From: Byssovorax sp.
Lineage (GTDB): Bacteria; Myxococcota_A; Polyangia; Polyangiales; Polyangiaceae
Length of the DNA: 64,000 nt
Assembly: GCA_025362495.1 (NCBI GenBank)
Contig: JANYGI010000061.1
Coordinates: 1-64,000 of the forward strand
Direction of reading: 5' to 3'
Both the position numbers and the translations under genes were made by a program. Under the pieces are notes generated by a model. That model saw only the letters and a list, made by a program, of their open reading frames with translations. It searched no databases and was not told where the DNA came from. This document shows positions 1-64,000 of this stretch, one piece after another (positions within the stretch are counted from its first letter, which is position 1; the number at the start of each line of letters is the position of its first letter).

Positions 1-98
1 CCTCTGCCCACTCCGCCGCGCTGCGCCGCGCGGCGTTCACGCGGCCACGGCGGCTGGCCTGCAAACTCGTCGTCTTCGCCATGGCCAGAATGTGGTGA

Positions 99-356
99 CC
101 AAGCGAGGTCTACGCAATCAGGCTGGCCATAAGGGGCTTACATGTGCTCGACGCCTACGGCACCGGAGCCTTCGGTCGCGGCGTCACGCGCTCCGAGAAA
201 TCGAAGGAAATGCGTAAGCTCCTTGTCGCTCTCAACCGCAAAGAGGCCGAAGTCGGGCTCTCTCCCGAGGAGCAAGAAGAGCAACTTCAGCTCCGTGCCG
301 TCATGCCCAGCGCTGTTTCCTCCCTCGGCTCCGATTCTCGCGAGGGGACACCGTGA
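99..356 (+). pseudogene. C-terminal remnant of a PtuA-like AAA ATPase
   Basis: This open stretch follows an in-frame TGA at 96-98 and has a possible GTG start at 144. It reads IRGLHVLDAYGTGAFGRG, then RSEKSKEMRKLLVALNRKEA and a Glu/Gln-rich helix. By eye this matches the C-terminal tail of the intact ATPase at 57158-58792 (VRGWRVDQILTSDLFGLPSA, then an EQDKLRERREAIL helix). The Walker motifs would lie beyond the left edge. Its TGA overlaps the GTG of the HNH gene (GTGA at 353-356), the same coupling as in the complete pair. Either a frameshift or stop has broken the ATPase upstream of base 99, or a short ORF survives. No upstream frame continues it cleanly. Assignment to the family is inference from alignment by eye. 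Confidence 0.5.
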
Positions 357-1183
357 TCCACGTGTGCTTGCCTGTCTGTTCCGACGACGCAGAGGGAGCG
401 CTTGCGGAGCTCGTCGCGTACCAGCGCGACGTCGACAACCATGCTTCGTATGCGGAGCGCGTGAAGGCCGCGGATGATGCCTGGACGAGTCGGCGCGGGA
501 ATAAGCCAATTCGTGTCGTCCGTGAAATGCTGCTCGCGATGTGTTCCGGTCTCGGTCGCTGCATGTACTGCGAGGACTCGCGTGCGCACGACGTCGAGCA
601 CGTGCGACCGAAGGCACTTTATCCCGACCTCGTGTTCGCGTGGGCGAACTTCCTGTACGCTTGCTCCGACTGCAACGGGCCGAAGGGGGCGAAGTTCAAG
701 GTGCACATGCGCGACGGCCGTATCTTCGACGTAAGTCGGAAGCGCAAGGCGCCGCCGCCGGTCCAGCTCACCGTGGATGATCCACTCGTACTCGGGGAGC
801 CGCTCCTTCTCGATCCTCGTTGCGAGGACCCACTCGACTTCCTGCGTCTCGATCTCGATATGGGCGTATTCGAGGAAGTCCCGAGCGCCGGGCTCGCGCT
901 GGAGCGCGCAACCTTCACGATCGACCTGCTCGGGCTCAACGAGCGCGAGCACCTCGTGGAGGCACGGCAAGACACTTTTCAAACCGCCGAGAGCGTCCTC
1001 GGGCACTATGTGAGTCTCAAGCATGAAGGAGCGGAACCAGCGGCAATCGCCGCGAAGCGACAGGCCATCGTTCGTCAACCACACCGCACGGTATGGGAAG
1101 AGATGAAACGGCAGCGCCACGCGCCGGGTCGAGCGAAGCTCCGCGCGCTCTTCGAGGCGGCGCCCGAAGCCCTGCATTGGTGA
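353..1183 (+). CDS. HNH endonuclease, PtuB/TIGR02646-like
   Basis: The protein has 276 residues. A zinc-finger-type HNH core is visible: CMYC (Cys70, Cys73), VEHVRPK (His83), then W-x-N and ACSDCN (Cys104, Cys107, Asn108). The spacing matches the HNH protein at 56367-57161, and both resemble the nuclease partner of Septu and retron-associated ATPase/HNH pairs. The GTG start at 353 overlaps the stop of the upstream ATPase remnant, so it was probably translated by coupling. Its usual role would be cleaving nucleic acid once the ATPase is triggered. With the ATPase apparently truncated, it may be an orphan. The nuclease fold is well supported; defence function is inferred. Confidence 0.8.
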   Translation: MIHVCLPVCSDDAEGALAELVAYQRDVDNHASYAERVKAADDAWTSRRGNKPIRVVREMLLAMCSGLGRCMYCEDSRAHDVEHVRPKALYPDLVFAWANFLYACSDCNGPKGAKFKVHMRDGRIFDVSRKRKAPPPVQLTVDDPLVLGEPLLLDPRCEDPLDFLRLDLDMGVFEEVPSAGLALERATFTIDLLGLNEREHLVEARQDTFQTAESVLGHYVSLKHEGAEPAAIAAKRQAIVRQPHRTVWEEMKRQRHAPGRAKLRALFEAAPEALHW

Positions 1184-1262
1184 CGTGGGCAGCAGAGGGC
1201 CCAAGTCCTCTACTTGCATGTCGCACCCTACGCGGCGGCGGGGGTTCTGATACGCTCAAAGG

Positions 1263-1949
1263 ATGAAGCTCCACCTCGGCCTGCTCGTCGCGATGCTCCT
1301 CGGCTGCACGGGCTCTGTGGAGACCAGCGTCGACGGCGCCTCGACGAGCGGCAGCACCGCGAGCACGGGGACGGGGAGCCTCGAGCCGTGCGCCATCCTG
1401 AAAGAGCCGTTTGACAGCAACACGGCGATCGCCAGCGTCCGTTGCGCCTTTCCGACCTACACCAAGCTCCAGTTTCTACTGAGCGCTGGGAGCGGCGACC
1501 TCGATACCGCGGGACGCTCGTCGATGTGGGGCTTCAGCGCTCGCGACGACGCGACCAATCTGGAGGTGAACGGGGCAGTCAGGGTGTCGACGGGGCTGGA
1601 CCTGAACCAGGCGGGTCCAGTCCAGTCTTCCTGCACCGGCGAGGAGACGATTCTTCTCGACAGCGGAGCGGTGGTGCCCGACGCGATTCAGCGATTCGCG
1701 CAGCACGATCCTTACGTCGGCGGGGGGACCACCTATTTCCTCGAGCAGAGGGCTCCGTGCCCGGATTCGACGGTCGAGGGCAAAGCAATGGTGATGATTT
1801 ATCGCTTGCCGAGCGGAGAGGGAGAGCCGGCCGGAACGCCGCACCGATGGCAGGTGGAATATGACTCTGCGTCGAAGTTCGTGAAGCTCTGCGGCCCTTG
1901 CGCGACAGCCTTTGGCAGCCAGCAGGACTGCGCAGCCTGTTACGACTGA
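1263..1949 (+). CDS. Hypothetical lipoprotein
   Basis: The protein has 228 residues and an N-terminal signal with a lipobox (LLGC, Cys15). A Ser/Thr/Gly-rich linker follows to about residue 40, as in many lipoproteins of this window. The mature part has several Cys residues, including a C-terminal CGPC and QDCAACYD, which suggests a disulphide-stabilised exported domain. No family was recognised. The ATG at 1263 follows an 80-base gap after the HNH gene. The kinase gene downstream begins 67 bases after the stop and probably belongs to a separate unit. Confidence 0.75.
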   Translation: MKLHLGLLVAMLLGCTGSVETSVDGASTSGSTASTGTGSLEPCAILKEPFDSNTAIASVRCAFPTYTKLQFLLSAGSGDLDTAGRSSMWGFSARDDATNLEVNGAVRVSTGLDLNQAGPVQSSCTGEETILLDSGAVVPDAIQRFAQHDPYVGGGTTYFLEQRAPCPDSTVEGKAMVMIYRLPSGEGEPAGTPHRWQVEYDSASKFVKLCGPCATAFGSQQDCAACYD

Positions 1950-2016
1950 GCACGCTTCGTCGGGTGATCTCGGGCTTGACCTGCGCGCCAAGGTTCTCGA
2001 TCCTTCGCTCCCCACC

Positions 2017-3195
2017 ATGGATGAGCCGAACGAATCGCCCCCGGCTCGCCCCGAGGCGTTCACCGACGAGCCCGAGCCGACCGGCGTCACCGTCATCGAC
2101 GACGTCCGGATCGCCAAGATCTTCGGGCCGTACCGTATTCTCCGGCACATCGCGGCGGGCAGCGTCGGGGTCGTCTACGAGGCCGAGGATCCCGCGCTCG
2201 ACAAGCTCGTGGCGGTGAAGTTTCTCCCCGAGGTCGTGCGCCGCGCGCCGGAAGAAAGCGGGGGCCTGCTCGCCGACGCCCGCGCCGCGAGCGCGCTCGG
2301 GCACCCCAACATCGCGCGCGTGTACGACGTCGGCCGCAGCGGCGGCGCGTGCTTCTTCGGGATGGATCTGCTGCAGCCGCGCAGCGCCGCGGGGTATCTG
2401 CGCGACAAGGGGCGCCTCTCGTGGATCGAGGCGACGCAGGTCGCGGCCGACGTCGCTGCTGCCCTCGAGGCCGCGCACGGCGCCGACATTCTTCACCGCG
2501 ACGTCAAGCCGGCCAACGTGCTCTGCACGGACGACGGCGTGGTGCAGCTCGTCGACTTCGGCCTCGCGCGCGAGTTCCCGCGCCGCGGCGCCACCGATCG
2601 CGCGGCGTCGCCGTACGCCAGCCCCGAGCAGCTCGCCGCGGAGCCGCTCGATTCGCTCAGCGACGTCTACGCGCTCGGCGCGACGTACCACGCGCTGCTG
2701 ACGGGCGATCCGCCGCCGCCCGGGGACGCGCCGCCCGATCCGCGCGATCTCGTGCCCGAGGTGCCCGAGGCCTGCGCGCGCGTCGTCGCCCGCGCCATGG
2801 CGAAGGAGCCCGCGGAGCGCTACCGCAGCGCGCGCGAGCTCCGCGCCGATCTCGAGGCCGCGCTGCGTCCCGCCGCGGGCATCGCCACCGCGCGCCACTT
2901 CGCCGTCGCGAGCGACGCGAGCCCGCCGAGCACCGGCTCGCGCCCTCCGCCGCCGCGGGTGATGATCGCGTCGCGCTCGAACGAGCCGCGATCCGAGCCG
3001 CCCCTCACGCCGCCGAGCGCGCCCACGACGACGCGATCCGCGCGCTCGGATCCCGCCGGGCTCGCGTCGCGCGCCCCCGCGCCGGAGCTCGCCGCGGACG
3101 GCGTCGGCGCGGCGAACCCGTGGAAGATCGTCAGCATCCTCCTCGCGGTCGCGCTGGCGGGCCTGGTCCTCGCGCGGATCCTCGGGCGGGGATGA
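2017..3195 (+). CDS. Serine/threonine protein kinase with C-terminal membrane anchor
   Basis: The protein has 392 residues from the ATG at 2017; an upstream in-frame start would overlap the previous gene. Kinase motifs run in order: AAGSVGVVYEAE (Gly loop, about 47-57), VAVKF (Lys68), HRDVKPANV (Asp162), VDFGLA (Asp180) and a SPEQLA activation-segment end. The helix-C Glu position seems to be Asp (LLADARAAS), a conservative but unusual change. A Pro/Ser-rich linker is followed by one TM segment near the end (WKIVSILLAVALAGLVLARI), so the kinase is cytoplasmic and tail-anchored with no sensor domain outside. Its stop overlaps the start of the hydrolase gene at 3192 (ATGA), so the two are coupled. 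Confidence 0.9.
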   Translation: MDEPNESPPARPEAFTDEPEPTGVTVIDDVRIAKIFGPYRILRHIAAGSVGVVYEAEDPALDKLVAVKFLPEVVRRAPEESGGLLADARAASALGHPNIARVYDVGRSGGACFFGMDLLQPRSAAGYLRDKGRLSWIEATQVAADVAAALEAAHGADILHRDVKPANVLCTDDGVVQLVDFGLAREFPRRGATDRAASPYASPEQLAAEPLDSLSDVYALGATYHALLTGDPPPPGDAPPDPRDLVPEVPEACARVVARAMAKEPAERYRSARELRADLEAALRPAAGIATARHFAVASDASPPSTGSRPPPPRVMIASRSNEPRSEPPLTPPSAPTTTRSARSDPAGLASRAPAPELAADGVGAANPWKIVSILLAVALAGLVLARILGRG

Positions 3196-4172
3196 ACGCT
3201 CCGAGCACGAGCGCGCCGAGCTGGAAATTCGAGCCTCTGGATCCGCGCTCAGCGGCGATGATCGATCCCGACGGGTCGCAAGTTCGCTACGGTTCGAGCG
3301 TGTTCGCTCCCTTCTTTCACGAGGACGATCTGGCCGCGCCCGGCGTGGATCGCGTGCGCGTGCGCGTGCGCTGGCTCGGCACCGCGGGCTTCGCCCTCGA
3401 ATTCCAGGGCACCACGGTGCTCTTCGATCCGTACGTCACCCGCGCGTCGCTCCTCCGCTGCATCACGTCGCGGCTCGTCCCCGACGCCGCCGCGATCGCG
3501 GCGCACACGCCGCGGGCCGACGCAATCGTCGTCGGTCACACCCACTTCGATCACGCGCTCGACGTCCCGGCGATCGCGGCGCTGACGGGCGCGCAAGTCT
3601 ATGGATCGCGCTCCGCCGTGACGCTGTGCCGCGCCTCGGGGCTGCCCGAGGCACGCCTCCACGACGTCGAGGGCTCGCCGGGATCCGATCCCGTCGTCGC
3701 CGAGGTCGGCCCGTTCGAGCTGCGCTTTCACCCGAGCGCGCACTCGCGCCTCGCCCTCGGGCGCGTGCCGTTCCCCGGCGAGATCGCCGACTGCGATCAC
3801 GTCCCGCTCCGCGCCGAGGGCTACCGCTGCGGCGCGGTGTTCGCCGTGGAGATCCGCGTCGCGGGGCGCACCATCTTGCACCTCGGGAGCGCCGAGCTCA
3901 TCGACGCGACGCTCGGCGTGCGCGAGCCGGATCTGCTCCTGCTCTGCGCCGCGGGCTGGACGAGCTCGCGCGATCTGCCCGAGCGCGTCGCGCGAGCGAT
4001 CACGCCGCGCGCCGTGCTCCTCTCGCACTGGGACGACTTCTTCCGATCGATCGACAAGCCGGCGCGCCCGCTCCCCGCGATGAAGCTCCATCACCTCGTC
4101 GAGCGCCTCGGGCGCGCCAACCGCGATGCGAAGGTGGGTATCGTCCCGCTCCTCGGCGGCGTGTGGGTCTGA
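3192..4172 (+). CDS. Metallo-beta-lactamase-fold hydrolase
   Basis: The protein has 326 residues. The metal-binding motif HTHFDH is at about 116-121, preceded by the typical fold entry (WLGTAGFALEF ... VLFDPYVTR) and followed by FHPSAHS and a late LLSHWDDFF that could supply further ligands. The organisation resembles the UlaG/YcbX-like branch of Zn-dependent hydrolases; the substrate cannot be read from sequence. No signal peptide, so cytoplasmic. The ATG overlaps the kinase stop (3192-3195), implying coordinated synthesis with the kinase. Confidence 0.85.
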   Translation: MNAPSTSAPSWKFEPLDPRSAAMIDPDGSQVRYGSSVFAPFFHEDDLAAPGVDRVRVRVRWLGTAGFALEFQGTTVLFDPYVTRASLLRCITSRLVPDAAAIAAHTPRADAIVVGHTHFDHALDVPAIAALTGAQVYGSRSAVTLCRASGLPEARLHDVEGSPGSDPVVAEVGPFELRFHPSAHSRLALGRVPFPGEIADCDHVPLRAEGYRCGAVFAVEIRVAGRTILHLGSAELIDATLGVREPDLLLLCAAGWTSSRDLPERVARAITPRAVLLSHWDDFFRSIDKPARPLPAMKLHHLVERLGRANRDAKVGIVPLLGGVWV

Positions 4173-4201
4173 CGCGTCAAGAGCCGTGATATCGTGCGCC
4201 G

Positions 4202-6328
4202 ATGCGCCGTATTGCCCTCCTCGCCGCGCCGCTCCTCTTCGCCTTCGGGTGCAGCTCGTCGGACACCAAGGTGCCCAACCTGCCGCCGCCCGAGCCCGAG
4301 CCGAAGACGACGATCTCCCTCGATTTTGCGGCGGAGCTCGCGGTTCAGTCGAGCTTCTACGACATGCCGTACCCGTCGGACCTGCGGCTCACCGCGAAGG
4401 GCACGCCGGATCTCACCGGGTTTCCGTTCCCGGGCACGTACGAGACCTTCGCCGGCCTGCGCAAGGTGGCGATGGATCAGCCCGCGTTCCCGGTGATCCC
4501 GGTCGCGTACTTCAAGGTCTCGGCCGATCTCCCGGCGCTCGACGCGGACCAGGTGATCGCGGCGGACAAGGCCTCGCCGATCCTGCTCATCGACGTCGAC
4601 GAGGCGTCGAGCGAGCGCGGCACGCTCTTCCCCGTCGTGGCGACGGTGCCGCCGAAGGACAACTACGTTCGCGTCACGCTCCTCGCGACGGCGCCGCGCC
4701 CCGGCATCGTGCTGCACCCCAAGCGCAAGTACGCCTTCGTGGTGATGAAGTCGCTGAAGGACGCGGCGGGAAAGGAGCTGGGCGCGCCGGCTTCACTGAC
4801 CACGCTCGAGAGCAACAACGCGCCCGCGGGCGAGAAGGGCGCGGCCGCCAAGGTCCTCTACGCGTCGCTCTGGAGCGCGCTCCCGATGGCCGGCGTCGAC
4901 GTGAAGAACGTTGCAGGTGCAACGGTCTTCACGACCGGCGACGTCGTCGCGGACCTCGCGGATCTCTCCACCAAGCTCAAGGCGAAGTACCCGGTGACGG
5001 TCGATAACCTCGCGGTCGATCCCGACGACGGCGCGACGCACGACGGGTACTGCGAGCTCAAGGGCAAGGTCACGTACCCGCAGTTCCAGAAGGGCGAGCC
5101 GGCCTTCGAGACCGACGGACTCTTCGAGTACACCGACGGCGGCCTCCCCGCGAAGCAGCGCGACGAGGACGCGCCGCTGACGATCACGATCCCCAAGGGC
5201 GAGATGCCGAAGGGCGGCTTTCCCCTCGTCGTGTACTTCCACGGCTCCGGCGGCCTCAGCACGGCGATCGTCGACCGCGGCACGTGGAAGGTGGAGAGCG
5301 ACGCGACCAAGTGCCCCGAGGGCAAGCTCGAGGACTGGATGGGCACCAAGGGCTGCAACACCAAGGGCGAAGGACCCGCATGGGTCCTTGCGCCGCACGG
5401 CTTCGCGATGGTCGGGAGCGCGCTCCCGGTGAACCCCGAGCGCCTCCCCGGCGCGGCCGAAACGGCCTACCTCAACTTCGACAACCTCGCCGCGGGCCAC
5501 GATCTCTTCCGCCAGGGCGTGATCGAGCAGCGGATGCTGATCGAGGCGATGAGCACGCTCCAGATCGAGCCCAAGACGCTGAGCGACGGCGGGTGCACCG
5601 GCTACTCGCTGCCGGCCAACTCGGGCGAGACCAAGTTTCACTTCAACGTGGAGCAAAAGCTCTTCGCGCAGGGCCAGTCGATGGGCGGCCAGTACACCAA
5701 CCTCGTCAGCGCGACGGAGCCGCGGATCCGCGCCGCGGTGCCCACCGGCGCCGGCGGCTACTGGAGCCACTTCATCCTGATCACGCCGCTGATCCCCGAC
5801 GTCGCCTCGGTGATCGGCAACGTCGTGCTCGGCACCAAGGCCAAGCTCACGTTCATGCACCCCGCGCTCTCGATCTTCGAGACGGCGTGGGAGGCCGTCG
5901 ATCCGATGGTCTACATGCCCCGCCTGGCGCGGCGGCCGCTCCCCGGCCACCCGGTGCGATCGATCTACGAGCCCGTGGGCAAGGGCGACTCGTACTTCCC
6001 CGAGGCGACCTACGACGCGATGTCGCTCGCGTACGGCCACCAGGAGGTCGGGACCCCGGTGTGGGCTTCGATGCAAGATGCCTTGAAGCTCGAAGCGCTG
6101 AGCGGGATCCAGGCCTACCCGACCTCGAACAACGTCACCTCGGAGGACGGCACCAAGTACACGGGCGTCGTCGCGCAGTACGAGGGCGACGGCGTCTACG
6201 ATCCTCACGCGCTCTACTCGCAGCGCGAAGAGGTGAAGTACCAGTACTCGTGCTTCCTCGAGTCGTTCCTGAAGACGGGGACGGCGAAGGTGCCGGCGCC
6301 GGGCAAGCTCGGCACGGCCTGCCCCTGA
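4202..6328 (+). CDS. Large alpha/beta-hydrolase-like lipoprotein
   Basis: The protein has 708 residues with a lipoprotein signal (LLFAFGC, Cys17). The C-terminal half looks like an esterase: an oxyanion-type HGSGG at about 347 and a nucleophile elbow GQSMGG with candidate Ser493. The N-terminal half (about 30-310) is a beta-rich domain found in other myxobacterial outer lipoproteins of this type. The substrate is unknown; a surface-exposed esterase or lipase is the simplest reading. It is monocistronic or the end of the plus-strand group, and is followed at once by a 22-bp palindrome and then convergent rpiA. Confidence 0.75.
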   Translation: MRRIALLAAPLLFAFGCSSSDTKVPNLPPPEPEPKTTISLDFAAELAVQSSFYDMPYPSDLRLTAKGTPDLTGFPFPGTYETFAGLRKVAMDQPAFPVIPVAYFKVSADLPALDADQVIAADKASPILLIDVDEASSERGTLFPVVATVPPKDNYVRVTLLATAPRPGIVLHPKRKYAFVVMKSLKDAAGKELGAPASLTTLESNNAPAGEKGAAAKVLYASLWSALPMAGVDVKNVAGATVFTTGDVVADLADLSTKLKAKYPVTVDNLAVDPDDGATHDGYCELKGKVTYPQFQKGEPAFETDGLFEYTDGGLPAKQRDEDAPLTITIPKGEMPKGGFPLVVYFHGSGGLSTAIVDRGTWKVESDATKCPEGKLEDWMGTKGCNTKGEGPAWVLAPHGFAMVGSALPVNPERLPGAAETAYLNFDNLAAGHDLFRQGVIEQRMLIEAMSTLQIEPKTLSDGGCTGYSLPANSGETKFHFNVEQKLFAQGQSMGGQYTNLVSATEPRIRAAVPTGAGGYWSHFILITPLIPDVASVIGNVVLGTKAKLTFMHPALSIFETAWEAVDPMVYMPRLARRPLPGHPVRSIYEPVGKGDSYFPEATYDAMSLAYGHQEVGTPVWASMQDALKLEALSGIQAYPTSNNVTSEDGTKYTGVVAQYEGDGVYDPHALYSQREEVKYQYSCFLESFLKTGTAKVPAPGKLGTACP

Positions 6329-6350
6329 GATCGTTGGAGCTCAAACGATC
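6329..6350. terminator. Near-perfect 22-bp palindrome between convergent genes
   Basis: The arms GATCGTT and AACGATC enclose GGAGCTCA, so the element can fold on either strand. It starts right after the stop of the esterase gene and lies 9 bases before the end of rpiA on the other strand. The position suits a bidirectional terminator, though no T-run is present. A close copy lies just after the stop codon at 24992-24994. Confidence 0.55.
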
Positions 6351-6359
6351 GCCGCGAGG

Positions 6360-7055
6360 CTAGCGCTTGAGCTCGCGGACCTGCCCGGGCTCGCCGACGA
6401 GGACCACGCTGGCCATGCCGAGGAAGAGCCCGGTGTCGACGACGCCGGGGATGCGGCGCGCGCCGTCGTGGATCGCGGCGGCGTCGGCGATGGGGCCGAA
6501 GTCGGTGTCGAGGATCCAGTTCTGGTTGTCCGTCATGTAGGGGTAGCCGTCGGCCTTCTTGCGCACGACGGGGTTGCCGCCGAGCTTGCGCAGGTGGCGC
6601 GACGCCGACGGGGAGGCGAAGGGGACGACCTCGATCGGGATCGGCGTGCGCGATCCGAGCTTCGGGACGAGCTTCTCCGGCGTGACGAGCACCACGAACA
6701 CGTCGGCCTCGAAGGCCACGACGCGCTCGCGCAGCAGCGCCCCGCCGAGGCCCTTGGTGAGCTCGAGCTCGGGCGTGACCTCGTCGGCGCCGTCGAAGGC
6801 GATGTCGAGCCGGGTCACGTCTTCGAGCGAGGCGACCTCGATGTTCACGCGTCGCGCGAGCTCGGCCGATCGGTTCGAGGTGGGCACGCCCTTCACGCGC
6901 AGGCCGCCACGCACGCGGCGCCCCAGCGCGTCGATGAAGGCCTCGGCCGCGCGGCCGGTGCCGAGGCCGAGGATCATCCCGTCGGCGACGCGGGTGAGGG
7001 CGGCCTGGGCCACGCGCTCGAGGTCTTTCGGATCCGGTCCTTGCGAGGTCGTCAT
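6360..7055 (-). CDS. rpiA: Ribose-5-phosphate isomerase A
   Basis: The protein has 231 residues, the usual RpiA length. It interconverts ribose 5-phosphate and ribulose 5-phosphate in the pentose phosphate pathway, in the cytoplasm. Family motifs are present: LGLGTG near residue 30, a FDGADE loop with the catalytic Asp residues near 90, and TKGLGGALLRE just after it. The ATG overlaps the stop of the PLD-family gene (ATGA at 7052-7055), so it is the last gene of the minus-strand unit running down from the peroxide-stress cluster. Confidence 0.96.
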   Translation of the reverse strand: MTTSQGPDPKDLERVAQAALTRVADGMILGLGTGRAAEAFIDALGRRVRGGLRVKGVPTSNRSAELARRVNIEVASLEDVTRLDIAFDGADEVTPELELTKGLGGALLRERVVAFEADVFVVLVTPEKLVPKLGSRTPIPIEVVPFASPSASRHLRKLGGNPVVRKKADGYPYMTDNQNWILDTDFGPIADAAAIHDGARRIPGVVDTGLFLGMASVVLVGEPGQVRELKR

Positions 7056-7693
7056 GGTCCTGCGCTCTTCGGCGATCGCCGCGCCGAACGCAAGGGCGCG
7101 GTCGGCTTCGGCTTCGGCGCCGCGAGCAGCGTGTCAATCGGCGCCGGGCAGAGTCCCCGCAGCGCGCAGCCCTTGCACTCCCGGCCGCTCCAGATCGCGT
7201 CGAACGTGCCCTGCATCTCGTCGAGCATCACGTCGTCGTCGGTGAGCACGCCCGCCTCGAAATTGCGGCGATTGTCGCCCTTGGCGCCGAGGCCCGCGCC
7301 GGTGAAATTCGCCGAGCCGAGGTACAGCCGCGCGCCGTCGACGGCGATCATCTTGAGGTGGACGCGCGGGCAGCGGCGCATGGCGAGCGCGCCCGCGGCG
7401 AGGCGCTTCTGGGCGCGGAGATCGTCGCGGAACGCCCGCGAGGGCAGGCCGCCGTGCAGCAGCCGCAGCTCGACCCCGCGGCCCGCGAGGCCGTCGAACA
7501 TTTCGAGCACCGAGATGTACGCGCCGCGCGCGCGGGCGCGGGAGCCGATGGGCGCCTCGACGCGCAGGCCCTTCACGTTGGCCGTCGCGATCCAGAGGCT
7601 GACCTTGGCCCTGGCGATCGCGCCCATCACCAGCTCGTCGTAGTGGGCGCGCCCGCGGATCAGCGCCACCTCGACCCGCCGGCCGCCCTTCAC
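7052..7693 (-). CDS. Phospholipase D-like (single HKD) family protein
   Basis: The protein has 213 residues if it starts at the GTG at 7693, which overlaps the TGA of the upstream thioesterase gene; a longer frame would run into that gene. One HKD signature is visible (VHLKMIAVDG, His112 and Lys114, then GSANFTG). Single-HKD proteins such as Nuc-type nucleases work as dimers. The C terminus has a CKGC-x5-C cluster that may bind metal. No signal peptide, so it is more likely a phosphodiesterase or nuclease than a secreted lipase. Confidence 0.8.
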   Translation of the reverse strand: MKGGRRVEVALIRGRAHYDELVMGAIARAKVSLWIATANVKGLRVEAPIGSRARARGAYISVLEMFDGLAGRGVELRLLHGGLPSRAFRDDLRAQKRLAAGALAMRRCPRVHLKMIAVDGARLYLGSANFTGAGLGAKGDNRRNFEAGVLTDDDVMLDEMQGTFDAIWSGRECKGCALRGLCPAPIDTLLAAPKPKPTAPLRSARRSPKSAGP

Positions 7694-8109
7694 GGGTCGC
7701 CGGGCTCGAGGTGCTGCACCAGCAGCGCGCGCACGTCCGCCGGCATGTCGCACGAGGTGACGGTGCGGAGATCCGAGGTGACGACGGTGTGCCGCAGCTC
7801 GGCCGCGAGGGCGCCGGTCGCCGCGTTGATCATCCGGTAGTGGAACACCGCGCTGCGGTTGCCGAGCTTCGCCACCCGCGTCTCGATCCGCAAGGCGTCG
7901 CCGAAGCGCAGCGGCGAGGCGAACGAGACGTCGAGGTGCACCGCGGGGAACCCGATGCGCCGCCCGACCACGAGCCCCGCGTAGCCCCCGGGGACGTGGG
8001 AGAAGAAGTGCTCCATCGCCTCGTGCGCGTAGTTGACGAAGCGCGCGAAGAAGACGATCGCCGCGGCGTCGACCTCCTCGAATTTCACTGCGCGATCGAA
8101 GACGATCAA
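7690..8109 (-). CDS. Acyl-CoA thioesterase, YbgC/FadM (4HBT) family
   Basis: The protein has 139 residues, the normal hot-dog thioesterase length. The N-terminal active-site region is FEEVDAAAIVFFARFVNYAHEA, with the Asp of VDAAAIV in the catalytic position of YbgC/FadM enzymes, followed by the long hot-dog helix. It should hydrolyse acyl-CoA or acyl-ACP in the cytoplasm; chain length cannot be told. It begins 15 bases after the DUF3501 gene and is coupled to the PLD-family gene by a GTGA overlap. Confidence 0.85.
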   Translation of the reverse strand: MIVFDRAVKFEEVDAAAIVFFARFVNYAHEAMEHFFSHVPGGYAGLVVGRRIGFPAVHLDVSFASPLRFGDALRIETRVAKLGNRSAVFHYRMINAATGALAAELRHTVVTSDLRTVTSCDMPADVRALLVQHLEPGDP

Positions 8110-8124
8110 CCGGCCTCCTCGCGC

Positions 8125-8706
8125 TTACGTGGAGAGGTCTTCCGCGAGCTTGGCCATCGTCGCGCGGTCGAGCTCGACGCGGAGCGGATGGCCGGCGTGG
8201 TCGATCACGAGCGCCGCGGCGGCCTTGCCCGATTTGATCGACGCGGCGGCCTCCGGCGAGAGCTGGACCTTGAGGTAGTGCACCGCCGTGGTGCGCCCTT
8301 CCATGAAGCCGTCGGGGCGAGGTCCTTTGACGTCAAACGATTTGCCGTCGACCTCGAGACGCACGGTATCTTCGAGGCCCGCGAGCTCGACGAGGAGGCG
8401 ATCGCGCAGCGGCTTGTCGGGGATCTCGACCCAGAGCGTGAGGCTGAGCTGGTTCTCCCCGGGGACGAGATCGTTGTAGGTGGTGATCTCGTGGGCGATC
8501 GCCGGCTCGGCCGTGATCCGCTCGGTGCGCAGCATCTCCTGGATTTGCAGGAGCACCGTGTCGCGGTTCTCGAACGTCACCGCCAGGTGCTCGCCGAGGG
8601 GCACACGCCGCGGGCGCTTCTCCTCGATGATCCGCGCGCGAAAATGCGGCCGGATCGTCTCGTAGTCGCCGAGGGGGAGGATCTCGCTTCGCTCGATGGT
8701 TCGCAT
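8125..8706 (-). CDS. DUF3501 family protein
   Basis: The protein has 193 residues beginning RTIERSEILPLGDYETIRP, the typical opening of DUF3501 proteins, with the conserved FENRDTVLLQIQEMLRTERI block after it. The biochemical role of the family is not established to my knowledge. DUF3501 genes often sit beside rubrerythrin and a CCG-domain Fe-S protein, exactly as here, which points to a part in the same electron-transfer or peroxide-protection pathway. It is soluble, with no signal or membrane segment. A long hairpin-forming sequence separates it from the Fe-S gene upstream. Confidence 0.88.
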   Translation of the reverse strand: MRTIERSEILPLGDYETIRPHFRARIIEEKRPRRVPLGEHLAVTFENRDTVLLQIQEMLRTERITAEPAIAHEITTYNDLVPGENQLSLTLWVEIPDKPLRDRLLVELAGLEDTVRLEVDGKSFDVKGPRPDGFMEGRTTAVHYLKVQLSPEAAASIKSGKAAAALVIDHAGHPLRVELDRATMAKLAEDLST

Positions 8707-8779
8707 GGAATCGCTCCTGGTCAGGTGGGTGGCTAGGGCGCCGATCAGCTTGAAATGCCAAAAAAAGACCGGAAATTTA

Positions 8780-8863
8780 ACAGGGAGGCGAGGAGACGAG
8801 GAGGTGAGAGGAAGATTGGGAAAGATTTTCCCTCGGGTCTCCCAGTCCTCCTCGCCTCCCTGT
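8780..8863. repeat. Long inverted repeat between the Fe-S and DUF3501 genes
   Basis: A perfect 15-bp arm ACAGGGAGGCGAGGA (8780-8794) returns as its reverse complement at 8849-8863. Inside, GGGAAA (8818-8823) can pair with TTTCCC (8827-8832), with partial pairing between. The whole 84 bases can form one long imperfect hairpin in the intergenic space of a minus-strand unit. It could stabilise or attenuate the upstream mRNA, terminate it partly, or be a small RNA. No function is proven. Confidence 0.6.
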
Positions 8864-8895
8864 GAATTCTCCGACTCTTCAACCTGTTCGGTGCT

Positions 8896-10263
8896 CTAGG
8901 CGGTGGGCGCCGCGGTCGTCCGCGGGATGAGGCCGTAGGCTTGCGCCAGCGCCTCGACGGGGTGCAGCACCTGCACGCCGTTCTCCTTGCCGATGCGCAG
9001 CGCCGAGAGCGAGCAGTCCGTCACGACGGTGTCGGCCTCGGCGTCGTTGATCCCGCGGGTGAGCTTGCCGGCGTACTTGCGGCCGGTCTCGTAGTGCGCG
9101 GCCTTCATGCCCCAGGTGCCGTCGACGGCCGAGCACTCTTCCACCATGCGCACCTCGGTGTCGGGCACGGCGTTGAGCACGCGCAGGCCGGGAAAGCCGA
9201 TCTTCTGCGCGCGGAGGTGACAGGCCGCGTGGTACGCCACGGTGCCGAGGCTCTTCGGGAACTCGCGCTTGAGCTTCTTCTCTTTGCCGAGCACCACGAG
9301 GAACTCCATGAGATCGAGCGTGGCGTCGGCGACCTCTTTCACCTCGGGGCGGCCCACGTACTCGTGCCACTCCTTCTTGATCATCATCCCGCACGAGGGC
9401 GCGGGGACGATGATCTTCCGGCCCGCGCGCACGTGGGGGAGCATCAGCGCGATGTTGTGATCGATCTTCTTCGTGGCCGACGCGACGTCGCCGCCGTCGA
9501 TGTTGGGCAGGGCGCAGCAGGTGAACATGTCGTCCTGCGCGTCGACGCCCGAGCCCGGGTAACGCACCTTGAAGCCGTTGTGCTCGAGCACCAGGACGGC
9601 GGCCTGGACCACGGCCGGCGTGTTGTACTCGCCGTAGCACGTCGCGAAGAGGACGACCTCGCCGAGCTCTCCGGCGCTCGCGGCGGGCGTATGCGTCTTC
9701 AGCCACTCGGTGAACGTCTCCTTGGCGAGCGGGGGCAGGGGGAACTCGGCCGAGATGCCGGTCACCTTCTCCTGCACCTTGCGGAGGAGCTGATTCCTGG
9801 TGATCAGGTTGGCCATCGGGGCGGCCGCGCCGGAGCCGAGCTGGCCAATCATCTGGGGCTCGCCCAGGATCTTGTCGACGAGCGGTATCCCCTCGCGCTG
9901 GGCGCGATTGGCGCGCTCGCGCGACATCAGCCGGGGGAAATCGAGCAGCGTGCTCGACCCTTCATCGGCCGTGTAAGGGCACTTGATATAACAGAGCTTG
10001 CACTGCCAGCACTCGTCGCCGACGGCCTTGAAGTCGGCGTTGTCGAGCGTCTCGGCGCCCTCGGCCGCGCCCGAGTCGACGGCCTTGTCGATGCGATCGA
10101 AGAGCGACGGGAACGAGCCGCAGTAGCCCACGCACATCCGGCACTCGTGACAGACCTGGAACGTGCGCCGGAGCTCGGCCTCGAGATCGCGCGCGTCGTA
10201 GTAACGCGGATCGTTCGGGCTGGTGGCAGGCGGGGTGGCCGGGTCTCGCGCGATAACGCTCAT
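8896..10263 (-). CDS. Heterodisulfide reductase/GlpC-like Fe-S oxidoreductase with CCG domains
   Basis: The protein has 455 residues from the ATG at 10263. Two 4Fe-4S ferredoxin motifs are seen: [11 protein letters not shown] (Cys38, 41, 44, 48) and [12 protein letters not shown] (Cys85, 88, 91, 95). Two CCG-type cysteine-rich domains follow, with [19 protein letters not shown] and [15 protein letters not shown] as their cores. This is the layout of HdrD, GlpC and glycolate-oxidase Fe-S subunits, which pass electrons between cytosolic or membrane partners. It lies between rubrerythrin and DUF3501, so it probably feeds or drains electrons for that peroxide-reducing system. No flavoprotein partner gene is adjacent. 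Confidence 0.92.
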
Positions 10264-10496
10264 GGTCAATCTCGAAGAGGCAGGGACGGTGCGAGTGACG
10301 CCGCGGCGCCCTCCGAAGATCAGAGGACGCCGCGAGGCCTGGAGGGGACTTCGTCGAGCACACCGGCGGCAGGAAATCCTGTCCGTCAGTGCCCGAGCAC
10401 CGGACGGATCAAATGACCCATTTCGGTCCGCGGGGTGGTGGGGCCCCGCCGGCTTTGCCGTCGGGGCGGCGGGGGCGCGTGCCCCCGCCGTGGGAC

Positions 10497-10925
10497 TCAG
10501 AAGTCGAGGGCGGCGAGCGCCTTGGCGAAGCGACCGGCGTGCGACTTCTCGGCCTTGGCGAGGGTCTCGAACCACTCGGCCACGTCGTCGAAGCCCTCTT
10601 CGCGGGCCTCTTTCGCCATGCCCGGGTACATCGTCTCGTACTCGTGCGTCTCGCCGGCGACGGCGCTCTTGAGGTTCTTCTCGGTGCTGCCGATCGGGAG
10701 GCCCGTGGCCGGATCGCCCGCGGGCTTCAGGTAGTCGAGGTGACCGAGCGCGTGGCCCGTCTCGCCGTCGGCGGTGTCCTTGAAGAGGCCGGCGACCTCG
10801 GGACGCCCCTCGACGTCGGCGATCTTGGCGAAGTACGTGTAGCGGCGGTTCGCCTGCGACTCGCCCGCGAAGGCGTCCTTCAGGTTCTGGTGGGTCTTGG
10901 TTCCTGCGAGCTGCTTGCTGGCCAT
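10497..10925 (-). CDS. Rubrerythrin-like di-iron protein lacking rubredoxin domain
   Basis: The protein has 142 residues. A four-helix ferritin-like bundle is indicated by ligand motifs [10 protein letters not shown] (Glu22), DGETGH (Glu55, His58), AGETHEYE (Glu92, Glu95) and KAEKSH (Glu126, His129). The C-terminal rubredoxin domain of classical rubrerythrin (two CxxC pairs) is absent, so an outside electron donor is needed; the Fe-S protein next door is the obvious candidate. Expected role: reduction of hydrogen peroxide in the cytoplasm. It follows the PerR-like regulator by 89 bases, which suggests peroxide control. Confidence 0.92.
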
Positions 10926-11014
10926 GTCGGTCTCTCCTTGTGGTCGTCGATTGGTGCGGACACCGGGAAGAACACCCGGCGTCGATCGGGCCCCGAGGCC
11001 CCAAATGAGCTTGT

Positions 11015-11560
11015 TCACGAGGTGCGCGCGCGCGCGGAGGCGCGGCCCGGGCGGCGCTCCTGAGCGCCGGCGGCGGCGCACGCGGCGCACACGCCGCGGT
11101 AGATCTGCTCCACCGATCGCACCTCGAACCCCGGCGCGGCGGGGAGCGCCCGGGCCACCGCGGCGGCGCGGTGAGCGTCGCTCGGGATGTCCCGCACCTC
11201 GCCGCAGCGATCGCACACGGCGTGGTGGTGCGGCTTCATGTTGGGGTCGAAGCGCGAGGGCCCCGGCGCGAGCGACAGCGCCGCGCAGAGGCCCGCCGAC
11301 GCGAGCGCGTCGAGCGTGTTGTAGACGGTGGCGAAGCTCATCGTCGGCAGGGCAGGGCGGAGGCGCTCGAACAGCTCCTGCGCCGTGGGGTGCGTCGGAT
11401 CGGCCGCGAGCTCGCGCACGATCGCCATGCGCTGCGGCGTGAGCTTGAGCCCCGTCGCGCGCACGCACGCGAGCATCGACACGGCGCGCTCGTCCACCGC
11501 CGGAGGCGTGTGCCTCGGCCGCGTCGACGCGCTGGATCGGAGCTTCTTGGGGACCGCCAC
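11015..11560 (-). CDS. Fur-family regulator, PerR-like
   Basis: The protein has 181 residues, longer than usual because of basic tails at both ends. The winged-helix DNA-binding part includes [12 protein letters not shown] and [13 protein letters not shown]. Residues resembling the PerR regulatory metal site are present (His57 in THPTAQEL, Asp105 in SRFD, then the PHHHAV cluster), and the structural Zn site is C-DR-C with a later C-AA-C. The Asp in SRFD favours peroxide-sensing PerR over Fur. It is the first gene before rubrerythrin and probably represses it and itself. A small palindrome lies just upstream of the start. Confidence 0.9.
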
Positions 11561-11575
11561 GGGAGACAGCTTTAA

Positions 11576-11590
11576 TTAGAAAGTTTCTCA
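11576..11590 (-). promoter_or_regulatory. Candidate PerR/Fur operator
   Basis: TTAGAAAGTTTCTCA is an almost perfect odd-length palindrome (AGAAA-G-TTTCT core) in a locally AT-rich patch, 16 to 30 bases upstream of the regulator's start codon. Fur-family repressors bind AT-rich 15-mers of this kind and commonly regulate their own genes. Assignment rests on position and symmetry only. Confidence 0.4.
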
Positions 11591-11731
11591 GTTGCAAGTC
11601 CTGACAGACTGGCTCGCTCCATTTCCAGGCGCTGCGGGCGCTTCTTTCGACGCTCGATCCGGGCGGCACGGATCCGTGCTGCGACGCAGGGCTCCCTGGG
11701 ATCGAGGCGCGGTTCGTGGGAGTCTGCCGGC

Positions 11732-12787
11732 GTGCGTACCGTCGTCGTAACGACCTCGTTCCCTCGGTCGGCCGAGGATCCCTCCGGCCACTTCGTGCGC
11801 TCGTCCGCGCTGGCGCTCGCGCGCGCCGGGCACGAGGTCCACGTGATCGCGCCCGGCGGATCGCCGCTCGATCCGCCGCGCGACGACGGGGGGATCATCG
11901 TTCATCGCGCCGGTGGCGCCGCGCTCTTCGCGTGGCCGGGCGCGCTCTCGCGGGCGCGCGAGGCCCCGTGGCGGCTGCTCTCGGCGGGGCCCTTCGCGCT
12001 CGCCGTGTCCTTTCATTTACGGCAAATCGGTGCGGTCGATCGCGCGGTCGCGCACTGGATCGTGCCCTCGGCGTTCCCGCTCTTGCTCGCCGAGCGCGCG
12101 CCGCTCGAGGTCGTCGCGCACGGCGCCGACGTGCGGCTGCTGAAGAGCGCGCCGCGCCCGGTCCGCGAGCGCGTGCTCGGGACGCTCCTCGATCGCGGCG
12201 CGCATTTCACCTTCGCGGCGGCGGCGCTGCTGGCCTCGCTCGAGGGCACGGTCTCGCCGAGGATCGCCGCGGCGCTCGAGCGCGTCGCGAGGATCGAGCC
12301 GCCCGCGATCGACGTGCCCGACGTCGCGGCCGCGGCGAAGACGCTGCGTGACGGGCTCGCCCTGGCCGACGGGGAGCGGCTGATCGTCGCGGTGGCGCGC
12401 TTGCTCGCGTCGAAGCGGGTCGAGCTCGCCGTCGATGCCGTGGCTTCGCTGGGGCCGCGCGCGCGCCTCGTGGTGATCGGTGACGGCCCGGAGCGCGCGT
12501 CGCTCGAGAAGCGCGCAGCGTCGCTCGGCGCGCGCGCGCGCTTCACCGGCGCGCTGCCGCGGCGCGAAGCCCTGGCGTGGGTCGCGGCCGCCGACGTGCT
12601 GCTCCATCCCTCGGGCGTCGAGGCCGCGCCGACGGTGATCCGCGAGGCGCGCGCGCTCGGCACGCGGGTCGTCGCCTGCGACGCCGGCGACGTGCGGGCC
12701 TGGGCGCACGACGACGCGGGGATCCGGATGGTCGAGCCCGCCGCCGCCGCGATCGCCGCTGCGGTCGACGATCGCGCTCACGGTTGA
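11732..12787 (+). CDS. Glycosyltransferase family 4
   Basis: The protein has 351 residues. The N-terminal Rossmann half opens with TVVVTTSFPRSAEDPSGHFV, and the donor-binding half has VARLLASKRVELAVDA, VVIGDGPERASLE and the E-x7-E-type stretch EAAPTVIREARALGTRVVA. This is the GT-B fold of retaining GT4 enzymes. It transfers a sugar from a nucleotide donor to an unknown acceptor, probably a surface polysaccharide or lipid. It starts at GTG 11732 and is divergent from the PerR-like gene; no other glycan genes adjoin it. Confidence 0.87.
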   Translation: MRTVVVTTSFPRSAEDPSGHFVRSSALALARAGHEVHVIAPGGSPLDPPRDDGGIIVHRAGGAALFAWPGALSRAREAPWRLLSAGPFALAVSFHLRQIGAVDRAVAHWIVPSAFPLLLAERAPLEVVAHGADVRLLKSAPRPVRERVLGTLLDRGAHFTFAAAALLASLEGTVSPRIAAALERVARIEPPAIDVPDVAAAAKTLRDGLALADGERLIVAVARLLASKRVELAVDAVASLGPRARLVVIGDGPERASLEKRAASLGARARFTGALPRREALAWVAAADVLLHPSGVEAAPTVIREARALGTRVVACDAGDVRAWAHDDAGIRMVEPAAAAIAAAVDDRAHG

Positions 12788-12880
12788 CGAAGCGTCGCGA
12801 CGGTGAACGCCCCGCTTGCATTCCATGTCGAGTCGAGTAGGGTCCGCCTCGCCTGACACGGGAAACCGTGGCTGGTGGCT

Positions 12881-12956
<76 letters not shown>

Positions 12957-12958
12957 TG

Positions 12959-12995
12959 GCTCCGGAGAGAAATCTCCGGAGCTTTTCGGTTTTTG
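12959..12995 (+). terminator. Rho-independent terminator after tRNA-Pro
   Basis: A perfect 10-bp stem GCTCCGGAGA/TCTCCGGAGC with a GAAA tetraloop is followed by TTTTCGGTTTTT. It begins four bases after the tRNA, so it ends the tRNA transcript. Confidence 0.93.
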
Positions 12996-13019
12996 TAGCC
13001 GGCGATCGCCGCTCGGGGC

Positions 13020-14426
13020 ATGCCCGGCGTCACGGCGGAGCGAGCGCTCCTCCCGGACGACGCCGAGATGACGAAGCCAGCGCAGACCAGGGGAGATGTC
13101 GTCGCGAAGACGATCGTCGGGGCCGCCGCGGTGCTCCTCGCGGGCGTCTTCGTGTACCTCGTTCGTCGCCGCGCCTTCCACGGCGACGGCTCGCTCACGG
13201 CGTTCCTCGTCGCCGCGGCGGCGCTCGCGCTCCTCTATGCGTCGGCGATCGTCTGGCCGCGCGGGGCCCGGCTGAAGCTCGTGCTGATCACGTTCTCGAT
13301 CGGGAGCTCGCTCTACCTGTGCGAGATCGCGCTGACGCTGATCGGCAAGCCGGCCGCGCGGCCCGCCTCGGTCGCCGCCGATCCCGCGTCCCACGTCGAC
13401 GCGCGCACCAAGCTCGAGGTGATCCGCGATCTGCGCGCCGCGGGGATCGACGCCTGGCCGACGGTGCACCCCGAGGTCTTCCTCGGCGCGGGCGGCCTCG
13501 CGCTCGCGGGCGGCGAGGCGGTCTTTCCGCTCGCGGGCATCGCCCGGGTGCGCACCGTCTACTGCAACGAGAGCGATCGCTACGCGATCTTCGACAGCGA
13601 CGAGCAAGGCTTCAACAACCCGGTCGGCCTGCACCGCGCGGGCGAGGTCGACGTCGCGCTCATCGGCGACTCGTTCGCGCAGGGCGCGTGCGTGCAGCCG
13701 GGGGAAGACGTCACCGCGCGCCTCCGCGCCTCGGGCGTGCGCGCGCTCAGCCTCGGCAACGGCGGCGACGGCCCGCTGATGGAGCTCGGCACGCTGGTCG
13801 AGTACGCCCGGCCGCTGCGCCCCCGCGTCGTGCTCTGGCTCTACTACGAGGGCAACGATCTGCTGGACCTCGAGAGCGAGCGCGTCGCCCCCGCGCTGAT
13901 GCGCTACGTCGACGGCGACTTCTCGGCGCACCTCGCCGATCGTCAACCGGCGATCGATCACGCGCTCCGCGCCTTCGCCGAGAAGGAGCGCGACGCGACG
14001 GCCGATCACGAGGGCCACGTCGGCGACAAGGTGCTCGGGGCGATCAAGCTCTCGGCGCTGCGCGATCGGCTCAACGTGATCTCGTACCCCGAGCCGTCAC
14101 CGCTCTTCACCCGCACCCTCGCGCGCGCGAAAGAGGTCGTCGCGGGCTGGGGCGGGAGGCTCTATTTCGTCTATCTGCCGGAGTGGGCGCGCTACCGGAA
14201 GAAGCCCGCGCGCGTCGACGCGAAGTTTCGCTCGTACGGACAGGTGCTGGAGATCGTGAAAGGACTCGACATCCCGACGATCGATTTCCAGGAGACGCTC
14301 GGCGCGATGGACGATCCCGCGAGCAACTTCCCGCGCGGCGTCGGCGGGCACTACAACCCTGCCGGGTACGCGCGCCTCGCCGAGGTGCTCCGCGCGCGCC
14401 TCGCCGCCGACAAGGCCCTCCCGTGA
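13020..14426 (+). CDS. Membrane-anchored SGNH/GDSL hydrolase-like protein
   Basis: The protein has 468 residues from the ATG at 13020 (ATG 13068 is an alternative). Three hydrophobic segments fall within about residues 30-110, then an exported domain follows. SGNH blocks can be seen: IGDSFAQG (Ser nucleophile near 217), SLGNGGDGP, YYEGNDL and a final GHYNPAGYARLAE in which the Asp-x-x-His block is replaced by a form with Asn. Proteins of this build act as O-acetyl transferases or esterases on surface polysaccharides. The glycosyltransferase upstream fits such a role, but a tRNA and terminator separate them. Confidence 0.75.
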   Translation: MPGVTAERALLPDDAEMTKPAQTRGDVVAKTIVGAAAVLLAGVFVYLVRRRAFHGDGSLTAFLVAAAALALLYASAIVWPRGARLKLVLITFSIGSSLYLCEIALTLIGKPAARPASVAADPASHVDARTKLEVIRDLRAAGIDAWPTVHPEVFLGAGGLALAGGEAVFPLAGIARVRTVYCNESDRYAIFDSDEQGFNNPVGLHRAGEVDVALIGDSFAQGACVQPGEDVTARLRASGVRALSLGNGGDGPLMELGTLVEYARPLRPRVVLWLYYEGNDLLDLESERVAPALMRYVDGDFSAHLADRQPAIDHALRAFAEKERDATADHEGHVGDKVLGAIKLSALRDRLNVISYPEPSPLFTRTLARAKEVVAGWGGRLYFVYLPEWARYRKKPARVDAKFRSYGQVLEIVKGLDIPTIDFQETLGAMDDPASNFPRGVGGHYNPAGYARLAEVLRARLAADKALP

Positions 14427-14690
14427 CTCGACGCCTCGACAGGCACTCTCGCCGCTGAAAGCCTCCTCGCTCTCCGGGCTGTCCGGCGCGCTCCCCTCGA
14501 CGCTCTCCGCCCCGAGCAGCACGAAATCCTCCACGGATCCCCGGCGCGCCGCTCGCCGGCGCGATGCTCCACGACGCGCTGTTCCGCGAGCCCGAGGAGC
14601 CGCAAGCCACCTCGCCGTGACGCGATTCTGGCAGGGCCGCGCCGAGCGTCATGGACACCGCGGCGCGGCGCGACGACACTGCCCGGTGCG

Positions 14691-17123
14691 ATGCTATGTC
14701 TCCCCGCACGATCTTCGCCCGGGCCGCGTCGTCGGCTCCGACTCGACGCTACGCTGGGCGCGCTGCTCTCGCTGTTCGTGCTCGCGCCGGCGTTCACCGC
14801 CTGCTCGGCCGGCACGGCGACGACGCTCTCGTCCGGCCCCGGCTCCGGCGGAACCGGCGGAACCGGCGGCGCCGGCGACGCCACGGCGACGAGCAGCGCT
14901 GTCGGCACGGGCGGCGACATGTTCACCACGTCGAGCGCCTCGACCGGCGGCGCCGGCGGCGGCTCGATCTGTCCGCCCGACGAGGACGGCGACGGCATCC
15001 CCGACGAGGTCGAAGGCAAGAGCAAGAAGCTCGACACCGACGGTGACGGCAAGCCCGACTATCTCGATCTCGACAGCGACGGCGACTCGATGCCCGACGC
15101 GCTCGAGGGGCAGACGAAGTTCCTCGGCTGCACCGCGCCGCAGGACACCGACGGCGACGGGAAGCCTGATTTCCAGGACAAAGACAGTGACAACAACGGC
15201 CTCTCCGATCGCAACGAGGTCTACCCGGACGGCAGCGCCTACGACGCTTCGAAGGCCGCGCCGAACCCGGCCGACACCGACGGTGACGGCATCCCCGACT
15301 ACGCCGATCCCGACAACGACAACGACGCCCTCCCCGACACCGTCGAGCTGGTGAACGGCGTCGCGGTCGACACCGACGGCGACGGCATCCCCGATCTCGA
15401 CGACCTCGACAGCGACGGCGACGGCATCGCCGACACCTACGAGGGCCTGGCCGATCCCGACGCCGACGGCGTCCCCGCGTTCCGCGATCTCGACAGCGAC
15501 GGCGACGGCATCCCCGACAAGTGCGAGGCCGGGCCGAACCACATGCTCGCCGACGCGCCGCCCGATCACGACAACGACGGCAAGTACGATTTCCTCGACG
15601 TCGACAGCGACAACGACGGCATCCCCGACGGCGTCGAGGACGCGAACCACAACTGCGTGCTCGATCTCGGCGAGACCGATCCGTACAGCGCCGACACCGA
15701 CGACGACGGCGCCAGCGATCTCGTGGAGATCCTCCTCGGGAGCGATCCGCGCAACGGCACGCAGACCCCGGGCTCGCTCGGCAAGTACTACTTCGTGCTG
15801 CCCTACCTCGACGCGCCGAGCCCGGCGCAGAACCTCGTCCCCCTGAAGACCAACGTGAACCAGGGCGACGTGGCCTTCGTCGTCGACACCACGGCCACCA
15901 TGGGCGGCGAGATCCAGAACCTGAAGTCGGGCCTGTCCGGGATCATCCAGGCGCTCTACGGCTCGATACCCGATCTCGCGGTCGGCATCGCCGGACACGA
16001 CGACTTCCCCACGGGCACCTACGGCGCGCAGGCCGTCGATCTGCCCTTCTACGTGGCCGGCACCAAGGGCTATGTCAGCAAGGTGCTGCTCGACAACCTC
16101 GGCGCCGTGCAGGCCCTCAACGTGCACGACGGCGGCGACTTCCCCGAGTCGCAGATCGCCGCGTACCACCGCGCATTGACCGATCAATTCCTGATCTGGG
16201 ACACCGGCCTCGAGGCGCCCACCGGCGTCACGGTGGGCACCTACGGATCGATGCATTTCCGCAGCGGTGCGCTCCCGATCATCGTCGGCATCACCGACGC
16301 TTCGTTCCACAACGGCCGCCGCGCGATGAGCCCCGGCGCGATCCACGATCCGTACTCGTTCAATGGCACTCCACCGTTCCCGTCGCCGACGATGGATGAT
16401 CTGGTGACCCAGATGAACGCCATGGGCGCGCGCTATCTCGGCCTCTCGGCGAGCAACGGCGTGCGCAACGGCGGTGATCCCTACGAGGACATGGCCTATC
16501 TGGCCGATCACGTGGCCTCGACGGTGTCGCCCTCGGCCTTCGGAGGCACGAAGTGCGGGACGGGCCTCGCGGGCGGCTTCGTCAACCCCGATGGCCCCGG
16601 GACGATGAGCGATCCCGGCGGTACGTGCCGCCTCGTCTTCGACATCTCGACGGACGGGAGCGGGCTCTCGACCACCGTCGTCTCCGGCGTGGTGGCGCTG
16701 CTGAAGTCGATCCGACTCGATGTCCGCGTCCTCGCCGAGCCGGATCCGGGCCCGATCGACTCCGTCGATACCTTCATTCAATCGATCTCGGTCAACGCCT
16801 CTGGCGGCAACGACGAGGCCGAGCCCGGATTGCCGTGCATCCCGCTCAGCGCCCTCTCGCAGCTCGCCGACATCTGGTCGGGCCCCAAGGGCCTCGCCAA
16901 GGTGCAAGACGCGGTGAACGAGTCGGCGCTCGGCATCACGCCCACGCAGAAGATCTGCTTCAACGTGGTGCCCATCCCCAACACGACGATCCCGCAGACG
17001 GCCGGAGCCCAGGTGTTCACCGCTCTGCTCAAGGTGAAGGCCAAGAACGGGGGCGCCCCGACCGAGCTCTCGCTCGGCACGCCGCGCCAGATCGCCTTCA
17101 TCATCCCGCCCGCCCCGCAGTGA
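14691..17123 (+). CDS. Lipoprotein with thrombospondin type 3 repeats and VWA domain
   Basis: The protein has 810 residues. The signal peptide ends in a lipobox (APAFTAC, Cys38), followed by a Ser/Thr/Gly linker. From about 100 to 350 it consists of calcium-binding TSP3-type repeats of the DTDGDGKPDYLDLDSDGD kind. A VWA-like domain starts near 399 with VVDTTATMGGEI, a DxTxT form of the MIDAS motif. It is probably on the cell surface and may mediate Ca2+-dependent adhesion or matrix binding. The protein at 19141-21042 has the same architecture. Convergent with the MopE-like gene. Confidence 0.85.
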   Translation: MLCLPARSSPGPRRRLRLDATLGALLSLFVLAPAFTACSAGTATTLSSGPGSGGTGGTGGAGDATATSSAVGTGGDMFTTSSASTGGAGGGSICPPDEDGDGIPDEVEGKSKKLDTDGDGKPDYLDLDSDGDSMPDALEGQTKFLGCTAPQDTDGDGKPDFQDKDSDNNGLSDRNEVYPDGSAYDASKAAPNPADTDGDGIPDYADPDNDNDALPDTVELVNGVAVDTDGDGIPDLDDLDSDGDGIADTYEGLADPDADGVPAFRDLDSDGDGIPDKCEAGPNHMLADAPPDHDNDGKYDFLDVDSDNDGIPDGVEDANHNCVLDLGETDPYSADTDDDGASDLVEILLGSDPRNGTQTPGSLGKYYFVLPYLDAPSPAQNLVPLKTNVNQGDVAFVVDTTATMGGEIQNLKSGLSGIIQALYGSIPDLAVGIAGHDDFPTGTYGAQAVDLPFYVAGTKGYVSKVLLDNLGAVQALNVHDGGDFPESQIAAYHRALTDQFLIWDTGLEAPTGVTVGTYGSMHFRSGALPIIVGITDASFHNGRRAMSPGAIHDPYSFNGTPPFPSPTMDDLVTQMNAMGARYLGLSASNGVRNGGDPYEDMAYLADHVASTVSPSAFGGTKCGTGLAGGFVNPDGPGTMSDPGGTCRLVFDISTDGSGLSTTVVSGVVALLKSIRLDVRVLAEPDPGPIDSVDTFIQSISVNASGGNDEAEPGLPCIPLSALSQLADIWSGPKGLAKVQDAVNESALGITPTQKICFNVVPIPNTTIPQTAGAQVFTALLKVKAKNGGAPTELSLGTPRQIAFIIPPAPQ

Positions 17124-17137
17124 AGCGCTGATGACGA

Positions 17138-17273
17138 CCCGCGACCGTGCTCGACGGTCGCGGGCGACCGCCACTCGAGAGTGCCACTCTGGACGGAGAA
17201 CCGCCCCGCGTCGGACGAGGCCGAGCGGGGCGGTGGAGTGAGCTGAGCGGGCCGGCGGTGGGGCGCCGGCCCG
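17138..17273. terminator. Three strong hairpins between convergent lipoprotein genes
   Basis: Three perfect inverted repeats follow one another: an 11-bp stem CCCGCGACCGT/ACGGTCGCGGG (17138-17164), a 10-bp stem ACCGCCCCGC/GCGGGGCGGT (17200-17234) and a 10-bp stem CGGGCCGGCG/CGCCGGCCCG (17248-17273). They fill the space between two convergent genes. There is no T-run, so they would act as bidirectional transcript-end structures. Confidence 0.6.
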
Positions 17274-17281
17274 GCGCGCGC

Positions 17282-19051
17282 TCAGGGGTTCGTGGCGGTG
17301 ATGGTGTAGGGCGTGCAGGTCGGCGCGTCGCCGTTCTTGCGGAACACGCGGACGATCAGGTTGATCTGGTGCGCGTCGTTGTCGCTGCAGCAGCCCGGGC
17401 CGGGCTGGTAGGTCCCCGGAGCGACGGAGTCGTACGTCATCTCCCAGACGTCGGAGCTCGCGCCGTTCCCGCCGTCGTTGCACGTCGCCGGCGCGGCGCA
17501 GGTGGTGAGCACGCTCATCGCGTACTGGCCACCTGCCGAGTTGGTGATCTGGATCTTCGGGTGGAAGGTGCTGCCAGCGGGCTTGTCGCTGAAGGCGAAG
17601 ATCGCGAAGTCGCTGCCCGCGGCGCTCTCGACGACGCCGTTCATCGTCGCCGTGCCGCCGACAGGCACGGTGATTGACGAGGCGTTGCTGCAGGTCGTGG
17701 CGTAGGAGTCGGCGGCGCACTCGCAGCCGTTCCCGGGCGCGCCGTCGATGTTGGCGTAGCCGCTGCCGCAGGTGGAGATCTGGCAGGTGGCCATGCCGCA
17801 GGCCCAGGTCTGCACGTGGCCGGCGCCGGGGAGCTGCGACTGGCACGCAGCGTTGACGTTGGGGATGTCGTCGACGACGCCGTTGCAGTCGTCGTCCTTG
17901 TTGTTGCAGAGCTCGGTCTGCGGGGCCTGGAGCGGGTTGCAGCTCTGGCTGCCGTTCGCGCACTGGGTGATGCCGCCGGCGCAGACGCCGAGCAGGCCGG
18001 TGTTGCACGGCTGGCCGTTCACCAGCATCGGATCGTCGATCGTGCCGTTGCAGTCGTCGTCCTTGCCGTTGCAGGTCTCCTGCGTGGTGCCCGGGAGCGG
18101 GTGCTGGCAGGTGAGCTGGAACGGCGCCTGGGTCGGGCAAGTGTAGGTGCCGAACTGGCAGATACCGACGTTGCCGGGCGCGGTGCAGGGCTGGCCGACC
18201 TGAGCGATGCCCTCGTCGATGTTGCCGTCGCAGTTGTCGTCCTGCCCGTTGCAGGACTCGGGGAGCTGCCCGGGGACGACGCTCGCCGTGCAGGTGACGC
18301 CGGCCATGCCCTTGCAGGTCGTGAGGCCGATCGAGCAGAGGCCCATCAGGCCCGTGTCGCACTGCATGCCGACGCCCGGGAGGATCCCCTCGTCGACGAA
18401 GCTGTCGCAGTTGTCGTCGAGGCCGTTGCAGGTCTCGGGCTGGGGGGTGCCGGGCGCGCACTTCAGCGCGCCGTTCTTGCAGTGCATCGTGCCGAGCTGG
18501 CAGATGCCGAAGACGCCCGTCGCCATGCACGGGGCGCCGCCGCCGGGATCGCCGTCGTCGACGGTGCCGTTGCAGTCGTCGTCGAAGCCGTTGCACTCCT
18601 CGGGCTTGGGAACGCAGCCGCCGCTGCTCGACGAGGCCGCGGCCGTGGTCGAGCCCGCGCTCGCGCTGGAGCTGCCGCTCGCCGTCGTCGACGCGCCGCC
18701 GCTGCCGCCGTTGCCGCCCGCGCCGCTGCTGCCGCTGCTCGCGCTGGAGCTGCTCTTGCCGCCGCCCGCGCCCGTCACGGTCGTGAAGGTGTCGCCGCCG
18801 GTGCCCATCATCGCCGCGGTCGACGAGGCCCTGCCGCCGGCGCCGCCCGCGCCCGTCGCGGCGGACGTGTCCACCGTCCCGCCGCCGGCGCACGCGGAGA
18901 CCAGCCCCGACGCGAGTGAAACGAGGAGACCGACCGCGCCGAGCCTTCGCCCCGCGAGCGCGACGCGGCCTCCGGGCCTCGCCGCTGTTTCCCCGGTGGG
19001 CCCGTCGTGGAGCGCGTCCTGACCGCTGGATCGCGAGCGTGATTGGCTCAT
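17282..19051 (-). CDS. Lipoprotein with MopE-like Cys-rich metal-binding repeats
   Basis: The protein has 589 residues from the ATG at 19051, chosen because it gives a compact signal peptide with a lipobox (GLVSAC). A long Ala/Ser/Gly linker follows. Five copies of a CNG-x-DD-x-C-x5-DE/DD motif come next (for example CNGFDDDCNGTVDD and CNGQDDNCDGNIDE), each followed by a Cys-rich spacer, as in MopE-type putative metal-binding repeats. The last third is a separate beta-rich domain. Calcium or copper binding on the cell surface is the family expectation. It is flanked by two TSP3/VWA lipoproteins. Confidence 0.87.
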   Translation of the reverse strand: MSQSRSRSSGQDALHDGPTGETAARPGGRVALAGRRLGAVGLLVSLASGLVSACAGGGTVDTSAATGAGGAGGRASSTAAMMGTGGDTFTTVTGAGGGKSSSSASSGSSGAGGNGGSGGASTTASGSSSASAGSTTAAASSSSGGCVPKPEECNGFDDDCNGTVDDGDPGGGAPCMATGVFGICQLGTMHCKNGALKCAPGTPQPETCNGLDDNCDSFVDEGILPGVGMQCDTGLMGLCSIGLTTCKGMAGVTCTASVVPGQLPESCNGQDDNCDGNIDEGIAQVGQPCTAPGNVGICQFGTYTCPTQAPFQLTCQHPLPGTTQETCNGKDDDCNGTIDDPMLVNGQPCNTGLLGVCAGGITQCANGSQSCNPLQAPQTELCNNKDDDCNGVVDDIPNVNAACQSQLPGAGHVQTWACGMATCQISTCGSGYANIDGAPGNGCECAADSYATTCSNASSITVPVGGTATMNGVVESAAGSDFAIFAFSDKPAGSTFHPKIQITNSAGGQYAMSVLTTCAAPATCNDGGNGASSDVWEMTYDSVAPGTYQPGPGCCSDNDAHQINLIVRVFRKNGDAPTCTPYTITATNP

Positions 19052-19140
19052 GTTTCTCTCGCTTCCGACCGTTTTTGCTGCCTGATTCGCCATCGTCGAG
19101 ACCATCCGTTCAAGGGTTCTTCAGGAGCGCCACGGGCTCG

Positions 19141-21042
19141 TCATTTCGCGTTGTCGATGTACGGGGGAATGACGAAATACACCAGTTTGAAGCCGCTTTT
19201 GCCGCCGAGGATCTGGCCCTTGGGCGTCTCGACGCGGATGAGCGCGCGGAGCACCAGCAGCGACGTGGGCGCGAGCGTGTCGTTGCGCGCGTGCACCCGG
19301 AAGGTGAGCTCGGAGTCGCCGCGCACGCCGTGGAACGTGCTCGCATCGAGGCTCGCGTACGGCAGCGGGACAGCCGTGCTCGCCACGGTCGAGACGTCGA
19401 CGATGAGGCCCGAGGCGTCGTACGGGGGGCCGCCGGGCATGCCCGGTGGGTTGTGGTACGCGGGATCGGGCGCGCCGTCGCCGTCGCAGTCGACGCCGCC
19501 CGCGCAGTCGTAGTTCGCGCGCGCGGTGGTCACGTCGTGGAGCCCAGCGCCCGCGAGCAAGCCGAGCATGCGCACCACCTGATCCGAGATCGCGCCGGTG
19601 CTCACGTCGACCGTCGGCACGAGCGGCGAGTCGGTGCCGCCGAACGCGAGGTCGTGATAGAGGCTGCCCGTCTTCTTGGCGAGATCGGTGAGGTCTGCGC
19701 GCGCGGCGCCGGGGTTCCCGCCGGCCACCGGGACGCCGATGATCTTCGCGTCGATGGCGTTGAGCGCGTCGGCCGCCTCGGCGTACGAGCGCGTCTGGCC
19801 GACCTTGGTCGAATCGTAGCTGTTCGCGGCGACCGGGCCGTTGTGCATCGCCGCGTCGGTCACGATCACGAAGACGGGCACCGACTTCGGCCGGAAGCAC
19901 GGCACGCCGGTGATCCCGGGGCCACCGCACGACGACGGGTAGGGGGCCGCGGGGCTCCAGATCCCGCCGATCGTCGCCGCGTACGGCTGGTTGGTCGCGG
20001 CGATCCACAGGGCCTGCGTCGTCCCCTCGGGGCCGTCGCCGCCGCCGGCCGCCGTGAGCGAGCCGAGGATCGTCTTCACGCTGGCGGGCGCCGTGTCGAC
20101 GCCGCCGATGACGACCGGCGGCGCCACGTTGCCGAGCACCGCCTGGTTGGCGATGGTGAAGTGGTTCGTGTACAGATCGTCGCCGGGCTGGCCGTAGCCG
20201 CTCCAGGGCACGTCGCGCACGCTGCCGATGCCGATCCAGGCGTCGCTGATCGGCGGGATCGGCGGCATCGCGGCCGGATCGCCGTTGAGGATCGTGGGGA
20301 TGATCTTGGCGTCGATCGACGACTTCAGCGCGTCGATCGCGGGCTGCATCGAGGCCGTGGTGTCGACGAGGAAATAGATGTCGGCCTTCGATACGCCGGT
20401 CGCGAAGGTGAAGTCTTTCGTCTGCTCGCCGGCCTTGTACGGGAGCACGAAGTAGAGCGCGGGATCGGCGGGGACCGAGGTCGCGTCGGTCGGATCGGTG
20501 CCGGCCGCGAGCTCGATCAGATCGATCACGCCGTCGCCGTCGCAGTCGAGCTTGCGCCAGCAGCCCTTCGAGCCGTCGGGATCGAAGGCCCTCTCGAACG
20601 AGTCGCCGAGTCCGTCGTTGTCGGTGTCGAGATCAACGATGTCCGGGATGCCATCCTGATCGGTGTCGGCCAGCGGATCGCACGTCGCAGCGCGCGTCTT
20701 CCCGGCGCCGAAGAGCGCGGCGTTCGCGGCCTCGAGCGTGTCGGGGTAGCCGTCGCCGTCGTCGTCGGCGCTCATCGCGTCGGGCTTGCCGTCCTTGTCG
20801 GTGTCGCCCGGCTCGAGCGCGTCGGCGATGCCGTCGCCGTCGCTGTCCTTCGGATCGCACGTCGCCATGCCGGACGCCGCGGTGCTGAACAGATCGCCGC
20901 CGCTGCCGCCCGCGCCGCTCGACGTGGACGCGCCGCCCGCGCCCGTCCCTGTGGGGCTGGGGACCGCCGACGCAGAGCAGGCGGCCACAGCGAAGAGCGC
21001 GACCGCGATCGACGGAAAGAGAAGGCGAGGGTGGTTGCGCAT
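19141..21042 (-). CDS. Lipoprotein with TSP3 repeats and VWA domain (second copy)
   Basis: The protein has 633 residues from the ATG at 21042 (an earlier in-frame start adds 27 basic residues with no signal character). The lipobox is FAVAAC. Four or five TSP3 repeats follow (DTDKDGKPDAMSADDDGDG), then a VWA-like domain beginning YFLVDTTASMQPAIDALK, again a DxTxS/T MIDAS. Architecture and linker style match the 14691-17123 protein, with fewer repeats. Probably exported to the outer membrane or surface. It lies upstream of the MopE-like gene on the same strand, with an 89-base gap, so the two may be co-transcribed. Confidence 0.85.
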   Translation of the reverse strand: MRNHPRLLFPSIAVALFAVAACSASAVPSPTGTGAGGASTSSGAGGSGGDLFSTAASGMATCDPKDSDGDGIADALEPGDTDKDGKPDAMSADDDGDGYPDTLEAANAALFGAGKTRAATCDPLADTDQDGIPDIVDLDTDNDGLGDSFERAFDPDGSKGCWRKLDCDGDGVIDLIELAAGTDPTDATSVPADPALYFVLPYKAGEQTKDFTFATGVSKADIYFLVDTTASMQPAIDALKSSIDAKIIPTILNGDPAAMPPIPPISDAWIGIGSVRDVPWSGYGQPGDDLYTNHFTIANQAVLGNVAPPVVIGGVDTAPASVKTILGSLTAAGGGDGPEGTTQALWIAATNQPYAATIGGIWSPAAPYPSSCGGPGITGVPCFRPKSVPVFVIVTDAAMHNGPVAANSYDSTKVGQTRSYAEAADALNAIDAKIIGVPVAGGNPGAARADLTDLAKKTGSLYHDLAFGGTDSPLVPTVDVSTGAISDQVVRMLGLLAGAGLHDVTTARANYDCAGGVDCDGDGAPDPAYHNPPGMPGGPPYDASGLIVDVSTVASTAVPLPYASLDASTFHGVRGDSELTFRVHARNDTLAPTSLLVLRALIRVETPKGQILGGKSGFKLVYFVIPPYIDNAK

Positions 21043-21168
21043 GAGGTGGCGAAGAACGGGAGAGCGTGGCCCGCGTGCGAGCGGGGACACGGCATCGTAC
21101 GAGCCGCGAGACAAGCCCGTCAATGGGGGTGAGGGCGCGCGCTCCCGGGAGCCCGGGCCGCCTCGTCG

Positions 21169-22134
21169 TCAGCTCACCGGCGCGGCTTCCACCATTCGCT
21201 CGATCAAGGCGCGAATCGTCAGCGGACTCGACCCCTCTACCTTGTTGTTCACGGTGATGAACAGGGTGCGTTGCGCGCTCGCGCAGAGCCGCGCGAGCGC
21301 GACGATCCCGGCGCGCGCGGCCTCGTTGGGCGCCACGATCCGATCGAACGGGGCGAACTTGCGCTTCTGATCCTCGTAGCGATTGCCGGGAGGCAGCGAG
21401 AGGCGACAGACCACGTGTGGCGCCGTGAGGATGCCGGGAATGGCCAGCTGCCGGCTCACGTCGGGCATCCGCTCCCAGAGATTGAGCACGTGGGCCACGC
21501 GGTGACGGGCCAGCACCTCGAGATACCCTGGCCGGAGCAGCTCTCGATTCCTGATCTCCACGGCGTACGGAAACGCGGTCGGGAGCGCGCCGAGGAAGGC
21601 GTCGAGTCGCTCCGCGAAGGCGTCCGGGTGCGGCAGATCGCGGGGCGAGAGCGGGGGAAACTGGAACACCAGCGCGCCCACGTGATCGGGGAACGAGCGC
21701 GCCAGCGGGAGGAGGACGCGCTCCTCGCACACCCGCGAATCGAGGAACGCGGGGCTGGGCGCGCCGCCCTCGAGCGTCGGTGTCGTCAGCGCGTTCCAGG
21801 CCTTGATCACGCAGGGAAACCCCGGCGGGAGCTGCTCGGCGTAGCGGCGGAGATCGTCGTCCGTCAGCGGCGCATAGTGCGAGCGATCGATCCCGACGGT
21901 GCGGAAGAGCGGATAGCGCGACGCGCGCTCCAGCCCGCGATCGACCAGCTCTTCGCGCCCCGTCCCCGGCGGGTACACGAGGCCAGCCCAGCCCGGGAAG
22001 GTCCAGGTCGACGGCCCGACGAGGACGCGTGGACGGAGGCGCGCAGCGAGCCGGCGATCGTCGTCGAGGTGCGGCAGCGGCAGCGCCGCCGGCGCGTCGA
22101 GGAAGAGGCCAATCTGCTTCATCACCGGTTTCAT
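21169..22134 (-). CDS. DUF72 (YecE-like) TIM-barrel protein
   Basis: The protein has 321 residues from the ATG at 22134. DUF72 hallmarks are visible: VGPSTWTFPGWAGLVYPPG near the start, FRTVGIDRSHYAPLTDDDLRRYA, LVFQFPP, and YAVEIRNRELLRPGYLEVL, ending with TVNNKVEGSSPLTIRAL. The family has a TIM-barrel fold and no firmly established activity. Cytoplasmic. It is divergent from the cytochrome gene and shares a 113-base promoter region with it. Confidence 0.9.
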   Translation of the reverse strand: MKPVMKQIGLFLDAPAALPLPHLDDDRRLAARLRPRVLVGPSTWTFPGWAGLVYPPGTGREELVDRGLERASRYPLFRTVGIDRSHYAPLTDDDLRRYAEQLPPGFPCVIKAWNALTTPTLEGGAPSPAFLDSRVCEERVLLPLARSFPDHVGALVFQFPPLSPRDLPHPDAFAERLDAFLGALPTAFPYAVEIRNRELLRPGYLEVLARHRVAHVLNLWERMPDVSRQLAIPGILTAPHVVCRLSLPPGNRYEDQKRKFAPFDRIVAPNEAARAGIVALARLCASAQRTLFITVNNKVEGSSPLTIRALIERMVEAAPVS

Positions 22135-22247
22135 GGCGCGGCGGGCATTGTGGCCGATTCGACGGAATCTTTCACCAGCGCGCGATCTCACGGGCGCGCG
22201 CGCGGCGCGGAAACTTTGCGTCGAGCCGGGTTGTCGGGTTCTGGCCG

Positions 22248-24164
22248 ATGAGAAAGCCCGCCGCTGCGCTGCTCGCCTTGCTCCTCGCCCTCCCGCTCGG
22301 CTGTGGCGGCGGCGCCGCGGAAGGCGAGGCCGCCGCGCCGCGCCCACCGGGCCACGCTGCGCACGGGGGCAGCCTCGTCATCGATCGTGCGCGCCTCGTC
22401 GCCTGGGCCGCGGACGCCGACAACCACGCGATTCACCGGCTCGACCTCCTCACGGCCGAGATCACCACCACGGCGATTGACGGCGCCCCCGAGCAGATCG
22501 CGCTGCTCGACGGTGACCGGCTCGCGGTCACGGTGCGCGACCGCAGCCGCGTCGAGGTCTTCGCGAGCGACGCGGCCGGCGCGCTCGAAGAGATCGGATC
22601 GGCTTCAGTTCCCGCCGATCCGTTCGGGATCGCCGTCACCGCGGCGCACCGGATCCTCGTCACGTCGGGCTTCGGCCACGCGGTCACGGCGATCGACGAC
22701 GAGTCGCTCGCGGTGCAGTGGTCGGTCGACGTCGGCCGCGAGCCTCGCGGCGTCGTCGTCGCCGCGGACGGGGCCCGCGCCTTCGTCACGCACGTCGTCG
22801 GCGACTCGATCACCGTGCTGGATCTCGGTCTCGGTCTCGATCTCGATCTCGACGGCGCCGCGCCCACGCCGCGGCGATCGCGCGTCCTCGGTGGGCTCTA
22901 CCGCAACCGCGTCGACACCGCGCTCGGCGCAGGCACGATCCATCCGCAGGCTGCGCTGGCCTACGCCGCCGTGATCTCCGACTCGGGCGCGCGCCTCTTC
23001 GTGCCCCACGTGATCGAGCAGAACGGCTCCTCGACGACGCGATCGATCCCCGGCGCGTACGGCGGCGTGCCCGTCGACGAGGAGACCTCGTTCGCCTCGG
23101 TGGCCGTCGTGAAGACGAAGGACGAGCGCGCCCTCGGCGACGTGAGCGGAGCGGGCGCGGCGACGGGTGTGCTCGACAAGGCCGCGTTCATCGCCACGGA
23201 TCCGCAGGTCGATTTCGCGGTCGCCCCTGCGGCCGCGCCCTCCCGGCAGGCGCGGGCGGCGGCGATCCTCGGCGATCGGCTGCTCGTCGCGTCGCAGGGC
23301 ACGAACGAGCTCTACGCGCTCGACGCGCGCGCGCTCGATCCGGCCATGCACGTCGAGCGCGCCTACGCCGTGGGCGAGGGCCCGAAGGGCGTCGACGTCG
23401 AGCCCGCGTCGCGGATCGCCGTGGTGTGGAATCAGCTCTCGCACGACTTCGCGATCGTCGCGCTCGACTCGGGCGCGGTCGAGCGCGTCGCCGCCGCGGG
23501 CGATCCGCTCCCGCCCGAGATCGCCGCGGGGCGCCGCCTCTTCCTGTCGGAGCTCGATCGCCGCATCTCGCGCGACGGCCGCTCGTGCAGCGGCTGCCAC
23601 CCCGACGGCCGCGACGACGGCGTCGTCTGGAAGCTCGGCGCCGGGCCGCGCCAGACGCCGACGCTGGTGGGGCGCCTCGAGCGCGGCCCGTACGGCTGGC
23701 TCGGCAAGCACCCGCAGCTCGAAGGCAACATGGCCGAGACCATCGGCCGCCTCGGCGGGACCGGCCTCCCCGACGCCGATCTCCGGCGCCTCGCCGCGTT
23801 CCTCCGCAAGGGTCTGGTCCGTCCAGATCGCCGTGAAAGCCTCGATCCGGAGGATCCAGTCGCGACGCGTGGCCGGGCCCTGTTCACGTCGGAGAGCGTC
23901 GGCTGCTCGGGCTGCCATCACCTCGACACCGAGGCCAGCGATCGGAGCCTGCACGCCGTAGGATCGCGCGGCGTCAACGACACGACCGACGGCTTTCGCA
24001 CCCCGCCGCTGCTCTTCGTCGGATCGACGGCGCCTTATTTTCACGACGGCCGCTACGCCACGCTGGAGCAGCTCCTCACCGACAACCTCGATCGCATGGG
24101 CCAGACGACGCAGCTCGCGCCCGACGATCTGAAGGCGCTCGCCGCCTTCCTGAGGACGCTGTGA
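22248..24164 (+). CDS. Beta-propeller, di-haem cytochrome c peroxidase-like lipoprotein
   Basis: The protein has 638 residues with a lipobox (LALPLGC). The N-terminal 400 residues look like a YVTN-type beta-propeller (repeated D-x-D-N-HAI, AVTVRDRSRVEVF strands). The C-terminal third has two CSGCH haem-binding motifs (Cys447 and Cys553) arranged as in MauG/CcpA-type di-haem proteins, plus PPLLFVGSTAPYFHDGRYATLEQL, typical of that family. It is likely a periplasmic or outer-membrane redox enzyme. The stop overlaps the GTG of the next gene, so the two are coupled. Confidence 0.85.
   Translation: MRKPAAALLALLLALPLGCGGGAAEGEAAAPRPPGHAAHGGSLVIDRARLVAWAADADNHAIHRLDLLTAEITTTAIDGAPEQIALLDGDRLAVTVRDRSRVEVFASDAAGALEEIGSASVPADPFGIAVTAAHRILVTSGFGHAVTAIDDESLAVQWSVDVGREPRGVVVAADGARAFVTHVVGDSITVLDLGLGLDLDLDGAAPTPRRSRVLGGLYRNRVDTALGAGTIHPQAALAYAAVISDSGARLFVPHVIEQNGSSTTRSIPGAYGGVPVDEETSFASVAVVKTKDERALGDVSGAGAATGVLDKAAFIATDPQVDFAVAPAAAPSRQARAAAILGDRLLVASQGTNELYALDARALDPAMHVERAYAVGEGPKGVDVEPASRIAVVWNQLSHDFAIVALDSGAVERVAAAGDPLPPEIAAGRRLFLSELDRRISRDGRSCSGCHPDGRDDGVVWKLGAGPRQTPTLVGRLERGPYGWLGKHPQLEGNMAETIGRLGGTGLPDADLRRLAAFLRKGLVRPDRRESLDPEDPVATRGRALFTSESVGCSGCHHLDTEASDRSLHAVGSRGVNDTTDGFRTPPLLFVGSTAPYFHDGRYATLEQLLTDNLDRMGQTTQLAPDDLKALAAFLRTL
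22819..22854 (+). repeat. CTCGGT/CTCGAT hexanucleotide run within the propeller
   Basis: Two CTCGGT and three CTCGAT units in tandem encode an alternating Leu-Gly/Leu-Asp run (DLGLGLDLDLDG). Such in-frame hexamers can lengthen or shorten by slippage without breaking the gene. Confidence 0.6.
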
Positions 24165-24994
24165 CCACGTCGCGCCTCACCCTCGGCGTCTCGGCCGCGC
24201 TCTTCTCGGCGCTGCTCTCGATCGATCCCTCGGTGCGCGCGGGCGACGCCGGAGCGTCAGCGATCGCGGCCGCTCCCGCTCCCGCGGAGCCAGCCGCTGC
24301 CGAGGCCGCGATCACGCCCGTTGAAGGTGCCGTGCCGGCCGACGTCACCCTCGAGATCACGGCGGAGGGCGGCCGATCGCAGCGCGTCGTCGTGCATCGC
24401 CCTGGCTACCTCGTCGCGCTCCTCCATGGCTCGGCGCGGAGCGCCGGGAAAGACTGGGCGGCGCTGCGCGTGCAAGTCGCCGAGCCCTCGACGAAGCACC
24501 ACGCCGCAAAGGTCGGCGTCGCGATCGATCGCCTCGTGTGGGAGTCGACGCGCCTCGGCACGTTCGTCACCGAGCGCGGCCTGGTCTCGCTCACGCACGA
24601 CGGCGCCGAGCTCACCGGGACGCTCGCGCTCGCCGCGCCGCCCGAGCCTGCCGGCACGACGACGACGGCGCACTCCACCTGCGTCGCGCATCACGACGGC
24701 GCGGGCGGCTTCACCGCGCTCTGCCGCCTCGATCACGCCGCGCGTCGCGTCGCTGCGGCCAACGTCACCGGCCTGCGCGTGATCGAGGGCGCCGTCGTCG
24801 CTGCCGACAAGCGCCTCGATCCGCTGGTGCGCCTCGATCTCCCGCTCGCGCCGGGCTCGGGCGAAGCGCGCGTCGTCGGCTTCACCGTCGGGCGCGTCGG
24901 CCACGCGCTCCGCGTCGAGGCGAGCTGGGCCCCGGGCGAGGCGCCGGCGCTCTTCTTTGCCGAGACCGAGCGCGTCCAGCCCCAAGCCCCCTGA
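24161..24994 (+). CDS. Secreted protein of unknown function
   Basis: The protein has 277 residues. It starts at GTG 24161, overlapping the TGA of the cytochrome gene. A Sec signal peptide is visible with likely cleavage after SVRA near residue 27, then an Ala/Pro-rich linker and a beta-rich domain with two Cys (STCVAHH and ALCRL) that could form a disulphide. No family recognised. Coupling to the di-haem lipoprotein and the AgmX-like gene just downstream suggests a periplasmic accessory role for that redox protein. Confidence 0.75.
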   Translation: MTTSRLTLGVSAALFSALLSIDPSVRAGDAGASAIAAAPAPAEPAAAEAAITPVEGAVPADVTLEITAEGGRSQRVVVHRPGYLVALLHGSARSAGKDWAALRVQVAEPSTKHHAAKVGVAIDRLVWESTRLGTFVTERGLVSLTHDGAELTGTLALAAPPEPAGTTTTAHSTCVAHHDGAGGFTALCRLDHAARRVAAANVTGLRVIEGAVVAADKRLDPLVRLDLPLAPGSGEARVVGFTVGRVGHALRVEASWAPGEAPALFFAETERVQPQAP

Positions 24995-25014
24995 TCGTTT
25001 GACCTCCAACGAAT
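24993..25014. repeat. Palindromic element after a stop codon
   Basis: GATCGTTTGACCTCCAACGA overlaps the TGA at 24992-24994. It is nearly identical to the reverse complement of the palindrome at 6329-6350, which also follows a stop codon directly. It may be a REP-like element or weak terminator; the second gene of a likely operon continues 20 bases later. Confidence 0.5.
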
Positions 25015-25033
25015 TTCGCCCGCCTCGAACACC

Positions 25034-26482
25034 ATGAAGAAGCCGCCCGCCTCGACCGATCTCGTCGCCCTCGACGCCTCGCTGCTCTGGCGTGACGACG
25101 TGCTCGCCTTCCGTCACGTCGCCTCGCGCGGCGCGGTCTCCGCCGGCGAGGGACCGAACGCGCTCGGGCCGATCCCGGGCCCGGCCTTCGCGTTCGCGCG
25201 CCTCGACGCCGGCGTGCTCACGGTCGCGATCGCCGCGGGCGCGATCGCCGTCGTGCGCCGCGGCGAGTCCGCTCACGAGATCGTCCACGGGCCGGCCGAG
25301 GCGCGGCTCTTTCGCGGCGATACGCTCGATTTGCCGGTCGGCGCGCTCACCCTGCGCGCCGCGGCCGTCGCTCCGATCCCGCTCGCCCTCGACGCGCTCG
25401 ACGCACCGAAGGGCCCGCGCGCGCGCGGCGGGCTCTTCCACGTGGCACTCGCGGCGGCGGCGCACGTCGCGGTGCTCGGGCTCTCTCTCCAGGCCGCGCT
25501 CGCGTCCAACCCCGATCGCGACGACGAGGACCGCGTCGCCGAGCTGCGCACGATGATCATCCACAGCGAGGCGGCCGACACGGCGCGCGAGCCGGTCATC
25601 GCGACGAGCGCCGCCGACGGCCTCGCGCAGGGGAACGCGAAGAGCCCGCGCGTCGGCGACGGCCGCGCGGGAGGCGGCGCCCGGGCCGCCGGCGCCGAGG
25701 GCACGCTCGGCGATCGCGAGGCCGCCGCGACGAGCCGGGGCCGCTACGCCGTGCCCGAGCGCGTGAAGCGCGATCAGAGCCCGTCGCTCGCGCGCGAAGA
25801 GGCCATGAGCGACGCCGCGACGTTCGGGATGATTGGCCTGCTCGGCCAGGGCCCCTCCGTGCCTGTCGCCGCCACGTGGACGGCCTTTCTCGAAGCCCAC
25901 GGCGAGGACACCTTCGCGGCGCGCGGCGCGATGTGGGCCCAGGATATGGGCGAATCGCGCGGCCTCGGCGGCCTCGGGCTGAGCGGCATCGGCGAGGGTG
26001 GCGGCGGGGTCGGGCAGGGGATTGGCCTCGGCGCGATTGGCACGCTCGGTCACCTCGCCGGGCCCGCGGGCTCCGGCACCGGCGGCAGCGGCAACCGCGC
26101 CTCCGGCGGAGGGCGCGGCTGGCTGACTGGCACGCATCACAGCGTCGGGCCGACGGTGTGTCGCTGCGGCGTCACGACGCTGGTGTCGGGGCGCCTCCCG
26201 CCCGAGATCGTTCAGCGGGTCGTCCGCCAGAATTTCGGGCGCTTCCGCCTCTGCTACGAGAATGGCCTCCGCGCGAACCCCACGCTGGAGGGACGCATCA
26301 CGGTGCGCTTCGTGATCGGGCGCGACGGCGCGGTCGCTTCGGTCGAGAACGCCGGGTCCGACCTCCCGGATCCGACCATCGCCAGCTGCGTGATCCGCGC
26401 GTTCTACGGGATCTCGTTCCCGCAGCCGGACGGCGGCGTGGTGATGGTCACGTACCCGATCGTGTTCTCGCCCGCGGCCTGA
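25034..26482 (+). CDS. AgmX/PglI C-terminal domain protein
   Basis: The protein has 482 residues. The C-terminal 90 residues match the TonB-like AgmX/PglI domain: IVQRVVRQNFGRFRLCYENG, ITVRFVIGRDGAVASVE and a final ASCVIRAFYGISFPQPDGG. Residues 1-120 resemble a small beta domain, a TM segment lies near 140-160 (FHVALAAAAHVAVLGLSL), and a Gly-rich region follows. The C-terminal domain should be periplasmic. Myxobacterial members have been tied to gliding motility and envelope machinery. It follows the cytochrome and the secreted protein and may energise or anchor them, but this is inferred. Confidence 0.85.
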   Translation: MKKPPASTDLVALDASLLWRDDVLAFRHVASRGAVSAGEGPNALGPIPGPAFAFARLDAGVLTVAIAAGAIAVVRRGESAHEIVHGPAEARLFRGDTLDLPVGALTLRAAAVAPIPLALDALDAPKGPRARGGLFHVALAAAAHVAVLGLSLQAALASNPDRDDEDRVAELRTMIIHSEAADTAREPVIATSAADGLAQGNAKSPRVGDGRAGGGARAAGAEGTLGDREAAATSRGRYAVPERVKRDQSPSLAREEAMSDAATFGMIGLLGQGPSVPVAATWTAFLEAHGEDTFAARGAMWAQDMGESRGLGGLGLSGIGEGGGGVGQGIGLGAIGTLGHLAGPAGSGTGGSGNRASGGGRGWLTGTHHSVGPTVCRCGVTTLVSGRLPPEIVQRVVRQNFGRFRLCYENGLRANPTLEGRITVRFVIGRDGAVASVENAGSDLPDPTIASCVIRAFYGISFPQPDGGVVMVTYPIVFSPAA

Positions 26483-26485
26483 GCG

Positions 26486-27424
26486 TCACGTCGCCGCGTC
26501 GCTCGAGCGCGCGCGATCGGGGCGGCTCGCGCGCGCGACGGCGGCGGCCGCGTTGGCCCGCTCCACGGCCTCGGCGGCGAGGATCGCGGCCTCGCGCGCC
26601 AGCTCTTCGGGATCGTCGCGCACGCCCTCGAGCTGCGCGTTGATCTCGCCGCCGACGAGGAGTGCGAGGGCCAGGAGCCAGAGCCAGAACAGGAAGATCG
26701 CCACGGCCGCGAGGCGCCCGTAGAGTGTCGTGTAGCGCGACAGCGTCGACACGTAGAACGAGAACGCGGCCGACGTCGTCGTCCACAGCGCGACGGTCAT
26801 CACCGCGCCCGGGAGCGCGCGGCGCTTGAGCGGCCGGGGCCCGCGGATGGCGATGCGGAAGAAGCTCACCAGCAGGCCGACCAGCAGCGCGAGCGGCACG
26901 CAGAACGCCACGGCACGCGTGCCCGCCGAGCCCGAGTGGCCCGCGAGCCACACCGTCAACGCAATCACCACGATCAGCGCCGCGACGCCGGCGACGACGG
27001 CGCCCATGGCGATCAGGCGCCGCCACCACCACGGGCGTGGCCGGCTGTGGAACATGTTCTCGAACACGTACATCGCCGTCGAGAGGCCGGACGACGAGAC
27101 CCAGATGAACGCGATGATGCTGACCGGCGCCAGCGCCGCCATGTCGGCCGCGCCGATGCGATCGAACTCCTCGATCACCAGCTCGCGCACCGGCCCCGGC
27201 GCGGCGCGCACGATCGGCCCCATCACCAGCTCGCTCGCCTCGTGCAGGCGCGCGAGGATCGCCCCGGCGATGGCCACGAGCGGGATCAAGCTGAGGAACG
27301 TGTCGAAGGCGATGGCGCTCGCGGCGAGCGGCCCGTGGTGAACGTCGAGGTTCTTCACGAGCAGGACCAGGCTGCGCACCACGCGCTGGCGGAGGAGAGC
27401 AGCCCAGAGCCCGTCGAGCGACAT
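26486..27424 (-). CDS. YihY/BrkB (virulence factor BrkB-like) membrane protein
   Basis: The protein has 312 residues from the ATG at 27424; a GTG three codons earlier is possible. Family landmarks: LVKNLDVHHGPLAASAIAFDTFLSLIPL near the N terminus and a string of six or so hydrophobic segments to about residue 255, then an Arg/Ala-rich tail. YihY-family inner-membrane proteins are widespread, and their function is not settled. Convergent with the AgmX-like gene (ends 3 bases apart) and divergent from the cNMP-binding gene. Confidence 0.88.
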   Translation of the reverse strand: MSLDGLWAALLRQRVVRSLVLLVKNLDVHHGPLAASAIAFDTFLSLIPLVAIAGAILARLHEASELVMGPIVRAAPGPVRELVIEEFDRIGAADMAALAPVSIIAFIWVSSSGLSTAMYVFENMFHSRPRPWWWRRLIAMGAVVAGVAALIVVIALTVWLAGHSGSAGTRAVAFCVPLALLVGLLVSFFRIAIRGPRPLKRRALPGAVMTVALWTTTSAAFSFYVSTLSRYTTLYGRLAAVAIFLFWLWLLALALLVGGEINAQLEGVRDDPEELAREAAILAAEAVERANAAAAVARASRPDRARSSDAAT

Positions 27425-27519
27425 GGCGCGCACTGTAGCGCGTCGCCGGTCCCCGGTGCGGGTCGCCGCCGCGGGAATTCCGGCCCCGGCGCGCGCGCCT
27501 CGCTCTAGGATACGCGGCC

Positions 27520-28413
27520 ATGGACGCCGCCGAAATGCTCGCCAAGACGACCCTCTTCGACGATCTCTCGCCCGAGGACATCGCGGATCTCGCCGAGCAC
27601 CTCAAGCTCCAGCGCTTCAAGGCCGGATCGATCATCTGCAAGAAGGGCGAGCTCGGCGACTCGATGTACCTCGTCGCCGACGGGACGGTGCGGATTTACC
27701 TGCCCGGCGAGGGCCTCTCGCGCGTGCCGCTCAAGGAGGTCACCTTCGGGCAATACTTCGGCGAGCTCTCGCTCTTCGACGACAAGCCGCGGAGCGCGAC
27801 GGCCGAGGCCTGCACCGACTGCGAGGTGCTGGCGCTCGAGCGGGCCGATCTCCACGAGCAGATCAAGCGCCGCCCCGCCGTGGCGATCACCCTCCTCGCC
27901 GAGCTCTCGCGGACCATGCGCGAGACCAACGCGCTCCTCTCGCAGCGCGCCGCGAAGGACGTCAACAAGGAGATCGACGAGAAGGCCACGCTCGGCGATC
28001 GCGTCGCCGATCGCGTCGCCTCGGTCGCGGGCTCGTGGGCGTTCATCCTCTCGTTCCTCGCGGTGCTGTTCGGGTGGATCATCGCCAATGGAGTCGCGGT
28101 GTCGAAGATGATGTTCGGGAAGGATCCTTTCGATCCGTTCCCGTTCATCTTCTTCAACCTGCTGCTCTCGATCGTGGCCGCGTTCCAGGGGCCGGTGATC
28201 ATGATGAGTCAGAACCGTCAAAGCCTGAAAGACCGCGCTCAGGCCGAGACGGACTTCAAAGTGAATATCAAGAACGAGGTAGGCATCGAGACGCTCGTCC
28301 GCGGCCTGGCCGAGGTGAAAGCGCACCTGGCGGCCCTCGAAAAGGGCGGGGCGCCCGGGCGTACCGCGAAGGACAGCCCGCGTCGCGAGCCGGAGAACGG
28401 CGGCCCGTCGTAG
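27520..28413 (+). CDS. Cyclic-nucleotide-binding domain fused to DUF1003 membrane domain
   Basis: The protein has 297 residues. Residues 10-125 form a cNMP-binding (CRP-like) beta-roll: GSIICKKGELGDSMYLVADG, then the phosphate-binding cassette region FGELSLFDDKPRSATAEA. Residues 150-260 match DUF1003: GDRVADRVASVAGSWAFI, two TM segments and FQGPVIMMSQNRQSLKDRAQA. So a cytoplasmic ligand-sensing domain is joined to a two-TM protein of unknown activity. The ligand could be cAMP, cGMP or c-di-GMP. Stand-alone gene divergent from yihY. Confidence 0.9.
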   Translation: MDAAEMLAKTTLFDDLSPEDIADLAEHLKLQRFKAGSIICKKGELGDSMYLVADGTVRIYLPGEGLSRVPLKEVTFGQYFGELSLFDDKPRSATAEACTDCEVLALERADLHEQIKRRPAVAITLLAELSRTMRETNALLSQRAAKDVNKEIDEKATLGDRVADRVASVAGSWAFILSFLAVLFGWIIANGVAVSKMMFGKDPFDPFPFIFFNLLLSIVAAFQGPVIMMSQNRQSLKDRAQAETDFKVNIKNEVGIETLVRGLAEVKAHLAALEKGGAPGRTAKDSPRREPENGGPS

Positions 28414-28465
28414 AACTCGCGCGGCCGCCGTGGTACTCGCAAGGCCATCTTCCTGGAGGTCGCCC

Positions 28466-29467
28466 ATGCGTAACATCTGGCTCGCTCCGCTCGTGGTACT
28501 CGCTTTTTCCGCCTACGGGTGCAGCGCCGCCCCGGCGCCGAATCAATTCACCACCAGCTCTTCCGGCCCCGGCGCGGGGGGAGGCGCGAGCGGCACGGGC
28601 GGCAGCGACGGCGTCGGCGGGACGAACTTCAGCGGCACGGGCGTGGGCGGCAGCGCCTCGACCGGCGGCGGCAACGACTGCAGCGTGGCCGCGACCCTCG
28701 TCTACGTGCTCTCCACCGACAACGATCTCTACAGCTTCGATCCGCTGAAGAAGCTCTTCAAGAAGATTGGCCCGCTCGCCTGCAACACGACCCTTCAGCC
28801 CAACTCCATGGCTGTCGATCGCGACGCGGTGGCCTACGTCAACTACGTCGACTCCGATCCCTTCGGCGGCGGCGACACCGCGGGGAAGGTCTTCAAGGTC
28901 AGCACCGCGGACGCGAGCTGCACGCCGACGCCGATCCAGCTCAATCAAGGCTGGTTCCGCCTCGGTATGGGCTTCTCGTCGGACTCGGCCATGGGCTCCA
29001 CGGAGCAGCTCTTCGTCACCGGCACCGGCGACACGATGGGCGCGCCGAGCCCGGGACTCGCGCGGATCGATCTCACCAAGAACAGCGTCGCTCCGATTGG
29101 CCAGTTCACGGGCGCGCTCAGCGGCAAGAGCGCCGAGCTCACCGGCACGGGCGACGCGCGGCTCTTCGGCTTCTTCACCACCACGCCGGTCGAGGTCGCC
29201 GAGATCGAGAAGAAATCCGGCGCGATCATCAAGACCACCAAGCTCCCCAAGGTGGAGACGCCGTCCGCCTGGGCCTTCTCGTTCTGGGGCGGCGATTTCT
29301 ACCTCTACACCGCGCCCGATGCCACGCTGAACCCGGGCCGGACCACCAACGTGAGCCGCTATCGCCCGTCGGACGGGACGACGGACGCCGCCTACATGAC
29401 GAACATCGGGTTCACGATCGTCGGAGCCGGAGTGTCCACCTGCGCGCCGGTCGAGCCGCCGAAGTGA
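28466..29467 (+). CDS. Hypothetical lipoprotein, beta-propeller-like
   Basis: The protein has 333 residues from the ATG at 28466, with a good ribosome-binding site (GGAGG) 9 bases before it. The lipobox is FSAYGC. A Gly/Ser linker to about residue 65 is followed by repeated beta strands of the form VYVLSTDNDLYSFDPL ... LARIDLTKN, which resembles a propeller lacking recognisable catalytic residues. Exported, probably at the outer membrane. No specific function. Confidence 0.75.
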   Translation: MRNIWLAPLVVLAFSAYGCSAAPAPNQFTTSSSGPGAGGGASGTGGSDGVGGTNFSGTGVGGSASTGGGNDCSVAATLVYVLSTDNDLYSFDPLKKLFKKIGPLACNTTLQPNSMAVDRDAVAYVNYVDSDPFGGGDTAGKVFKVSTADASCTPTPIQLNQGWFRLGMGFSSDSAMGSTEQLFVTGTGDTMGAPSPGLARIDLTKNSVAPIGQFTGALSGKSAELTGTGDARLFGFFTTTPVEVAEIEKKSGAIIKTTKLPKVETPSAWAFSFWGGDFYLYTAPDATLNPGRTTNVSRYRPSDGTTDAAYMTNIGFTIVGAGVSTCAPVEPPK

Positions 29468-29831
29468 TGAAGTGAGAGAGAGGCGCTGCCCTGGTCGACT
29501 GGCCAGGCGGCGCCCACACGGCGGAGATCTTCCGGATTATTTTGCGCAGGTGGGGCCGGATGGATCGCCTCGGTTTCACACTCCCCATCTCGCCATGGGG
29601 AGATCCTGCCCCGATTGACGACTTCCACGCCATTTCGTCGTCTCTCCCGCTCCCGCTTCCGGTGTGGATCGACGGTGGCATCAGCCCGAAGAAGCACGCG
29701 TAACGCTCGCACGGAAGGACGTTTTCATGCCGCTCAAATCAGCTCCCGGCCGACCCCGCTGACATGCGGACCATCGCCTCGTTGCAAAGTTCGCTCCCTG
29801 AAAGCGATCGATCCAGGCTATCTTGCCTGGA
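29468..29831. other. Non-coding stretch with two hairpins
   Basis: No convincing gene is seen in these 364 bases. A hairpin at 29482-29514 (arms GGCGCTGCCCTGG and CCAGGCGGCGCC) follows the lipoprotein stop and probably ends its transcript. A second perfect 8-bp hairpin CTCCCCAT/ATGGGGAG lies at 29581-29602. The rest probably holds the promoter of the next lipoprotein. Confidence 0.5.
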
Positions 29832-30644
29832 ATGACGCTCCGCGCCGCCGCCGCCGTCGCCGCCGTCGCGCTCCTGGGAGCCGCGAGTTGCGGGTATCCG
29901 ACGTTCGGGTTCGATCCGGTCGGCTCCGGGGGGCGCGCTTCCGGCTCCGCGTCCGCCGCGCAGAGCACCTCCGGTAGCACCGGTGGAGCCGGAGGCTCTG
30001 CCGCGTCCAGCTCGCAGAGCGCGTCGGCCGGCTCGACCACGACAGGCGGCGCTACGAGCGGTACCGGCGGCGGCGCCGGCTGCCCGGTGACTCACTTGCT
30101 GATCAGCGAAATCCGGTCCCGCGGGCTCAACGGTGGAAACGACGAGCTCATCGAGATCTACAATCCGACCGAGGTCGCGATTCCGATGGACGACGCGTGG
30201 TCCATTAAGGTGCGTGGCTCGACATCGACGAGCTACGCGACACGCTGGCAAGGCCCGACGACGGGCAGTGTGAGCATCCCGGCTCACGGTCACTTCCTCA
30301 TCGCCGGATCGATGTACGCGCAAATGCCGCCGGCGGACGTCATGCTCACAGGCTCGATTACCGCCGACTCCGCGAGCATCCTGCTCGTCAACCTCGGCGC
30401 GACGGTGAGCGCCGTCTGCTTCGCGTTTGGCGCGGACAAAGAGACGGCAGTCGCGGCGTTCACGTGTGAAGGCAAGCCAGCGTCGAACGCGCCTCACGAC
30501 GATTCGGCAAGTAGCCTGAGCAACGTTGATTCGAGCATCGTTCGCAACCAGAACGGTTGCGCAGACAGCCATGACAACGCCACCGACTTCACCGTTTCCC
30601 ACCCTGCGAAGCCCGAGAGCACTGTCAGCGCGCTCGTGCCCTGA
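29832..30644 (+). CDS. Lipoprotein with lamin-tail domain
   Basis: The protein has 270 residues from the ATG at 29832. The lipobox is LGAASC, followed by a Ser/Gly/Ala-rich linker to about residue 78. The remainder looks like a lamin-tail (LTD) domain: LLISEIRSRGLNGGNDELIEIYNPT, then IPAHGHFLIAGS and ADSASILLVN. LTDs are immunoglobulin-like folds found in secreted bacterial nucleases and surface proteins; here the domain stands alone. Third-position G+C is lower than in neighbours over the LTD. Confidence 0.8.
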   Translation: MTLRAAAAVAAVALLGAASCGYPTFGFDPVGSGGRASGSASAAQSTSGSTGGAGGSAASSSQSASAGSTTTGGATSGTGGGAGCPVTHLLISEIRSRGLNGGNDELIEIYNPTEVAIPMDDAWSIKVRGSTSTSYATRWQGPTTGSVSIPAHGHFLIAGSMYAQMPPADVMLTGSITADSASILLVNLGATVSAVCFAFGADKETAVAAFTCEGKPASNAPHDDSASSLSNVDSSIVRNQNGCADSHDNATDFTVSHPAKPESTVSALVP

Positions 30645-30661
30645 GGCTCAATCGCCGCAGC

Positions 30662-31264
30662 TCAACCGGTCGTGGCGCTCGCGGCGGCGATCTCGGCCTC
30701 GATCCCCGGCAACGCCTCGTCGATCCACCCCTGCACCTGCCGCGGAAACGGCCACATCCAGCCATAATCCGGCCCGGTGAACCGGTCCACGATCTGCGCG
30801 TGCAGCGCCGGATCCCGCGCGGCATCCATGCCTTCCAGCTCCGCCGTGGCCCGCAGCGTCTCGCGGTAGGCCTCCCACTCCAGCCGCGCGCGCCCGTAGG
30901 CGAGCCCCGCGGGCAGCGGGAAGAGGCCGTAGAGCAGGATCATCCCGAACCAGCCGAAGCGCTCGAACTGCGCCACGTGGACCAGCTCGTGGCGGAGCAC
31001 TTCCCAGGCGTGCGCCGGGTCCCAGTCGTGCCAACCGTCGGGCACGTAGATGGTGTGTCCCAGGGTCGTCACGTAGTGCGACAGATACCGATCCTGGCCG
31101 CCGAACGTGAGGATGCGCAGCGCGTGGTGGGAGGCGCGTTGATGCCAGTACACGCGCTTGATCACCACCCGCACCGGGCGGGCGCGGCAGGCCATCTCCA
31201 CGTGCAAGGCGTCGAGCCGGCGCTGGTTGCTCTCCGTATCGCCACCTCGAGTCGACTTCTTCAC
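30662..31264 (-). CDS. Zinc-metallopeptidase-like (HELVH) protein
   Basis: The protein has 200 residues. A zincin motif HELVH (His92, Glu93, His96) is followed by FERFGWFGM and, about 25 residues later, LEWEAYRETL, where a Glu could be the third ligand. The small size and context recall DUF4157-like putative peptidase domains. There is no signal peptide, but a hydrophobic stretch after the motif might associate with the membrane. It lies 43 bases downstream of the beta-lactamase/NamZ lipoprotein gene on the same strand. Proteolysis is plausible but unproven. Confidence 0.7.
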   Translation of the reverse strand: MKKSTRGGDTESNQRRLDALHVEMACRARPVRVVIKRVYWHQRASHHALRILTFGGQDRYLSHYVTTLGHTIYVPDGWHDWDPAHAWEVLRHELVHVAQFERFGWFGMILLYGLFPLPAGLAYGRARLEWEAYRETLRATAELEGMDAARDPALHAQIVDRFTGPDYGWMWPFPRQVQGWIDEALPGIEAEIAAASATTG

Positions 31265-31307
31265 GGCTCACCACCGTGGTCGACGGCGCTGCGCATTTCC
31301 ACGCGCC

Positions 31308-33764
31308 TCACGGGTAGAGCAGGTAGCGCGCGCGCACGGCGGCGAACGCGGCGAGATCCGGCGCCCACGTGGCGACGATCTTCTCCACCGGATCGCCGCG
31401 CAGGAGGGCGTCGAACGTGGCCTGGTTGCCGAGGAGCAGGAGCAGCCCTTTCGGCTGGAAATCGCCTGGATACAGCGTGCCGAGAGCGCGCGCGATCGTC
31501 AGGCCGGCGCGGATCGGATCGAACGCGGGGCGATCGTCGATGTGGATCGCCACGCCCTCGCACGGCTTGCCGGCGAAGGTGCTGCTCGTCGGCGTGAACG
31601 TCGTCGCGGTGAACGTCACGCCGGGCAGGCCCGCGGCCGCGAGCGCGGCGGCGAGCTTCGCCCCCTGGATCCACGGGGCGCCGACGTGCTCGAACGGGAT
31701 CGGCGTGCCCCGACCGACGCTGACGTTGGTGGCCTCGAGCAGCGCTACACCCGGGTAAAGAAGCGCTTCGGTGACGCTCCGCAGGTTGGGTGAGGGGTTC
31801 TGCCAGACGAGGCCGGTGCGATCGAACGTGTCGCCGCGCCTCCAGCCTTCCATGGCGATCACCTGCAGATCTGCGCCGAGGCTGCGCTCGTGATTGAAGA
31901 GCTTCGCGAGCTCGCCCAGCGTCATCCCGTGGCGGATCGGGATCGGGTGGTAGCCGGTGAACGAGGTGCGCCCCGCGTCGAGCATCGGCCCCTCGACGCG
32001 CACCCCGTCGATGGGGTTCGGGCGATCGAGCACGACGAGGCGAATGTGGGCTTTCGCCGCGGTTTCCAGCAGATATCCCAGCGTCGTCGCGTAGGTGTAG
32101 AAGCGCGCGCCGGCGTCCTGGAGATCGAACACCAGGGTGTCGATCCCCGCGAGCTCGGCGTCGGTCGGCCGCGTGCGCTCGCCGTAGAGGCTGTAGATCG
32201 TTAGACCGCTGCGCTCGTCCTTGCCGTCGCGCACCGGGTGATCTTCCTCGCTGCGGAGGCCGTGCTCGGGGCTGAAGAGCGCGACGACGGTGACGCCGGG
32301 CGCGGCGCGGAGGGCGTCGATGGTGCTCGTGCCGCGGCGATCGCGGCCCGCGGCGTGGGTGATGAGGCCGATCTTGCGACCCTGGAGCTGCTTGAATCCA
32401 TCGCGCTCCAGCACGTCGATGCCGGTGAGCACCGAGCCCGTCGCCACGGCGCTCGTGATTGCAGCCGCGCGCGTCGCCTTCGCGAGCACGACGCCGCCGG
32501 CGCCCGTGCTGCGCGCGACGACGGTCGCCACCTCGCGACGGAGGCGGCGCACGTCGCCCTTTCCATCGGGGTAGAGCGCGCTCGACAGCACGACGACAGC
32601 CACGTTCCGGGTTGGATCGATCCACAGCGACGTGCCCGTGAACCCGGTGTGGCCGAAGCCCGCGAGCTCGCCGCGCGCGCCCGAGAAGCGCGTGTTGATG
32701 TCCCAGCCGAGGGCGCGCGTGCCGGCGTCGTCGGGCAGCGCGTGTGGCAGCGTGAGCGCGGCGACAGTGCTCGGGGCGAGGACGCGCGTGCCGCCGGCTT
32801 CGCCCTTGCCGAGCATCATCGTCGCGAAGCGGGCAACATCGTCCACGGTGGAGAACAGACCGGCGTGACCCGCGACGCCGCCGAGCGCGCGGGCCCGCGG
32901 ATCGTGCACGACGCCCTGCAAGAACGCGTCGCCCTCCTTCGCGGTGGGCGCCGCGCGGGCCGCGAGCGCCAGCGGCGGCGAGAACGTCGTGTCGCGCATG
33001 CCGAGCGGCGCGTAGAAATTCGCGCGCGCGAACGCGTCGAGCGGCATGCCCGAGAGCTTCTCCACCAGCGCGCCGAGCACCACGTACCCGAGATCGCTGT
33101 ACTCGAAGCGCGCGCCCGGATCGGCCTCGAGCGGCAGCGCCCCGATGCGGCGCAGCGCCTCCTCGCTCCCGCGCGAGAAATCCCCGACGCCGATGTCGGC
33201 GCGCAGCCCCGAGGTGTGCAGCAGCAATTGCTCCACCGTCACGGCCTCTTTCCCCTTCGATCCGAACACCGGGAGGTAGTGCGCGACGGGCGCCCCGAGG
33301 CTGAGCTTCTTCTGTTCGACGAGGAGCAAGATCGAAGGCGCGGCGGCGAGCGCCTTGGTCAGCGACGCCAGATCGAACACCGTATCGATCGCCATCGGCG
33401 CGTCGGGATCCTTCGTGCGAAGCCCGTAGGCCTTGTGAAAGACGATCTCCTGACCGCGCACGACGGCGACGGCCACGCCGGTCACGTCGCCGCGATCGAT
33501 GGCCTCGCGCACCACGTCGTCGAGGCTCCCGAGCTGGCCGACGGGCGGCGGAGGTGCCGGTCCGAGCTTCGGCGCGGCGGCATCCTCGACTGGCACCCTC
33601 GGCGCGTCCGCATCGGGAATCGCAGCGTCGATCGCGGCGTCAGCGTCGCTCGCGCCGGCGTCGACGATCGCTGCCGGCGTCGGCGCAGGCGGCGCCGGCG
33701 TGCTGCGCTGCGAGCAGCCGACGAGCGCCGCGAGGATGCCAATCGTGAGCGGACGCGACACCAT
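31308..33764 (-). CDS. Serine beta-lactamase-like domain fused to NamZ (DUF1343) lipoprotein
   Basis: The protein has 818 residues from the ATG at 33764. The lipobox is AALVGC (Cys17). Residues 80-440 form a class C beta-lactamase/DD-peptidase-like domain: SLTK (Ser134, Lys137), YSDLGYV in the YxN position, and HTGFTG in the KTG position. Residues 450-815 match exo-beta-N-acetylmuramidase NamZ (DUF1343): KIGLITHAAGRDRRG, LVFDLQDAGARFYTY, EATNVSVGRGT. The protein would sit in the periplasm or outer membrane and act on peptidoglycan fragments with both halves. It starts 1 base after the kinase/FGE gene, so the two are coupled. Confidence 0.9.
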   Translation of the reverse strand: MVSRPLTIGILAALVGCSQRSTPAPPAPTPAAIVDAGASDADAAIDAAIPDADAPRVPVEDAAAPKLGPAPPPPVGQLGSLDDVVREAIDRGDVTGVAVAVVRGQEIVFHKAYGLRTKDPDAPMAIDTVFDLASLTKALAAAPSILLLVEQKKLSLGAPVAHYLPVFGSKGKEAVTVEQLLLHTSGLRADIGVGDFSRGSEEALRRIGALPLEADPGARFEYSDLGYVVLGALVEKLSGMPLDAFARANFYAPLGMRDTTFSPPLALAARAAPTAKEGDAFLQGVVHDPRARALGGVAGHAGLFSTVDDVARFATMMLGKGEAGGTRVLAPSTVAALTLPHALPDDAGTRALGWDINTRFSGARGELAGFGHTGFTGTSLWIDPTRNVAVVVLSSALYPDGKGDVRRLRREVATVVARSTGAGGVVLAKATRAAAITSAVATGSVLTGIDVLERDGFKQLQGRKIGLITHAAGRDRRGTSTIDALRAAPGVTVVALFSPEHGLRSEEDHPVRDGKDERSGLTIYSLYGERTRPTDAELAGIDTLVFDLQDAGARFYTYATTLGYLLETAAKAHIRLVVLDRPNPIDGVRVEGPMLDAGRTSFTGYHPIPIRHGMTLGELAKLFNHERSLGADLQVIAMEGWRRGDTFDRTGLVWQNPSPNLRSVTEALLYPGVALLEATNVSVGRGTPIPFEHVGAPWIQGAKLAAALAAAGLPGVTFTATTFTPTSSTFAGKPCEGVAIHIDDRPAFDPIRAGLTIARALGTLYPGDFQPKGLLLLLGNQATFDALLRGDPVEKIVATWAPDLAAFAAVRARYLLYP

Positions 33765-33765
33765 C

Positions 33766-35511
33766 TCAGGGCAGGGGATCGCTGGCGCAGCGGAAGCCGA
33801 GATCGTCGTTCTTCGCGCCCTCGGGGTTGCGACCCTTCGGCTGGTCGCGCCAGCGCCAGCTCGGCCCGCGGGTCTCGCGGTAGCCGTGGGGCGCGACATC
33901 CGCGGACCACTCGAAGAGCGGACACGCGCGCTCGCCGGCCTGGCAGAGCGACGCTTGCGCCACGCCAGCGCCCCACTCGCGCATCGTCGGGAGGCGCTTC
34001 TTGTGGTTCGCGCAGTACAGCGTGGCGTCGCTCCAGGTCGCGCAGGTGATCGGGCTGTCGAGCATGCCGGCGCGGTTGGCGGTGCAGTTCTGCGCGTGCT
34101 CGGCGATCTCGGCCTCTTTCGCGCCGGGCCAGAACGCCGCCTTGGCGGCGTCGCACGGGCCGCCCTTGCAGTAGTCGCGCACGGTGACCTCGCTCTTGTC
34201 GAGGCAAAATCCAGGCGGTCCGGCGATCGCGACCATGCCCTCGGGGCAGCGCGGGAGGCCGACGACGGTGACGCCGGCCGGCATCGGCGCGTCGCGGTGA
34301 TCGACGCTCGGGCGGACGATCGCGCGCTGCGGCTCGGGGTTCGGCGGCTCTTCCATCGGCGCGGTCGGCATCGGCGCCGTGTCGGGCGGCATCGCGCTCT
34401 GCACGTTGACGAGGTGCGCGCGGGAGGGCCCTAGGTACGCATAGAGGAACGTCATCGCGAAGATCGCGCCGGCGCCGACGCCCATCGCGATGTAGTAGCG
34501 GCGCCCGAGCGGCGGCAGCGGCGGCTCGGCGTCGGCCCTGGCCTCGATCGCGTTCTGCCGCGCCACCTCGGCGACGACGGCGTCGCGCTCGCTCATCATC
34601 GTCGTGGTGCCCGGGAGCGGCGCGGGCGGGCGCGCCGGATCGGGGCGCGCCTTCTCGAGCAGCGCGCGGATCTCGCCGCCGTTCATGGCGCGCTTGCTCG
34701 CCCGGAGCGCGAGGCAGCGGCGGTACATCGGGGCGAGATCGTCGCCCGCGGCGTGGGGCCAGTCCTTGTCGCCTTCGCGCTCGCGGTACGCGACGATGAA
34801 GTCGCCCATCGACGCGTCGTCGGCGACGCCGGTCGGGTGACCGCCGCGGAGCAGCGCCCACGCGACGATGCCGAACGCGAACGAGTCGCGCTCGGCGCCG
34901 TCGCCGCCCTCTTTCCAGAAATTGGGATCGAGGATCTCCGGGGCGAGGTAATCGATGGTCCCGACGACGCCGCCGGTCTGCGTGAGCGGAGAGGGGTTGT
35001 TGGCCGCCGCCGCGATCCCGAAGTCGACCAGCTTCACCCCCGCAGCGTCCTCGGGGTGCGCGAGGAACGTGCGGGCGATCATCACGTTCTGAGGCTTCAG
35101 ATCCCGGTGAACCAGGCCCGCCTCGTGGATGTACCGGAGCGCGTCGGCGAGGTGGAGCAGGATCCAGAACCGGTGCTCCGGCGTGAGCTCTTTCGAGGGC
35201 ATCAGCTCGGCGAGCGAGCTCCCGGGCACGTAGTCGAGCGCGAAGCCGAGCACGTCCTTCTGCATGTCCTCGAAGAACGCGTGGCAGCGCGGGAGCGACG
35301 GGTGCGAGAGCCGGGCGAGCGCGCGGGCTTCGCGGCGGAGGCGATCGATCGCCGCGCCCGGCACGAGCAGCGGCGAGATCAGCTTGAGCGCGACCGTGGC
35401 GCCGCGGTGGAGCGGATCCTCCGCGCGCCAGACGCTGCCTTGCCCCCCTTCGCCGATGGGCGCGATGAGCCGATAGCGGTCGACGGTGTCGCCGGGGCGA
35501 AGCGATTGCAT
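33766..35511 (-). CDS. Ser/Thr kinase fused through a TM segment to an FGE-sulfatase domain
   Basis: The protein has 581 residues. The kinase domain (12-290) shows GEGGQGSVWRAED, VALKLIS, HRDLKPQNV, VDFGIA and LAPEI. A TM segment (YYIAMGVGAGAIFAMTFLYA) lies near 343-365. The periplasmic part (about 405-581) is an FGE-sulfatase (SUMF1-like) domain: CPEGMVAIAGPPGFCLDKSEVT, CATWSDATLYC, KRLPTMREW and GFRCASD. Such domains usually bind ligands or carry a formylglycine-generating fold; here it may be a sensor. It is next to the beta-lactamase/NamZ gene (1-base gap), so the kinase may sense wall fragments. Confidence 0.92.
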   Translation of the reverse strand: MQSLRPGDTVDRYRLIAPIGEGGQGSVWRAEDPLHRGATVALKLISPLLVPGAAIDRLRREARALARLSHPSLPRCHAFFEDMQKDVLGFALDYVPGSSLAELMPSKELTPEHRFWILLHLADALRYIHEAGLVHRDLKPQNVMIARTFLAHPEDAAGVKLVDFGIAAAANNPSPLTQTGGVVGTIDYLAPEILDPNFWKEGGDGAERDSFAFGIVAWALLRGGHPTGVADDASMGDFIVAYREREGDKDWPHAAGDDLAPMYRRCLALRASKRAMNGGEIRALLEKARPDPARPPAPLPGTTTMMSERDAVVAEVARQNAIEARADAEPPLPPLGRRYYIAMGVGAGAIFAMTFLYAYLGPSRAHLVNVQSAMPPDTAPMPTAPMEEPPNPEPQRAIVRPSVDHRDAPMPAGVTVVGLPRCPEGMVAIAGPPGFCLDKSEVTVRDYCKGGPCDAAKAAFWPGAKEAEIAEHAQNCTANRAGMLDSPITCATWSDATLYCANHKKRLPTMREWGAGVAQASLCQAGERACPLFEWSADVAPHGYRETRGPSWRWRDQPKGRNPEGAKNDDLGFRCASDPLP

Positions 35512-35532
35512 CGCGCGGAGCCTAGCGGAATT

Positions 35533-36321
35533 TCAGCTCGACGCGGAGGTGTAGCGCCCGATCGCTCGGCTCCACACCGCCCGAGAAATCAGGGCGAACC
35601 CGAGCGCGCCTACCGTCGAGAGCAGCGCCGTCCGCAGCGAGAGCGTCCCGAGCAGCGCCTCGGCCGGGTAGGTCGTCATGATCCCGAGCGGGATCACGAA
35701 GGTGAACACGATGGCGAGCACGCCGCGGAACACGCTCACCGGCCAGCGGGCGAAGTCGAAGACCGAGCTGAACAGATAGGCGAGGTTGTCGAGGCGGACG
35801 ACCCAGAACGCGGCGGCGATGACCAGGATCCAGATCGAGTAGAGCACCAGCGTCGCGCAGGCGAGGAGCGCCAGCGAGCCGAGCACGTCGAGGGCGCCCG
35901 GGGCGCGCCCGAGCAGGCGAAAGGCCCAGACGAAGATGCCAATCGCCGCGAGGCCGTCAAGCGCCTTCCAGGGCTCGAATCTGGCCGTGGATACCAGGAA
36001 CTGCGCGTCGGCTGGCTTGAGCAGCACGAAGTCGAGCGTGCCTTGCCGGATCTGATCGACGACGGTGAGCAGCGAAGGATTGATGGCGCCGTCGAGGATG
36101 CCTTTGAGCAGGCTGAACCACCCGACGACGACCAGCGCCGTGGCGAACGTCCAGCCATGTATGGCCGGGCGAGCGTGGAAGGCGATGGTGAGCGGGATCA
36201 GGCCGAGCCCCGTCCAGAGGATCGACACGACGCCGTCGATCACGAAGTTCCACCGGTATTGCATGCCGACGGTGACCGAGATGCGGAGCCCGAGGGCGAG
36301 GAGGCGCAGGTAGCGAAGCAT
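35533..36321 (-). CDS. ABC-2 type permease (DUF990-like)
   Basis: The protein has 262 residues with six hydrophobic segments. Family-typical blocks include YRWNFVIDGVVSILWTGLGL near the N terminus and a central GTLDFVLLKPADAQFLVS. Members of this type (ABC2_membrane_6) occur as the second permease of three-gene exporters. It is third in the operon, starting 9 bases after the other permease. Substrate unknown. Confidence 0.88.
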   Translation of the reverse strand: MLRYLRLLALGLRISVTVGMQYRWNFVIDGVVSILWTGLGLIPLTIAFHARPAIHGWTFATALVVVGWFSLLKGILDGAINPSLLTVVDQIRQGTLDFVLLKPADAQFLVSTARFEPWKALDGLAAIGIFVWAFRLLGRAPGALDVLGSLALLACATLVLYSIWILVIAAAFWVVRLDNLAYLFSSVFDFARWPVSVFRGVLAIVFTFVIPLGIMTTYPAEALLGTLSLRTALLSTVGALGFALISRAVWSRAIGRYTSASS

Positions 36322-36330
36322 GGTGTACGC

Positions 36331-37146
36331 TCAGCCTCCGAACGCCGAGAAGCGCTTCACGCCGCTGCGGAACGCGAGGATGGCCGCGGCGCCGGCGCCG
36401 AGCACGTAGGCCCACTGGATGCCGAGCTCGCCCACGATGGCCTCGCCGCGGAGGGTGCCTGTGAAGATCTCGACCGGGAAGGCGATGACATAGCGGAAGG
36501 GCAGCGCGTGAATCACGCCGCGCAACGCCGCGGGAAACAGCTCGAGCGGGACGAGGTAGCCCGAGAGGAGCATGAACGCGACCATCCACAGATCGAAGAT
36601 CGCCGTCGAGCTCTCGAGGTAGAACGCGATCGAGCCGATCAGCGCCATGGTGAAGAAGTTGATCAGCCAGGCGCCGAGGATCGCGAGCAGACCGGCGCCG
36701 AGCGCGAGCGGGCTGCGCGGGAACGCCCCGGGCTCGAGCACCACCAGCCAGACGACGGCCGCGGGCAGCGTCATCGCGAAGCGGAGCGGGATCGCCGCGA
36801 GGTTCTGCGCGCTGTAGGTGATGAGCGGATGGATCGGCCGCAAGAGTCGGCGCGAGAGCGTGCCGCTCCTGATCTCCTGGTTCAGCTCCCACACCAGCCA
36901 CGATCCGGTGAGCTGCCGGACGAGCAGCGTCGCCAGGAAATAGGCCGCGAAGCCGCGCTGGGTGAAGCGCCCGACCGGCGCCGTCTCGGCGACGGCCGAC
37001 CACAGCGCGAGGCTGACGAGGGGCATCGTCGTCGTCAGCATCCACACGAGCATCTCGGCGCGGTACGCCACGGCCTCGGCCAGGCCCACGCGGAGCAGCG
37101 TGGGGTACGCGCGGACGACGCGGCGGAGATCGGCGCGCGCGCTCAT
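36331..37146 (-). CDS. ABC-2 type permease
   Basis: The protein has 271 residues with about six TM segments. The blocks AEAVAYRAEMLVWMLTTTMP, NQEIRSGTLSRRLLRPIHPL and LSGYLVPLELFPAALRG are typical of ABC-2 exporter permeases. The ATG overlaps the stop of the ATPase gene (ATGA at 37143-37146). It forms a heteromeric exporter with the permease at 35533 and the ATPase at 37143. Confidence 0.9.
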   Translation of the reverse strand: MSARADLRRVVRAYPTLLRVGLAEAVAYRAEMLVWMLTTTMPLVSLALWSAVAETAPVGRFTQRGFAAYFLATLLVRQLTGSWLVWELNQEIRSGTLSRRLLRPIHPLITYSAQNLAAIPLRFAMTLPAAVVWLVVLEPGAFPRSPLALGAGLLAILGAWLINFFTMALIGSIAFYLESSTAIFDLWMVAFMLLSGYLVPLELFPAALRGVIHALPFRYVIAFPVEIFTGTLRGEAIVGELGIQWAYVLGAGAAAILAFRSGVKRFSAFGG

Positions 37147-38174
37147 GCGCTGTCGGCCTGGGTTCCCGCGTCCGCGTCGGCCTCGGCGGGCTTCGAGGCG
37201 CTGAAGAGCTCGCGCATCACCTCTTCGAGCGGGGGATCCTCGATGGTCAGATCGGCGACGAAGGAGAGGCCGAGCAGGTGACCGACGGCCTCGCGGAGAT
37301 CGACGCGCGGGATCTGGATCACCGCGTGCGCGGCGTCGAAGTCGACGATGGTGCCGGCGCGCGCGACGGCCTCGCGATCGGCGCTCCCCGAGAAACGAAG
37401 GGCGACGCGCTTGTCGGGCTGGATCGATCGCACCAGCGACGGGAGATCGCCGTCGTAGCGGAGGCGGCCCTGATCGATGACGACCACCCGCGGGCAGAGC
37501 GAGGCGACGTCGTCCATGTAATGCGACGTGAGCAGCACCGTCGCGCCGCGGCGCTCGTTGTACTGGCGGATGAACTCGCGCACCGTGAGCTGCATCGCGA
37601 CGTCGAGGCCGATGGTCGGCTCGTCGAGGAAGAGCAGCTGCGGTCGGTGGAGCAGCGCCGCGGCGAGCTCGCACTTCATGCGCTCGCCGAGCGAGAGCTG
37701 CCGCGTGGGCTTCTTCATGATCGCGCCGAGGTCGAGCAGCTCGGTGAGCTCGCCCAGCGTCTCGGCGAAGTCGGCGTCGGACACCTCGTAGATCGCGCGG
37801 TTCATCGTGAAGGTGTCGGCGGGCGGGAGATCCCAGAGCAGCTGCTGCTTCTGCCCCATCACGAGGGTGATGCTCTTCAGGAACGCGGCCTCGCGGCGGC
37901 GCGGCACGTAGCCGGCGATCCGCGCCTCGCCCGCCGTCGGGTGGAGCAGCCCCGCGAGCATCTTCAGGGTCGTCGTCTTGCCCGCGCCGTTGGGCCCGAG
38001 GAAGCCCACGCGCTCGCCCGGCTCGACCGTGAACGAGAGATCCGACACGGCGTGGATCGTCTTGTATTTGCGCCGAAACACGGAGCGGAGGGCGGCGGCG
38101 AGGCCCGGCGGGCGCTCGTGGACCTCGTACGTCTTGGAGAGGGCGCGCACCTCGACGGCGAGGGGAGAGGACAT
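37143..38174 (-). CDS. ABC transporter ATP-binding protein
   Basis: The protein has 343 residues. Walker A (GPNGAGKTT, near 60), signature LSLGERMK, Walker B LLFLDEPTIGLD and switch His (TSHYMDD) are all visible. It is the long type with a 90-residue C-terminal extension. It energises export by the two permeases that follow. First gene of the minus-strand run 38174-30662; kinase, wall hydrolase and peptidase-like genes follow with short gaps, so they may share its transcript. Confidence 0.93.
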   Translation of the reverse strand: MSSPLAVEVRALSKTYEVHERPPGLAAALRSVFRRKYKTIHAVSDLSFTVEPGERVGFLGPNGAGKTTTLKMLAGLLHPTAGEARIAGYVPRRREAAFLKSITLVMGQKQQLLWDLPPADTFTMNRAIYEVSDADFAETLGELTELLDLGAIMKKPTRQLSLGERMKCELAAALLHRPQLLFLDEPTIGLDVAMQLTVREFIRQYNERRGATVLLTSHYMDDVASLCPRVVVIDQGRLRYDGDLPSLVRSIQPDKRVALRFSGSADREAVARAGTIVDFDAAHAVIQIPRVDLREAVGHLLGLSFVADLTIEDPPLEEVMRELFSASKPAEADADAGTQADSA

Positions 38175-38322
38175 GGACGGCGGAGCCTAGCACCGGCCCT
38201 GGCGGGCGAGCGCGTGCGTGCGTGCGCTCCACGCCTCGCGCCCGCGGTCGATCGTGAAACGTTGTTAAGCCTCCCGTTGCAGCGGAGTGCGTCCGGCCGC
38301 GGTTGGGCTACGCTCGGCCGCG

Positions 38323-40725
38323 ATGGTCGACCCCGCCGCGCGCACGCCCTTCGCGGAGCCCGAGCCCGTATCGCACGAGGGCGAGACGATGATCGCCCCG
38401 CTCGTCGGATCGCCGGTCGAGAGCGTCGCGGGAGCGTCGTCCGGCGTGAGCGGCCCGCTGCTGGCGAGCCGCTACGAGATCCTCGGCCTCATCGGCGTCG
38501 GCGGGATGGGCAGCGTCTACCGCGCCCGCGATCGCGAGCTCGAAGAGCTGGTCGCGCTCAAGGTGCTCCGCAAGGATCTGGTGAGCACGCCGGGGATGCT
38601 CGATCGCTTCCGGCGCGAGGTGAAGCTCGCGCGCCGGGTCACCCACCGCAACGTGGCGCGCGTGTTCGACATCGGCGAGCACCAGGGCGACAAGTTCCTC
38701 ACGATGGAGCTCGTCGACGGCGAGTCGCTCGGGGCCCTCGTCGCGCGCGAGGGCGCGCTGCCGCTCGCGCGCGTGGCGGAGCTCGCCGCGGGCATCTGCG
38801 CGGGGCTCACGAGCGCGCACGCGGCCGGCGTGGTTCACCGCGATCTCAAGCCCGACAACGTGCTCATCGCCTCGGATGGCCGGGTGGTCCTCACCGACTT
38901 CGGCATCGCGCGCGCGTTCACCGACGCCGGCGCCGGGAGCACGATGGGGCTGCTCGTGGGCACGCCCGCGTACATGGCCCCCGAGCAGGTCGAGGGGCAC
39001 CGCGAGATCGACGCGCGCGCCGACATCTACGCGCTCGGCGTGGTGCTCTACGAGCTGGTCACGGGCCGCCGCGCCTGGCCCGGCGAGTCGCCGCTCGCGG
39101 TCGCCGCCGCGCGCCTGCTCGCCGATCCGCCGGACCCGCGCCGCGTGTGCCCGGGCCTCCCCGATCCGATGGCGTCGCTGGTGCTCCGCTGCATGGCACG
39201 CCGCCGCGACGATCGCTTCGCGACGGTCGACGACGTGGTCGCCGCGCTGAGCACGGTCACCTGGACCAGCCTGCCGCTCGGGCCCGCCGCGCCGCCGCGC
39301 GACGCCGCGACGGTGGTGTCGGTGCTGCCCGCGTCGGCCCGATCCGACAAGACGGTGGCTGTCTTGCCGTTCCGCAACGCCGGTCCGGCCGAGGACGACT
39401 ACCTCGCGGCCGAGCTCACGGACGACCTCATCGACAGCCTCTCGATGACGCGCGGCCTCAAGGTGCGCTCGCGCGGCGTGGTCCTCGGCCACGCGGGATC
39501 CTCGCAAGATCCCCGAGAAATCGGCCGCGATCTCGGCGTGCAGGTCGTGGTCGAGGGCTCGGTGCGGCGGGCCCGCGGGAGCGTGCGGATCAGCGCGCGG
39601 CTGATCAGCGTGGCCGATGGATTCCAGCTCTGGGCCAAGCGCTTCGATCGCCCCGAGCAGGACGTGCTCTCGATCAACGACGAGGCGGCCCACGCCATCG
39701 CCGAGGCGCTGACGCTCGATCGCGAGGCCCCGGCGCGCGAGGCCCCGAGCAGCCCCGAGGCCGTCGATCTCTACCTGCGCGCGCGCCACGAGTACCGGAA
39801 GTTCTGGCAGCAAGATCAGGAGCGCGCGCTCGCGCTCTACGCGCAGGCCGAGGCCCTCGCGCCCGGCGACGCGATGATCCTCTCGGGCAAGGCCCTCGCG
39901 CTCTCACGGCACTCGTTCTTCACGGGCCGCGGCGTGGCCGAAGCGCGGGCCTCCGCCGATCAGGCCGTCGCCGCCGCCCCGAACCTCGCGGAGGCCCGCC
40001 TCGCCCTCGGATCGGTGCTGCTCCAGCAGGGCGAGTGGGTGCCCGCCGTGCGCGAGCTCCGCCAGGCGCTGAGCCGCGGCCCCGGCATCGCCGAGACCCA
40101 CGCCGCCGTCGGCCGAGTGCTGCTCGAGGTCGGCGATCTCGACGAGGCCGCGCGCCGCCTCGAGGCCGCGATCGGCCTCGATCCGCGCGCTCCCCTCGCG
40201 GTCGAGGCCCTGGTGCGCTGCCACGCGCTCCGCGGCGAGATCGCGATCGTCGATCGGCTGATCGCGACCACGATCACGGCGAAGGAAGACTCGGCCTTCT
40301 GGACGACGCGCGCCCGGATGTTCATCTGGCGCCGCGATCAGGCCGGCGCGGCGGCCCTGCTCGCCGACTTGCTCGCCTTCGATCCCAACCTGCTCGTCGC
40401 CAAGCTCATGCTCAGCATCGTCGCGCACCGGCGGATCCCGACCGAGATGCGCGAGCGGCAGATCATCGCGGTCGAGTCCGTCGGCGGCCTGCGTCGGCGC
40501 ACGTTCTTCATGCAGATGGAGGCCGAGACCAACGCCTACCTCGGCGAGACCGAGGCCGCGTTCCTGAGCATGAAGCGCTGCGCCGACGGCGGCCTCATCG
40601 ATCTCGGGTGGATCGATCACTGCCCGCTGCTCGACGAGCTCCGCCTCGATCCGCGCTTCCCCGCCGTGCGCGCCGTGGTGAAGCAGCGCGCCGACGAGAT
40701 CCTCCACGCCTACCGCGTCGGCTGA
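38323..40725 (+). CDS. Ser/Thr kinase with TolB-like domain and TPR repeats
   Basis: The protein has 800 residues from the ATG at 38323. Kinase domain (about 47-310): GVGGMGSVYRARD, VALKVL, HRDLKPDNV, TDFGIA, YMAPEQ. A domain at about 345-465 (KTVAVLPFRNAGPAEDDYLA ... IGRDLGVQVVVEGSVRRARG) is the TolB/FlgO-like module found after adenylate cyclases and CadC-type regulators. TPR-like helical repeats fill 480-760. No TM segment was seen, so it is a cytoplasmic signalling protein with protein-binding repeats. It is divergent from the ABC operon and ends in a shared terminator with the next, convergent gene. Confidence 0.92.
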   Translation: MVDPAARTPFAEPEPVSHEGETMIAPLVGSPVESVAGASSGVSGPLLASRYEILGLIGVGGMGSVYRARDRELEELVALKVLRKDLVSTPGMLDRFRREVKLARRVTHRNVARVFDIGEHQGDKFLTMELVDGESLGALVAREGALPLARVAELAAGICAGLTSAHAAGVVHRDLKPDNVLIASDGRVVLTDFGIARAFTDAGAGSTMGLLVGTPAYMAPEQVEGHREIDARADIYALGVVLYELVTGRRAWPGESPLAVAAARLLADPPDPRRVCPGLPDPMASLVLRCMARRRDDRFATVDDVVAALSTVTWTSLPLGPAAPPRDAATVVSVLPASARSDKTVAVLPFRNAGPAEDDYLAAELTDDLIDSLSMTRGLKVRSRGVVLGHAGSSQDPREIGRDLGVQVVVEGSVRRARGSVRISARLISVADGFQLWAKRFDRPEQDVLSINDEAAHAIAEALTLDREAPAREAPSSPEAVDLYLRARHEYRKFWQQDQERALALYAQAEALAPGDAMILSGKALALSRHSFFTGRGVAEARASADQAVAAAPNLAEARLALGSVLLQQGEWVPAVRELRQALSRGPGIAETHAAVGRVLLEVGDLDEAARRLEAAIGLDPRAPLAVEALVRCHALRGEIAIVDRLIATTITAKEDSAFWTTRARMFIWRRDQAGAAALLADLLAFDPNLLVAKLMLSIVAHRRIPTEMRERQIIAVESVGGLRRRTFFMQMEAETNAYLGETEAAFLSMKRCADGGLIDLGWIDHCPLLDELRLDPRFPAVRAVVKQRADEILHAYRVG

Positions 40726-40754
40726 GAGGGTGACCGGTTTTCGGTCAGCCTCTC
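40724..40754. terminator. Bidirectional hairpin overlapping both stop codons
   Basis: GAGAGG-G-TGACCG (40724-40736), loop GTTTT, then CGGTCA-G-CCTCTC (40742-40754) form a 12-bp stem with one G-G mismatch. It touches the stop codons of both convergent genes, so it ends both transcripts. Confidence 0.75.
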
Positions 40755-42021
40755 ACTTGGCGATCTTGCCGAGGACTCCGCCGGTCGGCTCGACCCAGTA
40801 GACGGCCTCGTCGTCGATCGCCAGCGCCCTGGGATTGGCCGCGTAAGCGAGCTTGACGATCGGGCCACCTTGCTTGTTGACCCGGTTGATGGACAGGCCA
40901 TCGTAGCTCGCCCAGTAGACGTCGGTGCCATCGACAGCGATCGAGTTGGCGAACGTCGGGATCTTGACGACGGTCTCGGGCGCGCCACCGGTCTTGAGCA
41001 CCCGCCGGATTTCCGTCCCGACCCACGAGCCATTCACGTAAGTCCCGGCGTAAACCCAGTAGACATGGTCTTGATCGAACGCGATGTTGTACATCTCCGG
41101 GCCATCGACGAGGTTCTCGACGGGACCTGTGTCGGTGAGCGCGCGGCGGAGCCCGCCCGGTGTCGACCCGTCGATCCAGTACAGGTATCCTGCGTCCGAG
41201 CCGATGTAGCCGGTCTGGATCGGCGCGGGGAACACCGGTGTCTGCGGGCCTCCGGCGCGAGGCGTCTTCATCAGCGTGGCCACGGTCTGCGCGGGGTTGA
41301 CGGAGGACCAGTAAACGTACTTGTCGTCGAGCCCCAGCACGCCTGCGGCGAGATCCAGCGCGCCGTACACCGTGGTCACGCCTCCTTCGAGGGGCCGGCC
41401 CTCGACCGAGATCCCGCCGACGTAATAGGACCAGAAGACGCCGCCGCCGTCGACCTTCAGCGCGAAGGGGTCGATGAGGCTGAAGGCATAGAGCTTCAGA
41501 TCGCTGCCCTGCTTGGTGATGCGCTGGACCCGACCGTCGGTGTTGAGCCAGTAAACGTCGTTCCCGTAGAGGCCAATGTCCCAGGGCTGGCCGCCGTCGT
41601 ACATGAGGATCGTCGACTGGCACATCGCGGCTTTGCAGTCGCCGCCGAGGCAGCTGTGGCCGCAGGCGCCGCAGTTGTTCGAATCGTGATCGAGGTTCGC
41701 CGGATCGCAGACCGTCGGATCGCCGCCGACACCCACGCTGGTGTCCACGCCGCCGACGCCCGCGCTGGTGTTCACGCCGCCGACTCCCACGCTGCTGGTC
41801 GCGTCGTCGCCGCCTGTCCCGACGCTGCCACCCGCGCCGCCGACCGAGGCCGCGTCTCCCGAGCTCGCCGAGGCCTGCGCGGCCGTGACGTGGACGATCG
41901 TGACGTCGTGCCCGCCCGCCCCGGAGCCGCCGTTGATGCTCACGGAGCCCGAGCAGGCCGTCGCCGCCATCGCAGCGACGAGGAACAGCGGAGAAGCCAG
42001 GCAATCCGTCGACGAGTTCAT
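40753..42021 (-). CDS. Beta-propeller-like lipoprotein
   Basis: The protein has 422 residues from the ATG at 42021, which gives a clean lipoprotein signal (AMAATAC). A Gly/Ser/Val linker and a Cys-rich segment (CGACGHSCLGGDC) are followed from about 150 by six or seven repeats of the DDKYVYWSSVNPAQTVATLM type. Repeated VYW motifs are typical of myxobacterial propeller lipoproteins with no enzyme site. Exported; function unknown. Confidence 0.82.
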   Translation of the reverse strand: MNSSTDCLASPLFLVAAMAATACSGSVSINGGSGAGGHDVTIVHVTAAQASASSGDAASVGGAGGSVGTGGDDATSSVGVGGVNTSAGVGGVDTSVGVGGDPTVCDPANLDHDSNNCGACGHSCLGGDCKAAMCQSTILMYDGGQPWDIGLYGNDVYWLNTDGRVQRITKQGSDLKLYAFSLIDPFALKVDGGGVFWSYYVGGISVEGRPLEGGVTTVYGALDLAAGVLGLDDKYVYWSSVNPAQTVATLMKTPRAGGPQTPVFPAPIQTGYIGSDAGYLYWIDGSTPGGLRRALTDTGPVENLVDGPEMYNIAFDQDHVYWVYAGTYVNGSWVGTEIRRVLKTGGAPETVVKIPTFANSIAVDGTDVYWASYDGLSINRVNKQGGPIVKLAYAANPRALAIDDEAVYWVEPTGGVLGKIAK

Positions 42022-42067
42022 CCTGGCAGGATGGCGCATCGCGGCCCGCCGGCGGCTTATTCCATCC

Positions 42068-44332
42068 TTAAAGCGTCGAGCCCGGTCGCGGCTTGACGGC
42101 CAGGTACTGATCGGGCCACCGCTGATCGGCATACCTGTACTCGGCCGCGGCATGGAGCGTGAGGTAGGGATCGGCGAGGTGCGGCCGCGCCAGCGCGCAG
42201 AGATCGGCCCGCTCCGCCGCGACCACCGTGTTGGCGTGATCGGCCCCGAAGATGGCGCCGACAGCCATCGTCGGTATCCCCGCCTCGTACCGGATCTGCT
42301 CGGCGAAAGGCACCTGGTACATCCGCCCGGGGACGACCTTCGACTCCGGCCCGTTGCCGCCGCTGCTCACGTCGACGATGTCACAGCCATGCTCCTTCAG
42401 CATCCGCGCGAAGAGCACCGACTCCTCGATCGTCATCCCGCCGCTCGGCACCCAGTCGCTCGCCGAGACGCGCACGCTGATCGGTTTCGTGGCAGGCCAG
42501 GCGGCGCGAACCGCGTCGAACACCTCGAGCGGGAACCGGGCGCGACTTTCGAGCGAGCCGCCGTACTCGTCGGTGCGGTGGTTGGAGAGCGGCGAGAGGA
42601 AGCTGGAGAGCAGGTATCCATGCGCGAAGTGCAGCTCGACGAGATCGAACCCGGCCCGCTCGCTCCGCGTCGCGGCGTCGGCGAAGGCGCGCACCAGGCG
42701 ATCCATGTCGGCGCGATTCATGGCCCGCGGGGCCGGGGCTCCGGGGTGATAGGGCGACGCCGAGGGGCCGAGCGTCTCCCACGCTCCCTCGCCCTCGCGC
42801 AGCGGCCGATCGCCCTCCCACGGCTTCGTGCAGGAGCCTTTGCGCCCCGCGTGCGCGAGCTGGATACCGATCTTCGCGCCCGAGCTGCCATGAGCGAAAT
42901 CGACGATCCGCTTCCAGGCGGCCTCCTGCGCGTCGCTCCACATCCCCGCGCAACCGTGCGTTATCCGCCCCTCGGGCGAGACGTCGGTCATCTCGGTGAT
43001 CACCAGCCCTGCGCCGCCGACGGCGCGGCTGCCCAGGTGAACGAGGTGCCAGTCGGTCGGGACGCCGTCGCCGAGCGTCGAGTACTGGCACATCGGGCTG
43101 ACGACGATGCGATTGGCGAGCTTCAGACCGCGCAGCGAAAACGGCGTGAAGATCGGCGCGGGCGGCTTGCCGAGGCTGTCCACCGGTGTCCCCGCCGCGG
43201 CCGCGAAGCGCGCCGTCACCGCGTCGACGAGCTCTGGATCGCGCTTGCGCAGGTTGTCGTAGGTGATCTGCTTCGAGCGCGTCATCAGGTTGAAGGTGAA
43301 CGTCAGCGGATCTTGGCCGAGGTAGCGCGCCGAATTCTCGAACCACTCGAGGCTGGTCTGCGCCGCGCGCTGCGTCTTCAGCACCGTGACGTGGCGGGCC
43401 TCTTCGTAGGCGGCGAGCACGCGCGGGACGTCGCTCGTGCCGAGCTTCTCGAAGGTGTCGGCGAGGGCGATCGCGTCCTCCATCGCCAGCTTGGTGCCCG
43501 AGCCGATCGAGAAGTGGGCGGTGTGCGCCGCGTCGCCGAGGAGCACCACGTTGCCGTGGTGCCAGCGCTCGTTGCTCACGGTCGGGAACGTGCGCCAGAG
43601 GCTGCGATTCGTGAGCAACCGGTGACCGTGGAGGTGCTTGGCGAAGAGCTCCTCGCAGAAGCGGACGGTGTCGGCTTCGGTGGCCGTGTCGAGGCCGGCC
43701 CGGCGCCACGTGTCCTCGTGGCACTCGACGATGAACGTCGACCGCCCCTCCTCGAACGGGTAGGCGTGGACCTGGAAGAGGCCGTGCTTCGACTCCTCGA
43801 AGAGGAACGTGAACGCCGTCAGCGTCTGATCGCTCCCGAGCCAGCAGAATTTACATTTGCGCTGATCGATCGACGGACGAAAATGCTCGGCGTAACGAGC
43901 CCGGACCGCGCTGTTGACGCCGTCGGCGCCGAGCACGAGATCGGCCTCGCCCCGGAGCGCGTCGAGGTCGGTGAGCTCGTGCTGGAACACGAGCTTCACG
44001 CCGAGCTCGCGGCAGCGATCCTGGAGGATCGTCAAGAGCGCCTTGCGCGAGAGCCCGCAGAAGCCGTGGCCGGTCGAGGTGATGATCTCGCCGCGGTAGT
44101 GGGTCTCGATGTCGCCCCAGTAGCGGAAGCTCGCGCGGATGCGCGCCATGCTCTCGGCGTCGGCCCGCTCGAAGTTGCCGAGCGTCTCGTCGGAGAAGAC
44201 GACGCCCCAGCCGAAGGTGTCGTCCGGGCGGTTGCGCTCGAAGATCGTGAGGTCGACCGAAGGGAACGCCTTCTTCATCAAGATCGCGAAATAAAGGCCC
44301 GAAGGGCCGCCACCGACGCTCACGATCCGCAT
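42068..44332 (-). CDS. FAD monooxygenase-OYE reductase fusion (2-aminobenzoyl-CoA/salicylyl-CoA type)
   Basis: The protein has 754 residues. The N-terminal half is a group A flavin monooxygenase: VGGGPSGLYFAI at residues 5-17 and GDAAHTAHFSIGSGTKLAMED near 277. The C-terminal half (about 378-750) is an Old Yellow Enzyme-type FMN reductase: FTPFSLRGLKLANRIVVSPMCQYS, FDLVELHFAHGYLL, FLSPLSNHRTDEYGG. This order is that of 2-aminobenzoyl-CoA monooxygenase/reductase and salicylyl-CoA 5-hydroxylase fusions. Those act on aryl-CoA thioesters; no CoA ligase is seen nearby. The exact substrate is not decidable here. Confidence 0.93.
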   Translation of the reverse strand: MRIVSVGGGPSGLYFAILMKKAFPSVDLTIFERNRPDDTFGWGVVFSDETLGNFERADAESMARIRASFRYWGDIETHYRGEIITSTGHGFCGLSRKALLTILQDRCRELGVKLVFQHELTDLDALRGEADLVLGADGVNSAVRARYAEHFRPSIDQRKCKFCWLGSDQTLTAFTFLFEESKHGLFQVHAYPFEEGRSTFIVECHEDTWRRAGLDTATEADTVRFCEELFAKHLHGHRLLTNRSLWRTFPTVSNERWHHGNVVLLGDAAHTAHFSIGSGTKLAMEDAIALADTFEKLGTSDVPRVLAAYEEARHVTVLKTQRAAQTSLEWFENSARYLGQDPLTFTFNLMTRSKQITYDNLRKRDPELVDAVTARFAAAAGTPVDSLGKPPAPIFTPFSLRGLKLANRIVVSPMCQYSTLGDGVPTDWHLVHLGSRAVGGAGLVITEMTDVSPEGRITHGCAGMWSDAQEAAWKRIVDFAHGSSGAKIGIQLAHAGRKGSCTKPWEGDRPLREGEGAWETLGPSASPYHPGAPAPRAMNRADMDRLVRAFADAATRSERAGFDLVELHFAHGYLLSSFLSPLSNHRTDEYGGSLESRARFPLEVFDAVRAAWPATKPISVRVSASDWVPSGGMTIEESVLFARMLKEHGCDIVDVSSGGNGPESKVVPGRMYQVPFAEQIRYEAGIPTMAVGAIFGADHANTVVAAERADLCALARPHLADPYLTLHAAAEYRYADQRWPDQYLAVKPRPGSTL

Positions 44333-44446
44333 GGTCAGCGACGCTAGTCCGAGGCGCGCTCCGCGTCATGCGCTTCTCGTCCGCGCGCGGAATGCGGTAA
44401 AGCGAGGCCGGCGTTGTCGCCGCTCCCTCGCTCCCTCGCTCGCCGG

Positions 44447-45463
44447 GTGACCGCTTTGCGCCTGTCCTTTTCGACATTCTCGCCGCCCGTCGCGCTCGTC
44501 GCGCTGGCGCTCGCCGGCTGCCGCGTCGGACAGGGCGCCGAGCCCGCGCCGAGCGCCGCGCCGCCGATCGCCTCGACGCCTGCGCCGATCACCAGCGCGC
44601 TCGCCTCGGCCGAGCCAGCCCCCACCGCGGCGCCTTCGAGCACCGCCGAGGCCTGCCCGGCCGACGCCGGCGCGAGCGACGCGGGTGAATTCGACGCCGG
44701 CGCGTGGTCTGATCCCGGCTGCCCCGAGGGCATGGCGCGCGGTGGTCGCTTCTGCATCGATCGGTGGGAAGCTCACCTGATCAAGCGCGGTCCGGCCGGC
44801 GAGATCGTCCCGCTGTCGCCGTGCGACAGGCCACCTGCGGAGGGCGGCTACGAGGCGCGGAGCGAGCCCGGCGTGTACCCGCAAGCCTACATCAGCCGGG
44901 TCGAGGCCGCGCAGGCCTGCAAGAGCGCCGGCAAACGCCTCTGCTCGATGGCCGAGTGGCACCGGGCCTGCGAGGGCAAGAAGGGCACCCTCTATCCCTA
45001 TGGCAACCACTGGCAGGCGAAGAGGTGCAACTCCGATCGTCCCCACCTGCTCTCGATCCGCTTCGGCGCCGACGCCCGCCGCTGGCGCTACGAGGACTTC
45101 AATGATCGGACGCTCGATCAGGAGCCCGGGTTCCTGGAGAAGACGGGCGTATTCGACCAGTGCGGCGGGGATTTCGGCGTCTTCGACCTGGTCGGCAACC
45201 TGCACGAGTGGGTGAGCGACACCGTCGACGACCAGCTGATCGACCGGCTCGACAACGAGGACGTCAATCGCAATCACCAGCCCTCGCACCCGGGAAACGG
45301 GGTGTTCCTCGGCGGGTTCTTCAGCACGCACCAGGAGCTCGGGCCGGGCTGCAAGTTCACCACCGTGGCCCACGAGCCTGCCTATCACGACTACTCGACA
45401 GGATTTCGCTGCTGCGCGCCCGCTCCTTTGCCGCCCGTCTCCACGGAGGCGCGTCGCCCCTGA
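44447..45463 (+). CDS. FGE-sulfatase (SUMF1-like) lipoprotein
   Basis: The protein has 338 residues from GTG 44447; a TTG at 44414 would add 11 residues. The lipobox is ALALAGC, then an Ala/Pro/Ser-rich linker. From about residue 90 an FGE-sulfatase domain follows: CPEGMARGGRFCIDRWEAHL, KRLCSMAEWHRAC, DLVGNLHEWVSD and a terminal GFRCC. This domain class usually modifies or senses partners; enzyme activity needs a Cys pair that cannot be assigned with certainty. It is the second FGE-type domain in this window, the other being in the kinase fusion. Divergent from the monooxygenase fusion. Confidence 0.88.
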   Translation: MTALRLSFSTFSPPVALVALALAGCRVGQGAEPAPSAAPPIASTPAPITSALASAEPAPTAAPSSTAEACPADAGASDAGEFDAGAWSDPGCPEGMARGGRFCIDRWEAHLIKRGPAGEIVPLSPCDRPPAEGGYEARSEPGVYPQAYISRVEAAQACKSAGKRLCSMAEWHRACEGKKGTLYPYGNHWQAKRCNSDRPHLLSIRFGADARRWRYEDFNDRTLDQEPGFLEKTGVFDQCGGDFGVFDLVGNLHEWVSDTVDDQLIDRLDNEDVNRNHQPSHPGNGVFLGGFFSTHQELGPGCKFTTVAHEPAYHDYSTGFRCCAPAPLPPVSTEARRP

Positions 45464-45477
45464 GGAAAGCGTGGTAG

Positions 45478-45570
45478 CGTGGCGCCTTCACCAGGAGGCC
45501 TCATGCTCTCACCATCGCCGCGGAGACGGGCCTGTCCAAGGCCGATTGCGACTTCTGGGACACGCTGTGA
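45478..45570 (+). pseudogene. Short HU-like remnant
   Basis: Starting 14 bases after the lipoprotein stop, a frame with no start codon reads ALTIAAETGLSKADCDFWDTL and a stop. IAAETGLSKAD resembles helix 1-2 of HU/IHF DNA-binding proteins (AAETGLSKAD is typical). A good ribosome-binding site (AGGAGG at 45493-45498) precedes an ATG at 45503, but the ATG is out of frame by one base. It looks like a collapsed or frameshifted HU-type gene. Chance resemblance is possible. Confidence 0.3.
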
Positions 45571-45602
45571 GAGAGTGAATGGCCGTTCGTCGGCCACTCT
45601 CT
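45570..45602. terminator. Hairpin before the acyltransferase gene end
   Basis: AGAGAGTG...GGCCG (45570-45585), loop TTCGT, CGGCCACTCTCT (45591-45602), with a short bulge in the left arm. It lies between convergent genes and ends just before the acyltransferase stop on the minus strand. Confidence 0.6.
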
Positions 45603-45603
45603 T

Positions 45604-47604
45604 TCAGTTGATGATGCCGCTGTCTTTGAGGAATTGCAGGAACGGCGGGGCGAGTAGCTCCGAACCCTCTTCGGTCAGGTGGCTCTCGTTGCGGTAGATG
45701 AGCTGGCCATCACGCACGGGGGTGCACGTCGCGCCGGTCGCGCCGCACAGGGTGTCGAACGGATCGAAGACGAGCAGCTCGGGCCTTCGCTTGCGCAGCT
45801 CGAGGAGATAGCTCGTGAACTCCTGTCGACGCGCCAGCTGCTCGCTCCGGGCCTCGACGAAGCCATGCTTGCACGTCTCGGAGAGAGCCGAGGCCGGCCG
45901 GAACCATTGCACGCTGCACAGGCTGCCCGGGCCGACGCTGGGATACTTGGGCGACGGCGCGACATAGATCACCTGGAACCCCCGCGCCTCGACGCTGTCG
46001 AGGAATGGCTCCAGCGTCCGCGCATACAGGGCCAGCGATCCGTCGGCGACCTTCGGGGAAAAGTTGCTGCGGATGACGAGCACGGACTTCTGCCCCGGAT
46101 CCACCTTCAGGCCTTGCAGGACCAGAATGGCGTTCGCGCATTCGGCCGACTCGCCCGGCACCGGCGGCACGCGACAGCCGGGCTGATAGACGTTGGTCAC
46201 CGAGGCCGATCCGGATTTGAAGACCAGCTCGGCGAGGGGAAACAGGTCCATCGAGTGGCTGTCGCCGACGAAGACCAGGTTCGGGCGGCCAGCGTTGGTC
46301 GAGGTGCACCGGGCGAGGTGCTGACGTAGCGTATCGGGCTCGCTCGAATAGACCTTGACCAGCGTGCAGTCGTCGATCTCCCGGCCGCTGTATTTGCCGC
46401 GATACCCCGGCACCGGCGCCGCGCGGTCGACTTCGTCGATGGCGAAGCTGCCCGAGAACGCGGGGAGATTGCGCCTCTGCCCGAGCGCGACGACCCCGGC
46501 GGTGACCGCGAGCACCGACACGAGGGTAACGATGGTCAGCCACCGCCGCGCGAACCAGCGCCGCCGCCGCAGCGGATCCTCGACGAGATGGAACGACGCG
46601 GCGGCGAGCGCGAGCATCAGCGGGATCTGGAAGGGCAGCGTCCACAGGTGGACTCCAATCGTCCAGCGGCTCAGGCAGATGACGATCCAGTGCCAGAGGT
46701 ACAGCGAGTACGAGAGCAGCCCGACATACACGACCGCGCGATTGGTCAGCACGGCGTAGGTGGTGGTCTGCGGCCGGATCGAGAAGAGCAGCGCGAGGGT
46801 GCAGAGGATCGACAGCGCCGTCGCGATGACTGGCGTGCTCGGCGGCAGGAAGAAGACCCCGAGCAGCACCACCAGCGGTGCGATGGGAGGCACCCGCTCG
46901 GCCCAGCGTCGGTAAGCGCCGTGCTCACTCTTCGAGAGGATCGCGAGCATGCAGCCGGCGCCCATCTCCCAGAATCGGAACGGCAGGAGGAAGTAGGCGG
47001 CCGGCTGGTTCGTGCCGTACACGCGGGCGAACGCCGCCAGCGACGCCACGCTGAGCAGCGCTATCGCCGCGAACCGGAAGGAGCGGCCGAACCGGCCCCG
47101 GTGGCCGCCGAGCATGAGCATCAGCGGATAGAACAGATAGAACTGCTCTTCCACGCCCAGCGACCAGGTGTGGCTGAACGGATTGAGCTGCACACCTTGC
47201 CCGAAATAATCGGTGGCCAGGTAATGGAGGAACAGGTTCGAGAGCCCGAACAGCGCCAGGATCCCGGTGATCGATGACGGCGTCGGCGCCGGATCGAACA
47301 GGCGGACGGCGGCGGAGCCGACCAGCACCAGCACGACCAGCGCCGGCGCCAGCCGCTTGAGGCGCCTCACGTAGAATTCGGAGATGATCTCGCGCATCGG
47401 CACGTGCGCGCGATCGAGGAGCGATAGCGTGATCACGTAGCCCGAGATGGCGAAGAAGACGTCGACCCCGAGGTAGCCGCTCGGCAGAGCTGCGGAGTAG
47501 AGGTGATTCACGATGACCGACGCCACCGCGATCGCGCGTAGCCCGTCGATCTCCGGAAAGTACTTGTGCCCTTCCTTGCTGACCGCTCCTCCCGCCAGCG
47601 CCAT
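45604..47604 (-). CDS. Acyltransferase 3-SGNH fusion (OafA/YrhL-like)
   Basis: The protein has 666 residues from the ATG at 47604. Residues 15-370 form a 10-TM acyltransferase-3 domain: YFPEIDGLRAIAVASVIVNH, GVDVFFAISGYVIT and SFHLVEDPLRRRRW. The C-terminal part (about 430-660) is a periplasmic SGNH-like domain with FVGDSHSMDLFPL and a closing YRNESHLTEEGSELL carrying the catalytic His. Such proteins O-acetylate surface polysaccharides or peptidoglycan. It is a stand-alone gene; no glycan cluster is next to it. Confidence 0.93.
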   Translation of the reverse strand: MALAGGAVSKEGHKYFPEIDGLRAIAVASVIVNHLYSAALPSGYLGVDVFFAISGYVITLSLLDRAHVPMREIISEFYVRRLKRLAPALVVLVLVGSAAVRLFDPAPTPSSITGILALFGLSNLFLHYLATDYFGQGVQLNPFSHTWSLGVEEQFYLFYPLMLMLGGHRGRFGRSFRFAAIALLSVASLAAFARVYGTNQPAAYFLLPFRFWEMGAGCMLAILSKSEHGAYRRWAERVPPIAPLVVLLGVFFLPPSTPVIATALSILCTLALLFSIRPQTTTYAVLTNRAVVYVGLLSYSLYLWHWIVICLSRWTIGVHLWTLPFQIPLMLALAAASFHLVEDPLRRRRWFARRWLTIVTLVSVLAVTAGVVALGQRRNLPAFSGSFAIDEVDRAAPVPGYRGKYSGREIDDCTLVKVYSSEPDTLRQHLARCTSTNAGRPNLVFVGDSHSMDLFPLAELVFKSGSASVTNVYQPGCRVPPVPGESAECANAILVLQGLKVDPGQKSVLVIRSNFSPKVADGSLALYARTLEPFLDSVEARGFQVIYVAPSPKYPSVGPGSLCSVQWFRPASALSETCKHGFVEARSEQLARRQEFTSYLLELRKRRPELLVFDPFDTLCGATGATCTPVRDGQLIYRNESHLTEEGSELLAPPFLQFLKDSGIIN

Positions 47605-47833
47605 CAGCGGGCCACCGCGGCGTCGAACGGCCGGCTGCCGGGGGCGCGCCGAGCGGCACACGAAGGGCCGATGTGCTCTCCAAGCGCTGTCTCAGGCGAG
47701 CTGTCGCGACTCGGAGTACCGGGATATCTGGGCACGAGAGTTCGAGGACGTTACGCCAATCGGCACCTCGATGTCCAGAAGGACCCGCCTCTCGAGGCGT
47801 GGACGGAGAGGGCCGCGAGCGTCGTCGGCTCGA

Positions 47834-48265
47834 TCACGGCCTCACGCTGCGCGCGGGCGCCGCGTTGACCGCGTACATCCGCGCGAGCACCCCGGTCGCG
47901 CGCGTGAGAGCGTCGATGATCGCGGCGCGATCGGCGGGCTCGCGCTCGGGATCGATCCCCTGGACGGTGGCAGCGAACACCCTTGCTTCGGCGGCGATCT
48001 GCGGCGTGTCGCCATAATGGGAGCGGGCGAGCTGGAGGAGGGCTGTCGCCGCGATCGCCAGCGACTGCTTGACCCGCTCCACCGGCGGCTCGACGGCCTC
48101 GTCGCCATTGCCTGCTTCGTTCTTGCGGATCGCCTCGGCCGCGTCGCGCAAGCGCGGCTGGGCCGCGGCGGCGGGCATCTGCTCGAGCGCCGTGGCGAGC
48201 TGGAGCACCGCCCAGGCGGTCGACGAATCGGAGCGCGCCCCCGAGAAGGCGTGGATTCGACTCAC
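47834..48265 (-). CDS. Helical protein coupled to, or frameshifted from, a lipoprotein start
   Basis: The protein has 143 residues if it starts at GTG 48265, which overlaps the TGA of the upstream 70-residue lipoprotein (GTGA). It is Ala-rich and helical (WAVLQLATALEQMPAAAAQP ... ALTRATGVLARMYAV) with no family recognised. However, this frame continues upstream of the GTG as GALGYAQAVSRIHAFSG, protein-like and joining smoothly to the end of the lipoprotein frame. The two pieces may therefore be one exported lipoprotein of about 210 residues split by an indel near 48270-48285. Confidence 0.55.
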   Translation of the reverse strand: MSRIHAFSGARSDSSTAWAVLQLATALEQMPAAAAQPRLRDAAEAIRKNEAGNGDEAVEPPVERVKQSLAIAATALLQLARSHYGDTPQIAAEARVFAATVQGIDPEREPADRAAIIDALTRATGVLARMYAVNAAPARSVRP

Positions 48266-48474
48266 CGCCTGCGCGTAGCCGAGAGCGCCTCTCCAAAGGG
48301 CCGATCCTGCGGGCCGGGCGTGCCCAGGGTGGAGAGCTCGGCGTCGGCGAGATCGCGGTAGGGAGCGGGCACCACCGGCGGCGGGCCGAGCGGCTCTTCG
48401 ACACAGCCCATCACCGCGCTCGCCGCGCTCGCCGCGCTCAGCGCCGCGACCGCCGCGCACACTCTCGATAGCAT
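48262..48474 (-). CDS. Short lipoprotein N-terminal fragment
   Basis: The protein has 70 residues: a signal peptide with a lipobox (AVMGC) followed by a Pro-rich stretch and a sudden basic end (SATRRR). The end looks like out-of-frame translation. The next gene overlaps at GTGA. Read together with the downstream frame it would make one larger lipoprotein; read alone it would be a very small lipoprotein. Confidence 0.55.
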   Translation of the reverse strand: MLSRVCAAVAALSAASAASAVMGCVEEPLGPPPVVPAPYRDLADAELSTLGTPGPQDRPFGEALSATRRR

Positions 48475-48510
48475 GCCTCGAACGTTCGCAAGGAGCGCGC
48501 CGCGTCTTTT

Positions 48511-49383
48511 TCAGCGCTTCTCGGCGACGGCGAGGCGCTCGATCGCGCGCGAGGTGCCGAGGCCCGACCAGTAGCGAGCGGCCCAGTCCACGCTCGACTC
48601 GTCCGAGAGCCGCGTGAGGCCGGCCGCGCGCAGGAGGGCGTCGAGCTCGTCGGGCGACAGCGGCGTTCGAAACGGCTCGCCCACCGCGTCGAGAGCGCGC
48701 CGCGCGAACGGGAGCGCCCAGCCCATGACCATGCGCGGTGGAGAATACGTGACCGCGATGCGGCTCCCCGGGGCGGAGAGGGCGTCGACGACGGCGAGCG
48801 TGCCCGAGATGGCCTCTCGCGTCAGATAGACCACCACGCCTTCCCAGATCCAGAAGGTGCGCACGGCGGGATCGAAGCCGTGCGCGAGGAGGGATTGATC
48901 GAGCCTGTCAGTCTCGAAATCGACGGGCACGCGCACCAGCGATTTCGCTCGCGGGACCGGCACCGGGACGACGGCGTCGAGGCGAGCGACCTTGTCGCGC
49001 TGGGTGCTCGGATAGTCGACCTCGAAGGCCCGCACCCCGCGGAGCTCGTCGAGGCGAAGAGCGCGGTTGTCGAGGCCGGCGCCGAGGACGACGAGCTGCT
49101 CGGCCCCGTGCGCGACGGCATCGCGGAGCGCGTCGTCGATGGCGCGCGTGCGCAGCGGGACATAGTGGCTGAGGCCCATCGTCACGAGGCCGAGGCCATG
49201 GTGGACGGCGGCCGCGGCCCACGGCGCCCGCGCGACCAGGTCGGCGGGGAGGCCGAGAGGGAAGGGGACCAGCTCGCGCGCCAGCGGATCGGGCGCGATC
49301 CGGTAAGGCTCCGGAAGAGCGGTGTAGAGCGCACGAAGAGCGGCGACGTACGCCGCCGTGGAGCTGGGTTTTTCTTTTTTCAT
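48511..49383 (-). CDS. SAM-dependent methyltransferase, TIGR00027/LCM-like
   Basis: The protein has 290 residues from the ATG at 49383. Class I SAM-binding and family motifs: EQLVVLGAGLDNRALRLD, the AFEVDYPSTQRDK acidic loop, VRVPVDFETD and FWIWEGVVVYLTREA. Members of this Ppm1/LCM-like family methylate carboxyl or hydroxyl groups of small molecules or proteins. Cytoplasmic. It is 50 bases downstream of the FIST-domain gene. Confidence 0.88.
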   Translation of the reverse strand: MKKEKPSSTAAYVAALRALYTALPEPYRIAPDPLARELVPFPLGLPADLVARAPWAAAAVHHGLGLVTMGLSHYVPLRTRAIDDALRDAVAHGAEQLVVLGAGLDNRALRLDELRGVRAFEVDYPSTQRDKVARLDAVVPVPVPRAKSLVRVPVDFETDRLDQSLLAHGFDPAVRTFWIWEGVVVYLTREAISGTLAVVDALSAPGSRIAVTYSPPRMVMGWALPFARRALDAVGEPFRTPLSPDELDALLRAAGLTRLSDESSVDWAARYWSGLGTSRAIERLAVAEKR

Positions 49384-49433
49384 CCGCCGCTGGATACGTT
49401 CGTTGACGAGGGGAAACGCTGTTGAACGTCGGT

Positions 49434-50561
49434 CTAGCTCGGTGAACGAAAGAGGGCCAGGACTCCGGTGTAGAGAGCGACGCGCGACTCGCCCGATGAC
49501 CAGGGCGTGATCTCGAACGCCGCGTGCATGCCGGCGATGGGCAGATCGCCGAAGCGGTGACGGAGGATGCGCGCCTCGACGTCGGGAGCGCCATAGAGCC
49601 CCTGGCCGCGGCCGGCGCACGTGAGGTAGATGGCGAAGCGCGGGGCCGCGCCGAGGGCCTGCTGCGCGAGGCTGCGCGCCGAGGCTTCGAGTCCGGCGCG
49701 CGCTGCGGCGGCGTCGCGCACCGCGAACGCGAGGCGCATGCCCGGGCGCGCGTCGGCGCCGACGAGGATCCCGCGGCGGCCGGGATCGATCCCGCGCACG
49801 GGGCGGATGACGTAGCGATCGTCGCCCTCGCCGTCGGCCAGCGCCGCGAAGACCACGGGCGGCGGGCCGCCGGCGCCGGCGTCGCGGAGGCCGGGTGCGC
49901 ATGACGAGAGCAGATCGAGGGCGGGCGTGCCGTCGATCGAGAGCACCATCCCGCCGCTGGTCTCGTCGATGCGACGGAGCGGCGAGAGGAGCCGGCAGGC
50001 GGCGCTCGACTCCACGAGCGGAGGCGCGGATCCGAGGAGCACCAGGCCGACCGCGCGGCCGCGCTTGACCTCGCCCGAGGCCGTGACCGTGAGCGCGGGG
50101 CCGCCGACGGTACCGGCGCCGAAGAGGCGCACGCCCGGCGCAGCGGCGCCCAGGCCGTCGAGCATGTCGGGCGAGAAATCGGAGCGCGGAAAGAGGATCA
50201 CCGTCGCCGATCGGGTCCCGGCGATCTCGACGATCGCGTCGCGCAGCGCCGATGGCGGGGCGCCGTCGTTGACGACGAGCGGGACGACCTTGCCACCCGA
50301 CCAGAGCATGCCGCCGCACGCGGGCGCGCCCTCGACCTCGCCGCGCTCGGTGAGCACGCCCGCCGCGGGGACGATGCACGCGGGCACGCCCTTCCACGCG
50401 ACGCGGACCTGATCGGCGATCGGCCCGAGCTCTTGCGTCGGCGCGCCGGAGATGAACACGAGGCCGCCCGACGGCGTGGGTACGTCGCCGCGAATGGCAG
50501 CGAGAGGCCGGACGAGGCCGTCGATGCTGGTGATCGGAATGTTGAAGCTGCGGGCCGCCAT
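49434..50561 (-). CDS. FIST N and C domain sensory protein
   Basis: The protein has 375 residues. FIST-type ligand-binding features are visible: GLVFISGAPTQELGPIADQV, SATVILFPRSDFSPDMLDG, and a C-terminal CAGRGQGLYGAPDVEARILR with PIAGMHAAFEITP. FIST domains occur as sensor modules for small molecules, often fused to signalling proteins; here they stand alone. It has no TM segment. Divergent from the PP2C gene across a 205-base region. Confidence 0.88.
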   Translation of the reverse strand: MAARSFNIPITSIDGLVRPLAAIRGDVPTPSGGLVFISGAPTQELGPIADQVRVAWKGVPACIVPAAGVLTERGEVEGAPACGGMLWSGGKVVPLVVNDGAPPSALRDAIVEIAGTRSATVILFPRSDFSPDMLDGLGAAAPGVRLFGAGTVGGPALTVTASGEVKRGRAVGLVLLGSAPPLVESSAACRLLSPLRRIDETSGGMVLSIDGTPALDLLSSCAPGLRDAGAGGPPPVVFAALADGEGDDRYVIRPVRGIDPGRRGILVGADARPGMRLAFAVRDAAAARAGLEASARSLAQQALGAAPRFAIYLTCAGRGQGLYGAPDVEARILRHRFGDLPIAGMHAAFEITPWSSGESRVALYTGVLALFRSPS

Positions 50562-50766
50562 CGGGGATTGAAGATCAGTCTAGCCCTCTCGCCCACGAAA
50601 CCATACCCCTGCCGGCACTCCTTGCGCGAAGACGCCCGCGTGACGGATCGGCCCGGGCGTTCGGAAGGCGCCGAACCCACGCAGGTTTCCGCGATGGACA
50701 AGACAGCTCGAACGGCATAGTTTCGGGAATCCTCCCGCCTCGAACCCGATCCGCCGAAAACCAAGG

Positions 50767-51513
50767 ATGACCCGTCCTGTGATGCTTCGATCCTTTGGCC
50801 GCACGGACGTGGGTCGTCATCGACGCGCTAACGAAGACGCGATGTTCCGGGACGATGTGCTCAATCTGTACGTCGTCGCCGACGGAATGGGCGGGCACGC
50901 CGCGGGCGACGTCGCGAGCTCCGAGGCCGTCGACACCATCCACGGCATGGTGAAGCGCGGGTTGAGCCAGTCCGGCGCCACGATTGACGAGGTCCGCGCC
51001 TGTCGGCTGCTCGAAGGCGCGATCCAGGCGGCGACGTACATGCTCTTCGCCATCGCCGAGGTCGACCGCGACAAGAGCGGGATGGGCACGACGATAAGCT
51101 CCGCGCTGGTGATCGGCCGATCGCTCGTCACGGGGCAGGTCGGCGACAGCCGCATCTACCAGATCCGCGGCGCCAAGGCCGAGCAGATCACCGAGGATCA
51201 CACGCTGATCGCCTGGCAAATGAAGCAGGGGATCATCTCGGCCGACGAGGCGAAGACCTCGCCGCACCGCAACGTGATAACGCGCGCCGTCGGCAACCGC
51301 GACTACGTCGAGGTCGACACCTCGGTCGTGGCGATCGAGCCGGGCGATCGCTACCTGCTCTGCTCCGACGGGCTCCATGGCTACCTCGAGCTCGAGGAGG
51401 TCGCGTCGATCGCGGCGCTCGGCGGCGAGGTCGCCGTCGACCGCTTCATCGACATCGCCAACAGCCGCGGCGGCCGCGACAACATCACCGCGGTGCTCGT
51501 CGAGATCATTTGA
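50767..51513 (+). CDS. PP2C-family Ser/Thr protein phosphatase
   Basis: The protein has 248 residues, the standard stand-alone bacterial PP2C (PppA/PrpC type). Metal-binding motifs: VGRHRRANEDA, VVADGMGGHAAG, GTTISSALV, VGDSRIYQIRG, CSDGLHGYL and GGRDNITAV. It should remove phosphates placed by kinases such as the four encoded in this window. Cytoplasmic. No kinase is in its own operon. Confidence 0.95.
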   Translation: MTRPVMLRSFGRTDVGRHRRANEDAMFRDDVLNLYVVADGMGGHAAGDVASSEAVDTIHGMVKRGLSQSGATIDEVRACRLLEGAIQAATYMLFAIAEVDRDKSGMGTTISSALVIGRSLVTGQVGDSRIYQIRGAKAEQITEDHTLIAWQMKQGIISADEAKTSPHRNVITRAVGNRDYVEVDTSVVAIEPGDRYLLCSDGLHGYLELEEVASIAALGGEVAVDRFIDIANSRGGRDNITAVLVEII

Positions 51514-51668
51514 TCACGATGGGGCTCCGCCCCGTGCCCCGGACCGCGCTGCGGCCGCGTCGGCGTGGACCTCGCAGCCAGCGGAGGGGAGCGACGCGGG
51601 CGCTTGAAGAGGCGTTTCTGCCGCGGATGGGTCGTGGTAATCGTGTCAGGTTTTCCGAGGAGACCACG

Positions 51669-52553
51669 ATGACCGAGCCGGCTCCCCAGGGTGTGATTCG
51701 TGTTCCCGTCCCGCCGTCGTACCGCGAGATGCGACGCCCGCTCGCCCAGCGTCGCCCGGTGCTGATCGCCGGCGGCATGAGGAGCTGGCCCGCGTTCAGC
51801 CGGTGGACGCTCGACTACCTGATCGAGCGCGCCGGCGACTGCGAGGTCGTCGTCCGCAACTACACCGAGAACGTCGGCGTGCCGCGGCACCTCTGGCAGC
51901 GCTACTGCATCCACGAGAAGATGACGTTCGGGGCCTACCTCGAGAAGATCCGCGCCGGGACGGCGAAGAGCATCTACCTCGCGCAGGTCAACATCCCGAA
52001 GGATCTCGAGCCGCTGCTCGCGGACATCGAGAAGCCTGCGTTCCTCAACTACTCGTCGCTCGATCCGGTGCTGTGGCTCGGCCCCGGCGGCCACGTCGAG
52101 CCGCTGCATTTCGACACCGCGCACAGCGTGATCGGCGAGGTCGTGGGGCGGAAGCGCGTGAAGCTGTTCGCGCCGACGAGCTACTTCGCGCTGTACCCGT
52201 TCCCGTGGTGGAGCCCGATCGGCAGCACGTTCAGCCGCGTCGACGTCGACAACCCTGATCTCGCGCTCTTCCCGCGCGCCGCGGGGGCGACGTCGATCGA
52301 GTGCACGCTCGAAGCGGGCGACGTGCTCTTCATCCCCGCGGGCTGGTGGCACCAGGTCTACTGCCTCGATGACCACGCGGTCTCCGTGACGTATTTCTGC
52401 GAGCGTCGGACGGCCGAGCTCTTCGACGACCTCAAGGATCCGTGGTGCGGCCACTTCGAGACGGTGAAGTACCTGCGCTCGAAGTGGGCGACGGCGAAGA
52501 GCATCGGCGAGCGGCGCATGGCCGCGGCGCGGCGGCTCGTCGGCGCGGAGTGA
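51669..52553 (+). CDS. Cupin-like (JmjC/FIH) Fe(II)/2-oxoglutarate oxygenase
   Basis: The protein has 294 residues from the ATG at 51669, preceded by a GAGGAGA ribosome-binding site. The facial-triad motif HFD is in GHVEPLHFDTAHSVIGEVVG and the second His in IPAGWWHQVY, the pattern of JmjC/FIH-like cupin_8 hydroxylases. These hydroxylate proteins or small molecules. Cytoplasmic. It lies 155 bases after the phosphatase. Confidence 0.88.
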   Translation: MTEPAPQGVIRVPVPPSYREMRRPLAQRRPVLIAGGMRSWPAFSRWTLDYLIERAGDCEVVVRNYTENVGVPRHLWQRYCIHEKMTFGAYLEKIRAGTAKSIYLAQVNIPKDLEPLLADIEKPAFLNYSSLDPVLWLGPGGHVEPLHFDTAHSVIGEVVGRKRVKLFAPTSYFALYPFPWWSPIGSTFSRVDVDNPDLALFPRAAGATSIECTLEAGDVLFIPAGWWHQVYCLDDHAVSVTYFCERRTAELFDDLKDPWCGHFETVKYLRSKWATAKSIGERRMAAARRLVGAE

Positions 52554-52812
52554 TCGAAGAAACCGTCACCCCGTTTTGTTGACCTCTTCGTCGCCGCTTG
52601 ATACCCGGTCCTACGTGACGGCGCGCTGTGGGTGGCCGGACACGAAGCGCGTCGTGGACCCTTCGTTTCCGTCCTCCGCAAGCCGAGCTTTCGCTTGAAC
52701 CCCGCCGGGTCTCGAACCCGGTTTGCTTCTTGCGGAGCGAGCGAACAGGCGTGAGATCGCGAACCCGCGATCCGCGCGGTGCGGGGCTGTGCCTCGCGAC
52801 GGAGGATTGGCG

Positions 52813-53883
52813 ATGATGAAGCGGCATTCGGATCTCCGCGTCACGATGAACGGCTCGCGACGGAAGCGCGTGGGCGTCATCATGGGCGGCTCCTCGGGCG
52901 AGCGTGAGGTTTCGCTCCGCTCCGGCGTCGCGGTCGCCCGCGCCCTCGAAGCTCGCGGTCACGACGTGGTCCGCCTCGCGCTCGGCGACGGCTTCGGCGT
53001 CGAGCTCGGCCAGACCTTGCAGCTCGCGCAGCTCGACGCCGCGTTCCTCGCGCTCCACGGCCGCCTCGGTGAGGACGGCTGCGTCCAGGGGATGCTCGAG
53101 CTGGCGCGCATCCCGTACACGGGATCGAGCGTGCTCGCGAGCGCCCTCGCGATGGACAAGCTCAAGGCGAAGGAGATGTTCCGCCTCCACAACGTGCCGA
53201 CGCCCGCGTACTACGCCGTCGACGAGAACCAGGACATGGCCGATCTCGAGGCCATCCACGGCTCGTTCGGCTTCCCGGTGATCGTCAAGCCGCGCGGCGA
53301 AGGCTCGAGCCTCGGCATCACCAAGGCCCACAACCTCCCGGAGCTGGCGCGCGCGCTCGACGCGGCGTTCGCCTTCGACGACACGGCGATCGTCGAGCGC
53401 TTCATCACCGCCACCGAGGTCAACGTCGCGGTGCTCGACGGCCGTGTCCTCGGGGCGATCGAGATCGCGCCGAAGGGCGGCATCTACGACTACGCGGCGA
53501 AGTACACGCCCGGCGCGACCGAGTACTTCATGCCCGCGCGCCTCCCGCCGACGCGCTACCGCAACGTGCTGAACCTCGCGGATCGCGCGGTCCGCGCCCT
53601 CGGCTGCACCGGTGCCGCGCGCGTCGATCTGCTCGTGACGCCCGGCGAGAACGAGTACGTGCTCGAGGTCAACACGCTCCCCGGGATGACGGAGACGAGC
53701 CTGCTGCCCAAGATCGCCGCGGGCGCCGGCTACGACTTCGGCCGCCTCTGCGAGGCGATGCTCGACGGCGCGCGGCTGCACCAGCCCTCGCGGCGCACGC
53801 GGTCGGCGCGCGTCACCGAGACGGGCCCGCTCCGCCGCGAGCAGGGCGACGACGGCGTCTGGGTCCTCAAGTCGGTGGGATGA
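52813..53883 (+). CDS. ddl: D-alanine-D-alanine ligase
   Basis: The protein has 356 residues from ATG 52813, preceded by GGAGGA at 52801-52806. ATP-grasp and Ddl motifs: MGGSSGEREVSLRSG, LHGRLGEDGCVQG, VKPRGEGSSLGI, and LEVNTLPGMTETSLLP. It joins two D-alanines for peptidoglycan precursor synthesis. A C-terminal tail of about 40 residues past the usual end is Arg-rich. Stand-alone with a 259-base upstream region; the tail overlaps nothing. Confidence 0.95.
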   Translation: MMKRHSDLRVTMNGSRRKRVGVIMGGSSGEREVSLRSGVAVARALEARGHDVVRLALGDGFGVELGQTLQLAQLDAAFLALHGRLGEDGCVQGMLELARIPYTGSSVLASALAMDKLKAKEMFRLHNVPTPAYYAVDENQDMADLEAIHGSFGFPVIVKPRGEGSSLGITKAHNLPELARALDAAFAFDDTAIVERFITATEVNVAVLDGRVLGAIEIAPKGGIYDYAAKYTPGATEYFMPARLPPTRYRNVLNLADRAVRALGCTGAARVDLLVTPGENEYVLEVNTLPGMTETSLLPKIAAGAGYDFGRLCEAMLDGARLHQPSRRTRSARVTETGPLRREQGDDGVWVLKSVG

Positions 53884-53907
53884 TCGCGAGCGACGGAGCG
53901 ACGCCGA

Positions 53908-54714
53908 TCAGCGTCGCTCCACGCTCCCGATCTCGATGCCTTTGTCGCCGATCTTCCCGTGCTGGGCGATGGTGACGAAGCGCCCGTTTTCCCCGGGGAC
54001 GCCGTGCGCGAGGAGCTCGAAGCCCTTGCCGTCGGCGTCGGCCCGCACCTCGTACTGAAAGCGCTGTGGCTGGCCCTCGAAGCTGAAGTGAAGGCACGCC
54101 CAGCCGGGAGAGGTCCAGTCGGCCGCGGTCGACTCGTAAGGCCCCTTGGCGACGCGCGCGCGGTCGGCGGGGACGGGCGAAGCGTCGGGGCAGAGCTTGC
54201 CGGTGTCGCGATAGGCACCCACGGCGCGGAGGGCGATCTGCCCCAGGACAACCTTCGCTTCGACCTCGCGCGCGGCGGCGACGTAGCCTCTGATCCCGCG
54301 ACCGAGGAGATCGCGGCAGCGCTCCACGTCGGCGGATTTCATCGACGGAGGGGGCTTGGCGAGCGCCGCGTCGAGCACTTCGATCGGTGATTGATCAGGC
54401 GCCTTGGCCTTGGCCTTGGCCATCGCGTTCATCAGCGGCTTGCAGAGGCGCGCGGTGTCCTTCTGTTCGGCTGCGGTGAGCGGCAGCGGCTCGGGCGCGG
54501 CGGGCGGCTCCGCGGGCGCGGCGACGGCGAGCGACGTCGCGGAGGGCGCGGGCGCGACGCTGTCGTGCGTGGCCGTCGCGATCGGCGCCGCGTCGGCGAG
54601 GCTGTTGGTGGCGGGGATCGGAGGCGCGGGCTCGATCGGCGGCGCGGAGGCGCAGGCCGCGAGGAGCGGGAGGAGCGAGAGAGCGTGGCGACGCGACAGC
54701 ATGCGCGAACGCAT
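53908..54714 (-). CDS. Lipoprotein with twin-Arg-like signal and pilin-like C-terminal domain
   Basis: The protein has 268 residues from ATG 54714 (ATG 54702 also fits). The signal reads MLSRRHALSLLPLLAAC, a possible Tat motif (SRRHALS) ending in a lipobox. A long Ala/Pro linker follows. The C-terminal part (GKLCPDASPVPADRARV, YESTAADWTSPGWACLHFSF) resembles minor-pilin-like domains of myxobacterial exported proteins. It is convergent with ddl (24-base gap). Confidence 0.75.
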   Translation of the reverse strand: MRSRMLSRRHALSLLPLLAACASAPPIEPAPPIPATNSLADAAPIATATHDSVAPAPSATSLAVAAPAEPPAAPEPLPLTAAEQKDTARLCKPLMNAMAKAKAKAPDQSPIEVLDAALAKPPPSMKSADVERCRDLLGRGIRGYVAAAREVEAKVVLGQIALRAVGAYRDTGKLCPDASPVPADRARVAKGPYESTAADWTSPGWACLHFSFEGQPQRFQYEVRADADGKGFELLAHGVPGENGRFVTIAQHGKIGDKGIEIGSVERR

Positions 54715-54805
54715 ACGGGAGCGACCCCGGGGACTCAACTCCGCGCTATGAAACGGCTGGATCCCGCGACGAGCACCGCTGCGCCCGCCGCGGGATCCAC
54801 GCGCG

Positions 54806-55903
54806 TCAGCCGAGCTTGGGGAAGGCGATCGCGACGGGCTTCTGGTGGTCTTCGGCCACCTTGCCCTCGCGCTTGAGCTTCTTCTTCGCGTCGGCGGGGA
54901 GCGCGCCCTCGGCGCTCGCCATGGTGATCTTCTGCGTCTTCTCGAAGACGGCCTCCCAGGTGTCGGGCGTGCTTCCGAGCAGCACCTTGTCGATCAGCGC
55001 AGGCGTGAAGACGCCGCCGAACGAGTACTGGAAGCTGTCCGACGAGCACACGTCGAACACGCCGGTGTAGTCGCGGAAGAGCTTGCGGAGCTTCGGCGAC
55101 GGCGCGTTGCCGTGGCCCGCGCCGACCTTCTCCTCGGGCGCGACGCGGCCGATCTCGACGGCGCAGCAGTCGCTGACGACGAGCTTGAGGCGCGCGCTCG
55201 TGGCGTTGACGGCGTCGGCGATCGCCTTGCGTCGCAGCATCGGGCCGCAGGTGTTGAACAGCCGATCGCCTTCTTCCATGCAGCCGTGGCCGGAGTACGC
55301 GAAGTAGACGACGTCGTCGGCCGCGGGCTCGAGGGCGGCGACCGCGTCGAGGGCGCCTTGCCCGGTGGCCTCGGCGCCGTGGAGGAGCAGCTCGTTTACG
55401 TTGAGGATCTTCTGATCCTGGAGGGCGCGCAGCAGCGTGCGCATCGTGCGGACGTCGGAGTCGACGTCGATGCCTTCGCCGTACACGACCATCACGGCGT
55501 GGATCGTCGGGATGCCCTTGATCTCGGCGTTCTCGACGGCCTCGCCGTAGTCGGCGTTCGCGTCTTCCTCGACCTTGTCGTCGCCTTCTTCCTCGTCGTC
55601 CTCGTCCTCGTCCTCATCTTCGTCGTCCTCGTCCTCGTCCTCGTCTTCGTCTTCATCCTCGTCGTCATCGTCATCGTCGTCTTCGAGCGCTTCGAGGACC
55701 TGCTCGCTCACCTCGTCGGCGTCGACCTCGAGATCCTCGTGGCGGAAGGTTTCGCTGGTCGTGGCTTCGTCTTCGCTGTCGTCGACTTCGAGGGTCAACA
55801 CCTTCGTCTTGGCGACGTAGCCGTTGATGCCGTCGTCCTCTTCACGGAGGACCATCTTGGCTTTTTTGCCCTTGAACGTGACCTTGATCTCGACGTCTTC
55901 CAT
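54806..55903 (-). CDS. Caspase-like (peptidase C14) protein with a long Asp/Glu-rich linker
   Basis: The protein has 365 residues. Residues 1-70 are a small acidic N-terminal region, residues 75-108 are an almost pure Asp/Glu run, and residues 130-300 match a caspase/metacaspase p20-like domain. Catalytic motifs: YFAYSGHG (His206) and VVSDCCAVE (Cys247 by alignment with the D-x-C motif). The C terminus (to 365) is Lys/Glu-rich. No signal peptide, so cytoplasmic. Orthocaspase-type enzymes cleave after Arg/Lys or Asp in regulated death or defence. It is 463 bases downstream of the ATPase/HNH pair on the same strand. Confidence 0.88.
   Translation of the reverse strand: MEDVEIKVTFKGKKAKMVLREEDDGINGYVAKTKVLTLEVDDSEDEATTSETFRHEDLEVDADEVSEQVLEALEDDDDDDDEDEDEDEDEDEDDEDEDEDEDDEEEGDDKVEEDANADYGEAVENAEIKGIPTIHAVMVVYGEGIDVDSDVRTMRTLLRALQDQKILNVNELLLHGAEATGQGALDAVAALEPAADDVVYFAYSGHGCMEEGDRLFNTCGPMLRRKAIADAVNATSARLKLVVSDCCAVEIGRVAPEEKVGAGHGNAPSPKLRKLFRDYTGVFDVCSSDSFQYSFGGVFTPALIDKVLLGSTPDTWEAVFEKTQKITMASAEGALPADAKKKLKREGKVAEDHQKPVAIAFPKLG
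55585..55684 (-). repeat. GAC/GAG trinucleotide-rich tract encoding the acidic linker
   Basis: Tandem GAC, GAT, GAG and GAA codons run almost without break through about 100 bases inside the caspase-like gene. The tract is imperfect, not a simple microsatellite, but its length could change by slippage without shifting frame. On the plus strand it reads as Ser codons, a non-coding shadow. Confidence 0.8.
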
Positions 55904-56366
55904 GTGCGGCTCGCCTCCAGCTGACAGTGCGCTGCGCTCCGGCTTCGTCGTCCCGCCAGGGGCGAGCGCGGCCTCGGTCGCGGTGTTCGGCGCAACGCTA
56001 ACAAATGGAAGCGCGCGGTGGGCGACAGAGCGGATCCGCGCGCTGTGCAGGCAACGTTTTCGCAGTATTTTTCGGAGCTTGACGCGCGGGCGCTGCGCCT
56101 AAGTCGTCGCGTCGAGACGCGTCCCGATGGCACCGACGTCGCGCCGCGACTCGATCGAGGAGGCGCTCGCTGAAGATCGGATCGATCCGCGCAGCGTCGC
56201 CGCGCGCGCCGGCACAGATGAAGCAACAGGGCAACAGGATCGAGGCGTGAGCTGTGCTGCTGAACCTGGAGCCGCGCGCTCGACGATGAAGAAACGAGAT
56301 GGTGCGATGGTCGCCGGGAAGACCGACCAGGTGGAGACGTCCCGCCCTCGGCCTGCCGGCGCCGCG
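55904..56366. other. Intergenic region between caspase-like and HNH genes
   Basis: About 460 bases with no clear gene. It is AT-richer in part (GCAACGTTTTCGCAGTATTT at 56049-56068), which is where a promoter for the caspase-like gene would lie. A plus-strand frame from 56127 has a protein-like opening (SRRDSIEEALAEDRIDPRSV) but turns into the antisense of the HNH gene, so no CDS is called. Confidence 0.5.
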
Positions 56367-57161
56367 CTACACCTTCTTCACGCCATACTGCTTCTCCCAG
56401 CGCGGGATGGCGGCGCGGACCATGGCCGCATATTCCCCGGCGTCCAACCTGGCACGGCGGAGATGGTCGCGCGCGAGTTGCACGTCCTGGTGCTTCAGAC
56501 CCGCCGTGATCGAGTCGAGTGTATAGGCGAAGACGAAAATTATCCTCAGCGCTTCGAGTCGCTCCTTGCGCTTCTCTTGAAGCGGAGTGCGCATGAGGCC
56601 GAGGGCCCGGATGGTCTCCTTGCCGCGCTTGTTCTTGTGGAACGGGACCTCCTCGCGAAAGGACAGCGACGCCGCCGGATCTTCGCCGTTCGCAGGATCG
56701 ACGAACAACGGTCGCTCGCCCGAGACGTCGTCGCGATGGTGGCGTGCTCGCTTCGCCGGGTTGGCGAGCGGAAACTCATTCTTCTTGTGCCGCTGGTTGC
56801 AGAGCTGGCAGGCAAAGAGAAGGTTCTCCCATGAATAGGCGAGCCAGTAGTACCCGGGACGCCCGAGTGGGTCCGCGGCGCGCTGGCAGAATCCGCCCTT
56901 GGGTCGGAAGTGCTCGACGTCGCCATGGGCTATGTGCGTCACCTGAGACTCACAGAAGGCGCACTTGCCGTGCTGTCCCGCGCGCAGCGCCGTCTTGACC
57001 TCGGTGTGCCCGTAAATCGAGGAGTCGAATTCGAACACCTTCTGGCCGCCATCGTACTTCGTCGGGGCGCGCAGGTACGCTCGACATAGCTTCCCGCGCT
57101 CGGCAACTCCCCGCGTGGCGAGGACAGGAGGCACGATCGGGGACCGATGGATGGCGATCAT
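56367..57161 (-). CDS. HNH endonuclease, PtuB/TIGR02646-like
   Basis: The protein has 264 residues. Core: CAFC (Cys67, Cys70), DVEHFRPKG (His84), W-x-N and ACQLCNQRH (Cys118, Cys121, Asn122, His125). This is the same layout as the HNH protein at 353-1183. The ATG overlaps the TGA of the ATPase (ATGA at 57158-57161), so the pair is translated together. In Septu and some retron systems an HNH partner of this kind degrades nucleic acid once released or activated by the ATPase. Base composition is less G+C-rich than the flanks, consistent with transfer. Confidence 0.86.
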   Translation of the reverse strand: MIAIHRSPIVPPVLATRGVAERGKLCRAYLRAPTKYDGGQKVFEFDSSIYGHTEVKTALRAGQHGKCAFCESQVTHIAHGDVEHFRPKGGFCQRAADPLGRPGYYWLAYSWENLLFACQLCNQRHKKNEFPLANPAKRARHHRDDVSGERPLFVDPANGEDPAASLSFREEVPFHKNKRGKETIRALGLMRTPLQEKRKERLEALRIIFVFAYTLDSITAGLKHQDVQLARDHLRRARLDAGEYAAMVRAAIPRWEKQYGVKKV

Positions 57162-58792
57162 CGCGCTCCGCCTTCCCGCGCCTTTTCCAGGCTGGAAGCG
57201 GCCCGCAGGATGATGTTCATCGCCTCGATCTGCTGGGGGCTCTCGCCGCCAGGCACGTTGACCAGCTCGGCCTCGATCCGGGACAGCTCGGCCTCGTCGG
57301 CCTTCGTGACGCGGGATTTCCCGAGGATTGCTTCCCGACGCTCACGCAGCTTGTCCTGCTCCGGACCGCGCGCGCTGGGCAGGCCGAAAAGATCACTCGT
57401 GAGGATCTGATCCACACGCCAGCCCCGGACCGATTTCTCATTTTGATCGATGATGACGTGATCGCCTTCCCGGCGGAGCACTGCGATGTTGGCGTCGGGG
57501 GCGGCTTGAACGACGAGGGGGCTGTGCGCCGTGGCGATGAACTGCGTCTGAGGGAACCGCTCCGTCAGGCGCACGAGCAAATCACGCTGCCACTTCGGGT
57601 GCAGGTGCAGGTCAATCTCGTCAACGAGCACGACTGCGGGCTCGGCGAGCGGGTTCGCGCTGTCTGGATAGGCCTCGAACATCCTGGCAGCGAGGTCGAT
57701 CATCCAGGCCATGGTGGCGCGATAGCCGAGGCTCAGGTCGCGAATGGCAATCCAGCCGTCGTGGGTTTTTGCTTCAACGCGGGGCACGCCGCCCGGGAGC
57801 ATGTTGAGCTCGACGCGGACATCCTGCAGATCGGGCAACAGTGCGCTGAGCGCGTCTTTGACTCTCACCAACTCTGTTTCGGCCCTCGTCTTCTTCGCGG
57901 GGCTGGACTCTTTGCTCGCGGCATAGTCCGCGAGGATCAGCCACTCCTCTGCATTGCGCAACGGTGCATCATCGTCGAAGAGACTCGCGAAGGGGTTGTC
58001 TTTGGCGGCGTCGAATGACGCAGCGCCGATGCGGCGGGAGGCACCATAGCCGACGCAAAAGATAGGAAGTTGGGGGAAGTGGGTTGCCACGTTGTTGCCG
58101 TCGCAAACGATCGAAGAAGGGACGCCTTTTCTATCAGCAGAGTCGATGCTCGACTTGTAGCTGACCTCCGCTGTTATGGTAAATTCATTCGTCATGTTTG
58201 CTTTGCCGCGCACCATACCCATGTCGAAGAGCCCGAATGCATGATGGGCTAGAACGGTCGACCTGCTCGCTACTCTCTTGAGCAACTCGGCAATCTCAGG
58301 CCTCCTCCCGGTACTCTCGCCCCTCTTCATCGTTTCCGGCGTCCTTAGAGGCGCTACATGCGCGAGCGCCTGGAGCAGCGTCGTCTTTCCGACGCCGTTG
58401 TCGCCGAGCAGCACCGTCCACCGCGCCGGGTTACCCCGGTTATCGAGGAGATGGAGAGTCTGTTCCAGTCCGAAGCAGCGGATGCCGCGGACCGTGATCG
58501 ACGCGAAGTACCCGCCGGTCGGGGAGGGGGCGGTCTTGCTGGGTCGCTTTTTCGCTGCCACGACCGCAGATGGCCACGGGCCTACAACCGGAGCAAGCCG
58601 GATCCTGTGCCAAGCGCCTGGCCCGCGTGGCCCCGGGCGTCTCCTTCGCGCCGACTCAGGCGCCCTGGACGAGACGTCGAGCTCTCCTCCCCGCCGGTCG
58701 AGCTTGCCGGACGACCCAGGCGCCTCCGTCCCCGATCCCGGAGCTTCGTCGGCGGACAGCGGAGGCTTACCGGTTCTGGCGTGAGGCTTCAT
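57158..58792 (-). CDS. AAA/ABC-type ATPase, PtuA-like
   Basis: The protein has 544 residues from the ATG at 58792; a GTG at 58561 would give 467 residues and drop a Pro/Arg-rich N-terminal stretch with no visible domain, so it may be the true start. Walker A is GDNGVGKTT (about 130), signature-like region IRDLSLGYRATMAWMIDLAA, Walker B VVLVDEIDLHLHP, switch His in TAHSPLVVQ. The C terminus has a Glu/Arg-rich helix. Such OLD/Rad50-like ATPases pair with HNH proteins in Septu-like defence. The region is AT-richer in places, as in acquired genes. Confidence 0.88.
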   Translation of the reverse strand: MKPHARTGKPPLSADEAPGSGTEAPGSSGKLDRRGGELDVSSRAPESARRRRPGPRGPGAWHRIRLAPVVGPWPSAVVAAKKRPSKTAPSPTGGYFASITVRGIRCFGLEQTLHLLDNRGNPARWTVLLGDNGVGKTTLLQALAHVAPLRTPETMKRGESTGRRPEIAELLKRVASRSTVLAHHAFGLFDMGMVRGKANMTNEFTITAEVSYKSSIDSADRKGVPSSIVCDGNNVATHFPQLPIFCVGYGASRRIGAASFDAAKDNPFASLFDDDAPLRNAEEWLILADYAASKESSPAKKTRAETELVRVKDALSALLPDLQDVRVELNMLPGGVPRVEAKTHDGWIAIRDLSLGYRATMAWMIDLAARMFEAYPDSANPLAEPAVVLVDEIDLHLHPKWQRDLLVRLTERFPQTQFIATAHSPLVVQAAPDANIAVLRREGDHVIIDQNEKSVRGWRVDQILTSDLFGLPSARGPEQDKLRERREAILGKSRVTKADEAELSRIEAELVNVPGGESPQQIEAMNIILRAASSLEKAREGGAR

Positions 58793-58900
58793 TTTCAAGA
58801 AATCAGGCCTCTTTTCCCGATCCCGAGGCTCCCTCGCCGACGCGCGATCCTCCACGCGCGACGCGTCGAGGTTGCCTCCCCGTGGCGCAACCCTGGCCGC

Positions 58901-59107
58901 TCAAAAAATAAGCCAGCAATTCCGGTGAGATGGCAAGCTCCACGGGGAGGCGGAACGTTTCGCTCCGCGCCGCGAGCCTTCCTGTCCGAGAAGGAAGCCT
59001 TCCGTCACGAGAAGGAAGTCTTCGGTCACGAGAACGAACCCGTCCGTCGCGCGAACGAAGCCTCGCGGGTCGCGACGCAAGCCCGAAGGTGCGGCATGGA
59101 AGCGCAT
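58901..59107 (-). CDS. Possible small heptad-repeat protein
   Basis: The frame encodes 68 residues with heptads GFVRATD, GFVLVTE, DFLLVTE, GFLLGQE in its middle, flanked by basic ends. It lies on the same strand as the ATPase and ends 108 bases before the ATPase ATG. A ribosome-binding site is weak (GGAGG about 22 bases upstream). The plus strand also encodes heptads (EKEVFGH type), so the repeat could be non-coding. Low confidence. Confidence 0.25.
   Translation of the reverse strand: MRFHAAPSGLRRDPRGFVRATDGFVLVTEDFLLVTEGFLLGQEGSRRGAKRSASPWSLPSHRNCWLIF
58969..59094. repeat. Six imperfect 21-bp tandem repeats
   Basis: Units begin at 58969, 58990, 59011, 59032, 59053 and 59074. The best-conserved are GAAGGAAGCCTTCCGTCACG(A) and GAAGGAAGTCTTCGGTCACG(A); the outer units drift. 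Each contains a small palindrome GGAAG-C-CTTCC or a variant, so the array could be binding sites or hairpins. Spacers are absent, so it is not a CRISPR array. Confidence 0.75.
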
Positions 59108-59173
59108 TCAGGGCTGCGCCTGAACCTCCACGCGGGGGTCCCCGCCGGTCGCCGCTTCTGCTAGACCGCTACC

Positions 59174-60541
59174 GTGCCGGACCTCCTCGTTCATCCCGTC
59201 AGCACGCCTCTCCACGGCAGCGTTCCCGTCCCGGGTGACAAGAGCATCGCGCATCGAGCGATCCTCCTCGGTGGTCTCGCCAGCGGGGTCAGCCGCGTCG
59301 AGGGCGGATCGATGGGGGAAGACAACCTGTCGACGCTCGCCGCGCTGCGCGCCATGGGCGTCGGCGTCACGGAAGAGCCCGGCGGTGGCCTGGTGATCGA
59401 CGGCGCGGGGCTGCACGGGCTCGTCGCGCCGCGGGGTCCGATCGACTGCGGCAACTCCGGCACGACGATGCGCCTGCTCTCGGGCGTGCTCGCGGCGCAG
59501 CGCTTCAAGACGATCCTGATCGGCGACGCGTCGCTCTCGCGCCGGCCGATGAACCGCGTGGCGAAGCCGCTCCGGCTTCGCGGGGCGCACATCGAGGGCA
59601 AGGCTGATCCGAAGCGGATCGGCGAGATCACGGCGCCGCTCGAGGTAGGGCCGCTGCCGCAGCCGCACGTGCTCGCGTCGCTCGAGTACGAGCTGCCGGT
59701 CGCGAGCGCGCAGGTGAAGAGCGCGATCCTCCTGTCGGGGCTCTACGCCGACGGGCCCACGTACGTGAACGAGCCGCTGGTGTCGCGCGATCACACCGAG
59801 CGGATGCTGAGCGCGCTCGGCGTCCCGATCCGCGCCGTCGGCGCCATGGTCGAGCTCGACGCGACGGCGTGGTCGGGCGCGCTCCCGGCCTTCACCATCC
59901 GCGTCCCCGGCGATCTCTCCGCGGCCGCGTTCCTGCTCGTCGCCGCGCAGATCGTGCCGGGCAGCCGCGTCGACGTGCGCCGGGTCGGGCTCAATCCCAC
60001 GCGCACCGGCATCCTCGACGTCATCCGCGCCATGGGCGGCCAGATCGACGCCGTCGCGCTCGGCGACGAGCTGGGCGAGCCGGTGGGCGACGTCCACGCG
60101 GCGGCGTCGGCGCTGATCGGCGGCCGGATCGGCGGCGAGATCGTCCCGCGGTCGATCGACGAGATCCCCATCGCCTGCGCGCTCGCGGCGCGCGCCCGCG
60201 GCGAGACGACGATCTTCGACGCCGCCGAGCTCCGCGTGAAGGAGAGCGATCGCCTGGCCACCATGGCGCGCGTGCTGCGCGCGTTCGGCGTTGGCGTGGA
60301 AGAGCGCGACGACGGCCTCGTGATCCAGGGCGTCCCCGATCGCCCGCTCACCGCGGCCGACGTCACGAGCGACGGCGATCACCGCATCGCGATGACGGCG
60401 GTCGTGCTCGCGCTCCTCGGCGACGGGCCCTCGCGCGTGCGCGACGCGGGCTGCATCGCCACGAGCTTCCCCCGCTTCGTGGGGACGATGCGCGCCCTCG
60501 GCGCGCGCATCGAGGTGATCGAAGGAGAAGGCGCGGCGTGA
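59174..60541 (+). CDS. aroA: 3-phosphoshikimate 1-carboxyvinyltransferase (EPSP synthase)
   Basis: The protein has 455 residues from GTG 59174. Motifs: VPGDKSIAHRAILLG, CGNSGTTMRLLSGVLA, GDASLSRRPMNRV and VKESDRLATMARVLRAFG. It joins shikimate 3-phosphate and phosphoenolpyruvate in aromatic amino-acid synthesis. Cytoplasmic. The stop overlaps the GTG of cmk (60538-60541), so the two are coupled, a common aroA-cmk neighbourhood. Confidence 0.96.
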   Translation: MPDLLVHPVSTPLHGSVPVPGDKSIAHRAILLGGLASGVSRVEGGSMGEDNLSTLAALRAMGVGVTEEPGGGLVIDGAGLHGLVAPRGPIDCGNSGTTMRLLSGVLAAQRFKTILIGDASLSRRPMNRVAKPLRLRGAHIEGKADPKRIGEITAPLEVGPLPQPHVLASLEYELPVASAQVKSAILLSGLYADGPTYVNEPLVSRDHTERMLSALGVPIRAVGAMVELDATAWSGALPAFTIRVPGDLSAAAFLLVAAQIVPGSRVDVRRVGLNPTRTGILDVIRAMGGQIDAVALGDELGEPVGDVHAAASALIGGRIGGEIVPRSIDEIPIACALAARARGETTIFDAAELRVKESDRLATMARVLRAFGVGVEERDDGLVIQGVPDRPLTAADVTSDGDHRIAMTAVVLALLGDGPSRVRDAGCIATSFPRFVGTMRALGARIEVIEGEGAA

Positions 60542-61326
60542 CGGATCGAGCTTCGGAGAGAGACTTTTTGCTGCCAGCCCGGCTGCGCGTGGCGATCGAC
60601 GGGCCCGCGGGCGCGGGGAAGAGCACGGTCGCGCGCGGGCTCGCCAAGCGCCTCGGCTACGTCCTGCTCGACACCGGCGCGCTCTACCGCACCGTCGCGC
60701 TCGCGGCGCGTCGCGCTGGCATCACCTGGGACGACGAGCCCGCCGTCGGCGCCCTCGCGCAGACGCTGGCGAACGAGGCGGCGATCTCGGTCGAGGCCAG
60801 CGAGAGCGCGCCGGTGAGCCTGATGCCGCCCTCGCGCGACTCGGCCGTGTCGACGGCGATCGGCGGCAGCGGGATGCGCGTGCTCCTCCGCGGCGACGAC
60901 GTCTCCACCGCGATCCGCGCGCCCGAGATGAGCCTCGGCGCGAGCCGGGTCTCGGCGATCCCCGCGGTGCGCGCGGCCCTCCTCGACATGCAGCGCCGCG
61001 CCGGCCTCGAGGGCGGCGTGGTCCTCGAAGGGCGCGACATCGGCACCGTCGTCCTGCCCGACGCCGAGGCCAAGTTCTTCCTCACGGCCTCGGCCGCGAT
61101 CCGCGCGCGCCGCCGCATGGAAGAGCTCGCGGCGCGCGGCACGACGATGGCCTTCGAGGCGGTGCTGCACGAGGTCGAGAGCCGCGATCGCGCCGACACG
61201 GAGCGCCCGGTCGCGCCGCTCAAGCAGGCCAGCGACGCGATCCTCGTCGACTCGAGCGATCGCCCCGTCGCCGAGATCATCGAGGAGATGGCGCTTGTCG
61301 TCGAAGCGCGCGCCCGGGTTCGCTAG
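60538..61326 (+). CDS. cmk: Cytidylate kinase
   Basis: The protein has 262 residues from GTG 60538, longer than the usual 225-230 because of a short N-terminal extension and an insert in the middle. P-loop IDGPAGAGKSTVARGLAK, YVLLDTGALYRTVAL and VLEGRDIGTVVLPDAEAKFFL are all Cmk hallmarks. It phosphorylates CMP and dCMP. The 3' end overlaps the next lipoprotein gene by 32 bases. Confidence 0.95.
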   Translation: MTDRASERDFLLPARLRVAIDGPAGAGKSTVARGLAKRLGYVLLDTGALYRTVALAARRAGITWDDEPAVGALAQTLANEAAISVEASESAPVSLMPPSRDSAVSTAIGGSGMRVLLRGDDVSTAIRAPEMSLGASRVSAIPAVRAALLDMQRRAGLEGGVVLEGRDIGTVVLPDAEAKFFLTASAAIRARRRMEELAARGTTMAFEAVLHEVESRDRADTERPVAPLKQASDAILVDSSDRPVAEIIEEMALVVEARARVR

Positions 61327-62251
61327 CGCGGGCCTGCTGGTCCTCGGCCTCGCGAGCGCGCTGTCGGGGTGCGGCGCCGACGCCAGGGCCCGCGGCGGCC
61401 ACGCGCGCGCGTCGGTGCCCGCGATCGATCGACGCGTCGATCCAGCCGAGATTTTCCCTGTCGATCTCGATCTCGTCGTCCGCCTCGACGTCGCGCGGAT
61501 GCGCTCGAGCATCGGCCCCGCGGCCGCCTCGGCGATGGCGGCGCGGGCCGCGCGCGAGGCCGGCGACGACGTGCTCCGCGCCGCGCTGGCCTGCGCCGAC
61601 GTGGTGTGGCTCGGCGCCCGCGTCACCGATCTCGGCGCCGGCGATCACGTCGTCGTCGTCGAGGGGCCGGCGACGTGCGCGCCCGGGCTCGATCGCTCGC
61701 TGTGGACGCCTGCGCCCTCGCGCAATAAATCGGTGCAGGTCTTCGATCGCGTCGATCCCGCGCGCCGCGCCGGCACCGCGCGCATCGTCGTCCTCGGTCC
61801 GCAGACGACGGCGTTCGTCTCGCCGATGGAGGTCGACAGCCTCACGCGCATCCTCGACGCCGGCCCCGACGCCGGCCGCGGCAACCCCGTCGCGGAGGGC
61901 GTGGTCAGCGTCGACGTGCGCGCCGGCCGCCTCCCGGTGCCGCTCGAGCAAAAGTTCCCTTCCATCGCCGCGATCCTCGCCGGCCTCGAGCGCGTGCGCG
62001 GCACCGTCGTCGTCGTCGACGAGGGCGTGCAGATCGACGTCCAGATCCTGAGCCCCACCGCGAAGGGCGCCGAGAAGGCCCTCCGGTTTCTCACGGCGCT
62101 GAAGGACAACGTGGAGGATCCTCGCGTCGCGATGGTGATCCGCAAGGTAGCGATGGAGCAGATCGAAGGCACTCTGCGGATCCGCCTGCTGTTGCCCGGC
62201 AAGGTGGTGCTCGCGCTCCTCGCATCGCAGGTCGACGAGCCCGCGAAGTGA
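61295..62251 (+). CDS. Hypothetical lipoprotein
   Basis: The protein has 318 residues from TTG 61295, which overlaps cmk; the signal peptide (GLLVLGLASALSGC) needs this start or one very near it. The exported domain is alpha/beta with regular IVVLGPQTTAF and VVVVDEGVQIDVQI strands. No family recognised. The protein truncated at the right edge has similar wording (PGNANLVARFELADLALFGP), so the two may be paralogues. Confidence 0.75.
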   Translation: MSSKRAPGFASAGLLVLGLASALSGCGADARARGGHARASVPAIDRRVDPAEIFPVDLDLVVRLDVARMRSSIGPAAASAMAARAAREAGDDVLRAALACADVVWLGARVTDLGAGDHVVVVEGPATCAPGLDRSLWTPAPSRNKSVQVFDRVDPARRAGTARIVVLGPQTTAFVSPMEVDSLTRILDAGPDAGRGNPVAEGVVSVDVRAGRLPVPLEQKFPSIAAILAGLERVRGTVVVVDEGVQIDVQILSPTAKGAEKALRFLTALKDNVEDPRVAMVIRKVAMEQIEGTLRIRLLLPGKVVLALLASQVDEPAK

Positions 62252-62290
62252 CGGAGTCGGCGCGGCGCAACCGCCGTTCGCGCTCGTGAT

Positions 62291-63088
62291 ATGGTCGCCT
62301 TCATGGCTTCTTCTTCATGGTCCCTCGCTCGCCGCGCACCTCTCGGCGCCGCGCTGCTCACGGGCGCGCTGCTCTCTTCCCTCAGCGCCGTCGCGCACGC
62401 CGAGCCGACGGCGCCCGCTCCCGGCGCGCTCGTGGCTCCGGCTCCCCCGCCGGCGACGCCGATCGCGCCCGCTCCGTACTCGCCTGGATCGCTGCCAGTG
62501 GGCGGCGCCTCGCCGGGCCCCGTCCCGGATTACCTCTACTTCCCCGAGGCCGCTATCCCGGGAATGCCCAGCGTCCAGCTCATGGCCCCGCTCCCGAGCA
62601 CGCGAGTCTGGTACGGCTGGCAAACGCTGCTCGTCTTCGGCGGCTCGCTCGGCGTGGGGCTCATCGGCGGGATCGTCGGCGGCGCGAGCAACTCGGACGC
62701 CCTGCTGTTCGGCGGTCTCAGCCTCGGCGGAGGCGGCTTCTTGCTGGGCGGCCCGGTCACCCACTGGGTCCACGGCAACGTCGCAAAGGGCTTTGAATCG
62801 CTCGGCCTCAACTTCGGTATGCCGGTCGTGGGCGGGGGCCTGGGCGCCGGCATCGTGTGCATCTCGGCCGGCTGCGACGCCGATCAAGGAATCGATATCT
62901 TCCTCGGCGTCGTGGTGGGCGCGAGCCTCGGGCTCATCGCCTCGATGATCGTCGACGTGTCGGTGCTCTCGTACGGAAACGAGCCGGCGAAGCCGGTCGT
63001 CTCGCGGCGGGCGCCGGGCTGGAAGATCGTCCCCGATCTCAAGATCACCCACGAAAAGACCACGTTCGGGTTCGCCGGAGTCTTCTGA
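62291..63088 (+). CDS. Membrane protein, unknown function
   Basis: The protein has 265 residues. A signal peptide (cleavage after VAHA near 37) is followed by a Pro/Ala-rich region and three or four Gly-rich hydrophobic segments (LLVFGGSLGVGLIGGIVGGA, GGGGFLLGGPVTHWVHG, IFLGVVVGASLGLIASMIV). The ending is polar. No family recognised. The TGA overlaps the ATG of the next gene (TGATG at 63086-63090). Confidence 0.7.
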   Translation: MVAFMASSSWSLARRAPLGAALLTGALLSSLSAVAHAEPTAPAPGALVAPAPPPATPIAPAPYSPGSLPVGGASPGPVPDYLYFPEAAIPGMPSVQLMAPLPSTRVWYGWQTLLVFGGSLGVGLIGGIVGGASNSDALLFGGLSLGGGGFLLGGPVTHWVHGNVAKGFESLGLNFGMPVVGGGLGAGIVCISAGCDADQGIDIFLGVVVGASLGLIASMIVDVSVLSYGNEPAKPVVSRRAPGWKIVPDLKITHEKTTFGFAGVF

Positions 63089-63453
63089 TGCATCTCCCGC
63101 GCTGGCTGCTGCTGTCACCGCTGCTCCTTTCGCTCGCGTGCGCGGGCCCCAGCGCCGGCGCGAACGTGGCCAATGCGGCCATCGGCACCGGCCTCGCCGT
63201 CGCGGCGGCGGGGATCAACCGCGCGGTGAGCAAAGAGTGCTGGTCTGCTTGCCGGCCAGGCCTGGTCTGCGATCACGCGAGCGGCCTCTGCGTCGAGGCT
63301 GGCAGCGTGCAGAGCGGCGGGCCGCGGAGCCACCCGCTCGAGCTGGTCAATGCCAACCCGGCCGGCCACGAGTACGAGGTCCCCGCGCTCGGCGCCGACA
63401 GCGGCGACGCGGGCGCCTCGACCGACGCGGGCGACGACGAGCTGGCGCGTTGA
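63088..63453 (+). CDS. Small Cys-containing lipoprotein
   Basis: The protein has 121 residues. The lipobox is LLSLAC, then an Ala/Gly-rich helix and a C-W-S-A-C-RPGLVCDHASGLCVE segment, a small disulphide-type knot found in many myxobacterial lipoproteins, ending in an acidic tail. Coupled to the upstream membrane protein by TGATG. Function unknown. Confidence 0.75.
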   Translation: MHLPRWLLLSPLLLSLACAGPSAGANVANAAIGTGLAVAAAGINRAVSKECWSACRPGLVCDHASGLCVEAGSVQSGGPRSHPLELVNANPAGHEYEVPALGADSGDAGASTDAGDDELAR

Positions 63454-63526
63454 GCGGCGCTCGCCGGGCGCCCTCGTCGCTGCGGTGGCGTCGGCTTTCC
63501 CCGGGCTGCTAACGTAGGCCCGCCGC

Positions 63527-64000
63527 ATGGCCGACACGATCCTCCTCCCTCCCGACGACGAGCCGCCGCCCACGCTCGACGAGCCCCCGGTCCTCACCGA
63601 GGACGAGGCCGCCGCGCTCGACGACGCCAGCGATGACGAGCTCGAGCCCCCGCGCCGGACCGTGGTCGATCCGATCCCCGCGGCGCCGCGTCCGCCGATG
63701 CCGCGCGGCCGCAAGATCGCCATCGCGCTCTCGATCCTCGCGGCGATCCTCCTCGTCGCGGGCGCCTACGTGTACCTCTTCGTCGTTCGCTACGAGCCGC
63801 TCGCGCGGCGGCACATCCCGGGCAACGCCAACCTCGTCGCGCGCTTCGAGCTCGCCGATCTCGCGCTCTTCGGGCCGGTGCGCGAGCACCTCGTGCCGCT
63901 GTTCTTCGACGCCGCACCGAGCGAGGGATTGAAGGGGAAAACAAGGGCCGATCACGTCCGCGCCGCGACGGGCGTCAACCTCGCGACCGATCTGCGCGAG
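63527..64000 (+). CDS. Single-TM exported protein, truncated by window end
   Basis: At least 158 residues, open at the right edge. A Pro/Glu/Asp-rich cytoplasmic N-terminal stretch of about 70 residues is followed by one TM segment (IAIALSILAAILLVAGAYVY) and then a periplasmic domain opening ARRHIPGNANLVARFELADL. The domain opening resembles the 61295-62251 lipoprotein after its signal. Only the N-terminal part can be seen. Confidence 0.75.
   Translation, partial: MADTILLPPDDEPPPTLDEPPVLTEDEAAALDDASDDELEPPRRTVVDPIPAAPRPPMPRGRKIAIALSILAAILLVAGAYVYLFVVRYEPLARRHIPGNANLVARFELADLALFGPVREHLVPLFFDAAPSEGLKGKTRADHVRAATGVNLATDLRE

Follow-up and report, generated by a model that had tools for sequence, protein, structure and literature searches.

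A lipoprotein gene in the 64,000-nucleotide stretch of Byssovorax sp. DNA analyzed here (the window, in contig C126 of a 10.8-Mb host genome) joins a serine beta-lactamase-fold domain of family S12 to a NamZ exo-beta-N-acetylmuramidase domain. We interpret its product, with a probability of roughly 0.72, as a bifunctional, lipid-anchored, exo-acting peptidoglycan hydrolase that would combine peptide removal with MurNAc release and that does not have the adjacent kinase as a conserved partner. In the proposed mechanism, the S12 domain, putatively of the YfeW/PBP4B clade, would remove or trim the stem peptide on MurNAc, and the NamZ domain, presumably acting second, would then free MurNAc from the non-reducing end of the glycan; AmiE of Bacillus subtilis is the likely functional analogue of the S12 domain. 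The protein is a real fusion of an already known architecture, tabulated in 2008, and the neighboring kinase is most likely no partner of it. In a literature search of partial coverage, we recognized no work on the function of an S12-NamZ fusion.

The fusion lipoprotein and its domains

The initial annotation had described a lipoprotein with both S12 and NamZ domains, and Pfam profiles bore out the domains and the coordinates of the gene (31308-33764, minus strand, 818 aa). We placed the start at 33764 on the evidence of the lipobox and of the gene boundary; the corresponding frame in the ORF list opens at 33899. Codon-position GC indicated that both the fusion and the kinase ORFs are coding. 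Judged by eye, the N-terminus is lipobox-like (MVSRPLTIGILAALVGC-S), i.e., a signal peptide (33714-33764, minus strand) with the lipobox L-V-G-C, in which the cysteine is Cys 17, and a serine at +2; a lipid-anchored protein, presumably placed in the outer membrane, is predicted. Only 14 of 45 relatives matched a simple lipobox pattern, so lipoprotein status may not be general among them.

Both domains and their intact motifs were observed directly. The Beta-lactamase/S12 domain (PF00144, 251 bits) spans residues 81-409 (32538-33524, minus strand) and contains S134-x-x-K137, Y222-S-D224, and H372-T-G374. The NamZ region (residues 465-817; 31314-32372, minus strand), with E500-H501-G502, consists of NamZ_N (PF07075, residues 465-664, 262 bits, profile positions 1-202 of 203) and NamZ_C (PF20732, residues 668-817, 158 bits, profile positions 1-152 of 152), both over cut-off and full length, so the protein belongs to NamZ by its domains. 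The closest solved chain to the NamZ half was 4k05 (E 5.7e-68), a Bacteroides fragilis DUF1343 structure that was also its top Foldseek match (35% identity). In an alignment of 46 fusions (that of the window, 30 from its family, and 15 from other phyla), E500-H501-G502 was invariant in all 46 rows, and from these conserved residues the NamZ domain is read as a predicted releaser of MurNAc from the non-reducing end. Possible loss of the S12 active residues in orthologues had been a concern of the initial annotation; S134, K137, Y222, D224, H372, and G374 were identical in 46/46 rows. A fold model of the fusion, built from 14 sequences, gave a mean pLDDT of 79.1 with a low-confidence linker at 421-443, and its pTM of 0.52 leaves the mutual orientation of the S12 and NamZ domains unfixed.

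Identity of the S12 domain

The catalytic motifs of S12 enzymes are Ser-x-x-Lys, Tyr, and H/K-x-G, and this set is present in the fusion. Class C beta-lactamases carry Y-x-N and K-T-G at the places where the S12 domain has Y-S-D and H-T-G, and a role in beta-lactam resistance, considered as a first reading, was dropped because the NCBIfam class C model scored far under its cut-off (51.5 vs. 415 bits). The best NCBIfam model was that of PBP4B (162 bits, under the cut-off of 385; next best 99). Aligned over 383 columns, the domain is 32% identical to Escherichia coli YfeW (PBP4B), with YSD and GHTG(F/W)TG common to both, and E. coli yfeW comes after murQ-murP. However, YfeW is a stand-alone protein, lacks a NamZ domain, and has SNTK where the fusion has SLTK.

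Considering that the S12 family also includes esterases, carboxypeptidases, and DL-peptidases, the domain could be an esterase or a DD/DL-peptidase and not a MurNAc-L-Ala amidase, in which case a different bond would be trimmed and NamZ would still free MurNAc. We regard this alternative as tenable but somewhat doubtful. Among S12 structures, the top Foldseek ranks went to EstG and other esterases (family VIII), and the replacement of Y-x-N and K-T-G by Y-S-D and H-T-G points the same way. Moreover, YfeW is called a low-affinity penicillin-binding protein in the excerpted text of PMC5061867. Against this, the NCBIfam scores lie nearest to PBP4B/YfeW and not to esterases, and both the salvage cluster described below and fusions to GH3 favor a muropeptide substrate. 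Among the Bacteroidota matches, which have the S12 domain at the end of long frames, two of four scanned frames carried GH3 fused to it (GH3 first; L127 and L131), and no GH3 match was found in the other two scanned (L140 and L153). RmNag3 likewise unites a glycan exo-hydrolase with a beta-lactamase domain and has a proposed role in peptidoglycan turnover, but its hydrolase is a GH3 N-acetylglucosaminidase instead of NamZ and its beta-lactamase domain is C-terminal, in reversed order (PMC6987092, in excerpt). We infer amidase specificity for the S12 domain and retain peptide removal followed by MurNAc release as the preferred reading.

As for B. subtilis, we take AmiE to be a PF00144 protein and ybbC to be namZ. 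In the B. subtilis MurNAc cluster, amiE, nagZ, and ybbC adjoin, and AmiE and then NagZ act outside the cell on muropeptides (PMC5061867, in excerpt); like enzyme classes are thus brought together in both cases, but B. subtilis has separate genes accompanied by murQRP, whereas in the window two of the enzymes share one protein and no family genome of the 98 searched has MurQ over its cut-off. B. subtilis NamZ is also mentioned in the available part of PMC10936207, which cites the founding NamZ paper by title. The same Pfam pair, PF00144 with PF07075 in one protein, was tabulated as the DDPept-DUF1343 architecture in a serine-protease survey published in 2008 (PMC2605481, in excerpt). That entry concerned one protein with the label 'cell wall biosynthesis', while the present fusion has been traced over four phyla and placed in a tree and a salvage cluster.

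Spread and age of the fusion

Besides that of the window, we read 57 distinct fusion loci, of which 30 come from the family, 12 from the rest of the phylum, and 15 from three other phyla (7 Acidobacteriota, 4 Planctomycetota, and 4 Verrucomicrobiota, from 55 loci); the family and other-phyla loci had filled 46 rows, in which one genome appeared twice, and L115 was excluded because its contig carries only the NamZ part. The 12 phylum loci from outside the family come from among the matches listed, and in 12/12 both domains lay in one stop-free frame. Fused frames occurred in at least 31 of 98 family genomes with the host's own included, i.e., at least 30 of 97 others, and four of the family fusions required a frame check owing to a truncated or split match.

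In a midpoint-rooted NamZ tree of 57 rows, from which the truncated fusions L057 and L058 and the 12 phylum loci were left out, 44 fused rows and the contig-edge fragment L115 (labeled 'alone') formed one group with support of 94/92, slightly below what the program counts as a firm branch. Stand-alone NamZ forms fell outside the fused group. Since groups in the tree mostly track phyla, the sequences are consistent with one old fusion common to Myxococcota, Acidobacteriota, Planctomycetota, and Verrucomicrobiota.

Several other arrangements were seen along the way. The host genome has a second, stand-alone NamZ gene (L064:9696-10904) that forms a separate lineage outside the fused group. The Pirellula fusions L106:6969-8186 and L114:3114-4640 are each directly followed by a second NamZ gene. 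One family genome (G058, C1:1898818-1901265, in L061) has NamZ and then S12 as neighboring same-strand matches, apparently unfused, together with a fused copy elsewhere, and G078 looks alike.

A MurNAc salvage cluster in Acidobacteriota

In two closely related Acidobacteriota MAGs (L107 and L108), the fusion comes after a LysR gene, and a PF01869 sugar kinase lies on the other strand. Beyond this kinase and on the same strand as it, the cluster in L108 (L108:5-15626) holds a TonB-type protein, MurQ (375 vs. a cut-off of 302 bits), a sodium symporter (200 vs. 184), and a GH3 protein, and downstream of the fusion there follow an outer-membrane barrel and NagA (276 vs. 226); the GH3 and PF01869 proteins scored under the best NCBIfam cut-offs. 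In L107, where the cluster is cut by its contig, MurQ, the PF01869 kinase, and LysR were confirmed, and the symporter and a truncated GH3 frame were recognized only by visual comparison. Tannerella has a MurNAc kinase, MurK, that belongs to PF01869 (PMC5790795, in excerpt), and in the planctomycete L101 a nearby PF01869 kinase was the sole salvage-type neighbor. Across 30 fusion loci, which gave 111 neighbor proteins, 85 of them scanned, few families were in common, so that the salvage context consists of the two MAGs and L101. MurQ itself was over its cut-off in 8 of the 15 fusion genomes outside the phylum, under it but strong in 3, and weak or missing in 4.

Fate of MurNAc in the family of the window

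The initial annotation had also spoken of recycling of wall fragments. The salvage-type character of the enzyme is upheld by its conserved residues and by the Acidobacteriota cluster; recycling in the host's own family fares less well, since MurQ was over cut-off in 0/98 family genomes (weak matches in 93, best 46 bits; controls over cut-off 5/14) and AnmK was found in 0/98 (controls 5/14). Released MurNAc is therefore left with no recognized route in the family, and ordinary E. coli-type recycling is disfavored there. Matches covering the NamZ part are present in many of the same 98 genomes (among the matches listed). MurU was over its cut-off in 0/98 family genomes and 0/14 controls; because the controls failed as well, the search is uninformative about this alternative MurNAc route, and the genes around six MurU matches look, by eye, like other nucleotide-sugar genes. 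PF01869 was rejected as a sign of MurK in the family, its matches occurring in 86 of the 98 genomes, many in very long frames (one of the two in G000 sits in a 1308-aa frame).

In the window's myxobacterium, the fusion more likely helps to degrade wall glycan, whether foreign or the cell's own, than to recycle it in the E. coli manner. A more specific proposal is that in this family the lipoprotein is a tool of predation that digests the wall glycan of prey, the products of which are not recycled as sugar phosphates. The results for MurQ and AnmK agree with it. NamZ, moreover, we take to be GH171. Since GH171 genes are reported to be among the families for wall degradation in MAGs of predatory Myxococcota (PMC11937823, in excerpt), digestion of prey walls is a reasonable alternative. 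Nevertheless, we consider such a predatory role rather unlikely, because other phyla have this fusion as well, with MurQ also present in several of those genomes.

The adjacent kinase and its FGE-like tail

A membrane Ser/Thr kinase gene of 581 codons (33766-35511, minus strand) precedes the fusion, and its stop TGA is separated by one G from the fusion ATG, exactly as the initial annotation had it. The Pkinase domain (PF00069, residues 13-274, 121 bits) has the HRD, DFG, and lysine motifs, and inspection by eye suggests a membrane span in the hydrophobic stretch that starts at residue 339. The C-terminal tail (33769-34260, minus strand; 164 aa used as query) contains a partial FGE-sulfatase match (PF03781, residues 433-516, 42.7 bits vs. 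a cut-off of 23.3, profile positions 35-121 of 255), and its last 38 residues align with human FGE chains. In human FGE, the segment RSYCYRYRC near the C-terminus presumably holds the two catalytic cysteines; the kinase tail reads RGPSWRWRD at this place and is missing ~79 core residues. FGE enzyme activity of the tail was rejected because both catalytic cysteines are missing. With FGE catalysis lost, the tail can be a ligand-binding domain and is hardly an FGE enzyme, judging from its residues. The orthologue in Minicystis rosea (G038) has RGPSFRYLT there, likewise without cysteine, and the tail of a second relative, G029, has cysteines near the equivalent place (RVTCSGATGTCDG).

On the minus strand, the gene order is ABC exporter ATPase (PF00005, 37143-38174), two ABC-2 permease subunits (PF06182/PF01061, 36331-37146, with the start at 37146 set by eye from the frame; and PF06182, 35533-36321, 21 bp upstream of the kinase), kinase, fusion, and, 43 bp downstream of the fusion, a 200-aa ORF with an HELVH motif (30662-31264). 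The HELVH ORF matched no Pfam family over cut-off (eCIS_core, E = 0.0022, was under it) and had no match near the other 57 fusions. A plus-strand kinase with TPR repeats (38287-40725) lies divergently from the exporter genes, with its ORF start ~110 bp away.

The kinase had been proposed to form a sensing unit with the fusion, a proposal that the gene order in the relatives sampled does not support. Upstream sequence of at least 1.5 kb was readable at 51 of the 57 other fusion loci and 0.5 to 1.5 kb at the remaining six. Neither the FGE tail nor the two permeases had a match at any of the 57, the readable sequence up to 4 kb from the S12 domain contained no same-strand match to the kinase domain, and weak ATPase matches were seen at 1/57. 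The nearest kinase match, in G262, lies 1.9 kb upstream of the fusion on the opposite strand and is without the tail; it is followed in distance by an opposite-strand match at 4.3 kb and a same-strand one at 5.0 kb. A search with the whole kinase over 183 genomes of the order (182 others; best 7 candidates per genome scored, E up to 1e-60) aligned kinase and tail together only in G038 (53%) and G029 (40%) besides the window. With up to 37 candidates scored per genome, the tail alone gave the same two best relatives, and 92 of the 98 genomes of the family had weak FGE-domain matches. In M. rosea DSM 24000, assigned to Polyangiaceae by its authors (PMC8436480, in excerpt), the best orthologues of both genes lie ~131 kb apart (5' side of the kinase at 8.309 Mb, start of the fusion at 8.441 Mb), and in G029 the kinase is apart from both the fusion and the exporter.

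A link to the exporter, likewise suggested by the initial annotation, finds slightly more support. The M. rosea kinase comes after an orthologue (71%) of the second permease gene, but this was the only such case in 29 exporter loci. These loci were read from the 33 other family genomes with an exporter match; the second permease had the ATPase and first permease beside it in 21, the first permease only in 1, and neither in 7, and the exporter locus of G033 matched a kinase other than this one, encoded on the opposite strand. Taken together, the counts from the two sides indicate that the kinase-exporter contact is common to two genera and the kinase-fusion contact to none sampled.

A lineage-specific sensing unit could be imagined nevertheless, in which kinase, fusion, and exporter form a translationally coupled operon in one genus and a wall fragment produced by the fusion is the ligand of the FGE-fold tail. 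The TGA-G-ATG spacing together with the 21 bp to the exporter gene makes an operon plausible, the kinase catalytic motifs are intact, the non-catalytic tail is a possible binding domain, and the host genome alone represented the window's genus among the 98 family genomes searched. We judge such a unit improbable, however, given the lack, at all 57 other fusion loci, of the tail and of any same-strand kinase closer than 4 kb, the separation of the two orthologues in M. rosea, full-length kinase relatives in 2/182 other genomes of the order (best 7 candidates each), and nothing found that ties the tail to wall fragments. Most likely, the kinase stands beside the fusion through a local rearrangement and is not a conserved partner. 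Highly improbable, in our estimate, is an undescribed pathway in which the family's MurNAc salvage or prey-wall route starts at the fusion without MurQ or AnmK and, in one genus, is also under a kinase whose FGE-fold tail reads a wall fragment.

Therefore, the contact with the kinase should not be taken for a conserved signaling unit. The myxobacterial family keeps a predicted MurNAc-releasing enzyme, yet the best-known MurNAc-using enzymes were not found in it, which presents a testable gap, and the salvage cluster in Acidobacteriota points to a function for this widespread fusion.
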